Origin: Candidatus Parepulonipiscium sp. PG-Nuni2H_MBin01
GTDB lineage: Bacteria > Bacillota > Clostridia > Lachnospirales > Cellulosilyticaceae
Direction of reading: 5' to 3'
Assembly (NCBI GenBank): GCA_001994995.1
Contig: MDJM01000002.1
Location: forward strand, 1-55,142
Length of the DNA: 55,142 nt
The translations under genes and the position numbers were made by a program. Under the pieces are notes generated by a model, which saw only the letters and a list, made by a program, of their open reading frames with translations, ran no database searches and was not told where the DNA came from. This document shows, in pieces, positions 1 to 55,142 of this stretch. How positions within the stretch are numbered: position 1 is the stretch's first letter; every line of letters starts with the position of its first letter.

Positions 1-316
1 CAAAACCTATTATAACATTGGCGATGTGGACTCACTCTCTTGTGCTTTTTGCAAGGGAAGTATTTATCTGAAAGGATAGATTTATTGATACCATATAGAC
101 TTAGAAAAGGGTTTGTATGTTAAAGAATAAATAATAATTCATTTTTATAGGTAGAATAACAGCAGTTAGCGGTAAGATACCGCCTGAAAATGATGGGCGC
201 GGTAAATAATAATTCATTATTATTGCTTTTTATGCATTTTGGTGATATTTTGTATTCCGCGCTCATACAATTAATTGACGCTAAAATTGTTTTTAGCATT
301 GGAAAGGAGTATTGCA
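1..316. other. Upstream intergenic region, no gene seen
   Basis: No convincing coding frame or RNA gene is seen. The AT-rich stretch holds two near-identical copies of TAAATAATAATTCATT (about 127-142 and 204-219), separated by a short GC-richer patch. pdxS, the usual partner of pdxT, is not visible and would lie outside the window if it is adjacent at all. Confidence 0.4.
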
Positions 317-898
317 ATGACGGTTGCTGTTCTTGCATTACAAGGTGCTTTTATTGAGCATATTAATATTTTAAATGAATTAGGCATTAATACTGTTGAA
401 GTTCGCCAAAAGTCTAATTGGGATTTGTCTTTTGATGGACTTATCATTCCTGGTGGTGAGAGTACTGTTATCGGTAAATTGCTTCATGAGCTGGACTTAT
501 TTTGGGACGTTCGCGATGCTATTTTGGCCGGTTTACCCGTTATGGGGACTTGCGCTGGTATGATTGTGCTAGCACAGCGCATTGTTAATCAACATGGCTC
601 TCATTTGGCTACTATGGATATTGCTGTTCGGCGCAATGCTTTCGGCCGTCAGTTTGATAGTTTTAATATTAGTGCTGATTTTGCGGGGGAGCCTGTGGAG
701 ATGCCTTTTATTCGCGCTCCTTATATAGAAAGTGTAGGTGATGGTGTGGAGGTGTTGTCTGTTGTTAATGATAAGATTGTTGCGGCGAGGCAAGGGAACC
801 AGCTTGCCACCGCTTTCCATCCCGAGCTTACCCATAATCATTTTGTGCATGAGTATTTTGTGGATATGGTTATGAATTGCTGTACTAATGGATGTTAG
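317..898 (+). CDS. pdxT: PLP synthase glutaminase subunit PdxT
   Basis: PdxT hydrolyses glutamine and channels ammonia to PdxS, which builds pyridoxal 5'-phosphate. The 193-residue product has the class I amidotransferase layout: an N-terminal VLALQGAF strand, the PGGEST oxyanion segment, the nucleophile cysteine in GTCAGM, and the C-terminal HPEL segment carrying the His-Glu pair. Its length is normal for the family. The frame is open upstream to 275, but AAAGGAG at 303-309 sits correctly before ATG 317, so 317 is chosen. No pdxS is adjacent on the visible side. deoC follows after a weak hairpin. The family call is secure. Confidence 0.95.
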   Translation: MTVAVLALQGAFIEHINILNELGINTVEVRQKSNWDLSFDGLIIPGGESTVIGKLLHELDLFWDVRDAILAGLPVMGTCAGMIVLAQRIVNQHGSHLATMDIAVRRNAFGRQFDSFNISADFAGEPVEMPFIRAPYIESVGDGVEVLSVVNDKIVAARQGNQLATAFHPELTHNHFVHEYFVDMVMNCCTNGC

Positions 899-913
899 TA
901 CGGCGTTTTTTTT
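882..913 (+). terminator. Hairpin and T-run after pdxT
   Basis: GTACTAA (882-888) pairs with TTAGTAC (895-901) around a 6-base loop. GGCG and eight T follow. The stem overlaps the pdxT stop codon and is AU-rich, so it may only attenuate reading into deoC, which starts 28 bases later. Confidence 0.5.
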
Positions 914-940
914 AATTTGCAAGATGGAAAGGACGATTTT

Positions 941-1594
941 ATGGATAATGTTTCGAGTTTGATTGATTATACATTGTTAAAGCCAACTGCTACATGGGCG
1001 GAGGTTAGGGCTTTGTGTGATGAGGCTAAGGAGGCAGATGTTGCTTCTATTTGTATTGCGCCGTGTTTTGTTAAGCGAGCTAATGCGTATTTAGCAGGAG
1101 AGGTTGCTATTTGCACTGTGATAGGATTTCCACTAGGGTATACTACTACTACCGTTAAAGTGGCTGAGACTATTAACGCAGTGGCTAATGGGGCTAGTGA
1201 GATTGATTTGGTTATTAATTTGGGAGATGTTAAAGCCGGGGAGTTTACTAAAGTGGAGGCTGAGATACGTCAGATTAAGATTGCAACAGCAGGTAAGATA
1301 CTTAAGGTTATTATTGAGACGTGTTATTTGACTGAGGATGAGAAAGTGGAGCTGTGTAAAGTTGTTACGCGCGCAGGGGCAGCTTTTATTAAGACTTCGA
1401 CGGGATTTGGTTCGGGCGGAGCTACAGTTGCGGATATTTCGTTAATGAAAGCGCATGTTGGTAGCGAGGTTGGGATTAAAGCATCGGGGGGAATACGTTC
1501 ATACGAGGATGCTACAGGATTGATTGCAGCAGGGGCAACTAGGTTAGGAACTAGTTCGTTGCTAAGGTCACCGAAGGTTGAGTCAGACTATTAG
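941..1594 (+). CDS. deoC: Deoxyribose-phosphate aldolase DeoC
   Basis: DeoC cleaves 2-deoxyribose 5-phosphate to glyceraldehyde 3-phosphate and acetaldehyde in deoxynucleoside catabolism. The 217-residue class I aldolase shows EIDLVIN with the catalytic Asp, the Schiff-base lysine in AAFIKTSTGF, and the second active-site lysine in GIKASGGIR, near the C-terminal phosphate-binding region. The frame can be extended to a TTG at 917, but GGAAAGGA at 927-934 precedes ATG 941, which matches family N-termini. The gene is downstream of pdxT on the same strand, and a strong terminator follows. No other nucleoside-catabolism genes are nearby. Confidence 0.95.
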   Translation: MDNVSSLIDYTLLKPTATWAEVRALCDEAKEADVASICIAPCFVKRANAYLAGEVAICTVIGFPLGYTTTTVKVAETINAVANGASEIDLVINLGDVKAGEFTKVEAEIRQIKIATAGKILKVIIETCYLTEDEKVELCKVVTRAGAAFIKTSTGFGSGGATVADISLMKAHVGSEVGIKASGGIRSYEDATGLIAAGATRLGTSSLLRSPKVESDY

Positions 1595-1660
1595 AATAAT
1601 ATTTGTTATAATTAGAAGAATATTTATTATATAAGGAAGAAACGCTGTTTAATACGGCGT

Positions 1661-1700
1661 AAAAAAAAACGGCACTGTAATCAAAGTGCCGTTTTTTTTT
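1661..1700. terminator. Bidirectional terminator between deoC and the stalk protein gene
   Basis: ACGGCACT (1669-1676) pairs with AGTGCCGT (1684-1691), flanked by a nine-A run on the left and a nine-T run on the right, so it can serve both strands. Its right end overlaps the stop codon of the convergent minus-strand gene. Confidence 0.9.
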
Positions 1701-2559
1701 AGTTCCAACCTGTGTGCAGGATTTCTATATCATCATACGTTATGTTTGATGTATCGGATAATGTTATCCAATCGGTTAAGTTTGTTGTAGTTTCTATTAA
1801 GTTATAATCTTGTTCGCTAATAGTATACCATTGTTTATTGAAAGTGTCTCTCATTATGTATTGTGTGGTAGTGATACCATTATCAATTTTTTGGTAAATT
1901 TCATATTTTTCTAATTCAACTGCATTTATTCCTGTAAATGTATAGTCTTTTATAAAGTAGTAATAGTTTGGTATATTAACATGAGTGCCTGCGCCGTAGT
2001 ATAAAGGGAAATCAGTAGGTTCTTGTTTAGCTGCGTCTATAATAGTTTTTATATGGGCTATGCATATGTTGTTAGTGTTCATTGTAGTTATATAGCCTAG
2101 GTTTACTAGCTGGCTCGTTTGTATAGCTTCAATTTTATTTTCGCCTGAGTAAACGCTAGCTGTAGTAATGTGAATTGCTGTGGTAGTGTAATATAGGTCG
2201 ATTTCAAATACTTCAGCTACAATATCTAGTGGAACCATAAGTTGATGATTTTTAAAGTACATTGCTGCTGTGCCCATATCATATTCTTCAGCATTAATTG
2301 CTGCTATATTCCAGCCTATTGCAAGTGTCATAGTGGAAGTTTCGGATGTTATTGTCATATAAGGATATTCCCATGTTGTATTTAGCTGCAGCAGGTCAGT
2401 TATAATGTTTAGAGGTACGTATGCTATGTTGTCTTTTATTTCTGGGGTTGTCTGCTCGGGGTTTTGTAATACATTGTAGTTGTCGATATATAATTGTGTA
2501 TTTGCAAATGTTTGCATTGGTAGTGATAGTAGTAATATTGCTAATTTAATTTTGTTCAT
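1699..2559 (-). CDS. Secreted protein with copper amine oxidase N-terminal-like (stalk) domain
   Basis: The 286-residue product starts with a typical signal peptide (MNKIKLAILLLSLPMQTFA, cleavage near residue 19-20). Residues about 22-135 match the Cu_amine_oxidN1 pattern: two alternating blocks containing VPLNIITDLL and VPLDIVAEVF, spaced as in stalk domains of clostridial surface proteins. The rest is Thr/Ile/Tyr-rich without a motif I recognise. These domains are usually non-catalytic wall- or surface-associated modules, so a copper enzyme is not implied. The start has an AAAGGAGACC-type ribosome site. The gene stands alone, with a shared terminator downstream and a repeat-rich region upstream. 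The domain call is good; the role is unknown. Confidence 0.8.
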   Translation of the reverse strand: MNKIKLAILLLSLPMQTFANTQLYIDNYNVLQNPEQTTPEIKDNIAYVPLNIITDLLQLNTTWEYPYMTITSETSTMTLAIGWNIAAINAEEYDMGTAAMYFKNHQLMVPLDIVAEVFEIDLYYTTTAIHITTASVYSGENKIEAIQTSQLVNLGYITTMNTNNICIAHIKTIIDAAKQEPTDFPLYYGAGTHVNIPNYYYFIKDYTFTGINAVELEKYEIYQKIDNGITTTQYIMRDTFNKQWYTISEQDYNLIETTTNLTDWITLSDTSNITYDDIEILHTGWN

Positions 2560-2601
2560 AAATGGTCTCCTTTAGAGAGTTTGGGTTTTGTTAATTTAAT
2601 A

Positions 2602-2764
2602 ATCGACTTCCGTCGGGGGGGGCCGGAGGCCCCCTCAGGGGCGAAGCCCCTGTGTTACTTGAACTTGAGATTACTTGATTTTAATCGGTCGGCTTCCGTT
2701 TAGGGCGTGGGGCCGGAGGCCCCACCAGGGGCGAAGCCCCTGTGTTACTTGGACTTCGAATTAA
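2602..2764 (+). repeat. Two tandem GC-rich palindromic repeat units
   Basis: Two units of roughly 80 bases lie in the 338-base gap between the stalk protein and the oligopeptide-binding protein. Each carries two hairpins: GGGGCCGGAGGCCCC-like, then CAGGGGCGAAGCCCCTG, followed by TGTTACTTG. In unit 1 these are 2618-2634 and 2636-2652. The elements are very GC-rich against AT-rich flanks. Related copies occur at about 28797-28840 (opposite orientation), 33051-33077 and 38109-38160. The rest of the gap (about 2765-2897) holds a direct repeat ATTGTTGTAC (2828 and 2864) and the ribosome site of the next gene. Confidence 0.85.
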
Positions 2765-2897
2765 ATTAACAATGCCTAAGTCTATTAGTTACTATACTAT
2801 GTGCTACGCGCAAATATTATAATTAAAATTGTTGTACTAAATGATAATGAATATGCATAATAATTGTTGTACAGATTATTTAAGGGGGATTAATATA

Positions 2898-4694
2898 ATG
2901 AAGTTTAAGATATTTTTAGCGAGTTTTTTAGTAGCAAGTTTAATTGGTTGTTCATCTAATGATACACCGGTTTCTACTGTTTCTATACCAGATGAAGAAA
3001 TTGATGTTTCTATTTCCATTTTTGATGATGAATTAGAGCATGAATTTCCTACTACTGCTGTCCTAGAAGAGGAACCAATTGAGGAAATTGATGTTACATT
3101 ATCTCCTAATGGCTATCCTATTTCACAAACACAAGAGTTAATTTTTAATTTAGGCGTTGACCCACTCACTTTAGACCCGCAGTTAAACACTGCTATAGAC
3201 GGCGGATACGTTCTTAATAATACGTTTGAAGGGCTTGTTCGCGAAGTTGGCGGCGAGATTATTCCTGCCACAGCGCAAACTTGGACTATTGCAAATGTTT
3301 CAGAAGATATGATGGATGAGTTGGGGGTTTCTTCTGAAGCTTTAGTTTATACGTTTACTTTGCGAGATGATGTTAAGTGGTCCGATGGTGTGGATGTTGT
3401 TGCGGCGGATTTTGAATTTGCTTGGAAAAGGGCTATGAACCCAGAAACAGGCGGCCAATATGGCAATTTATTCGTTTCTGCTAACATTTTAAATGCGGAT
3501 TTAATTATGTCAGGCGATGTTTCATATGAAGAGCTTGGCGTTACTGCATTAGATGATAAAACTTTGCAAGTTGTTTTAACGTCGCCATGTGAATATTTCT
3601 TAGCACTTAGTATAGCAAATTCATTTTTGCCAGTGCGCGAAGATATAGTTACATCTGATGGTTCGTGGTCTAAAGACCCTGCTTTAGCTGTGTCTAATGG
3701 GCCGTTTGTTCTTAGTGATTATGCTATTGGCGATCAGCTTGTGCTTACTAAAAATGAGCATTATTGGAATGCGGATAATGTATATTTAGAGACGATTATA
3801 TGTGATATGATAGTGGAAGCGTCAACAGCGCTAACGGCATTTAACTCTTCTAATCTACATATGAATGGCACGGTGCCAACTGATGAGTTACCTCAACTTA
3901 TTATTGAGTCAGAAGAGATGTATATTTTGCCTAACATTGGGACGTATTATATTGCTATGAATTTGGAAGAAGATATTTTTGATGATGTCAATGTAAGAAA
4001 AGCGTTAAGTTTAGCGATTGATAGAGAGCTTATTGTGGAGCAAGTTACGCGTGGCGGTGAAACGATTGCTACGGGATTTGTAGGGCCAGGGTTTTTGGAT
4101 GCTAATGGCGATGAGTTTATGGTAGTGGCAGGTGATTATGGCATTTCTTATAATGCTGATGTGGAAGCTGCGCAGGCGGCGCTTTCTGATGCTGGTTATC
4201 CTGGTGGAGAAGGTTTTCCAACGCTAGAGTTTTTGTATAATACTAATGAGACTCATCAGAAGATAGCGCAAGCTATTCAGGAGATGTGGAAACAAAATTT
4301 AGGGATTGATGTTACTCTTACTAATCAGGAGTGGGCTGTGTTTTTGGAATCGCGTACTATTGGTGATTATGAGATAGCGCGCAATGGCTGGATTGGAGAT
4401 TATACTGACCCAAATACGATGTTAGAGATTTTCTTATCTGACCATGGGCAAAATACTATTAGATTTGATGATGAGGATTATGATAATGCTATGGCTAATG
4501 CGAGGGTTACAAGAGGGCAGGAGCGTATGGAGTATTTGTATGAGGCGCAGGATATTTTGATGGAGCAACATGCTATTATTCCGGTTTATCATTATGTATA
4601 TACATGGCAAGTGGATAATTCGGTGGAAGGCTGGGAGTTTGCGGCTAATGGCCGTCCGTGGCTTGGTGATGTAGTTATGGTGGATAGAGATTAA
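2898..4694 (+). CDS. OppA-family peptide-binding lipoprotein (orphan)
   Basis: This is an extracytoplasmic binding protein of the SBP_bac_5 family, which delivers oligopeptides (sometimes other solutes) to an Opp/Dpp-type importer. The signal peptide ends in the lipobox LIGC (MKFKIFLASFLVASLIGCSS), then an acidic linker of about 60 residues, then the canonical FNLGVDPLTLDPQLNT opening and domains typical of OppA, such as FTLRDDVKWSDG and a DYTDPNTMLEIF segment. The start is ATG 2898 with AAGGGGG upstream; the frame is open to 2841. The mature domain resembles the operon-borne OppA at 24729-26432, but no permease or ATPase genes are adjacent. It may share that transporter or bind different peptides. 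Confidence 0.9.
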   Translation: MKFKIFLASFLVASLIGCSSNDTPVSTVSIPDEEIDVSISIFDDELEHEFPTTAVLEEEPIEEIDVTLSPNGYPISQTQELIFNLGVDPLTLDPQLNTAIDGGYVLNNTFEGLVREVGGEIIPATAQTWTIANVSEDMMDELGVSSEALVYTFTLRDDVKWSDGVDVVAADFEFAWKRAMNPETGGQYGNLFVSANILNADLIMSGDVSYEELGVTALDDKTLQVVLTSPCEYFLALSIANSFLPVREDIVTSDGSWSKDPALAVSNGPFVLSDYAIGDQLVLTKNEHYWNADNVYLETIICDMIVEASTALTAFNSSNLHMNGTVPTDELPQLIIESEEMYILPNIGTYYIAMNLEEDIFDDVNVRKALSLAIDRELIVEQVTRGGETIATGFVGPGFLDANGDEFMVVAGDYGISYNADVEAAQAALSDAGYPGGEGFPTLEFLYNTNETHQKIAQAIQEMWKQNLGIDVTLTNQEWAVFLESRTIGDYEIARNGWIGDYTDPNTMLEIFLSDHGQNTIRFDDEDYDNAMANARVTRGQERMEYLYEAQDILMEQHAIIPVYHYVYTWQVDNSVEGWEFAANGRPWLGDVVMVDRD

Positions 4695-4760
4695 TTTTTT
4701 GACATTATTTTTCTATTACAACAACACTTCATTTGATACGCGACCAAATTAAATTTTTAA

Positions 4761-4791
4761 AGAGAAGCTATTATAGCTTCTCTTTTTTTTT
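4761..4791 (+). terminator. Rho-independent terminator
   Basis: A perfect 10-bp stem AGAGAAGCTA (4761-4770) / TAGCTTCTCT (4774-4783) with a 3-base loop and nine T. It ends the orphan oppA-like transcript. It lies just past the dapA stop and could also act, less well, on the minus strand. Confidence 0.9.
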
Positions 4792-4793
4792 AT

Positions 4794-5672
4794 CTATATT
4801 AAGCCGTAATCTGCTAATACTGTTGTTAAAATTTCTAAATTTGCTTGTTCCATAGGCACTAGTGGCAGCCTGCATTGCCCCACTTCCATTCCCATCATAT
4901 TTAATGCAGCCTTTGTTGGCGCTGGGTTTGATTCTATAAATAAGGCCCTTATTAATGGCAGTGCTTTAAGCTGTAGCTCGCGCGCTTTGTCTATATCGCC
5001 ATTTATAAAATGTTCGTATATCATATGAGTGTCATATGGAATTACGTTAGCCATAACCGAAATTAATCCTTTACCTCCGTATGCAAGGGTCGGCAAAAAC
5101 ACTGGGTCATCTCCAGTATATACGCTAAAGTCGCTTGGGCATACGCGAACTAATTCTGCCACTTGGCTTAGTACGCATTCTTTTATAGCAACGATATTAT
5201 CAATTTCGGCTAACGATTTTATTGTATCTACAGTTAAGCTGGCAACCGTTCTGCCAGGTACGTTATATAAAACTATAGGTATATCAACCGCGTTTGCCAC
5301 AGCTTCAAAGTGAGCATGCATACCGCGTTGCGTAGGTTTATTGTAGTATGGCACTACGCTTAGTATAGCGTCCGCCCCAGCTTCTTGCGCTGCTTTGCTT
5401 GCGTTTACAGCGCCGTTTGTGTTGTTGCTACCAGCTCCCGCAATTACTGGTATTCGGCCACCCACAGTTTTTACAGTGAAGTTTATCGCCTCTATCTGTT
5501 CCTTTGGTGTCATTGTAGGCGTTTCTCCTGTAGTCCCACAAATTATAATCGAGTCAGTTTTATTGTCAATTTGAAATTCTAGCAATTTTTCTAATTTATC
5601 AAAATCAATACCAGTTTGTGTAAACGGCGTAATTATTGCCACTCCAGTGCCAGTAAATAAAGTTTGTTTCAT
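4794..5672 (-). CDS. dapA: 4-hydroxy-tetrahydrodipicolinate synthase
   Basis: DapA condenses pyruvate with aspartate semialdehyde, the first committed step of the lysine/diaminopimelate branch, and supplies meso-DAP for the wall. The 292-residue TIM barrel shows GTTGE (residues 46-50), PYYNKP (108-113), the catalytic Tyr136 in LYNVPGRT and the Schiff-base Lys164 in VAIKE. It has the full family length, and ATG 5672 is preceded by AGGAGG on the minus strand. The next upstream gene on the strand (an SDR reductase) is 78 bases away, so co-transcription is possible but not shown. No dapB is in view. A related aldolase of the NanA/DapA superfamily is possible, but the residues favour DapA. Confidence 0.92.
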   Translation of the reverse strand: MKQTLFTGTGVAIITPFTQTGIDFDKLEKLLEFQIDNKTDSIIICGTTGETPTMTPKEQIEAINFTVKTVGGRIPVIAGAGSNNTNGAVNASKAAQEAGADAILSVVPYYNKPTQRGMHAHFEAVANAVDIPIVLYNVPGRTVASLTVDTIKSLAEIDNIVAIKECVLSQVAELVRVCPSDFSVYTGDDPVFLPTLAYGGKGLISVMANVIPYDTHMIYEHFINGDIDKARELQLKALPLIRALFIESNPAPTKAALNMMGMEVGQCRLPLVPMEQANLEILTTVLADYGLI

Positions 5673-5750
5673 GGTCAGTCCTCCTAGATAATTTGTTGTT
5701 TTACATATAACATATTCAGTAGTAATAATAATAGAGCTTGTAATTTTTAA

Positions 5751-6479
5751 TTAAGTTAATCCGCCGTCTAGTGTAATAATTTGTCCCGTTAAGTAGCTGG
5801 AGCTATCTTGGGCTAAATACCAGCATAGGTTAGCCACATCGGCCACTGTGCCAGCTCTCATTAACGGTACGTTTTCCAAAAACAGCAGTCGGTCTTTAGA
5901 TGAGTATAGCAGGTTCATATCTGTATCTATCCAGCCACATGCGATGGCGTTAACTCGGATATTAGATGTGCCTAGCTCTTTAGCTAGCGCTTTTGTGAGA
6001 CCGTGCAAGCCACTTTTGCTTGTGGAGTAAGCAACTTCGCACGACGCTCCTATTGAACCCCAGATTGATGATATGTTAATTATGTTACCTTGATGTTGTC
6101 TTATCATATGAGGTGCAGCCAGGTAGGAGCAGTAGTAGGCGCTATTTAAGTTAGAGTTTATTATTTTATTCCATACGTCCGGAGGGGTTTCTGTAAATAG
6201 TGCAGTGTAGCCTATGCCAGCATTGTTAATGACTACATCTGGGTAGTTGCCAGTATTTTGCAAAATAAAGTCAAATAGGTCAACGCAACATTCGTATCTA
6301 GATACATCTGCCACGCACTGTAATACGTTATATCCCATTACGATAAAATCATCGTAAGTTTGTTGTAATTGCTCCGTGTTATGAGCGCTATTTAATATGA
6401 CACATTCTCCATTGCGGGCGAATTGTCTTGCAATTTCTCTACCTATGCCACGAGAAGAGCCAGTTACTAATACTGTCAT
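5751..6479 (-). CDS. SDR-family NAD(P)-dependent oxidoreductase (FabG-like)
   Basis: A classical short-chain dehydrogenase of 242 residues: dinucleotide-binding TGSSRGIG (6-13), NNAG (85-88), catalytic Ser near 137-138 (INISS), and YSTSK giving Tyr151 and Lys155. It resembles 3-oxoacyl-ACP reductases, including the stand-alone FabG-like proteins of Firmicutes, but the substrate cannot be read from sequence and no other fatty-acid genes are adjacent. Its ATG overlaps the nfo stop by 4 bases (ATGA), implying translational coupling in a two-gene unit with nfo first. Confidence 0.88.
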   Translation of the reverse strand: MTVLVTGSSRGIGREIARQFARNGECVILNSAHNTEQLQQTYDDFIVMGYNVLQCVADVSRYECCVDLFDFILQNTGNYPDVVINNAGIGYTALFTETPPDVWNKIINSNLNSAYYCSYLAAPHMIRQHQGNIINISSIWGSIGASCEVAYSTSKSGLHGLTKALAKELGTSNIRVNAIACGWIDTDMNLLYSSKDRLLFLENVPLMRAGTVADVANLCWYLAQDSSSYLTGQIITLDGGLT

Positions 6480-7342
6480 AGTTCACCTCTTAATAATGCT
6501 ATTTCTTCTTTATATAAATTATGCTTATCGTCTAGCCAAGGGGTTTCTAAAATAAGCGGTTTGTTATCAAACACCGGGTGCCTAATTATTTTATGGAGCG
6601 CCTGTAGGCCAATTTTATCTTCCCCGCGCGGATTGTCGCTAGTTGCGCCAATGTTTGCATGCCTATCTTTTTTCGCCCCACATATATTTATGGAGCCGTT
6701 TATGTGCAAAACCTTTATAAACTGCTGACCAACCTTATTATCAAAGTCTTCCATAACACCATCAAAGTTGTTTACTATATCATAGCCACTATCATGCATA
6801 TGACATGTGTCTAGACATACGCCAATTTTATCTTGCAGTTTAATGCCATTAATTATAGCGCTAAGCTCCTCAAAATTTCGGCCAATTTCGGTGCCTTTAC
6901 CAGCCATAGTTTCTAGGCAAACTATAGGCAGATGTTCTTGTATTACTTCATTAAGGCCAGCTATAATGCGCTCAATGCCACTTTGCGCGGTGGATGTAGT
7001 AAATGCGCCTGGGTGAAGAACAACGTAATTAGCACCAAAAGCATGCGCGCGCTGTAGCTCCACAGCCAAAAACTCTCGCGCCAAATTATAAGTATCTTCC
7101 TTACAAGAAGCGAGATTGATTATATACGGAGCATGAACTACAATGTCACTAAGATTATGTTGACTCATAAAATCAAGAGCCTCGGGGATTTTAAGTTTGT
7201 CTAGAGCAGAGCGGCGAGTGTTTTGTGGCGCTCCTGTATATACCATAAATGTATCAGCACCGTATGAATAGGCTTCCTTAGCTGCACCAAGAAGACCTGC
7301 TGATGACGATGATAAAGATACATGTGAACCAAGTTTTAACAT
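6476..7342 (-). CDS. nfo: Endonuclease IV (AP endonuclease)
   Basis: Nfo cuts the backbone 5' to abasic sites in base-excision repair, using a three-metal centre. The 288-residue protein shows the expected ligand segments in order: GSHVS at the N-terminus, VVLHPG, CLETMAGKG, CLDTCHMHDSG, LHINGS, RHANIG and LILETPW. The length is normal. The start codon is preceded by AAAGGACA on the minus strand. It is the promoter-proximal gene of the nfo-SDR pair. An AT-rich 196-base gap separates it from the divergent LCP gene. The call is confident. Confidence 0.95.
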   Translation of the reverse strand: MLKLGSHVSLSSSSAGLLGAAKEAYSYGADTFMVYTGAPQNTRRSALDKLKIPEALDFMSQHNLSDIVVHAPYIINLASCKEDTYNLAREFLAVELQRAHAFGANYVVLHPGAFTTSTAQSGIERIIAGLNEVIQEHLPIVCLETMAGKGTEIGRNFEELSAIINGIKLQDKIGVCLDTCHMHDSGYDIVNNFDGVMEDFDNKVGQQFIKVLHINGSINICGAKKDRHANIGATSDNPRGEDKIGLQALHKIIRHPVFDNKPLILETPWLDDKHNLYKEEIALLRGEL

Positions 7343-7538
7343 AAATATTGTCCTTTCTTTAAACCAAGCTACATGAATTATAATAACCTATTTTCATATG
7401 GTTTATCAAGTAGTACTAAGCTAAAAATACCAAATTAACTTGTAAATATTGGCTATAGTAGATGTGGGGGCATTTGTGTTATTATAATATACAGTAGTAA
7501 ACATAAAAAGGGGGGCACTAAAATAAGGAGGTAAGGCT

Positions 7539-8894
7539 ATGAATAAAAAAACTACTAAAAAATCAACACTAACCAGTTTGTTTCTAAAAACCGCAATAGT
7601 GACATTTATCTTTTTTTCTTTAGCGGCCGGCGGTGCAGTCTGGGCATATAATTCTATTATATATACGCCGGGGGGAGATATAGTAGTTGAGGATTACATG
7701 TTTGAGGAGCCGTTGGTGGTGCAGACTGAAGAGGAGATTATTGCGAATGAGATTGCGGATGAGATTAATAAGACTATAGCAGTTTTTGGTACAGATATTG
7801 ATGGGTATAGGACGGATACTATATTGATTGTGAATTTTAATAGTGTTACAGACAAGGTAAAGGTGGTGTCGGTTCCGAGGGATACTAAGGTGCAGTGGAC
7901 GAGCGCACAAAGGGCAGCGATGGCAGCAAACAGAGGGTATAGTATGAGCGAGACTAAGCTTAATGAGATGACAGCTTATGCGGATGTTGAGAATATAAGA
8001 GATTTTACAATAAAGCAAATTGAGTTGTTGCTTGGGATAAAGATAGATAATTATGTGGTGGTGCCACTTAGCGCATTTAGAGATGTGATAGATGCGATTG
8101 ATGGAGTGACAATGAATGTGCCAACGGATATGTATTATGTGGATAATTTTCAGGGGTTGTATATTAATTTAGAGGAGGGTTATCAGACGCTGGATGGAAG
8201 AAAGGCGGAAATGTTAGTGAGATACAGAGGATATTACGAGGGTGATATTCAGAGAATTTCGGTGCAACAAGAGTTTTTGGAGGCATTTAGTGAGAAGGTG
8301 TTAAGCCCGTCAATAATTAAGAAGATACCAGATTTAGTTTCTGTATTTTTTACATCAGTAAGGACCGACGCATCTATATTAGATGTGTTATCATATTCGG
8401 ATTATGTTAAGAATATTAAAACTGAAAATATTACATTTGATACAATACCGGGAGAAGGGCTTTATATAGGCGGAGTTTCGTATTTTATTCCAGATATGGA
8501 TGAGATGGACCAGTTTGTAAAGGATGTGTTTTTTGACCATGTTAATATTGGTAACGCGGATAGGAGACATAGTAAGCAACAACAAAACACAGCTAGCTTT
8601 GAGGCGACAACTAATTATGAGCTTAGCGAGGAGACTGAAGTGGATAGGTCGCTTGCTATACAGATTTTAAATGCTAGCGATAAATATGGGGCGGAGAATG
8701 AAGCGGAGCAGATGCTGGAGCAAGAGGGGTATTATGTGTGCGGAGCGGGGCCAACGGATGGTGGAGATTTGTATTGTACGCAGATTAACGTTAGGGATTT
8801 TAATGTAGGATTGCAGTTTAAAAAGTATTACCCAGAAGGGGTAATAAATGTAGATAAGAATTTAGCGTATGATGTGCAAATAGTGTTATATTAA
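7539..8894 (+). CDS. LytR-CpsA-Psr (LCP) family wall-polymer ligase, copy 1
   Basis: LCP enzymes transfer undecaprenyl-linked glycopolymers such as teichoic acids or capsule onto peptidoglycan, outside the membrane. The 451-residue protein has a short basic N-terminus, one membrane anchor (about residues 15-37), an LCP domain with FGTDIDGYRTDTILIVN and SVPRDTKV (the Arg/Asp polyphosphate-lipid and metal contacts), RYRGYYEGDIQR, and a C-terminal LytR_C-type domain from about 370 (IQILNAS...). ATG 7539 follows AAGGAGGT. It is a clear tandem paralogue of the gene at 9147. Its partners are probably made by the polysaccharide genes after 38 kb; that link is inferred. Confidence 0.9.
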   Translation: MNKKTTKKSTLTSLFLKTAIVTFIFFSLAAGGAVWAYNSIIYTPGGDIVVEDYMFEEPLVVQTEEEIIANEIADEINKTIAVFGTDIDGYRTDTILIVNFNSVTDKVKVVSVPRDTKVQWTSAQRAAMAANRGYSMSETKLNEMTAYADVENIRDFTIKQIELLLGIKIDNYVVVPLSAFRDVIDAIDGVTMNVPTDMYYVDNFQGLYINLEEGYQTLDGRKAEMLVRYRGYYEGDIQRISVQQEFLEAFSEKVLSPSIIKKIPDLVSVFFTSVRTDASILDVLSYSDYVKNIKTENITFDTIPGEGLYIGGVSYFIPDMDEMDQFVKDVFFDHVNIGNADRRHSKQQQNTASFEATTNYELSEETEVDRSLAIQILNASDKYGAENEAEQMLEQEGYYVCGAGPTDGGDLYCTQINVRDFNVGLQFKKYYPEGVINVDKNLAYDVQIVLY

Positions 8895-8997
8895 TATAAA
8901 ACGAATTAATATATAAAGAAAGTAATATTTACCAGAGAATACAAAGCTTGTAGAGTACGCATAAGTATTCTACGCTTACATATAGTTTTCGTTTATT

Positions 8998-9027
8998 TTG
9001 CTTTTTATCATATTAATATGGTATAAT
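8998..9027 (+). promoter_or_regulatory. Sigma-70-type promoter of second LCP gene
   Basis: TTGCTT (8998-9003) and a perfect TATAAT (9022-9027) are separated by 18 bases. Initiation about 7 bases downstream would put the first base at 9034, exactly where a long inverted repeat begins. Upstream, GTAGAGTAC and GTATTCTAC (about 8950-8974) form a hairpin without a T-run, perhaps a weak end for the first LCP transcript. Confidence 0.7.
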
Positions 9028-9033
9028 AAGGAG

Positions 9034-9139
9034 CTGTTAACTGAATATGAAAAACCGCGCAGGCCCCACAAATCGTATTCATTCGAGAGCCTAAGTACGA
9101 ACGTTTTCATACGTTAACAGACATAAGCAAGGGAGGTTG
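9034..9139 (+). promoter_or_regulatory. Structured 5' leader of the second LCP gene, possible cis-acting RNA
   Basis: CTGTTAAC (9034-9041) pairs with GTTAACAG (9113-9120), and stacked inside it TATGAAAA (9046-9053) pairs with TTTTCATA (9104-9111). Inside the enclosed loop of about 50 bases, TCGTA (9073-9077) can pair with TACGA (9096-9100), while AGGC (9061-9064) can pair with GCCT (9089-9092). These last two helices cross, which would form an H-type pseudoknot. The ribosome site GGGAGG (9131-9136) lies just beyond. I do not recognise it as a known riboswitch class. Confidence 0.5.
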
Positions 9140-9146
9140 ACTATGG

Positions 9147-10478
9147 ATGAATAAGCTCATAAAAACTGGAATAATAATATGCATAATAATTGCGGGCATT
9201 GTAGGTCTTGGAGTTTGGGCTTATAATGAGGTTGTGTATACTCCACATGGCGATATGGTGGTGGATAATTTCGCCGCAGAACCGCTATTTTCATATGAGG
9301 AAATTGTGGAGCCACAACATGTAGAAGAGGCTAATACGATTAATAAAACTGTAGCTGTTTTTGGCACCGATTTAGATGGTTATATTACAGATACAATTTT
9401 GGTCGTAAATATTAACAGTATAACAAATAAGATAAAAGTGGTTTCTATACCGAGGGATACTAAAGTTGAGTGGACGAGCGCGCAGCAGTCGGCGCTAGAA
9501 AATAGGCGTGGATTTAGCGTTAGCTCTACCAAAATAAACGAAATGACGGCCTACGCTGGTATAGACAATATTAAAGATTTTACCGTAAAACAAATTGAGA
9601 TGTTGCTAGGAATTGAGATAGACAACTATGTGGTAGTGTCGCTAAGTGCGTTTAAAGACGTTGTGGATGCGGTTGGCGGAGTAGAGATGTATGTACCTGT
9701 GGATATGTATTACGTGGATAGCTATCAAGGGTTATACATAGATTTAGAGGAAGGACTGCAGCTGCTAGATGGTGATAAGGCAGAGATGTTAGTTAGATAT
9801 AGAAGTTACCCAACGGGTGATGTTCAAAGAATTGCAGTGCAGCAGGAATTTTTGCAAGCTTTCGCTAAAACTGTGCTTAGCCCTTCTATCGTTACTAAAA
9901 TACCAGAATTGGTTTCGGTATTTTTCACTTCAGTTAGAACAGACGCTACTATAGGAGAAATTTTTTCTTATTATGATTACGTTAAAGGGATTGATATTAG
10001 CGATATAACGTTTCAGACTTTGCCTGGAGAAGGCCAGTATATCGGCGCTGTGTCGTACTTTATACCAGATATAGATAATATGGCAAGCTTCGTTAGGGAC
10101 ATATTTTTTGAGCATTTGCCAGACGATGAGTTTCAGCTTGCGTATACTGATATAGATGAGGTGCATGAATTGGTTGAAAATGAGGCGCAAGAAGATGTGG
10201 TATATTACGATGACGGAGTGTTAATTGATAAGACAGTTAGTATACAAGTGTTAAATGGTACGGGAGTTGGCGGAGCGGCATCTGTTGCAAAAGACATTTT
10301 GGAGGCGGATGGATATGTGGTTGATAATATAGATACGTACAATGAACAGGCGCAAAGCATTACGCAAATTAATGTGCGAGATTTTGATTACGCACGTCAG
10401 TTTAAAGCATATTACCCAGTAAGCTTAATTCGAGTAGATGAAACGTTAGAATATGATGTACAGATTGTGTTACATTAA
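9147..10478 (+). CDS. LytR-CpsA-Psr (LCP) family wall-polymer ligase, copy 2
   Basis: A 443-residue paralogue of the preceding LCP protein with the same plan: one N-terminal membrane segment (about residues 7-27), FGTDLDGYITDTILVVN, SIPRDTKVEWTSAQ, RYRSYPTGDVQR, and a LytR_C domain near 370-443 (IQVLNGTG...). Similarity runs over the full length, so a tandem duplication is the simplest origin. Two start signals overlap: ATG 9143 opens a tripeptide ORF ending at TAA 9152-9154, while ATG 9147 opens the LCP frame. GGGAGG at 9131-9136 could serve either. Expression is likely governed by the promoter and leader structure upstream. Confidence 0.9.
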   Translation: MNKLIKTGIIICIIIAGIVGLGVWAYNEVVYTPHGDMVVDNFAAEPLFSYEEIVEPQHVEEANTINKTVAVFGTDLDGYITDTILVVNINSITNKIKVVSIPRDTKVEWTSAQQSALENRRGFSVSSTKINEMTAYAGIDNIKDFTVKQIEMLLGIEIDNYVVVSLSAFKDVVDAVGGVEMYVPVDMYYVDSYQGLYIDLEEGLQLLDGDKAEMLVRYRSYPTGDVQRIAVQQEFLQAFAKTVLSPSIVTKIPELVSVFFTSVRTDATIGEIFSYYDYVKGIDISDITFQTLPGEGQYIGAVSYFIPDIDNMASFVRDIFFEHLPDDEFQLAYTDIDEVHELVENEAQEDVVYYDDGVLIDKTVSIQVLNGTGVGGAASVAKDILEADGYVVDNIDTYNEQAQSITQINVRDFDYARQFKAYYPVSLIRVDETLEYDVQIVLH

Positions 10479-10546
10479 TACTGTATAAATATGAATTTGC
10501 AGGCTCTATAGACGGAGCCTATTGGAGAGGTTTTAATTATACTAAA

Positions 10547-10573
10547 GGCTGCAGGAAACTGCAGTCTTTTTTT
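10547..10573 (+). terminator. Terminator after the LCP pair
   Basis: GGCTGCAG (10547-10554), loop GAAA, CTGCAGTC (10559-10566), then seven T. A second hairpin, AGGCTC (10501-10506) / GAGCCT (10515-10520), lies just upstream without a T-run. Confidence 0.85.
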
Positions 10574-10634
10574 GTATATTACTTAACTCTCGTACATATA
10601 TTTGTTAAGAACAAAATCGTTAAGGAGGCCTATT

Positions 10635-11126
10635 ATGGCTGTTGCTAATGCATTATACAACACTATTCAGCGACATAAAATAGTTAAAGATGTAGCTCGC
10701 GTCGTTTTGCCACCCACGTTATATTCAAAAAGCGCTCAGTATCTTGGGGAAGCTTACGTTGAATATAAGCTGGCACTGCGATATGAAAATGAAGACGATA
10801 TCCAAAACGCACTATATTTTTATGAACAATCCGCTACAAAAGGATTTGCATACGCTCAGTATAAGCTAGCCAAACATTATCAAGAAACTAACGACACTGC
10901 CCAAAGTATAAAATGGCTAAAAAAAGCCGCTAAACAAAATGTCCCAGAAGCCCAGTTTGACTTAGGCTTGTGTTACTATAGCGGTGATGGTGTCGATATA
11001 GATATTGATAGAGCTATTAAATTGATTACACTAGCGGCAAATAACAACTACTCAACAGCAAAAACATACTTACTGCTACACAAATCTAAAACTATAATGG
11101 TTGATATTATTAATGATACAATATAG
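10635..11126 (+). CDS. Small Sel1-repeat protein
   Basis: A 163-residue cytoplasmic protein, with no signal peptide seen, built from about three Sel1-like repeats. These are TPR-related helical hairpins that act as protein-binding scaffolds: AYVEYKLALRYENEDD, AQYKLAKHYQETND and AQFDLGLCYYSGDG mark successive first helices, and ALYFYEQSA and SIKWLKKAA second helices. The frame is open to 10602, but AAGGAGG at 10622-10628 fits ATG 10635. It leads a plus-strand unit with the unrecognised gene at 11142 (15-base gap). A partner cannot be named. Confidence 0.85.
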   Translation: MAVANALYNTIQRHKIVKDVARVVLPPTLYSKSAQYLGEAYVEYKLALRYENEDDIQNALYFYEQSATKGFAYAQYKLAKHYQETNDTAQSIKWLKKAAKQNVPEAQFDLGLCYYSGDGVDIDIDRAIKLITLAANNNYSTAKTYLLLHKSKTIMVDIINDTI

Positions 11127-11141
11127 TTAGGGAGGAATTAT

Positions 11142-11864
11142 ATGAAAAACGAACTCATTTTGCTTAGCGATGAGCAACTTACATTTCATACTAACCGCTA
11201 TGAACAGCTTAAGGTGCAGTGGGAGCAAATTAGTTGGGCGTTTGCTACAGAAGTTGCCGATGTTATCAGAGATGACCTAAATATTGCTATAGATAAATTT
11301 GAGCAGTCTACTACTACTATTATCCGCGATAAGCTTTGTATTGAGAAAGTTTTACTTAGCGGTAATGATAGCGAGAAAGTTTTGCAAGATATGCTTGGTG
11401 ATATTGCCATATCTCTTGTACAGCAGTGGTCAGAAGTTAATTATAACTTTTGCGCAGATTTGCAGTGCCACTTAGATTGCATTTTATGGGGGCCGATGGA
11501 ATTTTATAATGCTAATTTCCCTAAGCAAAGCTTTGACACCGACAACATGCTAATGAGCATATCTAGAAATTCATTTGATGACGTTATAGACCAGCTAGAA
11601 GAGGCAAATTTTATTAGATGGCTATCTAGCTCGCATATAGCTAAAACACAGTTTTGGAAAACGATGGACGCAGTTAGCAACGTAAGTGAAGATGCTAGCA
11701 AATTCCAATTAATCAACTTACAAATGCAGCTACTTAAGTTAATCGCCACGCTAAAACATCAAGTAATACGCTTTATTAACGCTGGATTTAAAGATATACG
11801 CCAAATCATTGAACATGCAGATATAGAAGCTAAAGTATATACTAATTTACTAGAACTAGCATAA
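11142..11864 (+). CDS. Hypothetical helical protein in the Sel1 cluster
   Basis: I do not recognise a family for this 240-residue product. It looks almost entirely alpha-helical and soluble, with heptad-like stretches (about residues 15-70 and 185-240), no signal peptide, no membrane segment and no catalytic motif. It starts at ATG 11142 after AGGGAGG and is 15 bases downstream of a small Sel1 gene, with a strong terminator just after its stop, so it is probably co-transcribed with that gene. A binding partner of the Sel1 proteins is a reasonable guess from context alone. Confidence 0.65.
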   Translation: MKNELILLSDEQLTFHTNRYEQLKVQWEQISWAFATEVADVIRDDLNIAIDKFEQSTTTIIRDKLCIEKVLLSGNDSEKVLQDMLGDIAISLVQQWSEVNYNFCADLQCHLDCILWGPMEFYNANFPKQSFDTDNMLMSISRNSFDDVIDQLEEANFIRWLSSSHIAKTQFWKTMDAVSNVSEDASKFQLINLQMQLLKLIATLKHQVIRFINAGFKDIRQIIEHADIEAKVYTNLLELA

Positions 11865-11870
11865 AAAAAG

Positions 11871-11891
11871 ACCGAGTAACTCGGTTTTTTT
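11871..11891 (+). terminator. Rho-independent terminator
   Basis: ACCGAG (11871-11876), loop TAA, CTCGGT (11880-11885), then seven T in a row; preceded by seven A. It separates the first two genes of the Sel1 cluster from the next. Confidence 0.9.
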
Positions 11892-11916
11892 CGCTTTTGA
11901 AATTATGGAGGTAATT

Positions 11917-12705
11917 ATGTTAACAGAATTAAAACAACTTGCAATTGTAACTAAACAAGGGGAAGCAGATGAACAATTTGAAGCGGCAAAAAACTATGCT
12001 CGCTCGATAGGAATTAATAACAATAAAACTCAAGCGTTCGGCCTATTTTTAAAAGCCGCGTTGCAAGGCCATGTAGAAGCAGCTCATCACATTGGTCTAT
12101 GCTACAATAACGGCGATGGCATTGAAGTTAACGCCGAAAAAGCTTTTGAATGGTTTTTAAAAGCTGCCGAACAAGGCTTCGCAGAATCGCAAAACTGCGT
12201 CGGAGTATGCTACTTAAAAGGCATTGGCACCGCCGAAAACATACCTACAGCGCTACAATGGTTTATAAAAGCCGCCGATGCTGGCATACTACTATCCCAC
12301 TACAACAAAGGTCTATGCTATATAAATGACCAAAATTATCAGCTTGCATTTGAAAGCTTTCAGCTAGTCGCAAACCAAGGCTATCCTGACGCACAAGATA
12401 TGCTAGCCGAATGTTACTACAACGGCTACGGCACACCGCAAGACACTCAGCAAGCATTCCAATTGTGGTCACATGCGGCCATTTGGAGCAATCATAAAGA
12501 GTCGCAATATAAATTAGCTGAATTTTGTTACAGCCAAAATGGTCTATTATACAATCCTCAGCAGGCATTTAACTTATGGCTACAATCTGCCATCCAAGGC
12601 TTTAAGCCATCTCAGTATAAAGTTGCCGAATGCTATAATAAAGGAATTGGCACAACTTTAAATGAAAATCAGGCTAACTTCTGGACCACCAAATATTATA
12701 GCTAA
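11917..12705 (+). CDS. Sel1-repeat protein
   Basis: A 262-residue protein made of about six Sel1-like repeats of roughly 36 residues, with recurring A-x-x-x-x-G-x-C-Y-x-x-G-x-G and AFxWFLKAAEQGF-type halves. No signal peptide is seen, so a cytoplasmic scaffold is expected. ATG 11905 is in frame, but GGAGGT (11907-11912) lies between it and ATG 11917, so 11917 is chosen. The stop codon lies in a hairpin shared with the convergent giant Sel1 gene. Cysteine in the CY pair of many repeats is normal for this family and does not imply metal binding. Confidence 0.88.
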   Translation: MLTELKQLAIVTKQGEADEQFEAAKNYARSIGINNNKTQAFGLFLKAALQGHVEAAHHIGLCYNNGDGIEVNAEKAFEWFLKAAEQGFAESQNCVGVCYLKGIGTAENIPTALQWFIKAADAGILLSHYNKGLCYINDQNYQLAFESFQLVANQGYPDAQDMLAECYYNGYGTPQDTQQAFQLWSHAAIWSNHKESQYKLAEFCYSQNGLLYNPQQAFNLWLQSAIQGFKPSQYKVAECYNKGIGTTLNENQANFWTTKYYS

Positions 12706-12729
12706 CCTCACTTGACGTGAGGTTATTTT
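12703..12729. terminator. Convergent terminator between Sel1 genes
   Basis: TAACCTCAC (12703-12711) pairs with GTGAGGTTA (12717-12725) around a 5-base loop, followed by TTTT. The arms contain the stop codons of both convergent genes. Confidence 0.75.
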
Positions 12730-15700
12730 AATAACTTAAGCTGTCTCTGCGCCGAACCATTGCCTCTAGCCGCTGCCTGCCTAAAATGCTCCACAGCTAG
12801 CGAAGGATTTTTTGCAACGCCATTACCGTAATAATAGCATAAACCTAAGTAATACTGCGCCGCCACATTGCGCTGATTGACAGCATTATTAAACCACCAC
12901 ACAGCCACATTGTAATCCTGCTTCACACCTTCGCCGTTATAATAACAAAGCCCCAGATAATACTGCGCAGAGCTGTTACCATGCTTAGCAGCTTTACTAA
13001 ACCAGCCAATAGCCTCGTCAAAATTCTGCTCCACACCTTCGCCGTTATAATAACAAAGCCCCAAATTAAACTGCGCCGGCGCATAATCTAGCTGCGCGGC
13101 CTGCCTATGCCATAAAACAGCAGTCTCAAAATTTCTTTCCACCCCATCGCCCGTATAATAACATACGCCTAATATATACTGCGCCTCAGCATGGTTGCCA
13201 CCAGCCGCCATCTCATACCAACTTATAGCGCGCGTAATATCTCGCTCCACCATCACGCCTATATCATAACAAAGCCCCAAGTTAAACTGCGCATCCGCAC
13301 TGCCTTTAGCCGCCGCTCTGTTAAACCAAATTATCGCCTGCCCCAGATTTTGCGCACCGCCTTCTCCGTTGCAATAACATAGCCCTAAATAATATTGCGC
13401 CTCGGTTTTACCTTGCACCGCAGCCTCTCTAAAATACTCCTTAGCCACCACACAGTCATGCGCGACATGAACGCCGTTATAATGCCACAAACCTAGCGTA
13501 TACTGCGCCGAAGCATCTCCACACTGCGCCGCCAGCTTATACCACTTAGCCGACTCATATTGCTCACCAAGCTTATAATAACAAATCCCAAGACTTTTCC
13601 TAGCCTTAGTCACGCCGTATTCAACAGCCTGCTCAAACCACTTAGCCGCTTCCTCATAACTTCCTTCCTTATAATAAGGCTGCGCCACAAACTCATAGCA
13701 TATGCCAGCCTTAACTAAAGCTTTCGGATTACTCTCGGTCTGAGAATACCACTTAGCCGCCGTCTCAAACAACTCCTGAGTATAATAAAAATCACCCAAA
13801 TTATAAAAACATAAATCCGCCTTAGCACCAGCTTCATCATTACCAAGCTTAGATGCTCTCTTATAAAACGTTGCCGCTTCTTCATATTCATGACTATCAT
13901 AAAACTGCTCCGCTAAATTAAAACAACATAGCCCAAGCTTATACCTAGCCTGCGCATGACCTTGGTCAGATAGCGGTTTAAAATACTCAATTGCAGCCTT
14001 AAAATCATTATCATTAAAACACGCCTCGCCAAGTTCAAAAAAATACCCACTTAAATGCTCCTTAGCATCTGAGTTACCTTGCGCCGCAGCCTGCCTATAT
14101 AGCGACATAGACATTTCATAACTAATCTCAACACCACGCCCCTTAGCATAACACTCCGCAAGCTGACACTGCGCCCTCGCAAGACCCGCATTAGCCGCCT
14201 TCTTAAACCACTCAACCGCCTGCGAATAATCAAGCTCCACGCCGTCGCCAGAATAATACATATCACCAATATTACACTGCGCATTAGCATTACCACTCTC
14301 AGCCGCTAATTCATACCACTTAGCCGCCTGCTCAAAATCCTGATTAACCCCTTGCGCATTATCGTAACATACGCCAATGCAAAACTGCGCATCCGAATGC
14401 CCAAGCTCTGCTGCTGACTTATACCACTTAGCAGCCTGCTCCAAATTTTGCTTAGTGCCTATCCCTTCCTTATACCAATTGCCCAAAATAAACTGCGCAC
14501 CAATATGGCCATTTTTGGCCGCGCGCGAATACCATAAAAAAGCCTCCTCATAGTTTTGCCTAACATCAACTCCTCTTTCATAATACTCACCCAACATAAA
14601 CTGCGCACCCATATGATTAGAATCAGCAGCACGCTCAAACCACACCTTAGCCGCCGCCTTATCCTCAGTTACACCATCTCCATCAAAATAGCATAAGCCC
14701 AAGTTATACCTAGCGTCCGCGCTACCTTTTTTAGCCGCGCGATTAAACCATGTAACAGCCTCCGAATGATTTAACTTCACACCTTTACCATACTTATGAC
14801 ACTCACCCATCTGATTAAGCGCCTCCACATTGCCGTGCTCAATAGCTTTAAATAGCCACTCAATAGCTTTAAATTGGTTACCTTTCTTGCCGTTAACAAA
14901 ATTACAAGCAATATTATAATAACATAAACCAACCCTGCTATGAGCGTCTTTATGACCTTGCGCCGCTGCGTAACTATACCATATAGAAGCTTGCTCGTAA
15001 TCTTGCTCTACATCTTTACCTGTAAAATACCAATCGCCAACATTATAATATAGCGCATTTAAACTCCTAGCCGCATATACATTGCCCTGCTCAGAAGCAA
15101 GCTCAAACCAACCAACTGCCGACTTATAATCACGCTTTACTCCAACCCCTTTAGCGTAACATAGCCCCAAGTTATAGTAACATAAACCTAAGCTTTCGCG
15201 CGCCGTTGGATGCCCGTGCTCTGCCGCCTCCTTAAAACATACTATAGCAAGCTCGTAACTACGCTCCACACCGTCGCCATTGTAATGACATTTGCCCAAA
15301 TAATTAAGCGCATCCAAGTGCCCTTTCTCAGACGCAGCGTCAAATAGCCTAATAGCCACTTCATAATTTTGCTTAATGCCGTCCCCATCATAGTAACATT
15401 TGCCAAGCTCATACTGCGCCTCCATATATCCCTGATTTGATGCGCGGCTAAACCAGTCCACTGCCTTAGTCGGATTTTCTCTAACTCCAATCCCATCTCT
15501 ATAAAACGTACCCATCATAAACTGTGCCTCGATATGACCTTGCGCTGCCGCTTTAGCCATATGTACTTGTGCCAGCATATTATTTTGATCCACGCCGTCT
15601 CCTCTGTAGAAACATTTGCCAAGCTCAAATTGCGCATCCTTTTGCCCAAGCTCCGCCGCTCGCTCAAACCAATACACCGCCCGAGTTATATCCTGCTGTG

Positions 15701-15794
15701 TACCATCACCCATATAGTGACACATCCCTACTTGATACTGTGCATCTGCATTTCCATGTTTCGCTTGTGAAAATAAGTCTTTATAGTTACTCAT
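12723..15794 (-). CDS. Giant Sel1-repeat protein (1023 residues)
   Basis: Almost the whole 1023-residue chain is Sel1-like repeats, close to 27-28 units of 36 residues, with the core AQYxLGLCYYxGDGV followed by AxxWFxxAAxxG. Repeats in residues about 590-740 are degenerate and interrupted (FELGEACFNDNDFKAAIEYF region), with more TPR-like spacing. There is no signal peptide or membrane segment, so a cytoplasmic superhelical scaffold is expected. ATG 15794 is preceded by GGAGGG on the minus strand. The gene is convergent with the shorter Sel1 genes. Repeats near the C-terminus are the most alike, suggesting recent internal duplication. Regulatory or adaptor roles are known for the family; the partner here is unknown. 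Confidence 0.9.
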   Translation of the reverse strand: MSNYKDLFSQAKHGNADAQYQVGMCHYMGDGTQQDITRAVYWFERAAELGQKDAQFELGKCFYRGDGVDQNNMLAQVHMAKAAAQGHIEAQFMMGTFYRDGIGVRENPTKAVDWFSRASNQGYMEAQYELGKCYYDGDGIKQNYEVAIRLFDAASEKGHLDALNYLGKCHYNGDGVERSYELAIVCFKEAAEHGHPTARESLGLCYYNLGLCYAKGVGVKRDYKSAVGWFELASEQGNVYAARSLNALYYNVGDWYFTGKDVEQDYEQASIWYSYAAAQGHKDAHSRVGLCYYNIACNFVNGKKGNQFKAIEWLFKAIEHGNVEALNQMGECHKYGKGVKLNHSEAVTWFNRAAKKGSADARYNLGLCYFDGDGVTEDKAAAKVWFERAADSNHMGAQFMLGEYYERGVDVRQNYEEAFLWYSRAAKNGHIGAQFILGNWYKEGIGTKQNLEQAAKWYKSAAELGHSDAQFCIGVCYDNAQGVNQDFEQAAKWYELAAESGNANAQCNIGDMYYSGDGVELDYSQAVEWFKKAANAGLARAQCQLAECYAKGRGVEISYEMSMSLYRQAAAQGNSDAKEHLSGYFFELGEACFNDNDFKAAIEYFKPLSDQGHAQARYKLGLCCFNLAEQFYDSHEYEEAATFYKRASKLGNDEAGAKADLCFYNLGDFYYTQELFETAAKWYSQTESNPKALVKAGICYEFVAQPYYKEGSYEEAAKWFEQAVEYGVTKARKSLGICYYKLGEQYESAKWYKLAAQCGDASAQYTLGLWHYNGVHVAHDCVVAKEYFREAAVQGKTEAQYYLGLCYCNGEGGAQNLGQAIIWFNRAAAKGSADAQFNLGLCYDIGVMVERDITRAISWYEMAAGGNHAEAQYILGVCYYTGDGVERNFETAVLWHRQAAQLDYAPAQFNLGLCYYNGEGVEQNFDEAIGWFSKAAKHGNSSAQYYLGLCYYNGEGVKQDYNVAVWWFNNAVNQRNVAAQYYLGLCYYYGNGVAKNPSLAVEHFRQAAARGNGSAQRQLKLLK

Positions 15795-15852
15795 ATTTAT
15801 ATCCCTCCATTATTTTTTTCTCTTATTATATGCTTAATTATTAAGTTTTAAT

Positions 15853-15890
15853 AAAAAAAAAGGCTGTTCACTGTTTAGTGTAACAACCTT
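15853..15890. terminator. Terminator downstream of the acidic lipoprotein
   Basis: AAGGCTGTT (15860-15868) pairs with AACAACCTT (15882-15890), and CACT (15869-15872) with AGTG (15877-15880). The eight-A run at 15853-15860 becomes the U-run on the minus strand, so it ends the lipoprotein gene. Confidence 0.85.
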
Positions 15891-15896
15891 AGTTTT

Positions 15897-16307
15897 TTAT
15901 TCTTGTGCTTCCGCTAATGCTCTTGCTTTAGCTGCACAGCACGCTTTAATTTCAGTTTGTTCTTGTTCTACTATCTCAATAATTTCTTCGATTTCAATAA
16001 TCTCTTCTTCAATAATCTCTTCTTCAATAATCTCTTCTTCAATAATTTCTTCTTCAATAATTTCTTCTTCAATAATTTCTTCTATAATTTCAATTTCTTC
16101 TTCAATAATTTCTTCTTCAATAATTTCGATTTCTTCAATTTCTTCAATAATCTCATAAGCTAACTGTTCTACAACAGGCTCTGCTACTACTAGCTCTATA
16201 ACAGGTTCAGCCACAGGTTCAACCACCGCTACTGGTTCTTCTTCTTTAGATGAACATGCGCTTAGCATTGTTGCTGCAAGTATTGTAATTACTATTTTTT
16301 TATTCAT
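15897..16307 (-). CDS. Small lipoprotein with Glu/Ile-rich repeat region
   Basis: A 136-residue product with a signal peptide ending in the lipobox LSAC (residues 15-18), so it should be lipid-anchored outside the membrane. From about residue 50 to 112 it consists mostly of IIEEE units, then a tail with a CC pair (IKACCAAKA). The repeat could form a highly charged helix or extended rod and might bind cations; this is inference. I recognise no family. A consensus promoter precedes it, closely resembling the promoter of the nitrogenase-like operon whose last gene ends 67 bases upstream. That suggests shared regulation. Slippage in the repeat would change its length in frame when whole codons are gained or lost. 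Confidence 0.75.
   Translation of the reverse strand: MNKKIVITILAATMLSACSSKEEEPVAVVEPVAEPVIELVVAEPVVEQLAYEIIEEIEEIEIIEEEIIEEEIEIIEEIIEEEIIEEEIIEEEIIEEEIIEEEIIEIEEIIEIVEQEQTEIKACCAAKARALAEAQE
15967..16152 (-). repeat. Short tandem repeat array inside the lipoprotein gene
   Basis: On the plus strand the pattern TTCTTCTTCAATAATTT/CTC recurs about every 15 bases with near-perfect identity, encoding the IIEEE units. The period is a multiple of three, so copy-number change keeps the frame. Confidence 0.85.
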
Positions 16308-16341
16308 ATTATTTCCCCCTTGTGCTTATTAATCAAGAGCT

Positions 16342-16370
16342 ATTTTAACATAATTGTATATTGCTGTCAA
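16342..16370 (-). promoter_or_regulatory. Promoter of the acidic lipoprotein gene
   Basis: On the minus strand TTGACA (16365-16370), a 17-base spacer and TAAAAT (16342-16347). The sequence from the spacer through TAGCTCTTGATT just past the -10 box is strongly similar to the promoter at 22568-22596 of the nitrogenase-like operon. Confidence 0.8.
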
Positions 16371-16373
16371 TAC

Positions 16374-17420
16374 TTAATCTTGTAGCAAAATATCTTGTGA
16401 TAAAATATCTTCTAGTACTATATCTTCTACTAATATATCAATTAACGAATTTATGCTATCTACAATTTGGATGCCTGCACTTACGATATAACTTGACGTT
16501 AGCGCCACCTCATTGCCTTGCTTAACCGGAACAACCTCATTCCACACCAACGGATTTGAATCCTTTGCATCTTGCGCCATCTGAGCCGCCTCTTCTAACG
16601 TTGCCGCTCCTGAAGTTAAGAAGAATATCTTATCCATATCTATTCCTACTATTTCCTCCAAATTCAAAATCCCTGTCATCCCATGCGCAATATACTCAGC
16701 CTCGTCATCAGTCGCAAAAACATCCGTCCAGCCAAGCATACTCAACATCGTGCCTATCGTTCCATTTGGCCCTTGCAAGTAATAGTCTGTCGCGCTTGCA
16801 ACAGATAATGCTACATACGTCTTATCTTCAAACAGCGGTTTAACCTCGTCAATTCGCTCCTCAAGCTGCGCAAATGTATCCATTATCTCATCCGCTTTAA
16901 TCTTAGCTTCATCTGTAACAGCAAACGCCTGTGTAAGCACTTCAGTCTGGTGCTTCATATATTCGTATACATTCATCTGGCCAGTAGTATCGCTCATACC
17001 TATTCCATACACAGGTATTCCCGCGTCCTTTAACGTTTGGCCATGCACAGACATAGCAGTTGCGGCGATAATTACTAAATCCGGCTCCATCGCTACAATT
17101 AACTCCACATCATAGTTACTGCTATTAACGCTTGGCACCACAATAGCATCTAAATCTTCTGGATACGTCATAGTAGTAGTGACTGGCACTGCAATTAAAT
17201 TTGCCCCCATTTCATATATCGTCCTAACTGGATAAGTACTTAGCGCCACAATCTTTTGAGGCATCTCATCTAAGTAAATATCATCATACCCTTCCACCCC
17301 TTGTAAATCATGTGTATGTTGTAGTACAAACCCTTGGTATTCATTGTCCTCAGATGCTACAGTTGCAAACGCAGGACAAAGTGTACATGCTGCTAAAGTT
17401 AATGCAAAAAATTTTTTCAT
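16374..17420 (-). CDS. Metal-complex/corrinoid-type ABC transporter substrate-binding protein
   Basis: A 348-residue extracytoplasmic binding protein of the class III (BtuF/FepB/FhuD, PF01497-like) fold: KIVALSTYPVRTIYEMGA opening, EPDLVIIAATAMS, a long connecting helix near residues 165-195, and a second lobe with GTIGTMLSMLGWTDVF. Such proteins deliver siderophores, haem or corrinoids to FecCD-type permeases. The signal sequence contains LAAC at residues 9-12, but the hydrophobic part before it is short, so it may instead be cleaved after PAFA. The last 20 or so residues are a repetitive acidic tail (DILVEDIVLEDIL...), probably from local repeat growth. It is the last gene of the nitrogenase-like operon, 2 bases after the NifK-like gene. 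The ligand is unknown. Confidence 0.85.
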   Translation of the reverse strand: MKKFFALTLAACTLCPAFATVASEDNEYQGFVLQHTHDLQGVEGYDDIYLDEMPQKIVALSTYPVRTIYEMGANLIAVPVTTTMTYPEDLDAIVVPSVNSSNYDVELIVAMEPDLVIIAATAMSVHGQTLKDAGIPVYGIGMSDTTGQMNVYEYMKHQTEVLTQAFAVTDEAKIKADEIMDTFAQLEERIDEVKPLFEDKTYVALSVASATDYYLQGPNGTIGTMLSMLGWTDVFATDDEAEYIAHGMTGILNLEEIVGIDMDKIFFLTSGAATLEEAAQMAQDAKDSNPLVWNEVVPVKQGNEVALTSSYIVSAGIQIVDSINSLIDILVEDIVLEDILSQDILLQD

Positions 17421-17422
17421 AA

Positions 17423-18634
17423 TTATAACCCCCTTAAATACTCATCATAAACTTCTCTAATCATATCCGCTCCTCTAACACCCACAATAGGCATATGAGT
17501 CGCCACCTGGCTTTTATATACAGTCGGTGCATTTACACACATCGTTGTATTAGTTTTATTAACTACCATACCAGAAACTTCATCCGCTAAAATAAACGTA
17601 TAATCCAAACTCTCCAAAGCTTTTATCCTATCAGACTCATTATTAAAATATACAATCTCATCATCTACATTATCTATCATGCTAATCGTATGTAAACAAA
17701 TCTTCATAACAACATGCGCTCCAAGGCTCTGCATCATAGAGCACAGACCCACAACTCTATCATAGTCGCCAACTACCGCCACTTTAGGCGAAACCTTTAA
17801 CATACGCTTATACATCTGATAATGCCCCGACTCCATAATCTTTTTATCAAGCAGAGGCATAAGTGGCTCTTTTCCTAATACATTGCCAATCTCCATAAGC
17901 CATGATTTTGTCTGCGCATAACCGTATGGCACCCCATATACGTAAGGCGTGTTAAACTTTTGCTTTAAATACTTAGCAGCTTGTAGGCCGTCTGCACTAA
18001 CAACCAAATTTATAGTAGCACTACTCATATGCTCAATTTCACAAATGCTAGTTTCACAACATAGCGCAGTCCCAAGCGTCATATTAAACGCATCTTCAAC
18101 AAGCGAAACAATTTCATTCTTATCACTAACAGCTCTAAAGTTGCCAACAGATAGGCCAATTAAATTAAACGTATTTAATCGTTCATCACTCGGCAAAACA
18201 AGCTCGCTTATCTTCTTATACGCAAAAGAAACACCAACGCTATAATCACCTCTAAAACCGCCCACATCACAAGCTATTAACTTAGCGTTTATCTGCTGTT
18301 GCATATACTTACATACGCCTTTTATATCTGTACCTATCACTTCCGAAGTAGATGAAGCTACTACAAAAATAACCTTTGGGCTAAAACTTTCATCCAACTC
18401 GATAATAGAATTTTCAAGCCTCGATACATCGCCCATTATTACATCATCTTCAGTCATATGCGTAGTGAAAATCTGCTCACGCTGTTCAATACCAAGCTTA
18501 CCTAAAAAACCCATACTATAATGAGTAGTGCCGGCTGGGCCATATTCTAATATGATACTCTGCTTAACCGACAACAAACTCCACAACAATCCCATTCTAT
18601 CCGATGGCGTTGGCAAATATCTACATAGCCCCAT
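17423..18634 (-). CDS. Nitrogenase-like component 1 subunit (NifK/BchB-like)
   Basis: A 403-residue member of the nitrogenase component 1 / DPOR family (NifD, NifK, NifE, NifN, BchN, BchB). Recognisable blocks are EYGPAGTTHYSMG (30-42) in place of HGxxGC, SSTSEVIGTDIKGV (94-107) in place of TTCxxEVIGDD, and DVGGFRGDYSVG. Cysteines normally found at the second and third positions are absent; only Cys4 near the N-terminus could be a cluster ligand. This asymmetry recalls DPOR, where one subunit gives three Cys ligands and the other a different residue. The gene begins immediately after the NifD-like stop (TAG-ATG). No NifB, NifE or NifN is present, so it is not a nitrogen-fixing nitrogenase; the substrate is unknown. 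Confidence 0.85.
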   Translation of the reverse strand: MGLCRYLPTPSDRMGLLWSLLSVKQSIILEYGPAGTTHYSMGFLGKLGIEQREQIFTTHMTEDDVIMGDVSRLENSIIELDESFSPKVIFVVASSTSEVIGTDIKGVCKYMQQQINAKLIACDVGGFRGDYSVGVSFAYKKISELVLPSDERLNTFNLIGLSVGNFRAVSDKNEIVSLVEDAFNMTLGTALCCETSICEIEHMSSATINLVVSADGLQAAKYLKQKFNTPYVYGVPYGYAQTKSWLMEIGNVLGKEPLMPLLDKKIMESGHYQMYKRMLKVSPKVAVVGDYDRVVGLCSMMQSLGAHVVMKICLHTISMIDNVDDEIVYFNNESDRIKALESLDYTFILADEVSGMVVNKTNTTMCVNAPTVYKSQVATHMPIVGVRGADMIREVYDEYLRGL

Positions 18635-19933
18635 CTACATCACCCCTTTCATATTAGCCCTAAACTCAATCGACTGCTTAGCTCCATTAACTAATGCATT
18701 AACAATAAACTCAGCAGCATCAAATCCTAGCATACTATTAGCCATATCCGTATGCACAAGAGCAATGCCTTTAGCTTGCAACCTAGCAGCATATTCATGG
18801 CCTAAATATAAATTAGGCTGTAGCTCATCGTATATATATTGTAGAGGAGTAATGTTGGCCGATTTAGTTACAAAAGGATTAGCAAGCTTAAGCAGTTCAT
18901 CTTTCCACACTAAATCTCTATCTAAAATTCTAGCCATTTGGATTAACAACGGCTTCATTCCAAGCTTAACCATAAAAAGATTAATTTCAAACGGCAAAAA
19001 AGGCGTATGGCCATAAATGTAACTAACTCCATTAAGCTTATCCAAAGCGTCATTTATAATAGCATCCACACGGTAATAACTATCCATAACAGACTGAGGT
19101 AGCGGTATTTGTAAATAATCAAACAAAGCATTATAACTGCTTAAAATATTATCAATATCAAAAAAGCGCTCAAAGCTAACGTATGGAACTCCAAACTGCT
19201 GTTGCATAAGCTTAGCAAGTGGCAGCGCAGTTTCATTAACAACAATATTAACGCGTGCGCTAGGCGCTTTAACAATATCATCCACATCGCAACCAGATGG
19301 AAGCATAACGCCAATCTCCACACCACAATCATTAAGCACTGTGTAAAGCTCCGTAGTATTAAAATTGCCTAACCTTTGGCCTAAAATATTAACACTACCG
19401 CCCATCTGCTGTGGCTTCATCATTTGAAAACATGCACTAATAGTCCTCTCGATGCCAGGAATATGGTCTTGGCATTTAAAATGCTCCGTATGAACAGCCA
19501 TAACTGGCAAATTATATTTATCACAAAGCGCCGCAGCTACACTATCCATATCATCACCAATAATCTCAATAACACATGTAGTAACCAAAAATACACAAGC
19601 TGGATTATACTCACAAATCATCTCATCAAATGCAAGCTCCGTAGATTCACAGCTACCAAACGTTACGTCATGAGTATCTACAATAACAGAAACACACCTG
19701 CCTTTAATGCCGCCAAAATCCTTGCTCATAGCTAAAGACTTAGTATAATAAGCGCACTCATCAGTGCCAATAACCATAATCATAGCATCTCTAATACCCT
19801 TAGCAACTAAAGCCGCACCCATTAGAGGGCAGTGACTGCCAGGAAATAGCGTATGAGTCAGCTGGGTTACATCTTTAATACAACTAACTTGATCAAGTCT
19901 CTTAAGTCGCTTAATAATTTTTTTACCGTCCAT
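18635..19933 (-). CDS. Nitrogenase-like component 1 subunit (NifD/BchN-like)
   Basis: A 432-residue component 1 subunit, shorter than NifD (about 480-500). Three cysteines fall where the family binds its bridging iron-sulfur cluster: Cys35 in FPGSHCPLMGA, Cys60 in GTDECAYY and Cys120 in TTCVIEIIGDDMD. The last matches the TxCxxxxIGDD signature closely. I see no clear counterpart of the FeMo-cofactor Cys/His ligands, but this needs an alignment. It should pair with the NifK-like protein and receive electrons from the NifH-like ATPase. It is the fourth gene of the operon, 9 bases after the ABC ATPase gene and abutting the NifK-like gene. Confidence 0.88.
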   Translation of the reverse strand: MDGKKIIKRLKRLDQVSCIKDVTQLTHTLFPGSHCPLMGAALVAKGIRDAMIMVIGTDECAYYTKSLAMSKDFGGIKGRCVSVIVDTHDVTFGSCESTELAFDEMICEYNPACVFLVTTCVIEIIGDDMDSVAAALCDKYNLPVMAVHTEHFKCQDHIPGIERTISACFQMMKPQQMGGSVNILGQRLGNFNTTELYTVLNDCGVEIGVMLPSGCDVDDIVKAPSARVNIVVNETALPLAKLMQQQFGVPYVSFERFFDIDNILSSYNALFDYLQIPLPQSVMDSYYRVDAIINDALDKLNGVSYIYGHTPFLPFEINLFMVKLGMKPLLIQMARILDRDLVWKDELLKLANPFVTKSANITPLQYIYDELQPNLYLGHEYAARLQAKGIALVHTDMANSMLGFDAAEFIVNALVNGAKQSIEFRANMKGVM

Positions 19934-19942
19934 ATAATCTCC

Positions 19943-20719
19943 TTAAATTTCATCATAAACAATAATAGGATTTTCCCTACCTTCCAAAAATACAATATTA
20001 CACGACACACCGTAAACATCCTGCATCATCGTTGGGGTTACAACATCCTTAGGCGCACCTTCATCATACTTTACACCATCCTTAAGAATAACAATTCTAT
20101 CACTAACCTCAAGCGCATGGCTTAAATCATGAAGCACCATAACAATGCCAATGCCAGACTCCCTATTTAGGCGCTTAACGAGGCGCATAGTTTCTAGCTG
20201 ATACGCAACATCTAAATAAGTAGTAGGTTCATCCAAAAACATAATCTCGGGCTTTTGAGCTAATACAGTGGCAATCCAAACGCGCTGAGCCTGACCACCA
20301 GAGCAAGTTTGGATAGACTTATTTTGCAAATCCAAAACACCCGCCTGCTCCATAGCCCACTGAACAATCTCCTTATCTTCATCAGAACTACCTTTAAACC
20401 ACTTTTGATACGGCATACGGCCGAAGCTAACCAAATCCTTCACTTTAAAATCTGGAGGAGCTTGATGGCGCTGAGGTAATACACCCATCTTCTTAGCAAG
20501 CTCCTTACTATCAATCTTCCTAATTTCAGTATCATCCACACAAATAGAACCAACCTTATAATCAAGAAGCCTAGTTAAAGCTTTTAAAACAGTCGATTTG
20601 CCAGAACCGTTAGGGCCAATAATAGTAGTAATCTCGCCCTTTCTAACCTCAATATCAATACCATCAACAACAATATTCTCACCATATGCAATCTGGACAT
20701 TACTTCCTTCAACTATCAT
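19943..20719 (-). CDS. FecE/BtuD-type ABC transporter ATP-binding protein
   Basis: A 258-residue ATPase for iron-siderophore, haem or cobalamin import: Walker A GPNGSGKST (35-43), Q-loop in MGVLPQRHQ, signature CSGGQAQRVWIA, Walker B IMFLDEPTTYLD and switch VLHDLSHALE. The AxRY-like features and length fit the FhuC/BtuD class rather than export ATPases. It is 9 bases from the permease gene upstream and 9 from the NifD-like gene downstream, so the importer and the reductase are expressed together. An aspartate-rich C-terminal region (EGRENPIIVYDEI) is typical of the class. Confidence 0.92.
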   Translation of the reverse strand: MIVEGSNVQIAYGENIVVDGIDIEVRKGEITTIIGPNGSGKSTVLKALTRLLDYKVGSICVDDTEIRKIDSKELAKKMGVLPQRHQAPPDFKVKDLVSFGRMPYQKWFKGSSDEDKEIVQWAMEQAGVLDLQNKSIQTCSGGQAQRVWIATVLAQKPEIMFLDEPTTYLDVAYQLETMRLVKRLNRESGIGIVMVLHDLSHALEVSDRIVILKDGVKYDEGAPKDVVTPTMMQDVYGVSCNIVFLEGRENPIIVYDEI

Positions 20720-20728
20720 AAATTCCTC

Positions 20729-21751
20729 CTATCCGCCATAAACTTTTCCCTTTTTCTTTAACATATATAAGAAGAAAGGACCACCAACTAGAGCCATAAC
20801 AATCCCAACAGGAACCTCCATCCCAGGGATAATAGTTCTACCTACAGTATCCGCCACAAGAACAACTAGCGCGCCCATTAACGTACAAACTGGAAGAAGA
20901 GCCTTGTAATCAGAACCAATAACAAGCCTAGAAATATGAGGAACAATAAGCCCTACAAACCCAACCATACCAACAACCGTAACAGTAGCAGCAGCTAAAA
21001 AGGCTGAAACAGCAGATAATAAAATACGGCTTTTAGTAACGTTAACGCCTAAGCTTTTAGCCATATCCTCGCCTAATAAAAGCAAATTGGCGGTTTTAAT
21101 GCAACAAAAAGCTAAAACTAACCCGACACTACCATACGCCGCAGCTATGTATACTTGAGACCACGACCTTCCAGATAAGCTACCATTCATAAAAGCTAAT
21201 ACGCTAGATAAATCATCAGAATGTAGCAACTGTAAAAATGAATTGTAAGCACCTAAAACGCTATTAATGGCAACACCAGATAAAATGATTCTAATGGCCG
21301 ATATACCGCCATCGTAAGCCATAATAAAAATGAGTACACAAGCGAGCGCCGCACCTGCAAATGCAAATAGAGGAACCGAAGCGCTAAGATGTGGGAATAG
21401 TAGCAAAATGGTAATGGCAGCAGTTCCAGCACCTGCGGAAACTCCGATGCTGCCAGGGTCGGCTAGTGGATTGCCCATAACAGACTGAAGCAGCGCGCCA
21501 GCAATCGATAGAGCAGCGCCAACAAGAAGCGCTAATAAAACGCGCGGTAATCTTAGATGAGTAACAACAACTTTAATGGTGCTATGCTCATCTGAAATTA
21601 ATGCATCGATAATCTCCTTAGGCGAATATCCAGCACTACCAATGCCAAGCGCCACAATCGACATAATGGCGATTGCAACAACAAGCATTAGGCATACACA
21701 AGTAACTCTGCCAAAGCTGTCTTTTTTATAGTTTTTCTTATTAGTTATCAT
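20729..21751 (-). CDS. FecCD/BtuC-family ABC transporter permease
   Basis: A 340-residue permease with about nine to ten membrane helices. The family block [19 protein letters not shown], then [16 protein letters not shown], and [13 protein letters not shown], the cytoplasmic coupling segment, identify it as FecCD. As a single permease gene it probably forms a homodimer. Its start overlaps the NifH-like stop by 4 bases (ATGA), the strongest single sign that transport and the nitrogenase-like reductase belong to one system. FecCD importers handle iron complexes, haem and corrinoids; which one applies here cannot be read. Confidence 0.93.
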
Positions 21752-22524
21752 ATGTAATCTCCTATAATATCCTCGCTATTTGCAACAATCTGATTAGCTA
21801 GCTCCAAATAAACAGATTGCATCATAGAAGTTGAATCCAAAAATTCAAAAACAGTACCGCCCCTATGCTCAGCAGTTTGGATTTCTGGCGAACGTGGTAT
21901 GTAGTTTATTATAGTTGTCCCAATTTCGTCGCATGCCTTTTCAACAATTTGGCGCTCATCTTCAATATTTTTAGCATTTAAAATAATCCCTCGTAAAGAA
22001 GCATAACCGCGTTTACCAAAGTTAGAGATAGCAGACGCAATATTAGTGGCTGCATATAACGCCATCATCTCGCCCGATGAGACTATAAAAACATCTTTAG
22101 CATAGCCTCCTCTAATGGGCATGGCAAAGCCTCCGCATACCACATCGCCTAAAACATCGTATATTACTATATCTGGTTTATATTCTTCAAACGCTCGTAA
22201 TTCTTCTAATTTTTCAAATGCAGAAATAATCCCACGACCTGCGCAGCCTATGCCAGGAGTCGGTCCCCCCGATTCTACGCAAAGCACACCTTTATAGCCT
22301 TCGTATACAATGTCTTGTAAGCCAAGTTCATCGCCTTTTAGCTTAAGTTGATTTAATACAGTAGGGATATGTTTACCGCCCATTAAGTTTTTAACGGAAT
22401 CGGCCTTTGGGTCGCACCCTATTTGCATAACTCTATAGCCTTGCGTTGCTAGCGCTGCTGATAGATTAGAAGTTGTTGTTGACTTGCCTATTCCGCCTTT
22501 TCCATATATCGCTATTCGTTTCAT
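21748..22524 (-). CDS. NifH/BchL-like iron-sulfur ATPase
   Basis: A 258-residue homologue of nitrogenase iron protein, which hydrolyses ATP to pass low-potential electrons to its component 1 partner. It shows the P-loop GKGGIGKST (8-16), GCDPKADS (36-43), the cluster-bridging cysteines Cys94 in GIGCAGRGI and Cys130 in [12 protein letters not shown], and switch II DVLGD. Both cluster ligands are intact, so a [4Fe-4S] bridging dimer is expected. It is shorter than NifH (about 270-290). It is the first gene of the six-gene operon, behind a consensus promoter at 22568-22596. Its neighbours place it with group IV-type nitrogenase-like systems rather than nif, bch/chl or cfb. Confidence 0.92.
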
Positions 22525-22567
22525 AGTGTTAATAATCCACCCTTTGTTATAAATTTAATCAAGAGTT

Positions 22568-22596
22568 ATTGTAGCATAACTATAAGTTAGTGTCAA
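22568..22596 (-). promoter_or_regulatory. Promoter of the nitrogenase-like/importer operon
   Basis: On the minus strand TTGACA (22591-22596), a 17-base spacer and TACAAT (22568-22573). GTTAT and ATAAC form an inverted repeat across the -10 box (about 22566-22581). The block resembles the promoter at 16342-16370, including CTCTTGATTA just downstream of -10. A common regulator is inferred. Confidence 0.85.
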
Positions 22597-22710
22597 GAAA
22601 CTTTTTACTAAAGTTTAAATTTATAATTTATAAATATAAAATAATAAAACGCTATTGAAGTGGTTATAATAAAAATAATTTTAAAGTACTTTAAAGAAAG
22701 GGTGCTAACA

Positions 22711-24651
22711 ATGATAAACTATTATGATGATAAAAAAGATTTAGAACTAGTAGGAAGCGAAGGCCGAACCGTAGCAATATATGGAGCTGGGAAATTTATA
22801 CCTTATGGATTTAAAGACATATTACCGCGAGCAGATTACTTTATAGATAGAAATGCCGATGCTATAAAGCAAATAAACAACACGCCAGTAGTTACAATTG
22901 AACAATTTCAGAATATGAAATTCAAGGGGGGGGGCGTGGACTTCGTGATTACTGCTAGTGGTGAAGCAAGTCAAAATGAAATCGTAAAATTACTTATACA
23001 ATTATATAAATCAGCAGCAATAAATATATTTTGTCTTATACCTAGTACTATGCGCCCCAATCAATACTTAGCAACAATCCCAGAATATATAGAAGCTTTA
23101 AGAGACGGCTATAACCATATCCCCGAAGCAAAAGATAAGCAATATATAGCTGATACAGTGAATATGCTGCTTAACCCTATTGTAAGAGAAGATAGAATTG
23201 AATTTAGTGACCATACTAGTAAATATTTTAACTCATCAAACGGTATTAGAGAAACTGTTAAAGCACAACAGTTTTATAAAAATAAAATATATATGTTTGG
23301 TAACTCATGTACCGTCTCGGTGTATAACGAAGATAAAGAAACAATCAGCAGTCATTTACAACACTTACTAGATATAAATAATTACTCATTTGAAGTTGAT
23401 AATTATGGAATATATTGTGTTAATAGGAATCAGCTGTATAATTTACAAAAAACTTTAGAGCGAGTTAATATAAAACAAAATGATATTGTATTTTTCATGC
23501 ACAATATAAATATGTATTCTCAGGATAAGGATAAAGTGTTGTATAGCGTATCGTGGCTAAAAGATATACAGCAATATTGTTTGGATAGAGGATGTAAATT
23601 TTATATAATAAAGTTCCCTAGGTTAGTGGATAGAAAAGTGTTAACTGAGTTAGAAGAAATAATTATAAGACAGTGGCCTGCTGCAAAGTTAACATTATCT
23701 GACGATAAGAAAGCATATCAGAAGGCAGAGGTAGCACATCCAAAAGATAAGGAACTAGAAAATCTATTGTATACAGCCACTAAAATAAATAATATCCCAT
23801 ACTTCGATTTTGAATATTTAATAAATGAAAAATATCCGCATGAAAGCTTCTTTGTAGACGAAGCCCACTTTCACTCAAGGGCCAACAAACGAATAGCAAC
23901 CGAAATATACGAAATACTACAGCTAAGTTTTAAACTGCAACAAACACAACAAGCGGCACAGCAATACTTTGCAAAAGAAGAGCGCGAATTTAAAAGTTTT
24001 ATATTAACAAAATACCATGAAAACGAATGGATGAGCTACATTAAACAGCTAAAAGAAGCATACCCACAAACAAAACAAACAGCAGCAGCAGCTATAGTAG
24101 TAAACTGCAATCCATTTACAAATGGGCACAAATACTTAATAGAAACAGCCGCGCAACAAACGGAAAAGCTATACGTATTTGTAGTAGAAGAAGATAAATC
24201 AGTCTACACATTTAAAGAACGATATAGCCTAGTAAAACAAAATTTAGCGCATCTAAAAAACGTAACAATTTTACCAAGCGGCAAATTTATAATATCGCAA
24301 ATCACATTCGCCGAATATTTTAACAAAGACGATGCCCCAACAATAGATGTAGCAAACGATTTAACTATATTTGCAAAAGAAATAGCTCCAGTACTAAACA
24401 TTACAAAACGCTTCGTAGGCGAGGAGCCGTATTGTCAAGTTACTAACGCCTACAATTTAAAAATGAAAGAAATACTACCCCAATATGGAATAGAATTAAT
24501 CGAAATCCTACGCCAAACAGTTGATGGGCATATAATTAGCGCGTCTAATGTACGCGAATGTATTAAAACGCACAATTATGAATTATTGCAAAAGCTAGTC
24601 CCTACGGCTACCCTAGATTTTCTATCCCAAAAACATAATTTTAAAAATTAA
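22711..24651 (+). CDS. Three-module protein: Rossmann-like, SGNH-like and CitC-type nucleotidyltransferase
   Basis: A 646-residue multidomain protein. Residues 18-110 look like a nucleotide-binding fold (VAIYGAGKFIPYGF, DFVITASG). Residues about 190-405 resemble an SGNH hydrolase: MFGNSCT with a candidate Ser, and VDEAHFHSRANKRIA with the Asp-x-x-His style C-terminal motif. Residues 460-640 match citrate lyase ligase (CitC) C-terminal domains: VNCNPFTNGHKYLIE, VVEEDKSVYTFKERYSLVK, RFVGEEPYCQVTNAYN and ISASNVRE. No citrate lyase genes are near, so acetylating citrate lyase is unlikely; adenylyl or acyl transfer onto another carrier or glycan is possible. ATG 22711 with AAAGGG upstream is preferred over GTG 22660. 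A nine-G tract lies early in the gene. The nitrogenase-like operon is divergent from it. Confidence 0.75.
   Translation: MINYYDDKKDLELVGSEGRTVAIYGAGKFIPYGFKDILPRADYFIDRNADAIKQINNTPVVTIEQFQNMKFKGGGVDFVITASGEASQNEIVKLLIQLYKSAAINIFCLIPSTMRPNQYLATIPEYIEALRDGYNHIPEAKDKQYIADTVNMLLNPIVREDRIEFSDHTSKYFNSSNGIRETVKAQQFYKNKIYMFGNSCTVSVYNEDKETISSHLQHLLDINNYSFEVDNYGIYCVNRNQLYNLQKTLERVNIKQNDIVFFMHNINMYSQDKDKVLYSVSWLKDIQQYCLDRGCKFYIIKFPRLVDRKVLTELEEIIIRQWPAAKLTLSDDKKAYQKAEVAHPKDKELENLLYTATKINNIPYFDFEYLINEKYPHESFFVDEAHFHSRANKRIATEIYEILQLSFKLQQTQQAAQQYFAKEEREFKSFILTKYHENEWMSYIKQLKEAYPQTKQTAAAAIVVNCNPFTNGHKYLIETAAQQTEKLYVFVVEEDKSVYTFKERYSLVKQNLAHLKNVTILPSGKFIISQITFAEYFNKDDAPTIDVANDLTIFAKEIAPVLNITKRFVGEEPYCQVTNAYNLKMKEILPQYGIELIEILRQTVDGHIISASNVRECIKTHNYELLQKLVPTATLDFLSQKHNFKN
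22926..22934 (+). repeat. Nine-G homopolymer inside the CitC-fusion gene
   Basis: Codons 72-75 (Lys-Gly-Gly-Gly) are written as an uninterrupted run of nine G. In AT-rich DNA this is unusual and is a slippage-prone site; a one-base change would truncate the protein soon after residue 75. Confidence 0.9.
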
Positions 24652-24683
24652 GAAAGGGCGCATAAATTTAGATGCAAAGCAAC

Positions 24684-24714
24684 AAAAAAGCTGCTAGGCA
24701 AATAGCCCAGCAGC
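24684..24714 (-). terminator. Terminator of the opp operon
   Basis: GCTGCTAGGC (24690-24699) pairs with GCCCAGCAGC (24705-24714) with one mismatch; the A-run 24684-24689 is the U-run on the minus strand. Confidence 0.88.
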
Positions 24715-24728
24715 ATACATAATAATTA

Positions 24729-26432
24729 TTATTCTATAGAAGTATAACCAAAGAAAAACTTACCAGTAGAAGTTCTATCCCAATTCACAACCGAATCAGA
24801 AATATGCCAACAATCCACATAATAATATAAAGGAATAGTCGCCCAATCCGCCATTAAAACTTGCTCCGCAGCATACAAATACTCAAAACGCTCTTCACCA
24901 GAAGTAACCGCCGCCATATTCATATTATAATCATAATCTTCATTAGAATAATTAGAATTATTTTGCGCATGCCCAGTTCTAAACAACTCAAGCATCGTAT
25001 TAGGGTCAGAATAATCGCCAATCCAACCGTTACGAGCCATCTCAAAATCACCACTATATCTAGAATCTAAAAATACCGCCCACTCTTGATTTTCAAGCGT
25101 CACATTAATCCCTAAATTCTGCTTCCACATCTCCTGAATAGCCTCCGCAATTTTTTGATGCGAATCTAGCGTATTATACAAAATGCTAAACGATGGGAAC
25201 CCTTCGCCATTTGGATAACCAGCCTCAGCAAGAGCAGCCTGCGCAGCCTCAATATCGCCGCTAGTAGGTATTCCATAATCACCTGCAACATCATTAAAAT
25301 CATTGCCATTAGGGTCAATAAATCCAGGCCCTACATATCCTGCCGCTGGAGTCTCTCCTGCTCTAGTAACCTGGCTAACTAACGCGTCTCTATCTATCGC
25401 CAAGTTAAGCGCCTTTCTTACGTTAACATCTTGGAATAACTCCTCCTCCAAATTAAACGTATAATAATACGTTCCTATGTAAGGAAGTACGTAAAACTCA
25501 GGGTCCTCGATAATTAGCGCCGGAATTTCCTCTGTTGGCATACTTCCGTTAAGCAAAATATCCCCACTATTAAACGCTGTTAAAGCAGTCGATTGGTCAA
25601 CAATAAACCTAGCTACCACGCTATCTAATACCACATTATCCGCGTCCCAATAATTTTCATTTTTAGAAAGAACCACTCTATCGCTCATCAAATATTCAGT
25701 CACAATAAATGGCCCATTACAAACAACCTTAGATGCGTCCTTAGCCCACAGTCCATCTGGGTCTGTAACATCCTCTCTAACTGGCATAAACGTTGCAAAC
25801 GCTGTAAGCCTTAAAAAGTAATCCGTTGGATTAGCTAACGTTACCTGTAACGTCTTATCATCAAGCGCCACAACTCCAAGCTCCTCATAAGACATCTCAC
25901 CTCGCAAAATCTCCGCCGCATTTAAAATTCCTGCTGAAGCAAAAATATCAGCGTAATCAGACCCTGTCGCTGGGTTAATCCCTCTTTTCCATGCATACTC
26001 AAAATCACCAGCAACTATAGGTTGCCCATCTGACCACATAGCTTTATCATCTATAATAAACGTATAAACCAAATTATCCTCAGACACAGTCCACGACTCA
26101 GCTACAGCCGGTGTAACTTCCCCGTATAACTCTCTAGTTAAACCTTCAAATGTATTATTAATAATATTACCGCCTGGCACACCTGTGCTAAGTTGTGGGT
26201 CAATGCTCGCTGGCTCCGCACCTAAGTTAAAAGTTAGAACCTGTGGGCTAGAACTTACCGTAGTCGTATTAGACTCGCTATCGTTAGTCGTAACTTCGCT
26301 AGTACTGCTAGAGCTACTGCTAGTGCTGCTGCTAGAGCTAGAGCTGCTAGACGTTTCATTGCTAGAACATCCTATAAACGCCATGCAAGATACCATAGCT
26401 AGTGCAAAAGTTAATTTCTTATTTAATATCAT
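24729..26432 (-). CDS. oppA: Oligopeptide ABC transporter substrate-binding lipoprotein
   Basis: A 567-residue OppA-family (SBP_bac_5) lipoprotein with lipobox FIGC (residues 19-22), then a serine/threonine-rich linker of about 40 residues, then FNLGAEPASIDPQLST, FIIDDKAMWSDGQ and GDYSDPNTMLELF blocks. It captures peptides outside the membrane for OppBCDF. The frame is open to 26519, but AAAGGAGAG fits ATG 26432. It is the last gene of the opp operon, 52 bases after oppF, and ends at a strong terminator. It resembles the orphan lipoprotein at 2898-4694 throughout the mature region. Confidence 0.93.
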   Translation of the reverse strand: MILNKKLTFALAMVSCMAFIGCSSNETSSSSSSSSSTSSSSSSTSEVTTNDSESNTTTVSSSPQVLTFNLGAEPASIDPQLSTGVPGGNIINNTFEGLTRELYGEVTPAVAESWTVSEDNLVYTFIIDDKAMWSDGQPIVAGDFEYAWKRGINPATGSDYADIFASAGILNAAEILRGEMSYEELGVVALDDKTLQVTLANPTDYFLRLTAFATFMPVREDVTDPDGLWAKDASKVVCNGPFIVTEYLMSDRVVLSKNENYWDADNVVLDSVVARFIVDQSTALTAFNSGDILLNGSMPTEEIPALIIEDPEFYVLPYIGTYYYTFNLEEELFQDVNVRKALNLAIDRDALVSQVTRAGETPAAGYVGPGFIDPNGNDFNDVAGDYGIPTSGDIEAAQAALAEAGYPNGEGFPSFSILYNTLDSHQKIAEAIQEMWKQNLGINVTLENQEWAVFLDSRYSGDFEMARNGWIGDYSDPNTMLELFRTGHAQNNSNYSNEDYDYNMNMAAVTSGEERFEYLYAAEQVLMADWATIPLYYYVDCWHISDSVVNWDRTSTGKFFFGYTSIE

Positions 26433-26484
26433 ATTATTTCTCTCCTTTAAAATGGTAAAATTTGGAATATAACAATTAATATAA

Positions 26485-27459
26485 TTAATATAAATGACAT
26501 GAAACTTGATGTGTAGCATCTAAAGTTTTTAACTCTGGCTCCACATCGCTACATTTTGGTTGTGCGTATCTGCATCTAGTTCTAAATCTACATCCAGACG
26601 GCGGATTTAGCGGACTTGGCACATCCCCTTCTAAAATTATTCTTTGCTTAGACTTCTCGCTCGTTGGGTCTGGTATTGGAATTGCCGACAGCAGCGCCTT
26701 AGTATATGGATGCTGTGGGTTTGAGTATATCTCATCGCTATTTCCTATCTCCACCAATTGCCCTAAGTACATTACTCCTATTCTATTTGAAATATGTTTT
26801 ACCATCGATAAATCATGCGCTATAAACAAATATCCCATACCCGTCTCAGCCTGAATTTCCTCTAGCATATTAACAACCTGCGCTTGTATCGATACATCCA
26901 GCGCCGAAATAGGCTCATCGCATATGATAAATTCTGGATTAACAGCTAGCGCCCTCGCTATTCCTATACGCTGTCTTTGGCCACCCGAAAACTCATGCGG
27001 ATAGCGACTAGCATGGTCTTTCATAAGCCCTACCCTTTGCAGTAGCGTCGCAATTATATCATCTCTTTCACCATTGCTACTTGCCACCTTATGCGTATCT
27101 ATCGCCTCTCCTATAATATCCGAAATAGTCATACGGCTATTTAACGAAGCATAGGGGTCCTGGAAAATCATCTGCATTTTCTTTCTATACGGTAACATCT
27201 GCTTCTCATTATAATCAGTAATATCCACCCCATCATAAATAATCCTACCTGCTGTTGGCTGATATAACTTAAGAACAGTTCTACCCGTAGTACTCTTACC
27301 ACAACCAGACTCACCTACAAGCCCTAAAGTCTCACCTTTTTTAATCCCAAAATTAACATTATCAACCGCCTTAATGTGCTTTTGTGTTTTCTTAAACAAT
27401 CCACTTGTTTTAGTAAAATACTTCTTTAAGCTCTGTATTTCTACTAAATACTCACTCAT
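26485..27459 (-). CDS. oppF: Oligopeptide ABC transporter ATP-binding protein OppF
   Basis: A 324-residue ATPase: Walker A GESGCGKST, signature FSGGQRQRIGIARAL, Walker B FIICDEPISALD, and the C-terminal oligo_HPY region with CRFRTRCRYAQPKC, whose cysteines bind an iron-sulfur cluster in some Dpp/Opp ATPases. It pairs with OppD. GAGGAGGG precedes ATG 27459. The upstream spacer contains a decayed copy of the oppD 3' end. Assignment as OppF rather than DppF rests on gene order and the peptide-binding partner. Confidence 0.93.
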   Translation of the reverse strand: MSEYLVEIQSLKKYFTKTSGLFKKTQKHIKAVDNVNFGIKKGETLGLVGESGCGKSTTGRTVLKLYQPTAGRIIYDGVDITDYNEKQMLPYRKKMQMIFQDPYASLNSRMTISDIIGEAIDTHKVASSNGERDDIIATLLQRVGLMKDHASRYPHEFSGGQRQRIGIARALAVNPEFIICDEPISALDVSIQAQVVNMLEEIQAETGMGYLFIAHDLSMVKHISNRIGVMYLGQLVEIGNSDEIYSNPQHPYTKALLSAIPIPDPTSEKSKQRIILEGDVPSPLNPPSGCRFRTRCRYAQPKCSDVEPELKTLDATHQVSCHLY

Positions 27460-27627
27460 TCCTAATCCCTCCTCTACTTCGTTGCACTACCACCAAGCCT
27501 TGCCCTAATCCGTGTTGCCATATTTGAGACACTATATTATTACTAAATACATACTCATTCCTAATCTAATCGCTACTTAGCTGCACTACCACCAAGTCTT
27601 GCTCTAAGCTCTTTTGGCACATTTGGA
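27442..27627. repeat. Tandem duplication across the oppD-oppF junction
   Basis: About 86 bases at 27442-27527 match 27541-27627 with an offset near 99. Each copy joins the start of oppF (or its relic) to the end of oppD. In the 27442-27527 copy the minus strand still reads RARLGGSATK-stop, a relic of the true OppD end RARLGGSAAK-stop. The relic is not translated as part of a gene. Confidence 0.8.
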
Positions 27628-28595
27628 TGATGCATATGGCATCTCGTTCTATGCCCTGGTGTAATCTCATATATTTCTGGCATCTCATCTAAGCATTTCT
27701 TTACTGCAAACTCACACCTGCTACAAAATGCACACCCTTTTGGTGGATGAAGCATATCTGGCGGCGACCCTGGTATTGGCACCAACGTTTGCTTAGTTAG
27801 CGTTTCCGGATTTGGTACCGACTTTAATAGCCCTATCGTATACGGATTTTGTGGATTCGCAAACAACTCAGTTACCGTCGCCTCCTCCATCATCATACCT
27901 CCATACATTACTATTACCCTATCACACAACTCCGCTATAACCCCCAAATCATGCGTAATAAAAATAATTGATGTATCTAACTTCTCTCTTAGACCTTTTA
28001 ATAAATCAAGTATTTGCGCCTGTATCGTTACATCAAGCGCAGTCGTTGGCTCATCAGCAATCAGAAGCTCCGGCTCGCATGACAATGCCATTGCGATAAT
28101 CGCCCTCTGTCTCATTCCACCTGAAAACTCATGTGGATAATTCTTAACCCTTTGCTCAGGCGATGGAATTCCTACCGCCTCAAGCATCTTAATTGCAATC
28201 TCATCCGCCTGTGCTTGCGATAAATCCTTATGCGCTCTTATTACCTCCGTCATCTGATTTCCTATAGTGTACACAGGATTAAGTGCAGTCATAGGGTCCT
28301 GAAAAATCATCGAAATTTCATCCCCCTGAATTTGCCTCATCTCCTTTGCAGTCTTTGTAACCAAATCTTGCCCCTTAAACAATACCTTACCATTTTTAAT
28401 CTTCCCTGGGTGCTGCAGCAGTTTCATAATCGACATACAAGTAATACTTTTACCACTACCAGATTCACCAACTATACCTACAACCTCACCTTTATAAATA
28501 TCAAACGAAACATTTCTAACCGACTGAACTTCTCCAAGATGTGTAAAAAACGACGTTTCTAATCCTTGAACTTCTAATACCTTTTCTTTTTCCAT
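27573..28595 (-). CDS. oppD: Oligopeptide ABC transporter ATP-binding protein OppD
   Basis: A 340-residue ATPase with Walker A GESGSGKSI, signature FSGGMRQRAIIAMAL, Walker B LLIADEPTTALD and a C-terminal oligo_HPY region with four cysteines (CAFCSRCEFAVKKC). The frame is open to a TTG at 28619, but GGTGATG before ATG 28595 gives a good ribosome site, and MEKEKVLEVQGL matches typical N-termini. It forms a heterodimer with OppF on the inner face of OppBC. About 350 bases of repeat-rich DNA separate it from oppC, unusual inside an operon. Confidence 0.92.
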   Translation of the reverse strand: MEKEKVLEVQGLETSFFTHLGEVQSVRNVSFDIYKGEVVGIVGESGSGKSITCMSIMKLLQHPGKIKNGKVLFKGQDLVTKTAKEMRQIQGDEISMIFQDPMTALNPVYTIGNQMTEVIRAHKDLSQAQADEIAIKMLEAVGIPSPEQRVKNYPHEFSGGMRQRAIIAMALSCEPELLIADEPTTALDVTIQAQILDLLKGLREKLDTSIIFITHDLGVIAELCDRVIVMYGGMMMEEATVTELFANPQNPYTIGLLKSVPNPETLTKQTLVPIPGSPPDMLHPPKGCAFCSRCEFAVKKCLDEMPEIYEITPGHRTRCHMHHPNVPKELRARLGGSAAK

Positions 28596-28619
28596 TATCC
28601 TCATCACCGTTTTGAACAA

Positions 28620-28944
28620 CGCCGCCTAAATGGCTGCCGCAGCTCCCTTTCTGTTTTAATTTATAGACGGTTGAATAAATAATTCATTTACTAAATCAAG
28701 TAAATATGCAACAGCCTATTGGTAATTGCCTAGCTAAAGGCAACTACCATAAATCTTACTTCACAAAATCTTAAATCCTAAATCAATCTTAATTCCAAGT
28801 AACACAGGGGCTTCGCCCCTGCGAAGGGGCCGGAGGCCCCAAATAAGCTTAATAATCTTACTAACTTTAAATGCATGCATATTACTTAGGGGTAGGACCC
28901 CTTTCGGAGCCGAAGGCCCATTAATACGCTTGCTAATCTTAAAT
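28620..28944. repeat. Repeat-filled spacer between oppC and oppD
   Basis: No gene is supported. It contains a hairpin GGTAATTGCC / GGCAACTACC (28720-28747), an inverted copy of the GC-rich element (about 28797-28840: GTAACACAGGGGCTTCGCCC then GGGGCCGGAGGCCCC), and a degenerate copy at about 28884-28922. The first is the reverse complement of the unit at 2636-2660. These hairpins may set relative expression of oppBC and oppDFA. Confidence 0.8.
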
Positions 28945-30129
28945 CTATTTACGCAATCTAGGGTCAAGCGCATCTCTAAGCCCATCTCCTAAAAAGTTAA
29001 ATGCAAACATTGTTACTGCTATTGCTATAGATGGCACTGCCAACTGATATGGGTATGAACGTATTCCACCTAGCGCATCACTAGCTAGCGTTCCCCACGA
29101 TGCTTCTGGTGCTGAAATCCCTAGCCCCATAAAACTTAAAAACGCTTCTGTAAATATCGCACTTGGTATTGCCATCATCATCGATACTACTATTGGCCCT
29201 ATTGCATTTGGTATTAAATGCCTCACTATAATCTTTCCTTTTGATACTCCTAGCGCTCTTGCCGCTAACACAAACTCTTGCTCTTTTAAACTAAGAACTT
29301 GCCCTCTAACTAACCTCGCCATTCCTACCCAGTACACTGCTCCAATCGTAATTATTATCGTCTTTAACCCTGGCTCTATAATAACCATAAGCATAATTAC
29401 AATAAGTAAAAGCGGTACTGAATTTATAATATCCACTATCCTCATCATAATATTATCCAGCTTACCGCCCTCATATCCTGCGATACCACCGTATAACACC
29501 CCGATAAATAAGTTAACTAGCGATGCTACCAAACCTACTGTTAACGAAATTCTTGCTCCATATAACACCCTTGTCAATATATCTCGCCCTAAACTATCCG
29601 TTCCTAATAAATATGATTTATTGTAAACCTTAGTTGTATCATACTTATCTATAAGCACTCCATCAACATATAAATCATACTTATCTTGCATAACATTTGA
29701 ACTACTATTTGCTCTAGCTGAAGAATAATCAAATTTAACCTCAACACCATCAATATCATACATCATATAACTTTGTGTCGTATTTCTCTCCGTCTCCTTC
29801 AGTGCTTCCACTATAGTTCCATCCGCTTCCATCCTAAACAACTTATACTCCCTATGCACATACACATAAATGTCATCCTTAATATGCGTAATCTCATAAC
29901 TAATCGGAATATTCGCTAGCGCCAAAGACTGGTCTGAATAACTATACGGTGTCCACATCGGACCAAATATTGCCAGCAATGCTATAATCACAATCATCAC
30001 AAGCCCTGTCATTGCCATCACATTTTGCCTAAGCCTTCTCCACACATCCTGCCAATACGTCAAACTCTTTCGCGTTGTCTGTGTACCCTCCAGGCTGCCC
30101 GGCTCTACAACTTCCCACTCATTGTTCAT
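28945..30129 (-). CDS. oppC: Oligopeptide ABC transporter permease OppC
   Basis: A 394-residue permease. An N-terminal cytoplasmic tail, TM1 near residues 37-60, then an unusually long extracytoplasmic insert (about 70-160, including YVYVHREYKLF and DKYDLYVDGVLIDKYD), then the standard BPD_transp core: GTDSLGRDILTRVLYGARISL, the EAA loop AARALGVSKGKIIVRHLIPN, and the FNFLGDGLRDALDPRLRK end. Common OppC proteins are about 300 residues, so roughly 90 residues are extra. It starts 12 bases after oppB and forms the channel with it. Confidence 0.92.
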   Translation of the reverse strand: MNNEWEVVEPGSLEGTQTTRKSLTYWQDVWRRLRQNVMAMTGLVMIVIIALLAIFGPMWTPYSYSDQSLALANIPISYEITHIKDDIYVYVHREYKLFRMEADGTIVEALKETERNTTQSYMMYDIDGVEVKFDYSSARANSSSNVMQDKYDLYVDGVLIDKYDTTKVYNKSYLLGTDSLGRDILTRVLYGARISLTVGLVASLVNLFIGVLYGGIAGYEGGKLDNIMMRIVDIINSVPLLLIVIMLMVIIEPGLKTIIITIGAVYWVGMARLVRGQVLSLKEQEFVLAARALGVSKGKIIVRHLIPNAIGPIVVSMMMAIPSAIFTEAFLSFMGLGISAPEASWGTLASDALGGIRSYPYQLAVPSIAIAVTMFAFNFLGDGLRDALDPRLRK

Positions 30130-30141
30130 AGTTTCTCCCCC

Positions 30142-31062
30142 CTAATCGCTAAGTTTAATTCTAGGGTCTATTACTGCGTAAGCAATATCAACTAAAAGAA
30201 CCATAAAAATATAAACTGCTGCGTAGAATAACGTAATACTCATAATTACTGTATAATCACGATTAGTAACACTCTCTGTAAAGTGCGTCCCCATACCAGG
30301 AAGTGCAAATATCTTCTCAACTACAAACGACCCTGTAAGAATACTAGCAACCATTGGTCCCACATAAGTTACCACTGGTATCAATGCATTTTTAAGTGCG
30401 TGCTTTCCTATAACCTTAAACTGATTTAGCCCATTCGCTCTTGCCGTTCTTATATAATCTTGTCTTAATACTTCTAGCATACTAGAACGCATCAGTCTTG
30501 TAACATACGCTAATGAAAACCCTGAAAGTGCCACCACTGGCCCTATGTAACTATTCCATCCGCTAAGCCCTCCTGCTGGAATTAGGCCTAATAGCTCCCC
30601 AAAAACATACATCATAAATGTCCCCACAACAAAACTAGGCACCGCAATCCCTATTGTTGCTATAAACATTACAATGTGGTCAATAATACTATTTTGCTTT
30701 AACGCTGAAATAATCCCTATTGGAATACCCATAAATAAAATCACACAAACTGCTATCATCCCCACTTTAGCAGACGTTGGTAACCCTTGCGAAATCATAT
30801 CATTTACAGTAACCCCAGTCTTTTTCATCGAAACTCCCAAATCACCCTTTAAAAGGTTGCCTATGTAAGTTAAATATTGCTGATAAAGCGGTTGGTCAAG
30901 TCCGTACTTCTCCATTAGCGCCGCCTCAATCTCTGGAGCCAGCTCTCTTTCAGAAGTGAATGGACCGCCTGGGATAGAATGCATTAACCCAAACGTAAGA
31001 GCGCTGATAATCAGCAGTGTGACAATCATTGAAAATAATCTTTTTACAACGTATCTTGCCAT
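30142..31062 (-). CDS. oppB: Oligopeptide ABC transporter permease OppB
   Basis: A 306-residue permease with six predicted membrane helices, the N-terminal MARYVVKRLFSMIVTLLIIS segment, the PGGPF motif typical of OppB/DppB and the EAA loop RTARANGLNQFKVIGKHALKN. It is the first gene of the oppBCDFA operon and starts with a GAGAG ribosome site. The promoter at 31110-31138 lies about 50 bases upstream. Confidence 0.93.
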   Translation of the reverse strand: MARYVVKRLFSMIVTLLIISALTFGLMHSIPGGPFTSERELAPEIEAALMEKYGLDQPLYQQYLTYIGNLLKGDLGVSMKKTGVTVNDMISQGLPTSAKVGMIAVCVILFMGIPIGIISALKQNSIIDHIVMFIATIGIAVPSFVVGTFMMYVFGELLGLIPAGGLSGWNSYIGPVVALSGFSLAYVTRLMRSSMLEVLRQDYIRTARANGLNQFKVIGKHALKNALIPVVTYVGPMVASILTGSFVVEKIFALPGMGTHFTESVTNRDYTVIMSITLFYAAVYIFMVLLVDIAYAVIDPRIKLSD

Positions 31063-31109
31063 ATTACTCTCCTCTCTGTTCTCAATTGCTATTTAATTTT
31101 TATGTTTAC

Positions 31110-31138
31110 ATTATATATCCTTTTTTTGGAAAATGCAA
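31110..31138 (-). promoter_or_regulatory. Promoter of the opp operon
   Basis: On the minus strand TTGCAT (31133-31138), a 17-base spacer and TATAAT (31110-31115). The spacer contains TCC-A7-GGA, a small inverted repeat. Confidence 0.75.
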
Positions 31139-31366
31139 GTTTAATTTAACAAAAAATCTTTTTTTGTGAAATTAGTGTATATTAGTTAAGCTTATTTCTA
31201 GGTTTTTAACGTCATATAACAAAGTCTATAGTTAATATTTATAGACAAGTATTAGAATTTTGACATACTCACTTATTCTTACGTCTTTTTTTCGTCTTGT
31301 TGGACAAGTTTGCTTTTAAAATTAAGCTTAAAATGGTATAATCATTACCATTAGGAGGTGGTTTTT
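31139..31366. other. AT-rich spacer between opp operon and M15 peptidase gene
   Basis: With the promoter to its left this is a 304-base gap. It holds ACAAAAAA / TTTTTTGT (about 31149-31167), a perfect TATAAT at 31337-31342 that probably serves the peptidase gene although no good -35 is seen, and AGGAGG at 31353-31358. No gene seen. Confidence 0.5.
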
Positions 31367-32152
31367 TTGACCAGCAAAATATTAATAAGTCTACTAGTTC
31401 TCGCTATAGACTCAATCTCGCAAGTTACTATTACCGAACTTGCATCCGCTATAAAATCTAAATTTATTAACTATGAAACAATAGCCTTATCCACTCTAGA
31501 TAACACTATAGCTACGTTTGAAACTACAGAATTTTTTGACGATTACAGCATAGCGCATGACGATGAATGTGTGCCACAAGGCGATGCCATAGATAACGAG
31601 CTATTTCTAATTCACAGCGATATACCAGATAACGTAATAGAAACTATGCTTGGTAAATCGCTACCTACTGTAGAATTTGCACAAATACTGTCCTTAGTCA
31701 CCGTAACTTATATAGACTACGATGGCAACATAAAAACTGGCGATTTAATTGTCCACAAAGATTTAGCTCAAGAAGTAGCTGAAATCTTTCAAGAAATCTA
31801 CGATAGTAAATTTCCCATTGCAAATATCAGCCTAGTAGATGTCTACAACGCCGATGATAACTTATCTATGATTAACAACAACACATCTGCATTTAACTAC
31901 AGACTAATTCACGGCTCCAGTATGTTATCTAATCATTCATACGGCCGTTCAATAGACATCAATCCGCTAGTAAACCCTCATGTGATAAATGGCACTGCTT
32001 ATCCTGCCGAAGCCGCTTCTTATATCGACCGCACTATAGATACGCCGGGCTTAATCCGCGAAGGCGACGCAGTCTACAATGCATTCGTAAGCCGCGGCTG
32101 GACTTGGGGTGGTCATTGGTCAAATCCTGACTATCAACACTTTGAAAAATAA
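31367..32152 (+). CDS. Secreted M15-family peptidase (D,D-carboxypeptidase / endopeptidase-like)
   Basis: A 261-residue exported or anchored protein: a hydrophobic N-terminus (ILISLLVLAI), an unassigned middle region, then a zinc peptidase core with SNHSYGRSIDINP (His and Asp ligands), GWTWGGHW and the final DYQHFE (last His ligand). This is the M15 pattern of VanY-like and L-Ala-D-Glu endopeptidases that trim peptidoglycan stem peptides. Cleavage specificity cannot be told from sequence. No ATG is available: AGGAGG at 31353-31358 with an 8-base spacer points to TTG 31367; GTG 31358 overlaps the ribosome site and is less likely. Confidence 0.85.
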   Translation: MTSKILISLLVLAIDSISQVTITELASAIKSKFINYETIALSTLDNTIATFETTEFFDDYSIAHDDECVPQGDAIDNELFLIHSDIPDNVIETMLGKSLPTVEFAQILSLVTVTYIDYDGNIKTGDLIVHKDLAQEVAEIFQEIYDSKFPIANISLVDVYNADDNLSMINNNTSAFNYRLIHGSSMLSNHSYGRSIDINPLVNPHVINGTAYPAEAASYIDRTIDTPGLIREGDAVYNAFVSRGWTWGGHWSNPDYQHFEK

Positions 32153-32156
32153 ACAT

Positions 32157-32180
32157 AAAAAAAGAGGGCTTAGCCCTCTT
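32157..32180. terminator. Convergent terminator
   Basis: AAGAGGGC (32162-32169), loop TTA, GCCCTCTT (32173-32180). The A-run on the left gives the U-run for the minus-strand amino-acid transporter operon; on the plus strand the tract after the stem is weak. Confidence 0.85.
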
Positions 32181-32190
32181 CCACATTATA

Positions 32191-32302
32191 AACTAGTGCT
32201 ATCGTTTCTAAACTTATAGCATAACTAGTGCTATCATTTCTAAATTTATAGCTCTTTATAGCATTTTAAACAACTAGTGCTATCATTTCTAAATTTTATA
32301 GC
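32191..32302. repeat. Three tandem copies of the glnQ 3' end region
   Basis: AACTAGTGCTATCATTTCTA followed by AATTTATAGC recurs at 32191-32220, 32223-32252 and 32272-32302. The last copy contains the glnQ stop codon region. AGTGCTAT and ATAGCACT make that copy an inverted repeat around the stop. Confidence 0.85.
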
Positions 32303-33018
32303 ACTTTGCTAAAAAATAACTTAGTCCTATCGTTTTGCGGATTATCAAACACATCTTTAGGATTACCATTCTCCACAATAACCCCTCCATCCATAAACAT
32401 TAACCGCGTTCCCACTTCTCTTGCAAATCCCATCTCATGCGTTACTATCACCATCGTCATTCCCTCATTCGCTAAATCCAAAATAACCTGCAACACTTCT
32501 TTAACCATTTCAGGGTCAAGCGCCGAAGTTGGCTCATCAAATAACATAACTTCGGGATTCATAGCAAGCGCTCTCGCAATTGCAATACGTTGCTTCTGCC
32601 CACCTGATAATCTACTTGGATACTCATTTGCCTTATCCCGAAGCCCTACCTTATCCAATAAATCAAACGCCACCTTCTGCGCCTCATCTTTACTCATCCC
32701 TTTAACTTTAATCGGTGCAAGCGTTATATTATCTAAAACACTCATATGCGGAAACAAATTAAAATGCTGAAACACCATCCCTACCTTCTGTCTTACTTTA
32801 TTAATATCAACATCGCTACGCAAAATACTATTTCCATCCAATAAAATATCTCCGCTAGTAGCATCCTCCATTTTATTAATACATCTAAGAAACGTAGATT
32901 TTCCAGACCCCGATGGCCCTATTACAACAACTACCTCGCCTTGAAAAATCGTATCTGTAATCCCTTTTAACACTTCAAGTTCACCAAAACTTTTACGTAA
33001 ATCTTGTATTCTAATCAT
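32296..33018 (-). CDS. glnQ: Polar amino-acid ABC transporter ATP-binding protein
   Basis: A 240-residue ATPase of the GlnQ/HisP class: Walker [16 protein letters not shown], signature [15 protein letters not shown], Walker [17 protein letters not shown] and switch VTHEMGF. It energises the permease at 33290-34000 for uptake of glutamine or another polar amino acid. It is the last gene of a minus-strand unit binding protein-permease-(microprotein)-ATPase. A 191-base spacer with GC-rich and 39-base tandem repeats separates it from the small ORF. The class is certain; the amino acid is not. Confidence 0.92.
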
Positions 33019-33050
33019 AATTCACTCCTTATAAATACTAAGTCTGGGGA

Positions 33051-33190
33051 ATAGGGGCCTACGGCCCTGACCCCCTCAGCTAAATAGGTAACTAAAGCCT
33101 AAGCCAAGTTTTTCTCAGCTAAATGGGTAACTAAAGCCTAAGCCAAGTCTTTCTCAGCTAAATGGGTAACTAAAGCCTCCGCCAAAGTCC
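33051..33190. repeat. GC-rich palindrome followed by three 39-base tandem repeats
   Basis: GGGGCCTACGGCCCTGACCC (33054-33073) is related to the dispersed GC-rich elements. Directly beside it a 39-base unit (CTCAGCTAAATGGGTAACTA then AAGCCTAAGCCAAG) occurs at 33075-33113, 33114-33152 and, partly diverged, 33153-33190. Confidence 0.85.
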
Positions 33191-33209
33191 ATCTCCGGAA
33201 GGGAGAGCT

Positions 33210-33275
33210 TTATCCCGTAACTATCATCCACACAACCACCCCAAACATCACAACATACATCCACATCCACCCCAT
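33210..33275 (-). CDS. Candidate 21-residue hydrophobic microprotein
   Basis: Minus-strand ATG 33275 to TAA 33210 encodes 21 residues, nearly all hydrophobic: MGWMWMYVVM and a second half rich in Val, Trp and Met. It would form one membrane segment. A strong AAAGGGGG site starts within the permease stop codon and is 7-8 bases from the ATG. The arrangement, between the permease and ATPase genes of an amino-acid importer, suggests a small membrane subunit or modulator, but this is inference from one sequence. A chance ORF cannot be excluded. Confidence 0.45.
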   Translation of the reverse strand: MGWMWMYVVMFGVVVWMIVTG

Positions 33276-33289
33276 ATCAAATGCCCCCT

Positions 33290-34000
33290 TTAACCTTGCT
33301 TATTCAGTCTCCTTTCAATACCTCTCATAAACCATGTTAAAATGCTAGTTAACATAAGATAAATAATCGCCACCATAATTAGCGGAATTTCAAAATTATA
33401 CGTATTACCAATCATAATATCCGCTGCTTTCATAAGGTCCATTCCTCCTATAAACCCTATAATCGCCGTTTCCTTAATAAGTACAATAAACTCATTCACA
33501 AGCGCAGGCAACATCTGTTTAATCGCCTGAGGCAAAATAATTACCATCATCGTCTGTCCATACGAAAGCCCTAGCGAACGCCCAGCCTCCATTTGTCCCT
33601 TATCAATAGCAACAATTCCTCCGCGAATAACCTCTGCCATATACGCACCGCTGTTTATCCCAAATGCAATACCTCCAACTAACACTCTCGGTAAATCCAG
33701 TGGCCCAAGCACCACTAGCCACAAAAACGAAATCTGTACTACTGCTGGTGTACCTCTAATAATATCCACATACACTTTTGTAATAAACTTAAAAACTTTC
33801 ACAAAAACCTTAATAAACCTATTATCACTCTCCACCTTCAAAATCTGAGACACCGCCACCACTAGCCCTATAGCTAGCCCTACTCCTGTTGCAATCAGCG
33901 ATAACAATATCGTATTATACAACCCATCAAGCACTGTTTCATAATACCTTCCATTGATAAAAATCTCAAAAAAGGCCATCGTCCTATCCATCGTAAACAT
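33290..34000 (-). CDS. Polar amino-acid ABC transporter permease
   Basis: A 236-residue HisM/GlnP-type permease with about five membrane helices: GLYNTILLSLIATGVGLAIG, DIIRGTPAVVQISFLW (the family RGTP motif) and the EAA loop EAGRSLGLSYGQTMMVIILPQAIK. The first in-frame codon is a TTG at 34003; AGGAGG with 8-base spacing points to ATG 34000. It is downstream of the binding-protein gene across a hairpin that probably reduces read-through, which is common where the binding protein is made in excess. Confidence 0.92.
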   Translation of the reverse strand: MFTMDRTMAFFEIFINGRYYETVLDGLYNTILLSLIATGVGLAIGLVVAVSQILKVESDNRFIKVFVKVFKFITKVYVDIIRGTPAVVQISFLWLVVLGPLDLPRVLVGGIAFGINSGAYMAEVIRGGIVAIDKGQMEAGRSLGLSYGQTMMVIILPQAIKQMLPALVNEFIVLIKETAIIGFIGGMDLMKAADIMIGNTYNFEIPLIMVAIIYLMLTSILTWFMRGIERRLNKQG

Positions 34001-34090
34001 CAATTCATCCTCCTAACCAATACAAAGGTCTTGTTAACTTTAAAAATTTTGCCCCTGGACACATTTCTATTAAATTAACAGCTCCATAAC

Positions 34091-34122
34091 AAAAAGGCTA
34101 AGGACACATTTTCCTTAACCTT
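34091..34122 (-). terminator. Intra-operon hairpin after the amino-acid binding protein
   Basis: AAGGCTAAGGA (34094-34104) pairs with TCCTTAACCTT (34112-34122); the five-A run on its left is a short U-run on the minus strand. Likely partial termination before the permease gene. Confidence 0.8.
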
Positions 34123-34130
34123 CATATTAT

Positions 34131-34244
34131 ACTACCTATATTCAAAAAATATTATTCCACATCAGTTTCTGCGAAATACTTATTATCTCATCACTACCTA
34201 TATTCAAAAAATATTATTCCACATCAGTTTCAGCAAAGTATTTA
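34131..34244. repeat. Tandem duplication of the binding-protein 3' end
   Basis: A block of about 52 bases at 34131-34182 is repeated at 34193-34244 (offset 62). On the minus strand both read KYFAETDVE-stop; only the 34193-34244 copy is the real gene end, and the other is an untranslated relic. Confidence 0.9.
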
Positions 34245-34972
34245 CTATAAATCTCATCATACTGACCATTTGCCTTAATGCTTGCTAGCGCACCATTAAC
34301 CGCTTCTAACAACTCAATATTTTCCTTATTAATGGCAATCGCATATTCCTCTTCCACAAACGGAGTCTCCAGCAATCTTAAATCATCTTGCCCTGCCACA
34401 AAATTAATTGCCGGTTGCTCATCCACAATAACCGCCTCTACTGTACCATTCTTAAGGTCCGCCACAGCAAGCGCTGCCTTATTAAACTGAATAATATCCA
34501 CATCATCCAAGTACGCTCTCGCAAACTGGTCTCCTGTAGTATTAATCTGCACCCCTATTCTCTTACCCTCCAAATCATCCACAGACTCAATATCCACAGC
34601 ATCAGCTCGCACTATTACCATCTGCTTTGACTCAAAATACCCATCACTAAAATTAACAAATGCCAACCTATCATCTAGCACTGTCATACCAGCAACAACC
34701 ATATCCACCATGCCATTTGATACCGCCCCAATCAGCGTCTTAAACTCCATATCCTCCACACGAAGCTCCATCCCTAGCTCATCGGCAATAAGCTGTGCCA
34801 AATCCACATCAAACCCTACAATCTCACTACCTTCATAATATTCAAACGGCGGAAACGCTGCATTAGTACCCATAATCAACACCTCTTGCATCGTAGCCTC
34901 ATCAGCAACATCACTAGCACCGCATCCTACCATTGCTAACCCAACTGCCAGCGCCGCAAATAATTTCCTCAT
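34214..34972 (-). CDS. Polar amino-acid ABC transporter substrate-binding lipoprotein
   Basis: A 252-residue family 3 binding protein with signal peptide and lipobox MVGC (residues 14-17), then the typical LIMGTNAAFPPFEYYEG opening, GFDVDLAQLIADELG, and DMVVAGMTVLDDR. The Arg in the DDR block and the Asp after VDEQP are the usual carboxylate and amino-group contacts for amino-acid ligands. It is the first gene of the transporter unit. Glutamine, cystine and basic amino-acid binders share these features, so the ligand is open. Confidence 0.92.
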   Translation of the reverse strand: MRKLFAALAVGLAMVGCGASDVADEATMQEVLIMGTNAAFPPFEYYEGSEIVGFDVDLAQLIADELGMELRVEDMEFKTLIGAVSNGMVDMVVAGMTVLDDRLAFVNFSDGYFESKQMVIVRADAVDIESVDDLEGKRIGVQINTTGDQFARAYLDDVDIIQFNKAALAVADLKNGTVEAVIVDEQPAINFVAGQDDLRLLETPFVEEEYAIAINKENIELLEAVNGALASIKANGQYDEIYSKYFAETDVE

Positions 34973-35406
34973 AAAACAATCCCCTCCTTATTTTTTATAT
35001 ACATAATTAGTTTACAAGCTTGTTACAACTAGTGTAATATTACAAATTTTAGACAAAGTACAACCTTTATTTTATGCCATACACTAAAAAAATATGCAAT
35101 ACAAATGTGAAAAACCAATATATAATACAAATATACTACAAAAAACTGTTACAAGAATATGACGAGTAAAATAGGTGAATTCTGTTAATTATCCCATCAA
35201 ACTATTGATAAACCTACGAAAACCCATAGTGTATATACAATTCGATAGCTTGTCATTATGTTACAGAAAAATTACAAATACGGTAAATATATTGACTTTG
35301 TTACAAACAGGTTATATAATTGGAAATGTAATCAGTAATAAAATTGAAACATAATAAAAAGCAAAAAAAGTATAAGTATAAATTAAAACAAAGGGGGACG
35401 TTTCAA
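34973..35406. promoter_or_regulatory. Divergent regulatory region with TTACA(A) repeats
   Basis: A 434-base gap between divergent genes. TTACA-N5-TGTAA (35023-35037) is an inverted repeat, next to the palindrome ACAAGCTTGT (35014-35023). Further TTACAA or GTTACA copies lie at about 35041, 35149, 35260, 35273 and inside the plus-strand promoter spacer. The left end has the ribosome site for the binding protein. A common DNA-binding protein is possible. No gene seen. Confidence 0.5.
35292..35320 (+). promoter_or_regulatory. Strong promoter of the surface protein gene
   Basis: TTGACT (35292-35297), 17-base spacer, perfect TATAAT (35315-35320). The transcript would have a leader of about 80 bases ending in AAAGGGGG. 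Confidence 0.85.
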
Positions 35407-38061
35407 ATGAAATTACGTCAAAAATTAGCCATAGTTCTTGCTTCTGCAATGGTTGCTGCATCTTTTCCAGCTGCTACTATGGCCGCTACAACTAGCTGGT
35501 TAGATTCTTACTCAACTCTAATTAATGGTGATGTTCTTGCGTATCAAGGTTCTAACCTTGCCGGCTCATCATACAGCAGCACTACTACTAGTCCAGCTTT
35601 AGAACTTGCAATGAGAAACACTAGTACTAGAATTAGTGCTGGCACTCAATTTGGTATCCAGCCTACTGGTCTATCATTTAATTCTGTATTATACAGCGAT
35701 ATCGCTCCTAGAGGGACATCTGGCGAAGTATTTGAAGTGACTGGACGTACATACAAATCATATGTTCCAGCAAGCACAGTTAGCGGTGCTACTGACAATG
35801 TAACCGTTTACTTTAATGGCAACTCTGTATATGCTATTGATGATCATAGTGGTTCAACTATAAGACTTGCTAATGGCAGTGTAGTAACATTTGAGAGCTT
35901 TATTAGTTCATCTATTTATAGCAGTCTAGATGCTCGCGATTTTGTAACAAACTTTACAATCGCTCAACAAGGCTCTAGTTACTTATTAGTAACAATTGCT
36001 CGCCACTTTGAATCTAGTGACTATCTATACTTCCCGTTAGCTGCTGTAATAACTAGCTCTAGCCCATCTTTAATCGTTAGTGGTAGTGGTGGTATTACAA
36101 ATGCGGAGCTTACTCTATCTACATCTGACCTATCTAGCTACACTACTGATATAGAAATCGGCTACACTGGCCAAATTTCAACTTATGCAGAAGGTAACAC
36201 TGGTAGCATCCGTTTTATAGAAAACAAAGCTGGCGCATTCCAAACTAGTAGCAGTGATTCTTATGCAGGTAAAAACTACTTATTAGACCTTAGAAGCACT
36301 AAAGTTGAATGGGATTTAAGAGAAGGCGATGTTTTATATGTAGGTACAGACCACGGTCTATACAATACATTAAGATATGACGTTATTAATAACGGCTATC
36401 ATGTAAATTTCTATGGTGGTATGGCAATCGATAGAGACAGCATGCTAGTGCAAGTGGTTGCTATTGATGATGAAGAAATGATTATCAACATCCACCAAGA
36501 CAATTACAATAACTATAGAACATTAACTGGATACGTTGAACTTTACAACCTTCCAATCGATTTAGCTAGCAGAAACGATGAATTATCATTAGGAGAGCTT
36601 CAAATTGATATTACTGAAATGTTATACGATGATGGTTACGCAACTTACTATGATGATAGCACTAGCAGTTACTCTGATTATGATGTAGATGATTTCTCAT
36701 CAGCTCGTACAGTTTCAGAACGTTTAACTTTAGCAAATGTAGTAGATGAAGCTGTTGTAGTAGGTGTTAGTGATGAAATCGAAATTTATGCAGGCCGTGA
36801 TACAGAAACAATCGAAATAGTTTTAGGCGAACTGCTTCCTGACACATTTAACACAAGATACCCATTCTACTTCTCGCTTAGTGATGGATATTTTGCAGAC
36901 TATGATGATATATCTATCGATATTGCTTACAATGGTCATACATTATCTAGCGGATATACTGAAGATATATTCGATGGTAGCAGTAGTAGTGAACTTGTTT
37001 TTGACATCGGCGAACTAGTTGACGTGCTTGAAAACAGAGGCTGGCTTCCTAGCACTAGCTCATCTGACTACAGCAACTATGATGATATCTTACATGGCAT
37101 CCTAGCTAACTTATCATTTGAAGTAGAAGTAGGAACAAACATCGGCGATGGTGCTTGTGACATTTACCTTGAAGTAGAAAGTAGAAACTTAGATGAAGAT
37201 CTTGAAATCTACATTGGTGAATCTATCATGCCATTTGAATACTCATACGAGCCAGTAAACGTAGAACTAGGTGTTAAAGGGCAAGTAACAGCAGGCGAAA
37301 TCATAATTACTGAAGCTGAAGAAGAAATGTTTGAAGAAGGTTCTAAAATCTATATCAAACTAGAAGACTTAGGTAGCGGAAATCAACTATCAGGCCGTTC
37401 AGTAAGTGCAGATAGTGATAGTGGTCTAGAAATAAGCTCGTCAATAAGCAGTGGCGTACTAGTTATCACTATAGACGAAGAATCAGATAACGGTCCTGGA
37501 ACAATAACAATCACAGACTTGCAATTTGACATCTGGGGTGGTACACCACGTGGTGATTATGACTTATACATCGGTGGTTCAGCGATAGACCAAGCGAACG
37601 ACGATAACACTGATGATGCATGGAGTAAAAAATTAACAGTAAGCGACTTCTTTATAGTAGGCTCTGATATTTATCAACACCAAGTAGAATCTACTATAAA
37701 CTTTAATACAGGAGTAGCAGAAGTAAATGGAGAAGAAGTAGATATGTTTGCAGTACCATTCCTATCAGCATCAGGTAGAACTATGGTTGGAGTAAGAGAT
37801 ATAGCAACATTCTTTAGCATCCATGAAGATAACATCCTATTTACAAGCGGTGGTCACGTAACAATAGTTAACGGTAGTGATATAATTACGCTAACAAACG
37901 GTAGTAGCGTACTTTATGTAAACGGCCAACCAATCTATATGGACGAAGAAATGCAAATTATAGATGGTCGTTCATATGCACCAGCAAGATATATCGCTGT
38001 TGCACTTGGCATAAGCTTTGACTGGGACGATACAAATAGAATAGCAACATTCTACAACTAA
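35407..38061 (+). CDS. Large secreted surface protein with C-terminal stalk domain
   Basis: An 884-residue exported protein: signal peptide MKLRQKLAIVLASAMVAA and on to MAA (cleavage near residue 26-28), then a long Ser/Thr/Tyr/Asp-rich region likely of beta structure (about 30-750), and a C-terminal copper amine oxidase N-like domain (about 765-884) with FLSASGRTMVGVRDIATFF and IDGRSYAPARYIAVALG. Such stalk domains occur in clostridial surface layers; no SLH or sortase motif is seen. The ATG 35407 follows AAAGGGGG; the frame is open to 35344. A strong promoter, strong terminator and even codon use suggest high expression. An S-layer-like role is inferred, not shown. Confidence 0.85.
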   Translation: MKLRQKLAIVLASAMVAASFPAATMAATTSWLDSYSTLINGDVLAYQGSNLAGSSYSSTTTSPALELAMRNTSTRISAGTQFGIQPTGLSFNSVLYSDIAPRGTSGEVFEVTGRTYKSYVPASTVSGATDNVTVYFNGNSVYAIDDHSGSTIRLANGSVVTFESFISSSIYSSLDARDFVTNFTIAQQGSSYLLVTIARHFESSDYLYFPLAAVITSSSPSLIVSGSGGITNAELTLSTSDLSSYTTDIEIGYTGQISTYAEGNTGSIRFIENKAGAFQTSSSDSYAGKNYLLDLRSTKVEWDLREGDVLYVGTDHGLYNTLRYDVINNGYHVNFYGGMAIDRDSMLVQVVAIDDEEMIINIHQDNYNNYRTLTGYVELYNLPIDLASRNDELSLGELQIDITEMLYDDGYATYYDDSTSSYSDYDVDDFSSARTVSERLTLANVVDEAVVVGVSDEIEIYAGRDTETIEIVLGELLPDTFNTRYPFYFSLSDGYFADYDDISIDIAYNGHTLSSGYTEDIFDGSSSSELVFDIGELVDVLENRGWLPSTSSSDYSNYDDILHGILANLSFEVEVGTNIGDGACDIYLEVESRNLDEDLEIYIGESIMPFEYSYEPVNVELGVKGQVTAGEIIITEAEEEMFEEGSKIYIKLEDLGSGNQLSGRSVSADSDSGLEISSSISSGVLVITIDEESDNGPGTITITDLQFDIWGGTPRGDYDLYIGGSAIDQANDDNTDDAWSKKLTVSDFFIVGSDIYQHQVESTINFNTGVAEVNGEEVDMFAVPFLSASGRTMVGVRDIATFFSIHEDNILFTSGGHVTIVNGSDIITLTNGSSVLYVNGQPIYMDEEMQIIDGRSYAPARYIAVALGISFDWDDTNRIATFYN

Positions 38062-38067
38062 TAAACT

Positions 38068-38100
38068 AAGCCTTGGGGTTAACACCTCGAGGCTTTTTTT
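38068..38100 (+). terminator. Terminator of the surface protein gene
   Basis: AAGCCTTGGGGT (38068-38079) pairs with ACCTCGAGGCTT (38084-38095) including two G-T pairs, followed by a run of T. Confidence 0.9.
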
Positions 38101-38107
38101 ATGCGTT

Positions 38108-38160
38108 CCTCGGGGATACAGGGGCTTCGGCCCCATGCTCCGCAGGCTATCACTCGGCTA
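38108..38160. repeat. GC-rich palindromic element
   Basis: ACAGGGGCTTCGGCCCCATG (38118-38137) forms a short stable hairpin, related to the copies at 2636, 28803 and 33054. It lies in the 235-base gap between the surface protein gene and rmlA, which is otherwise AT-rich and without a gene. Confidence 0.7.
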
Positions 38161-38296
38161 TGTATATTATTCAAATATTTAAGTGCTCCTTTAATAAGGA
38201 AGAAACTGCTTCCAAATCGTCGTTGTGGTATATGCATTAAAACACCACAAATAACGCATAATAACCAAAACTACCTAACGAAAGGAATTACACACT

Positions 38297-39172
38297 ATGA
38301 AAGGCATTATACTAGCTGGAGGCAGCGGAACACGACTATACCCTATAACACAAGCTATTTCAAAACAAATGCTCCCAATATACGATAAACCTATGATATA
38401 CTACCCCCTATCTACACTTATGCTAGCCGGTATTAAAAACGTGCTTATAATCTCAACGCCGCGAGACGTACCAACATACCAACACCTTTTAGGCGACGGC
38501 TCTAAGCTTGGCATGTCTATAAATTACACTATACAACCCGAACCAAAAGGCCTAGCTCAAGCTTTCACGCTCGGCGCAAATTTTATCGCAAATGACAAGG
38601 TTGCTCTAGTCCTAGGTGATAACGTTTTTTATGGCAAAGGCTTTACAGGTGCACTAAAATCTGCCTCATCTATTAATCATGGCGCAGTTATATTTGGCTA
38701 CCAAGTTAGCAACCCATCTGCCTATGGTGTTGTTGCTTTCGATAATCATGGCAATGTTACTTCGCTGGAAGAAAAACCTAAATACCCTAAATCAAAATAC
38801 GCTATACCTGGCTTATACTTTTATGATAACCAAGTTATAGATATTGCCAAACAAATAAAACCCTCAGCCAGAGGAGAATTAGAAATTACGGATATAAACT
38901 CATACTATTTACAACAAAACCAACTAAAAGTCGAACTATTCGGCCGTGGCATGGCATGGCTTGATACTGGTACTTTTGAAGGCTTAACCGAAGCCAGCAG
39001 CTTTGTCCAAGCTATCCAAAATAGACAAGCTATGTATATCGCATGTATTGAAGAAATCGCTTACCATAACGGCTGGATTGATACTGCTCAACTAGCAAAA
39101 CTTGGCCAACAATCCCAAAACTCCGAATACGGCCAATATATATTAAATTTAGCACGAGGTGATATTTTATGA
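38297..39172 (+). CDS. rfbA: Glucose-1-phosphate thymidylyltransferase
   Basis: RmlA/RfbA joins glucose 1-phosphate and dTTP to make dTDP-glucose. The 291-residue protein shows the nucleotidyltransferase start GIILAGGSGTRLYP, SKQMLPIYDKPM, LGDNVFYG with the metal Asp, VEEKP-type SLEEKPKYPKS and GRGMAWLDTGT. ATG 38297 follows GAAAGGAA. Its stop overlaps the rfbB start by 4 bases. It opens the polysaccharide locus. Confidence 0.95.
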   Translation: MKGIILAGGSGTRLYPITQAISKQMLPIYDKPMIYYPLSTLMLAGIKNVLIISTPRDVPTYQHLLGDGSKLGMSINYTIQPEPKGLAQAFTLGANFIANDKVALVLGDNVFYGKGFTGALKSASSINHGAVIFGYQVSNPSAYGVVAFDNHGNVTSLEEKPKYPKSKYAIPGLYFYDNQVIDIAKQIKPSARGELEITDINSYYLQQNQLKVELFGRGMAWLDTGTFEGLTEASSFVQAIQNRQAMYIACIEEIAYHNGWIDTAQLAKLGQQSQNSEYGQYILNLARGDIL

Positions 39173-40155
39173 AAAATATACTTATAACAGGCGGAGCAGG
39201 TTTCATTGGTAGCAACTTTATTAAACATATGCTAGCAACTTATGACTATAAAATAGTTAACCTTGACTTACTAACTTACGCAGGTAAACTAAATAACCTT
39301 AATAACCTAGATAACAAGCATAACTACAAATTTATACAAGGTAATATTTGCGACCGAAAATTAGTCGAAAAAATTTTTCTTGATAATAAAATCAACACTT
39401 TAATTAACTTCGCTGCTGAATCTCATGTAGACCGCAGCATAGAAGACCCAGAAATTTTTCTAAAAACTAATGTTCTAGGCACTCAAATTTTACTTGATAC
39501 TGCTAAAAAATTTTGGAAAATTAATACTCATGATAAACACTGCAATAAATATAAAGATAAGGTGAAATTTATACAAATATCTACCGACGAAGTGTACGGA
39601 ACTCTTGGTAGCTCCGGTTACTTTACCGAAACTACACCGCTTGCACCAAACAGCCCCTACTCTGCTTCTAAAGCAAGCGCTGATTTATTCGTTAGAGCTT
39701 ATAACGAAACATTCGCTCTACCAATAAATATTACACGATGCTCCAATAACTATGGGCCGCACCAATATCCTGAAAAATTAATCCCTCTAATGATTAACAA
39801 CTGCTTAAACGACTTACCACTACCCATTTATGGGGATGGACAGCAAATTAGAGACTGGCTACATGTATACGACCACTGCACCGCTATTGATTGTGTTCTA
39901 CACTACGCACCAAGCGGCCAAGTTTACAATATAGGTGGCAACAATGAAATTACTAATATTAAGCTAGTAAAAACTATTATACACCAACTGGGCAAGAGCG
40001 AATCGCTCATTAAATATGTAAACGATAGGCCAGGCCATGATAGACGCTACGCCATAGATAACTCTAAAATCACCACACAACTAAACTGGATACCTAAATA
40101 CACTTTTAACCAAGGTCTAAAAGAAACTATAGATTGGTACAGTCTACACACCTAA
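39169..40155 (+). CDS. rfbB: dTDP-glucose 4,6-dehydratase
   Basis: RmlB/RfbB converts dTDP-glucose to dTDP-4-keto-6-deoxyglucose using bound NAD. The 328-residue extended SDR has GGAGFIGSNF, AAESHVDRSI, STDEVYG and the catalytic YSASK, then NNYGPHQYPEKLIP and RDWLHVYDH. It is translationally coupled to rfbA. RmlC and RmlD, needed for dTDP-rhamnose, are not in the window, so the final sugar may be another 6-deoxyhexose or those genes lie elsewhere. A terminator follows. Confidence 0.95.
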   Translation: MKNILITGGAGFIGSNFIKHMLATYDYKIVNLDLLTYAGKLNNLNNLDNKHNYKFIQGNICDRKLVEKIFLDNKINTLINFAAESHVDRSIEDPEIFLKTNVLGTQILLDTAKKFWKINTHDKHCNKYKDKVKFIQISTDEVYGTLGSSGYFTETTPLAPNSPYSASKASADLFVRAYNETFALPINITRCSNNYGPHQYPEKLIPLMINNCLNDLPLPIYGDGQQIRDWLHVYDHCTAIDCVLHYAPSGQVYNIGGNNEITNIKLVKTIIHQLGKSESLIKYVNDRPGHDRRYAIDNSKITTQLNWIPKYTFNQGLKETIDWYSLHT

Positions 40156-40182
40156 GCTTGGTAGAATTCTATCAAGCTTTTT
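40154..40182 (+). terminator. Terminator after rfbB
   Basis: AAGCTTGGTAG (40154-40164), loop AATT, CTATCAAGCTT (40169-40179), then T-rich. The downstream glycosyltransferase genes probably have their own promoter within the 209-base gap, though no clear one is seen. Confidence 0.8.
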
Positions 40183-40364
40183 ACCCATAATTAGCAATAA
40201 AGTAAATATATGGGTTCATACATAATCTATTACCCCAAAACCAAGTACTACCAAACGTTACAACAACCAAGTTCGCCAAAATACCAATCAATGAAGCCCC
40301 TTATAATAACTACTTAAACAACGCATAATAAGAAAAATTAATCAAAAAATAATGGAGGTGGCAC

Positions 40365-41258
40365 ATGGTTGATATTATACTTCGCACTAGCACACGATAT
40401 ATGTTGCTAGAAAGAGCGATAAAAGACATTGCTAATCAAACTTATAAAGAATGGAATATTATTGTTATTAACGATGGTGGAGATAAACAAAAAATTCACC
40501 AAATTTTAGCTAAACATAACATTACTAGTTTCAAATACTTAGAAACTAAACAACAAGGATTGCAAAGAGCTATAAATCTAGGCGCTAAAGCAGTTTCATC
40601 CGAATTTGTTGTTGTCCATGATGATGATGATACTTGGAACCCAAGCTTTCTATCTGCCACTATAGATTTCCTTCAACAGGACCCAAATCGCATGGGTGTG
40701 ATTAGTCAAACTGTTAAAGTTTATGAAAAAATTCAACAAAATACTGTTTCATCGCAAAAAAAAATTCTGTACAATCCAAATTTAGTAGGAGTTATTAGCT
40801 TTTGCGATATGCTTAAACATAATCAATTTCCTCCAATATCGTTCGTATATCGCTCTAAAGTATACAATAAAATTGGATATTTCGACGAATCTTTAGAGGT
40901 GCTTGAAGACTGGGAATTTTGCATTCGCTTTTTAAGCAAATACGATATATATATTATCCCAAAACCACTTGCTTTCTACCATATTCGTATTGATAACGAA
41001 GATTTACCGGTCGTTTTCCAAAATACTATTACCCACAAACGCGGTGTACATTTAACTTACGATACTATTATTAGAAATAAATACTTAAGAGAAGACTTGG
41101 CCAAAAAACAATTTGGCATAGGTATTATGATGAATGTGCTTAAATATTCTGATAGTAAACTTACTAAAAAAATTAAACTGCTGCTAAGAAATATTGACCA
41201 CAATATATATACTAGCCTACCCAAGAAACATTATATTAAAAGCAATGGAAGTAGGTAA
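40365..41258 (+). CDS. GT2-family glycosyltransferase
   Basis: A 297-residue GT-A fold glycosyltransferase with no membrane segments: DIILRTSTRYMLLERAI replaces the common VSVIIP start, NDGGDKQ near 46, and HDDDDTWNPSF near 87 as the metal-binding DxD. The C-terminal half has LEDWEFCIRF, the typical acceptor-side acidic motif. It starts the second transcription unit and is followed after 2 bases by the exporter permease gene. Sugar and acceptor are unknown. Confidence 0.88.
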   Translation: MVDIILRTSTRYMLLERAIKDIANQTYKEWNIIVINDGGDKQKIHQILAKHNITSFKYLETKQQGLQRAINLGAKAVSSEFVVVHDDDDTWNPSFLSATIDFLQQDPNRMGVISQTVKVYEKIQQNTVSSQKKILYNPNLVGVISFCDMLKHNQFPPISFVYRSKVYNKIGYFDESLEVLEDWEFCIRFLSKYDIYIIPKPLAFYHIRIDNEDLPVVFQNTITHKRGVHLTYDTIIRNKYLREDLAKKQFGIGIMMNVLKYSDSKLTKKIKLLLRNIDHNIYTSLPKKHYIKSNGSR

Positions 41259-41260
41259 AT

Positions 41261-42034
41261 ATGGATATACTTCAGCGAATAAAACAACACCAATTTTTAT
41301 TTGAAGAATTAGTTAAACGGGACTTTACAAAAAAATATAAACGAACCATCCTAGGAGTGTTCTGGAGCATACTTTCCCCTCTACTTATGTTGCTAGTACA
41401 AGCGTTAGTATTCACCCAATTCTTTGGCAGAACAACTCCTCATTATATTATTTACTTATTTTGCGGTAACCTTATATACAGTTACTTCAAAGAATCCACT
41501 GGCGCAGGAATGGGAGCGCTAATGGAAAATGCAAGCATATTTAGTAAAATAAACGTGCCTAAATACTTATTTTTATTAAGCAAAAACGTTGCTTCTTTTA
41601 TTAATTTTGTTATTATACTAGGAATTTTCTTTATTTTCGTGCTATTTGATAGGTTACCTATTGGATTTCATTTGCTGATGCTAATCTACCCTATAGGCTG
41701 TCTAGTAATTTTTAACTTAGGAATGGGACTTATTTTATCTGCATGGTTTATGATGTTTAAAGATATTAAATACCTTTACGACATCTTTACAATGGCTCTT
41801 ATGTACTTCTCGGCAATCTTCTACACTCTAGACGTTTACCCTCCTGCAGTACAACAGCTATTTTACTTAAACCCTATGTACGTATATATATACTACTTTA
41901 GAAGCATTGTAATTTATGGCAAGATACCAGGCTTAGCAATCCACTTCATTGCTATTCTATACGCAGTTTTAGCTGTACTTTTAGGGGCACTTATATATAA
42001 AAAGAAAAATTACACTTTTCTATACTACATTTAG
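41261..42034 (+). CDS. Polysaccharide ABC exporter permease (Wzm/TagG family)
   Basis: A 257-residue ABC-2 permease with six membrane helices and the family block KRTILGVFWSILSPLLMLLV near the start, then ENASIFSKINVPKYLF and the late YFSAIFYTLDVYPP. It exports lipid-linked glycans such as O-antigen or teichoic acid with its ATPase encoded directly downstream. ATG 41261 follows GGAAGTAGG and is 2 bases after the glycosyltransferase stop. Confidence 0.92.
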   Translation: MDILQRIKQHQFLFEELVKRDFTKKYKRTILGVFWSILSPLLMLLVQALVFTQFFGRTTPHYIIYLFCGNLIYSYFKESTGAGMGALMENASIFSKINVPKYLFLLSKNVASFINFVIILGIFFIFVLFDRLPIGFHLLMLIYPIGCLVIFNLGMGLILSAWFMMFKDIKYLYDIFTMALMYFSAIFYTLDVYPPAVQQLFYLNPMYVYIYYFRSIVIYGKIPGLAIHFIAILYAVLAVLLGALIYKKKNYTFLYYI

Positions 42035-42046
42035 GGGTGATTGTAT

Positions 42047-42793
42047 ATGGCCGTACCAGTTATTGAGGCTAAGGATGTTACTGTAAGATATAAAGTAGGC
42101 GACTTTAAAGAAATTGGTATTAAAGAATACTTCATTAGAAGTGTACAGAAAAACTTTGAAACTAAAGATTTTTTTGCTGTACAAGACGTTAGCTTCACTA
42201 TTAATGAAGGCGATATGCTAGGTATTATCGGAAATAATGGTGCCGGTAAATCTACTTTGCTTAAGGTTGTAACCCAAATTATGGTGCCGTCTAAAGGCTA
42301 TGTAAAGGTTAATGGCAAAATTGCAGCTTTGTTAGAATTAGGCTCAGGCTTTGATGGCGATTTAACTGTTAAGGAAAATGCTTATTTAAGAGGCGCTCTA
42401 TTAGGCTACACTAGAGAATTTATGAACAAGCAGTATGCCGATATTTTAGAATTCTCAGAGCTGCAGGAATTTGAGCATAGGCCTTTTAAACAACTTTCGT
42501 CTGGTATGAAATCTAGACTAGCTTTCGCTATCGCTTGCATGGTTAAACCTGAAATCCTCATTCTTGATGAAGTTTTATCTGTCGGCGACGGTGAATTTAA
42601 AGCAAAAAGTGAAGCCAAAATGTTTGAAATTATTGAAAACGGTAAAGCTACTATTTTGGTTTCTCACTCATTAGGGCAGATTAGGCGTATGTGCAATAAG
42701 GTGTTATGGCTTGATAAAGGCAGGCAACTTGCTTTTGGCGACTCCGAGCCTATTTGTGATGACTATGAGGCTTTTATGAAACGAATTAAGTAG
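42047..42793 (+). CDS. Polysaccharide ABC exporter ATPase (Wzt/TagH family)
   Basis: A 248-residue ATPase with Walker A GNNGAGKST, the polysaccharide-export hallmark LLELGSGFDGDLTVKEN, signature LSSGMKSRLAFAIA, Walker B ILILDEVLSVGD and switch VSHSLGQ. It has no C-terminal glycan-binding domain, so length control by Wzt-C is not expected. The frame is open to TTG 42041, but GGGGTGA before ATG 42047 decides the start. It pairs with the permease 12 bases upstream. Confidence 0.93.
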   Translation: MAVPVIEAKDVTVRYKVGDFKEIGIKEYFIRSVQKNFETKDFFAVQDVSFTINEGDMLGIIGNNGAGKSTLLKVVTQIMVPSKGYVKVNGKIAALLELGSGFDGDLTVKENAYLRGALLGYTREFMNKQYADILEFSELQEFEHRPFKQLSSGMKSRLAFAIACMVKPEILILDEVLSVGDGEFKAKSEAKMFEIIENGKATILVSHSLGQIRRMCNKVLWLDKGRQLAFGDSEPICDDYEAFMKRIK

Positions 42794-42827
42794 ATATGTA
42801 ATTTTATTAATAAGGAGTGATAAACAA

Positions 42828-44492
42828 ATGGGCATTAAAAAAAATCTTAAAAAATTCTTACCTTCTTCTAGTAATACTTTTATGAATAGAACTGCTGAAC
42901 TTGAAAATCAACTTAAAGGTCAGAAAAAACTAATGCAATCGCAGCAGCAGCAAACTCAAGCATTACTACTGCAATTACTAAACGGTATGGCAAAGGAACA
43001 AGCACAAAGTTTGGCGCGCCACAAAGAATATAAAACTACCATTGAACGTAAACTAATGGACTTAAAAGAAGACTGTTTAGATACGTCGGTACAAGAAACT
43101 GCTTTAGCTAAAATATTAGATATTCAACAAATTACCCAACAAGAGCTATCTATAATAGAAGGTAAAATGAGCAAGTTAGAAACCGAAACTGAGCTTATTG
43201 GTATTGACTTAGCCCAAGTAACAGAACAGGTGCATCATCAAACCGACTCAATTGCGCAGCAACATAAAAGCAATTGTGAGCATCAACAACAAGGGCTACA
43301 AACTCTATTCAATAATTTAGCCGCTAAACAAAAAGAAGAATGGCTAGAGCAAAAGCAAGAGTTCCAAAAGCAAATTGATTCATTGGTTAAGCAGCAAGAA
43401 AGCTTTTTCGTGAAAACTCAAGAAAATTTCAAGATGGAAATTGAACAATTAGCTTTAGCAGAACAAGAGATTTATAAAGAAAAAATGTTACAAGAAATTA
43501 GAGACTTAAATTTTGAGCAATGTATATTCTCCATTATTATTCCTGTATACAATGCGGCACCTTATTTAAAAGAATGCTTAGATACTATATTTAAACAAAC
43601 GCTACATTCTTCTGGATACGAAGTTATTTGTGTAGATGACGGCTCCACTGACGATAGTGCAATTATTTTAAAAGAATATGAAGAAAAATATACTAATTTA
43701 AAAGTCATTAATCAAGAAAATCAATATTTAGGGGCTGCCCGTAATAATGGTATGTCATTAGCAACAGGTGTGTATATTTTATTTATAGATGCAGATGATT
43801 TTATAGAATATAACATGTTAGAACAAGCTTATTTAAGGATACAACAAACCCACGCTGAAATTATTATTGTAGGGGCCAATATATACGATGAAGTACATCA
43901 TAAATTTACACCAGCACCCTGGTTACTAAGACCAAGTTACTTACCAGATAAATTAGTATTCTCGACAAACGACATATCTGAATACATTTTCCATATATGT
44001 ACAGCTTCAGTATGGAATAAGTTTATAAAGAGAGAATTAATTGAAGTAAATAATATCCAATTTACACAACTGCGCACTGTGGAGGACGTTCCTTTTACTT
44101 ATTCTTTAATGGCAATTGCTACAACTATTACTGTAATAACTCAGGATTTATATCACCTTAGAAGAGGACAGAGTACCAACATATCAGCTAATAATGATTT
44201 GATAGATGGAGCCTTTTTTGAAGGATACCAATTACTTCAAGAGCAATTACAAAACTTAAAGGTATATGACAAAGTGCAGAAAAGTTTTATTAATAGAGTA
44301 TTATCAGGTTGTATCTATGAAATAAGTAGGATACAAAATCAAAAACAACGAGAAGCTATTGAAAAATTATTTATTGAGGAATATTGTTATAACTTTAAAA
44401 TCCACAACAAAGATAGAACTTATTTTTATGAAGAATACACTAAAATTTATAACGAATACCTTCAATTAGTTGATAAATATAGAAATAAATAA
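42828..44492 (+). CDS. Coiled-coil GT2 glycosyltransferase
   Basis: A 554-residue protein with two parts. Residues about 20-230 form a long Gln/Glu-rich coiled coil without a membrane segment. From about 232 a GT2 catalytic domain begins: FSIIIPVYNAAPYLKECL, VDDGSTDDS, LGAARNNGM and FIDADDF (near 320), then a C-terminal region with LYHLRRGQSTN. The GT part is closely related to the second GT domain of the next gene, including the shared tail. The coiled coil may set glycan length or hold an assembly complex, as in some chain-length regulating transferases; inferred only. AAGGAGTGA precedes ATG 42828. Confidence 0.85.
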   Translation: MGIKKNLKKFLPSSSNTFMNRTAELENQLKGQKKLMQSQQQQTQALLLQLLNGMAKEQAQSLARHKEYKTTIERKLMDLKEDCLDTSVQETALAKILDIQQITQQELSIIEGKMSKLETETELIGIDLAQVTEQVHHQTDSIAQQHKSNCEHQQQGLQTLFNNLAAKQKEEWLEQKQEFQKQIDSLVKQQESFFVKTQENFKMEIEQLALAEQEIYKEKMLQEIRDLNFEQCIFSIIIPVYNAAPYLKECLDTIFKQTLHSSGYEVICVDDGSTDDSAIILKEYEEKYTNLKVINQENQYLGAARNNGMSLATGVYILFIDADDFIEYNMLEQAYLRIQQTHAEIIIVGANIYDEVHHKFTPAPWLLRPSYLPDKLVFSTNDISEYIFHICTASVWNKFIKRELIEVNNIQFTQLRTVEDVPFTYSLMAIATTITVITQDLYHLRRGQSTNISANNDLIDGAFFEGYQLLQEQLQNLKVYDKVQKSFINRVLSGCIYEISRIQNQKQREAIEKLFIEEYCYNFKIHNKDRTYFYEEYTKIYNEYLQLVDKYRNK

Positions 44493-44521
44493 GCTGTGGC
44501 TTCAGAAAGGACGCGAATTAT

Positions 44522-46699
44522 ATGCCTAAAGTATCAGTAATAATTCCTGTATATAATGTAGAAGAGTATTTAGAAGAATGTTTAGATAGTGTATGTAATC
44601 AGACCTTAACTGACTTGCAAATCGTATGTGTCAACGATGGTTCAAAAGATAATTCTTTAGCTATCCTAAAAAGGTATGCTCAGAAAGATAAACGCATTGA
44701 CATAATTGATAGCAAAAACTATGGCGTATCTCATGCGCGTAATTTAGGCTTAACTAGAGCGCGAGGAGAATATTGTTACTTTTTTGATAGTGATGATGTC
44801 TTAGAATTAAATGCATGCGAACTTTTATATTCAATATGTAAGCAAGATAACTTAGATATATTGTATTTTGGAGCTAGAAGTTTTTATGAAACTAAAGAGT
44901 TAGAAGACTTAAAACCAGATTATAAAACTTATTATAATCGTACTCATCCTACTAAAGAATTGAAATCAGGCGTAGAGTTATTTATATATTTAAACAAAAA
45001 TAGAGCTTTTAGAGTTAGTTTACCTTTACAATTTTTAAACAGAAGTTTTCTGGTGCAACATAAATTTAAGTTTGTGGAAGGCATTATTCATGAAGATGAA
45101 CTATTTGCTATAGAAGCTATACTAGAGGCATCAAAGGCTAAATGTATAGATGATATACTATATAATAGACGGGTTAGAGATGGCTCTATAATGACTAATA
45201 AACTTTCTGTTAATAATTTTAATGGGCAGTTTAAAGCTATGGTAGGATTATTATATTTAGCTCTACATTATCAAGATAATTTAGAATTGCAAAATGAATT
45301 AGCTATAAGGGTTAAAGTATTACTAGAAGCTACTAAGACTACTTATAGAGCGTTAGATGCAGAGGAACGTAAAAAAATATTAACTAAAGAAAAAAGATTA
45401 ATCTTAAAATTATTATATACTAACTTTAACTATCCTACTATGTTACCTATACAAGAAGCTGCACAATTTAAAGGTGAAAAAGATATCCTTCAACTGCTGG
45501 AGGAAAAAACTAGATTGATTCAAGAAATTAATAACATTTATGCTTCTAAAAGCTTTAAAATAGGTAGAGCCGTGACTTATATTCCTCGAAAAATACGAGG
45601 GGGTATACAATGTTATAAAGACAATGGTTTATCATATACAATGGATAGAATGCTAGATCACTTAAGTTTAACTAAACTAAATAATATAAAATCTAAACTA
45701 TCTAGCTCAAATATAAGTAATTGCACATTTAATAAGCCAGTATTTTCTATTGTTATACCTGTATATAACGTAGAAAATTATTTAAAACAATGTTTGGATA
45801 GTATATTAAATCAAACGTTAAATAAATCTGGGTATGAAATTATATGTGTGGATGATGGTTCTACTGATAATTCTCTTAATATATTGAAAGATTATGAAAA
45901 AAGCAACAAAAATATTAAAGTCTTAACGCAAAAAAATCAATATGCAGGAACAGCACGTAACTTGGGTTTACAATATACAACGGGGCAGTATGTTATCTTT
46001 ATGGATTCGGATGACTTTATTGATAAAAAAATGCTAGAAGAAGCTTATTTAAAAATTAATAAGCATTCTCCTGATATTGTTATAGTGGGCGCAAATATAT
46101 ATGATATGGAAACTAATCAATACCAAAAAGCTCCATGGTTATTTAGAACTCAATATATGCCTAAACAAGAAGTGTTTTCTATTAACGATATTCCAAACCA
46201 TATATTTAACATTTGTACTGGTACCCCGTGGAATAAATTTTTTAAAAAAAGCTTTCTAGAAAGCAAACATATAGATTTTCCGCCTTTTCGTAGTAGCAAT
46301 GATCTTTCTTTTATATTTCCTATGATTGCTGCTGCTAAATCTATATGTGTGGTGGATAAACCTTTATATCATTTAAGAAGAGGGCATGAAAATAATTTAT
46401 CTGCTACTAAGGATTTGAGTGGCTTAGTATTTTTTGATTCATTTAGGCTATTTCAAAATAGATTGCATTCTTTTGGAGTGTATGAAAAGTCTAAAAAAAG
46501 TTTTATAAACGTGATGTTAACAAGTTGTATGTATGAATTATCTAATATAAAAAATCCAGAATTAAAGAAAAAAGCTCATAAAAAGTTTATGGAAGAGTAT
46601 AGATATTTATTTGAATTATATGGACAACCACAAAATTATTTTTATGACCCTGGGCGTTATCAAGAATATATTAACTTAACTCAGACGTATCAATTTTAA
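44522..46699 (+). CDS. Dual-domain GT2 glycosyltransferase
   Basis: A 725-residue protein carrying two GT2 domains in series. Domain 1 (about 1-330) starts VSVIIPVYNVEEYLEECL with VNDGSKDNS and FDSDDV. A linker with a short coiled stretch follows (about 330-400). Domain 2 (about 405-725) starts FSIVIPVYNVENYLKQCL with VDDGSTDNS and MDSDDF, and continues with the same tail as the previous gene (LYHLRRGHENN). Two catalytic sites suggest alternating or successive sugar additions. AGAAAGGA precedes ATG 44522, 29 bases after the previous stop. Confidence 0.9.
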   Translation: MPKVSVIIPVYNVEEYLEECLDSVCNQTLTDLQIVCVNDGSKDNSLAILKRYAQKDKRIDIIDSKNYGVSHARNLGLTRARGEYCYFFDSDDVLELNACELLYSICKQDNLDILYFGARSFYETKELEDLKPDYKTYYNRTHPTKELKSGVELFIYLNKNRAFRVSLPLQFLNRSFLVQHKFKFVEGIIHEDELFAIEAILEASKAKCIDDILYNRRVRDGSIMTNKLSVNNFNGQFKAMVGLLYLALHYQDNLELQNELAIRVKVLLEATKTTYRALDAEERKKILTKEKRLILKLLYTNFNYPTMLPIQEAAQFKGEKDILQLLEEKTRLIQEINNIYASKSFKIGRAVTYIPRKIRGGIQCYKDNGLSYTMDRMLDHLSLTKLNNIKSKLSSSNISNCTFNKPVFSIVIPVYNVENYLKQCLDSILNQTLNKSGYEIICVDDGSTDNSLNILKDYEKSNKNIKVLTQKNQYAGTARNLGLQYTTGQYVIFMDSDDFIDKKMLEEAYLKINKHSPDIVIVGANIYDMETNQYQKAPWLFRTQYMPKQEVFSINDIPNHIFNICTGTPWNKFFKKSFLESKHIDFPPFRSSNDLSFIFPMIAAAKSICVVDKPLYHLRRGHENNLSATKDLSGLVFFDSFRLFQNRLHSFGVYEKSKKSFINVMLTSCMYELSNIKNPELKKKAHKKFMEEYRYLFELYGQPQNYFYDPGRYQEYINLTQTYQF

Positions 46700-46729
46700 A
46701 GTAATTACAGTTTAGAGAGAGGTTTTATA

Positions 46730-47908
46730 ATGGAAACTATAGAGTTTAGAAAGTTCACTATAAAGAAAGGTTATATAGAAACTACTGTTACTACTTCAAA
46801 GTTCTTAACCAAACAAAAAGATATTATTAAATTTGGTCTTAATAAAAAGATAATTCCTAATAGTGATTTAATTGCAGTAGCGCTATCTACTTTATGTGGA
46901 ACACAATATAAAAATATTTATATGGATTTGCTTGTTAGCACAGAAGCTTTAGAAGGGATTAAAAAGTTTACTCAAGCAAATGTAACAGTAAAAGGCGAAA
47001 ATTTATCACCGCCAACTTATAAAAATGGGACTAATAATATAATATTAAATTTTAGTGGAGGATTTGATAGCCTAGCTGCGTTATGTATAATGCCAGATAA
47101 TACTAAACTAGTGTCTATTGACTTTGGGCACTGGTTTACACGAGAAAAAGAGATATTTTCAAAATTTGCACCGTATACTGTTAAAACAAATTTTAGACAA
47201 TTAAAGTACGATAGAGCCTCATGGACATTTATGGGTGCAGGTGCAATCCTATACAGTGAATACCTAGGAGCGGGATATCAAGTTTTTGGAACTAATTTAG
47301 AATCAACACCTTGGAACTATATAAGCCCAGATAGAATTAATAAATCTGTTTTGGTGCCACCTTTTTCTATAGCTAATATTAAAGATATAAAATATATACA
47401 AGGATTAGCCCTACCTAGTATCATAATGATTATTTCCCGTTATAGGCCTGACTTACTAAATGAGTCATTAAAATCTTTAAGCGAGCCAGGTACAGAGAAG
47501 CGTTATAGGAAAGAAATAGTAGCTAAATTTATCTGTAAAAAATATAATAGAAATGTTTTTATAGAATCTACAGAACCTCCTAAACAAAAGGTGAAGTTTG
47601 GATCTTATTTAACAGCTGATTTTATAACATTATATCAATTAAAATATTTGGGCAAAGAGGTGACTGAACGGACTATATGCGATATTCCTAAAGATGTTGA
47701 GGATGTAGTCAGTAAACTTAAACTAGCTTTTTATGAAAAAATAAATACTAATTTCTTGGAAACTATTCCGTGTCAATATAAAGATGAATTTCATGCTAAA
47801 TTAGCTAATGCCGATGTATACCCTTATAATGAGCAAGACTGGGAAGAATTTAGAGAAGTAATTAAATTATTATCAAAATACCACACTAGTATAACAAATG
47901 TGATTTAA
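46730..47908 (+). CDS. PP-loop ATPase-like protein, copy 1
   Basis: A 392-residue protein with LNFSGGFDSLAAL near residue 106, the SGGxDS PP-loop of ATP pyrophosphatases (QueC, asparagine synthetase, N-acetyl sugar amidotransferases), followed by SIDFGHWF. These enzymes activate a carbonyl by adenylation. No glutaminase domain is present and I cannot name the substrate. Its position among glycosyltransferases suggests sugar modification, such as amidation. A paralogue follows directly, with an almost identical central segment. GAGAGAGG precedes ATG 46730. Confidence 0.7.
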   Translation: METIEFRKFTIKKGYIETTVTTSKFLTKQKDIIKFGLNKKIIPNSDLIAVALSTLCGTQYKNIYMDLLVSTEALEGIKKFTQANVTVKGENLSPPTYKNGTNNIILNFSGGFDSLAALCIMPDNTKLVSIDFGHWFTREKEIFSKFAPYTVKTNFRQLKYDRASWTFMGAGAILYSEYLGAGYQVFGTNLESTPWNYISPDRINKSVLVPPFSIANIKDIKYIQGLALPSIIMIISRYRPDLLNESLKSLSEPGTEKRYRKEIVAKFICKKYNRNVFIESTEPPKQKVKFGSYLTADFITLYQLKYLGKEVTERTICDIPKDVEDVVSKLKLAFYEKINTNFLETIPCQYKDEFHAKLANADVYPYNEQDWEEFREVIKLLSKYHTSITNVI

Positions 47909-47958
47909 ATATAAGTCACATTTGAATAGAATTAATTATAAACTTGGAGGCAGCATAT

Positions 47959-49122
47959 ATGCTTGAATTTAGAAATTTTGTTATTAACCCCGGATATTTT
48001 TCTACACAGATAATTACTTCAGATAAATCAGATACTATAGAGTTTGAATTAAGTGAAAAGTTCATTCCAAATAATGATTTAATTGCAGTAGCCCTATCTA
48101 CTTTATGCGGAACACAATATAAAAATATTTATATGGATTTGCTTGTTAGCACAGAAGCTTTAGAAGGAATTAAAAAGTTTACTCAAGCAAATGTAACAGT
48201 AAAAGGCGAAAATTTATCACCGCCAACTTATAAAAATAGAACTAATAATATAATATTAAATTTTAGTGGAGGATTTGATAGCTTAGCCGCGTTATGTATA
48301 ATGCCAGATAATACTAAACTAGTGTCTATTGACTTTGGTCATTGGTTTATAGCAGAGCAAAAATTTTTTGCAAAATTTGCTCCCTATACCGTTAAGACTA
48401 ACTTTAGACAATTAAAGTACGATAAAGCCTCATGGACATTTAAGGGAATTGCTTCAATATTATATAGTGAACACTTGGGAGGGGGGCTAAATACCTTTGG
48501 AACTATTTTAGAAGCTACGCCTTATAATTTTATTAGTTATCAAAGAATAAATAAAACTGGAATAGTACAGCCTTTTAATTTAGTAGGATTAACAGATGTA
48601 AAATTTACGCATGGGTTAACTGAAGTAGGCACTGCTATGGTTTTATCCCACTATAAGCCAGAATTGATAAATGATTCATTACAATCTTTAAGTAAACCGG
48701 GGTCTGAGAAACGATATCGTAAGCAGCTATTAACTAGCATTGTCAGTAAAAAATTTAATAAAAATATTTTTATTGAATTAACTGATAAACCTATATCTCA
48801 AGTCGATTTTGGTACTAACTTTGCCTTAGATTTTCTAGCGTTATATGAGCTAAAACATGTATCGTTATCAGAAGTGAATGCAACTGTAATAAATATTCCA
48901 CAAGAAGTTATTGCTCTAGTAAATAGATTATCTTTAAATTTTTATGAAAAACTAAATACTAATTTTTTAGATGGAGTACCAAAAGGCTACAGAGCAGAAT
49001 TTTTAGCTAAGTTATCATGTGCTAAAATTTATCCTTATAATGAACAAGATTGGCAAGAATATAGAGAAGTAATTTTATTATTAAGTAAGTATCATGAAAA
49101 TTTAGCAAAAATAATCCAGTAG
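47959..49122 (+). CDS. PP-loop ATPase-like protein, copy 2
   Basis: A 387-residue paralogue of the preceding gene, with the same SGGFDS loop. Residues covering LIAVALSTLCGTQYKN through SIDFGHWF (about 110 residues) are nearly identical to copy 1, while both flanks have diverged strongly. The frame is open to TTG 47944, but GGAGG (47946-47950) precedes ATG 47959. A hairpin AAATGTGA / TCACATTT (47896-47923) spans the copy 1 stop. The two products might form a heterodimer; that is inference. Confidence 0.7.
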   Translation: MLEFRNFVINPGYFSTQIITSDKSDTIEFELSEKFIPNNDLIAVALSTLCGTQYKNIYMDLLVSTEALEGIKKFTQANVTVKGENLSPPTYKNRTNNIILNFSGGFDSLAALCIMPDNTKLVSIDFGHWFIAEQKFFAKFAPYTVKTNFRQLKYDKASWTFKGIASILYSEHLGGGLNTFGTILEATPYNFISYQRINKTGIVQPFNLVGLTDVKFTHGLTEVGTAMVLSHYKPELINDSLQSLSKPGSEKRYRKQLLTSIVSKKFNKNIFIELTDKPISQVDFGTNFALDFLALYELKHVSLSEVNATVINIPQEVIALVNRLSLNFYEKLNTNFLDGVPKGYRAEFLAKLSCAKIYPYNEQDWQEYREVILLLSKYHENLAKIIQ

Positions 49123-49138
49123 TGATGGAGGTATTCTA

Positions 49139-50743
49139 ATGAATATAAAAGAACCTGAAGTAGTTATTATTCAGCTGATTAAAAACATACCACATAAAAT
49201 AAAGGTAACATTTTATTCTGGTCTTATCTGGGGATTTTTATTTCATGGCTATATGATATTAAATAAGTTTACAAACCAAGATGATCAAAATAGAATAGTA
49301 GATACTTTAACTTCATCACATGCTATATCCTTAGGACGATGGTCTTTGTTATTCTATAGAAATTTATTTGATAAAGTTACTATGCCGTGGGTTAATGGAT
49401 TAGTAGCAATAATATGTGCATCAATAATATCCTGCTTGATAGTAAGTTTATTTAAAATTAAAAATTCTATAAATTGTATACTAATCTCAGGAATTATAGT
49501 AGGATACCCTAGCTTAGTTGGAACAATGGGATATATGTTTACAGTGGATGCATATATGATGGCATTTTTAACATCAGTAATAGGAATATACTTAGCTGTA
49601 AATTGTAAAAATAAGTGGCTTAGCTCAATTATAGCAATCATATTAATAGCAGTAGCTATAGGAACATATCAACTTTATTTATTTACTACTATTACAATAC
49701 TCTTTATATTAGTATTACTAGATACCTTAGAAATAAATAATGTAATTGTTAATATAAAAACAGGACTTAGATATATTATAATAATTATCAGTTCCTATAT
49801 ATTGTACGAAGTGATATCGAGATTATTTTTACAAAAATATGATAGAGGATTAAATTCATATTTAGATATGGATACAAATGGTATAGGAGCTGTACTAGCA
49901 GAACCAGAAAGGTTATATAGGCCATATACACAGTTTATAGATTTCTTTCTTGAATATGATTATGGAACAACAGTATCGAATCTGTTGCCAACTATATATA
50001 TTGGTATGGTTATTATAATGTTGCTAATGATTATAACTTTAATAAAGAAAAATAAGGCTAATAGTATACTTAATATTACATTAACTATGGTATTGATATT
50101 ACTAATACCATTTGTAACAGCACTAATTTATATAACAACAACCAATATATCAGATGTTAGTTTTCGTATGGTATATAGTCTAGCATTTGTCCCAGTATTA
50201 TTTATTTCAATATTAGATAGATTTATACAACTTAAAATAGATAATCTAACCATGAGTAGTGGTAAGAATCTTATAAATTGGGCTTCTATACTTATGTGTG
50301 GAATAATTATATTTAATCAGTACTTAGTGGATAATAAAGCTTATCTGTTAACAGGCATAGCATATGAACAAGCATACTCTTACTGGAATAATATGATGGG
50401 ACGAATAGAACAAAATGAGGAATACACAATAAATATGCCAATAGCATTAGTAGGAAATTCATTTAAAAGTCCTTATTATAAAACTTATAATCGCCAATTT
50501 AGCTGCGCAAAAACCACTCGTCCTACATTGGGTGGTATAGCAGATTTATCAAACATTATAACTAGTTGGTCAAGATATAGATTTCCATATTCATATTTAG
50601 GGGTAGAATCCCCGATTATGACTAACCCAGAAGGATTAGAATATTTTGAAAACCCCATAGTACAAGAAATGCCAGTATATCCGCTAGTGGGTTCAATGAA
50701 AGTAATAGATGGGGTAATGGTGGTTAAATTAAGCGATAGTTAA
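49139..50743 (+). CDS. Multi-pass membrane protein, GtrII-type glucosyltransferase family
   Basis: A 534-residue membrane protein with about ten to eleven helices and a larger C-terminal extracytoplasmic part (from about 410). The N-terminal region after TM1, with FTNQDDQNRIV and SLGRWSLLFYRNLF, resembles the GtrII/Glucos_trans_II family, which moves glucose from lipid-linked glucose to surface polymers on the outer face. The next gene encodes a GtrB-like enzyme that would make that donor, which supports the call. ATG 49139 follows GGAGG. Confidence 0.75.
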   Translation: MNIKEPEVVIIQLIKNIPHKIKVTFYSGLIWGFLFHGYMILNKFTNQDDQNRIVDTLTSSHAISLGRWSLLFYRNLFDKVTMPWVNGLVAIICASIISCLIVSLFKIKNSINCILISGIIVGYPSLVGTMGYMFTVDAYMMAFLTSVIGIYLAVNCKNKWLSSIIAIILIAVAIGTYQLYLFTTITILFILVLLDTLEINNVIVNIKTGLRYIIIIISSYILYEVISRLFLQKYDRGLNSYLDMDTNGIGAVLAEPERLYRPYTQFIDFFLEYDYGTTVSNLLPTIYIGMVIIMLLMIITLIKKNKANSILNITLTMVLILLIPFVTALIYITTTNISDVSFRMVYSLAFVPVLFISILDRFIQLKIDNLTMSSGKNLINWASILMCGIIIFNQYLVDNKAYLLTGIAYEQAYSYWNNMMGRIEQNEEYTINMPIALVGNSFKSPYYKTYNRQFSCAKTTRPTLGGIADLSNIITSWSRYRFPYSYLGVESPIMTNPEGLEYFENPIVQEMPVYPLVGSMKVIDGVMVVKLSDS

Positions 50744-50773
50744 TTATCTGTGAAAGGAGATGTTATTCCCATC

Positions 50774-51733
50774 ATGAAGCTAATATCAATAGTAGTGCCT
50801 TGTTATAATGAGCAAGAAACAGTAGAAATATTTTATAAAGAAATAATAAAAGTGATAAATGAATTACCAGACTATGGATTTGAAATAGTTTATATTAATG
50901 ACGGAAGTAAAGACAATACTGCAGAATATATTTATAAATTAACCAAACTAGATAGCAGAATAGCCTTTATAGACCTAAGCCGCAATTTTGGCAAAGAAGC
51001 AGGTCTGCTAGCTGGATTACAATATGCAAAGGGGGATGCGGTAGTTGTTATGGACGTAGATTTACAAGACCCCCCAAACCTTTTACCTGAACTTATTTCC
51101 AATTGGGAAAAAGGCCATGACATTGTATATACAAGGCGAACTAATAGGGACGGGGAACCCCTTATACGTAGTTGGTTTGCAAAGTTATTTTATAAATTAA
51201 TCAATAAATTAAGTGATGTTGAAATAGTAGATGGGGCAAGAGATTATAGAATAATGGATAGGAGAGTTGTAAATAGTCTACTAGACCTAGGAGAGAAAAA
51301 TAGGTTTTCTAAAGGGTTATTTATGTGGGTTGGATATGACTGCAAATGTATTGAATTTCAACATGTGGAAAGGGTGGCAGGAGAAACCAGCTGGAGCTTT
51401 TGGAAGCTTTTTGGATACGCTATAGATGGAATAGTATCATTCACTAACTTTCCATTAAAAATAGCCAGTATATTTGGCATAATAGTATCTTTACTTTCAT
51501 TTATATTCCTAATATATGTAGTAATTAAAAATACAATATTTGAGAATCCTGTTAGCGGATGGGCTTCTATGACATCTATTATATGTTTCTTAGGAGGCAT
51601 CCAACTTATAGTAATTGGAGTTATAGGAGAATATGTAGGAAAAGTATTTAATGAAGTTAAGGCACGCCCACAATATATAGTAAAAGATTATATAGAAAGT
51701 AGCTTTAATAAAGGAGAGCAGAATGAAAATTAA
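50774..51733 (+). CDS. GtrB-like lipid-phosphate glycosyltransferase
   Basis: A 319-residue GT2 enzyme with two C-terminal membrane helices (about 230-255 and 270-295). It contains VVPCYNEQETVEIFY, NDGSKDNT, DLSRNFGKEAGLLAGL, MDVDLQDPP and RDYRIMDRRVV, the pattern of bactoprenol glucosyltransferases (GtrB, Dpm1-like), which transfer glucose to undecaprenyl phosphate. It likely feeds the GtrII-like protein. The start is uncertain: AAAGGAGA at 50753-50760 lies 13 bases from ATG 50774, longer than usual, and an in-frame GTG 50750 lies before the ribosome site. The stop overlaps the next start. Confidence 0.9.
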   Translation: MKLISIVVPCYNEQETVEIFYKEIIKVINELPDYGFEIVYINDGSKDNTAEYIYKLTKLDSRIAFIDLSRNFGKEAGLLAGLQYAKGDAVVVMDVDLQDPPNLLPELISNWEKGHDIVYTRRTNRDGEPLIRSWFAKLFYKLINKLSDVEIVDGARDYRIMDRRVVNSLLDLGEKNRFSKGLFMWVGYDCKCIEFQHVERVAGETSWSFWKLFGYAIDGIVSFTNFPLKIASIFGIIVSLLSFIFLIYVVIKNTIFENPVSGWASMTSIICFLGGIQLIVIGVIGEYVGKVFNEVKARPQYIVKDYIESSFNKGEQNEN

Positions 51734-52808
51734 TATAATAACATTCCATTTTGTAAATAATTTCGGTGCTGCACTACAGGCTTATGCATTAAGCCAAGCT
51801 ACATCAAAATTAAACAATCAACAGACTATCATGGTAGACTACAGACATTGGTTTATACGATTTACAGATACGGTCAGAATATTACCCATTAGTAAAGACC
51901 CTAAAATAATAAAACATGGATTAAAAACTATACCACAAAGATTAGGACGACTAAAAAAGTTTGACAGTTTCCATAAAGAAAGATTTAAAATGTCAGCTAG
52001 GTATAATACTAGAAAAAGTTTGCAGCAATACCCTCAAGAAGATTCAATGTTTATATGTGGTAGTGACCAAATATGGAACCCTGTAGTGACCCTAGGAGTT
52101 AAAGGTGTTTATTACTTAAGCTTTGTGCGAAGTAGCAAAAGAAAAATTTCTTATGCAGCTAGTTTTGGAATATCAGATATTGCACCTAAGTATAGGGCAA
52201 AAATGGAAAAATACTTAAAAGGATTTAAAGCAATTGGGGTCAGAGAGGCTGAAGGCGTAGAATTAGTTAAAGACATTTCAGGGCGTACGGCAACACAAGT
52301 AATTGACCCTACTTTTTTACTATCTAAAGATGAATGGTCTGAGATTGCAATATCTCCTCAAATTGATGAACCATATATATTGGTCTATGTTATGCAAAGC
52401 AATGAGAGCGTATACGAATATGCTAGACAAATTAAAGCTATTTTAGGAATTCAACTGATTGCTATTAGTAGATATGGTGATAAGCCAGCTGGTGTAGATA
52501 AAGTAGTAATTGATATAGGGCCATATGAATTTTTAGGTTTATTTGAAAATGCCACATATATATGTACTAATTCTTTTCATGGGTTAGCTTTTGCATTAAT
52601 CTTTGAAAAAAACTTCTTTATAATCCCTAGCAATAGATTTAATTCCCGTATAGACAGCTTACTACAAGTAATGGGAGTAACGTTAGAAAAAGAAGTAACA
52701 CACGATAATATATTAAATCCAAAAATAAACCACAGTGAAATTAAGCAACATATATTAAGCGCTAGACAACACTCATTAGAGTTTTTGCAAAAGAATTTAA
52801 GTTTATAG
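51723..52808 (+). CDS. Polysaccharide pyruvyltransferase-family protein
   Basis: A 361-residue protein of the PS_pyruv_trans family (CsaB, WcaK, and relatives), which adds pyruvyl ketals to surface glycans from phosphoenolpyruvate. Family markers are the start NIITFHFVNNFGAALQAYAL, FICGSDQIWNP, SYAASFG, GVREAEGVELV, DPTFLL and TNSFHGLAFAL. It overlaps the GtrB-like gene by 11 bases and is followed 22 bases later by an FrhB-like gene; this pairing recurs in many Firmicutes glycan loci to my knowledge. Some family members may not be true pyruvyl transferases. Confidence 0.88.
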   Translation: MKINIITFHFVNNFGAALQAYALSQATSKLNNQQTIMVDYRHWFIRFTDTVRILPISKDPKIIKHGLKTIPQRLGRLKKFDSFHKERFKMSARYNTRKSLQQYPQEDSMFICGSDQIWNPVVTLGVKGVYYLSFVRSSKRKISYAASFGISDIAPKYRAKMEKYLKGFKAIGVREAEGVELVKDISGRTATQVIDPTFLLSKDEWSEIAISPQIDEPYILVYVMQSNESVYEYARQIKAILGIQLIAISRYGDKPAGVDKVVIDIGPYEFLGLFENATYICTNSFHGLAFALIFEKNFFIIPSNRFNSRIDSLLQVMGVTLEKEVTHDNILNPKINHSEIKQHILSARQHSLEFLQKNLSL

Positions 52809-52830
52809 CGTATTATACGGAGGAGGCAGT

Positions 52831-54021
52831 ATGATTGAAATAGCTAATGCGTATGAATGTTGTGGATGTAATGGTTGTGTTCAAATATGTCCTAAAAGTT
52901 GTATTACTATGGTAGATGATAGAGAAGGTTTTTGGTATCCAAAAGTAGATAAATCTAAATGTATAGAATGTCAGCTATGTAAAAAGGTCTGTCCCATTAT
53001 TCAAGAGAAACATCATCTTAAAGAGACGAACACAGAGCAAAAACAAACCTTAGCAGTTTATGGAGGATGGCATAAAAATAGTGAAATTCGTAGGCTTAGC
53101 TCCTCCGGCGGAGTATTTACTTTATTGGCTGAATATATTCTAAGTCAAGACGGGATTGTATTTGGTGCACGAACCGATAAAAACCTTAAAGTGTCCCATA
53201 TAGGTATAACTAACACAAAAGATTTAAATAAGTTACGTCGCTCTAAATATGTTCAAAGCGATATTGGACAAACTTATACAGCAGTGAAAAATGCATTAAT
53301 TAAGGGGCAACTAGTTTTATTTGTGGGTGCGCCTTGCCAAACAGCAGGATTACAATGTTTTTTAAATAAAGACTATAGCAATTTATATACTTGTGACTTC
53401 ATTTGCCATGGAGTACCCTCTCCATTAGTATTTTCTAAATATGTTAATTACTTGGAGAAAAAGAATAAAGATTCTATTATAGGATTTAGTTTTAGAAATA
53501 AACATAAAGGTTGGAATCAAATAGGATTACAGATGGGTACAGTAGTAAAGTTTAGAAGTGGACAGTTTAAAGAATATATGCCTGCATATAGAGATTATTT
53601 TATGAGTGGTTTTTTATCAGATATATATTTAAGGCCTGCTTGTTATAAATGTATGTTCAAAAGCAAAGATAAGCGACATGCTGATATAACTATGGCAGAC
53701 TTCTGGGGTGTAAAAAAGTATTATCCTGAATTAGATGATAAAAATGGTACTTCTTTATTATTACTTAACTCAACAAAAGCTGAAGAATTATTTAAGCACG
53801 TAAAAGATAATTTTCATTATAAAGAGTGTGAGTTTGATAAAGCTTTAGAACGCAATCCTTCATTATGGAAAAGTGCAAAAGAGCCTAAACGTCGCATTCA
53901 ATTCTATACCGACTTAGAGCAGTATCCATTTCAATATGTGATGATAAAACATATGACTGGATTAAGGTGGCTTATAGAAAAAGTATTTGGTATGTTACAA
54001 ACTAAATTACGAAAGGGGTAG
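52831..54021 (+). CDS. FrhB-like iron-sulfur flavoprotein in a glycan locus
   Basis: A 396-residue protein with a ferredoxin domain bearing two [4Fe-4S] motifs (CCGCNGCVQICP near 9-20 and CIECQLCKKVCP near 46-57), then the coenzyme F420 hydrogenase/dehydrogenase beta-subunit fold: LSSSGGVFTLLAEYIL, FVGAPCQTAGL, CDFICHGVPS and a CYKCMFKSKDKRHADIT segment. F420 itself is unlikely in this lineage; relatives in polysaccharide clusters probably use FAD for redox modification of a sugar. It follows the pyruvyltransferase gene and starts with GGAGGAGG. Confidence 0.85.
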   Translation: MIEIANAYECCGCNGCVQICPKSCITMVDDREGFWYPKVDKSKCIECQLCKKVCPIIQEKHHLKETNTEQKQTLAVYGGWHKNSEIRRLSSSGGVFTLLAEYILSQDGIVFGARTDKNLKVSHIGITNTKDLNKLRRSKYVQSDIGQTYTAVKNALIKGQLVLFVGAPCQTAGLQCFLNKDYSNLYTCDFICHGVPSPLVFSKYVNYLEKKNKDSIIGFSFRNKHKGWNQIGLQMGTVVKFRSGQFKEYMPAYRDYFMSGFLSDIYLRPACYKCMFKSKDKRHADITMADFWGVKKYYPELDDKNGTSLLLLNSTKAEELFKHVKDNFHYKECEFDKALERNPSLWKSAKEPKRRIQFYTDLEQYPFQYVMIKHMTGLRWLIEKVFGMLQTKLRKG

Positions 54022-54022
54022 T

Positions 54023-54970
54023 ATTATTAAAAATAAAGTTATTCAATTTATTGGTGGCATTATAATAATTATTTGTTTTGCCTTTATAATTAATACCCTA
54101 AGAGGAATTGAAATTAACTGGGTAGACGTTTTAACTAACCCTAAAGTTATTGTACTCATACTTATATGTAGTTGTATTTTAGCTGTACTATTATACGGGG
54201 TAGCATTTGCTTGGGCTAATATTGTAGAATATATTCAGCCTAACCAAGTACAACGAAAAATTTTATGTAGTATATATATAAAGTCGAGTATTGCAAAATA
54301 TCTGCCAGGTAATATAATGAATTTAGTTGGTAGAAATGTATTAGCTATTAAATATGGATTTAAACAAGTTAATATTGCTACTAGTACTTTAATTGAAATA
54401 GTTTTTTTTGCAGGAACTACTTTAATTTTAGCTACCCTATTTAGTTTGAATAGTTTTAAACATTGGATAGAAATTATATTAGACTATGTCAATTTACCAT
54501 TCTTATTTGTACTTGTATTATGTGCAATTACTTGTGTTTTCATAGCAATTTTTATAATTAATAGAAGAATGCCTTTAAAACAGGTAGTATCTAACTATAT
54601 AAATATGAAATTTCTTGTGGTTGCTATAAGATGTATAACTTTATACAGTATATTCTTTATAACTTCGGGTATTGTAATGTTTGTAATCTTATTCACCACA
54701 TTTGATATACCCTTTAGTATGACAATAGCTTTGCAAATAATAGGATGCTATATTATATCTTACTTTATAGGTTATATAACACCTGGCGCTCCAGGCGGAA
54801 TAGGTATAAGAGAAGCTATTTTAATTATTTCGTTATCGACAATAATTACAGAGGAGTATGTAGTTGTGGCTACTTTGCTTCATCGAGTAATTACTATATT
54901 ATCCGATGTTATAATTTATTTGGTTAATCAGTTTATTTTAGAGAGAAGAAGTATAGATAGAAGTAACTAA
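54023..54970 (+). CDS. UPF0104 / LPG-synthase-TM-like membrane protein
   Basis: A protein of about 315 residues with roughly eight membrane helices, resembling the transmembrane (flippase-type) domain of lysylphosphatidylglycerol synthases: KSSIAKYLPGNIMNLVGRN early and PGAPGGIGIREAIL late are family hallmarks. Small members of this family are common in glycan loci and may move lipid-linked intermediates. No ATG is present near the start. GAAAGGGG (54011-54018) is spaced for ATT 54023 or 54026; the alternative is TTG 53987, which overlaps the previous gene and lacks a good ribosome site. Confidence 0.8.
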   Translation: MIKNKVIQFIGGIIIIICFAFIINTLRGIEINWVDVLTNPKVIVLILICSCILAVLLYGVAFAWANIVEYIQPNQVQRKILCSIYIKSSIAKYLPGNIMNLVGRNVLAIKYGFKQVNIATSTLIEIVFFAGTTLILATLFSLNSFKHWIEIILDYVNLPFLFVLVLCAITCVFIAIFIINRRMPLKQVVSNYINMKFLVVAIRCITLYSIFFITSGIVMFVILFTTFDIPFSMTIALQIIGCYIISYFIGYITPGAPGGIGIREAILIISLSTIITEEYVVVATLLHRVITILSDVIIYLVNQFILERRSIDRSN

Positions 54971-55028
54971 ATTGTAAGAAAAAATAAAAAATAAAAAATC
55001 AAAAGCTAGGTCAATAAGGAGTGTCATT

Positions 55029-55062
55029 AAGGGTAAGTATCGATAAAAATATACTTGCCCTT
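55029..55062 (+). other. Hairpin at the window end
   Basis: AAGGGTAAGTAT (55029-55040) pairs with ATACTTGCCCTT (55051-55062) with one G-T pair. The tract after it is TACTTAT, a poor T-run, so it may be an attenuator or regulatory element rather than a clean terminator. The last 172 bases hold no gene. Confidence 0.5.
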
Positions 55063-55142
55063 TACTTATGCTAGCAAAAGATAGTGTCTGTAGATTAGGT
55101 AACAGAATAAAGCCTATTAATTGTGGTTAAAATAATATTATA

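Follow-up and report, generated by a model that had tools for sequence, protein, structure and literature searches.

Background

CitC, the citrate lyase ligase (PF08218 / TIGR00124), acylates a thiol by using ATP and acetate. A gene in the window, by which we mean the whole stretch of 55,142 nucleotides that was analysed, encodes a protein which shares with CitC the C-terminal nucleotidyltransferase domain with the full CitC motif set. Unlike CitC, however, this protein has an SGNH domain and a variable N-terminal module in place of the GNAT half, it is not found with citDEF, and its relatives form a separate clade that is glycan-linked and often tract-bearing. SGNH carbohydrate acyltransferases and esterases (AlgX/AlgJ, PatB, DltD and acetylxylan esterases; PMC9487903) have in common with the fusion the SGNH fold, the block I nucleophile, the block V His and a link to carbohydrate decoration. 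The fusion differs from them in being apparently cytosolic, in having mostly Cys as the nucleophile, and in carrying its own ATP-using activation domain instead of depending on a membrane partner or carrier. The closest solved fold for amino acids 128-404 of the window protein is that of CgnD (8a2n; 14% identity), a slow hydrolase of the crocagin pathway which cleaves a peptide leader and has no CitC domain (PMC10070186). The logic that we propose for the fusion is comparable to DltA and DltD in one chain. In the Dlt logic an acyl adenylate is converted to an enzyme thioester or ester and then passed to a glycan, and the fusion would be a one-protein counterpart.

The best-known contingency genes with poly-G or poly-C tracts are those of Campylobacter, Helicobacter and Neisseria. 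Cj1295 of Campylobacter, a homopolymer-bearing flagellin-glycan gene (PMC3068675), resembles the fusion genes in its homopolymer and in the surface-glycan-modifying product that we propose for them, although the fusion is a different enzyme and occurs in Bacillota, including Selenomonadaceae and the Epulonipiscium family. A literature search, with most subscription journals outside its reach, found no earlier description of an SGNH-CitC fusion and, within the same incomplete coverage, no prior description of homopolymer phase variation in these taxa. Homopolymers and phase variation are not mentioned in the paper on polyploid Epulopiscium (PMC8245194).

Results and discussion

Architecture of the fusion protein

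The gene starts with ATG at 22711 and stops at 24651 with no internal stops in the ORF reading of the window, which agrees with the coordinates of a preliminary description made from the letters of the sequence. The 646-aa protein, in which no signal peptide is apparent, begins with a part that varies between relatives, followed by an SGNH fold (aa ~128-404) and then by a CitC-type nucleotidyltransferase (aa ~459-641). The features are as follows.

22711..24651, + strand: SGNH-CitC fusion gene, ORF of 646 aa; relatives with 24-43% identity, full-length matches
22711..23085, + strand: N-terminal module, possibly Rossmann/PglD-like (IYGAGKF motif); from motif and low-confidence models
22926..22934, + strand: G9 homopolymer, in frame (ON); only run of at least 9 G or C in the genome; truncation computed
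23092..23922, + strand: SGNH-fold domain, aa ~128-404; CgnD 8a2n Z 23.3, 7tog Z 16.3
23299..23307, + strand: SGNH block I, G197-N198-S199, with position 199 limited to Ser or Cys across the family
23857..23868, + strand: SGNH block V, D383-x-x-H386; aligned column His 42/42, Asp 30/42
24085..24633, + strand: CitC-type nucleotidyltransferase domain, aa ~459-641; PF08218 E 7e-66, PPAT/CoaD fold Z 18.6
24109..24129, + strand: NPFTNGH (TxGH, HIGH-type) ATP-site motif; from motif alignment
24535..24555, + strand: ISASNVR, second nucleotidyltransferase signature; from motif alignment

SGNH-CitC fusions are present across many gut, rumen and termite bacteria; with the window protein as a single-protein query, the genome-contig and viral-contig scans returned no close relatives. 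We used an alignment of 42 fusion relatives as input for an AlphaFold2 model, and confidence is good in its middle and C-terminal regions. In structural comparison, the middle region matches CgnD (8a2n) with Z 23.3 over 243 residues and the acetylxylan esterase 7tog with Z 16.3, and the SGNH fold suspected earlier is thus present in the predicted structure. Since CgnD serves the crocagin pathway as a slow hydrolase, the 8a2n match shows fold and not function. At the level of Pfam, Lipase_GDSL_2 is marginal in the window protein (E 0.024, 15.6 bits against a family cut-off of 32.9); no Pfam SGNH model is over its cut-off there, and L063 is below the cut-off too.

The putative catalytic residues are S199, D383 and H386. 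The nucleophile column of block I contains Ser in 14 and Cys in 28 of the 42 aligned sequences and nothing else, and in a second set, which overlaps partly with this alignment, the same position is Cys in 45 and Ser in 16 of 61 sequences, again with nothing else. The oxyanion-hole residues, i.e. the block II Gly and the block III Asn, vary in the fusion alignment, and neither the block III Asn nor the block V Asp is strictly conserved across fusions.

The N-terminus has a pLDDT of about 50 in two structure predictions, and the only hints of a Rossmann fold are the IYGAG motif and strands and helices that alternate in part. The preliminary description had read the N-terminal ~400 residues as Rossmann-like plus SGNH; the SGNH part of this reading, like the CitC assignment, holds, whereas neither of the two low-confidence models confirms the Rossmann-like part. 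Among fusion relatives the N-terminal parts vary and include ILEI (several members), CBS, FrhB/ferredoxin and epimerase modules.

Comparison with citrate lyase ligase

The citrate-lyase-ligase motifs noticed earlier at the C-terminus correspond to a PF08218 match at aa 460-638 (E 7e-66) that is far above chance, with related nucleotidyltransferase models weaker in Pfam, and this part of the predicted structure superposes on PPAT/CoaD with Z 18.6. The full CitC motif set is retained (NCNPFTxGH, SGxFIIS, TFPxYFxK, FVGEEP and ISASxVR), and the TxGH motif, NPFTNGH, which contains the NGHK of the preliminary description, is conserved through the fusion family. No CoaD or TagD model matches the window protein over its cut-off. 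The NCBIfam model TIGR00124 gives 206 bits against an equivalog cut-off of 262 and is matched at model positions 123-331 only; the GNAT-type N-terminal half is missing from the window protein and the SGNH fold stands in its place.

The CitC domains of the fusions form one clade with support 99/99, apart from the GNAT-CitC proteins; three rows labelled 'classic' within this clade are apparently cut or truncated fusions. In agreement with the earlier remark that citD/E/F/G/X are not nearby, the window lacks cit genes, and CitF is absent from the assembly of this genome. CitF was not found in seven fusion genomes (this one and six others), and in Selenomonadaceae its matches are weak and partial only. 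The relatives G007 and G017 have a separate, ordinary citC-citF locus away from the fusion. Because the GNAT half is missing, CitF is absent from the genome and the fusions form a separate clade, we conclude, on the evidence of sequence, that the window protein is not a citrate lyase ligase.

Gene neighbourhoods

We compared the neighbours of the gene in 86 loci, 63 with a fusion and 23 with a CitC without SGNH. A citE/F neighbour was found in 0/63 fusion loci and in 16/23 of the others, and a glycan-synthesis neighbour in 22/63 and 1/23, respectively. The latter ratio is indicative and not exact, because some of the glycan query genes came from fusion loci in other genomes and the flanks of 6 controls have a different length. 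About two thirds of the fusion loci have no tested glycan gene within about 4 kb. The settings include a nonulosonic-acid-type locus (NeuA/B/C-type, with CMP-sugar genes; G531), a CDP-glycerol/TagD-type locus (G060), an RmlA/RmlB/DegT locus and, in the Epulonipiscium genus, a setting with CysD, CysN-C, an NKWYS capsule protein and FkbM methyltransferases. The window gene itself is outside any glycan operon, and the nearest glycan locus begins 13.6 kb downstream. Within that locus, on the + strand at 46730-47908 and 47944-49122, are adjacent paralogues with an SGGFDS PP-loop-like motif, the first of which has no Pfam match.

The G9 tract in the window gene

The 2.70-Mb assembly has only one run of at least 9 G or C, the G9 at 22926-22934, which the preliminary description overlooked. 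About 0.8 such runs are expected in 2.7 Mb, a value extrapolated from a Markov model and itself resting on one event in 60 simulations, and hence the G9 is not rare genome-wide. The chance that the one such run of the genome lands in the 1.9-kb fusion gene is about 7 in 10,000. The tract carries weight because of its location in the fusion gene and the tracts in relatives, and not because of genome-wide rarity. By computation, a tract longer or shorter by 1 or 2 G would yield a protein of just 78-82 aa. In this assembly the reading frame is intact across the tract, and switching of the gene by it is predicted. The relatives G007 and G017 have the fusion gene without a tract.

Tracts and frameshifts across the family

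A G or C run of at least 8 occurs in 13/33 fusion genes compared to 0.53 expected (maximum 4 in 2000 draws), the expectation being drawn from neighbouring DNA of the same assemblies, and in 0/8 CitC controls of the same set. The tracts are located in the N-terminal part, in the SGNH-CitC linker or just upstream of the gene. Among the best 80 named loci, tracts of at least 8 were found in 11/66 fusion matches, Ruminococcus and Treponema records among them, a count that partly repeats genes of the 13/33 set.

Nine fusion genes are frameshifted at the tract, with the family match on both sides of it, and about 15 are in frame. The shifted genes are G011 copy 2 (tract G13), G014 (G10), G547 copy 2 (C9), G500 (G11), G563 (C7), L171 (C9), L174 (C8), L176 (C8) and L177 (C7). 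In one Selenomonadaceae genus, a homologous Pro-Pro-Pro linker site is off with C7 and C8 and mostly on with C9 (a comparison between species), and in other species the site is interrupted as CCGCCGCC. Past the shift, dN/dS in the CitC domain is 0.06-0.13, which indicates purifying selection and suggests that the shifted genes are not obviously decaying; between two shifted genes the values are 0.094 and 0.082. A recent shift in a conserved gene could yield equal dN/dS. Taken together, the fusion genes look like contingency genes in their sequences.

The pair L177/L167 has dS 0.37 in the CitC domain versus 2.5 in the SGNH domain, and the pair L176/L169 has 0.70 versus 1.8. In both pairs the CitC domains are much closer than the SGNH domains, which hints that modules recombine between fusion genes. 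Some broken copies (a G575 copy, L170 and L158) have lesions away from the tract. By eye, the upstream G11 of G005 resembles a promoter spacer (TTGACA, 15 bases, TAAAAT). With 15 bases the spacing is below the 16-18 range of the promoter scan, which for this reason gave no match there, and we set the promoter reading aside.

Further tracts were seen elsewhere. In the Selenomonadaceae fusions L084, L157, L164 and L154 a C9 (once C23-24) sits at the gene's 3' end, just past the CitC domain. At L049 3039-3052 (G014), a second NKWYS-type capsule gene has a G14 ahead of its remaining ORF, so that in this genus the fusion shares the presence of a tract with at least one other surface gene. A stretch of 53 G at G007:C1:461763-461815, in an Epulonipiscium genome, lies in the ORF of a large surface-type protein (poly-Gly) and may be an assembly fault.

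Proposed function and alternative explanations

The architecture of the family, its independence of citrate lyase, its glycan linkage and its contingency signature are well supported. Our best reading, to which we assign a probability of about one half, is that the fusion is an acyl transferase of the cytosol which is driven by ATP, acts on surface-glycan precursors and is phase-variable, where the acyl chemistry, the acceptor and the switching of the window gene are the parts that we infer. The CitC-type domain would use ATP to convert a small carboxylic acid, perhaps acetate, to an acyl adenylate. The SGNH domain of the same chain would then accept the acyl group on its Ser/Cys nucleophile and place it onto a hydroxyl of a sugar nucleotide, a lipid-linked glycan precursor or a similar acceptor, with the N-terminal module helping to choose the acceptor. 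That CitC acylates a thiol, and that a Cys/Ser nucleophile is fused to a CitC domain here, suggests such an internal acyl relay. Slipped-strand changes in the poly-G/C tract would turn the gene on and off as in a contingency locus. The acyl activation and transfer put forward in the preliminary description is in line with the CitC motifs that are kept and with the Cys/Ser nucleophile, the chemistry itself being conjectural; its SGNH fold and glycan context are upheld, its Rossmann module is unproven, and the homopolymer phase variation of the family was missed in it.

Alternatively, the CitC-type domain could be a CoaD/TagD-like nucleotidyltransferase that makes an NDP- or AMP-activated alcohol or phosphate, with the SGNH domain acting as a hydrolase on the same glycan substituent in remodelling. 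The PPAT/CoaD fold, the CDP-glycerol genes near the G060 relative, the CMP-sugar genes near the G531 relative and the fact that SGNH domains are commonly esterases (PMC9487903) are all consistent with it. However, the whole CitC motif set is kept while CoaD/TagD models are not over their cut-offs, and the nucleophile position is mostly Cys, which is better for an acyl relay than for hydrolysis; we consider this explanation rather unlikely. Far less probable, and largely refuted, is the idea that the protein acts as a citrate lyase ligase, or that it is related to one and moonlights by acetylating an acyl carrier protein. The PF08218 (E 7e-66) and TIGR00124 (206 bits) matches would agree with this, but the cut-off of 262 is unreached, the GNAT half is absent and the clade is separate; with CitF absent from the assembly and citE/F near 0/63 fusion loci, a pairing of the fusion gene with citrate lyase was dropped.

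The tracts and split ORFs might also be assembly errors or decaying pseudogenes, considering that homopolymers are error-prone, that several loci are from MAGs and that some copies have other lesions (G575, L158, L170). Against this, the enrichment (13/33 versus 0.53) is relative to adjacent DNA from the very same assemblies, the tracts are mostly 7-11 bases long, which is within short-read accuracy, the nine shifted genes match the family on either side of the tract, and dN/dS downstream is low, also between two shifted genes (0.094, 0.082). We judge this explanation improbable.

Returning to the acyl transferase, the stronger statement that it is an ATP-powered counterpart of the Dlt logic in one protein, in which CitC loads the SGNH Cys/Ser for cytosolic acylation of glycan precursors, and which is switched across several gut lineages by poly-G/C tracts, many of them located where a slip would sever the activating domain from the transferring domain, is plausible but put forward tentatively. 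The G9 here and similar tracts in many relatives suggest that gut bacteria switch a surface-sugar-modifying enzyme on and off at random. The tracts in a new enzyme family of Selenomonadaceae and of the family of the giant Epulonipiscium symbionts suggest that common gut bacteria vary their surface sugars in the manner of the known contingency systems. The reading also gives a group of proteins that are widespread, and that annotation probably calls citrate lyase ligases, a function which can be put to the test.

Other observations in the window

Upstream of the fusion gene, on the opposite strand, we noticed the following.

16374-22524, - strand: a NifH-like protein, two nitrogenase-component-1-like proteins (PF00148) and an apparent BtuCDF-type ABC transporter/binding protein
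15897-16307, - strand: a short ORF of lipoprotein-like sequence in which Glu and Ile form a long repeat (EEIIEEE)
12723-15794, - strand: a 1023-aa protein of nearly all Sel1-like repeats, adjoined by smaller relatives

In the first of these clusters, a nitrogenase-like reductase seems to go together with an importer for a metal or cofactor, the transporter being assigned by reading.
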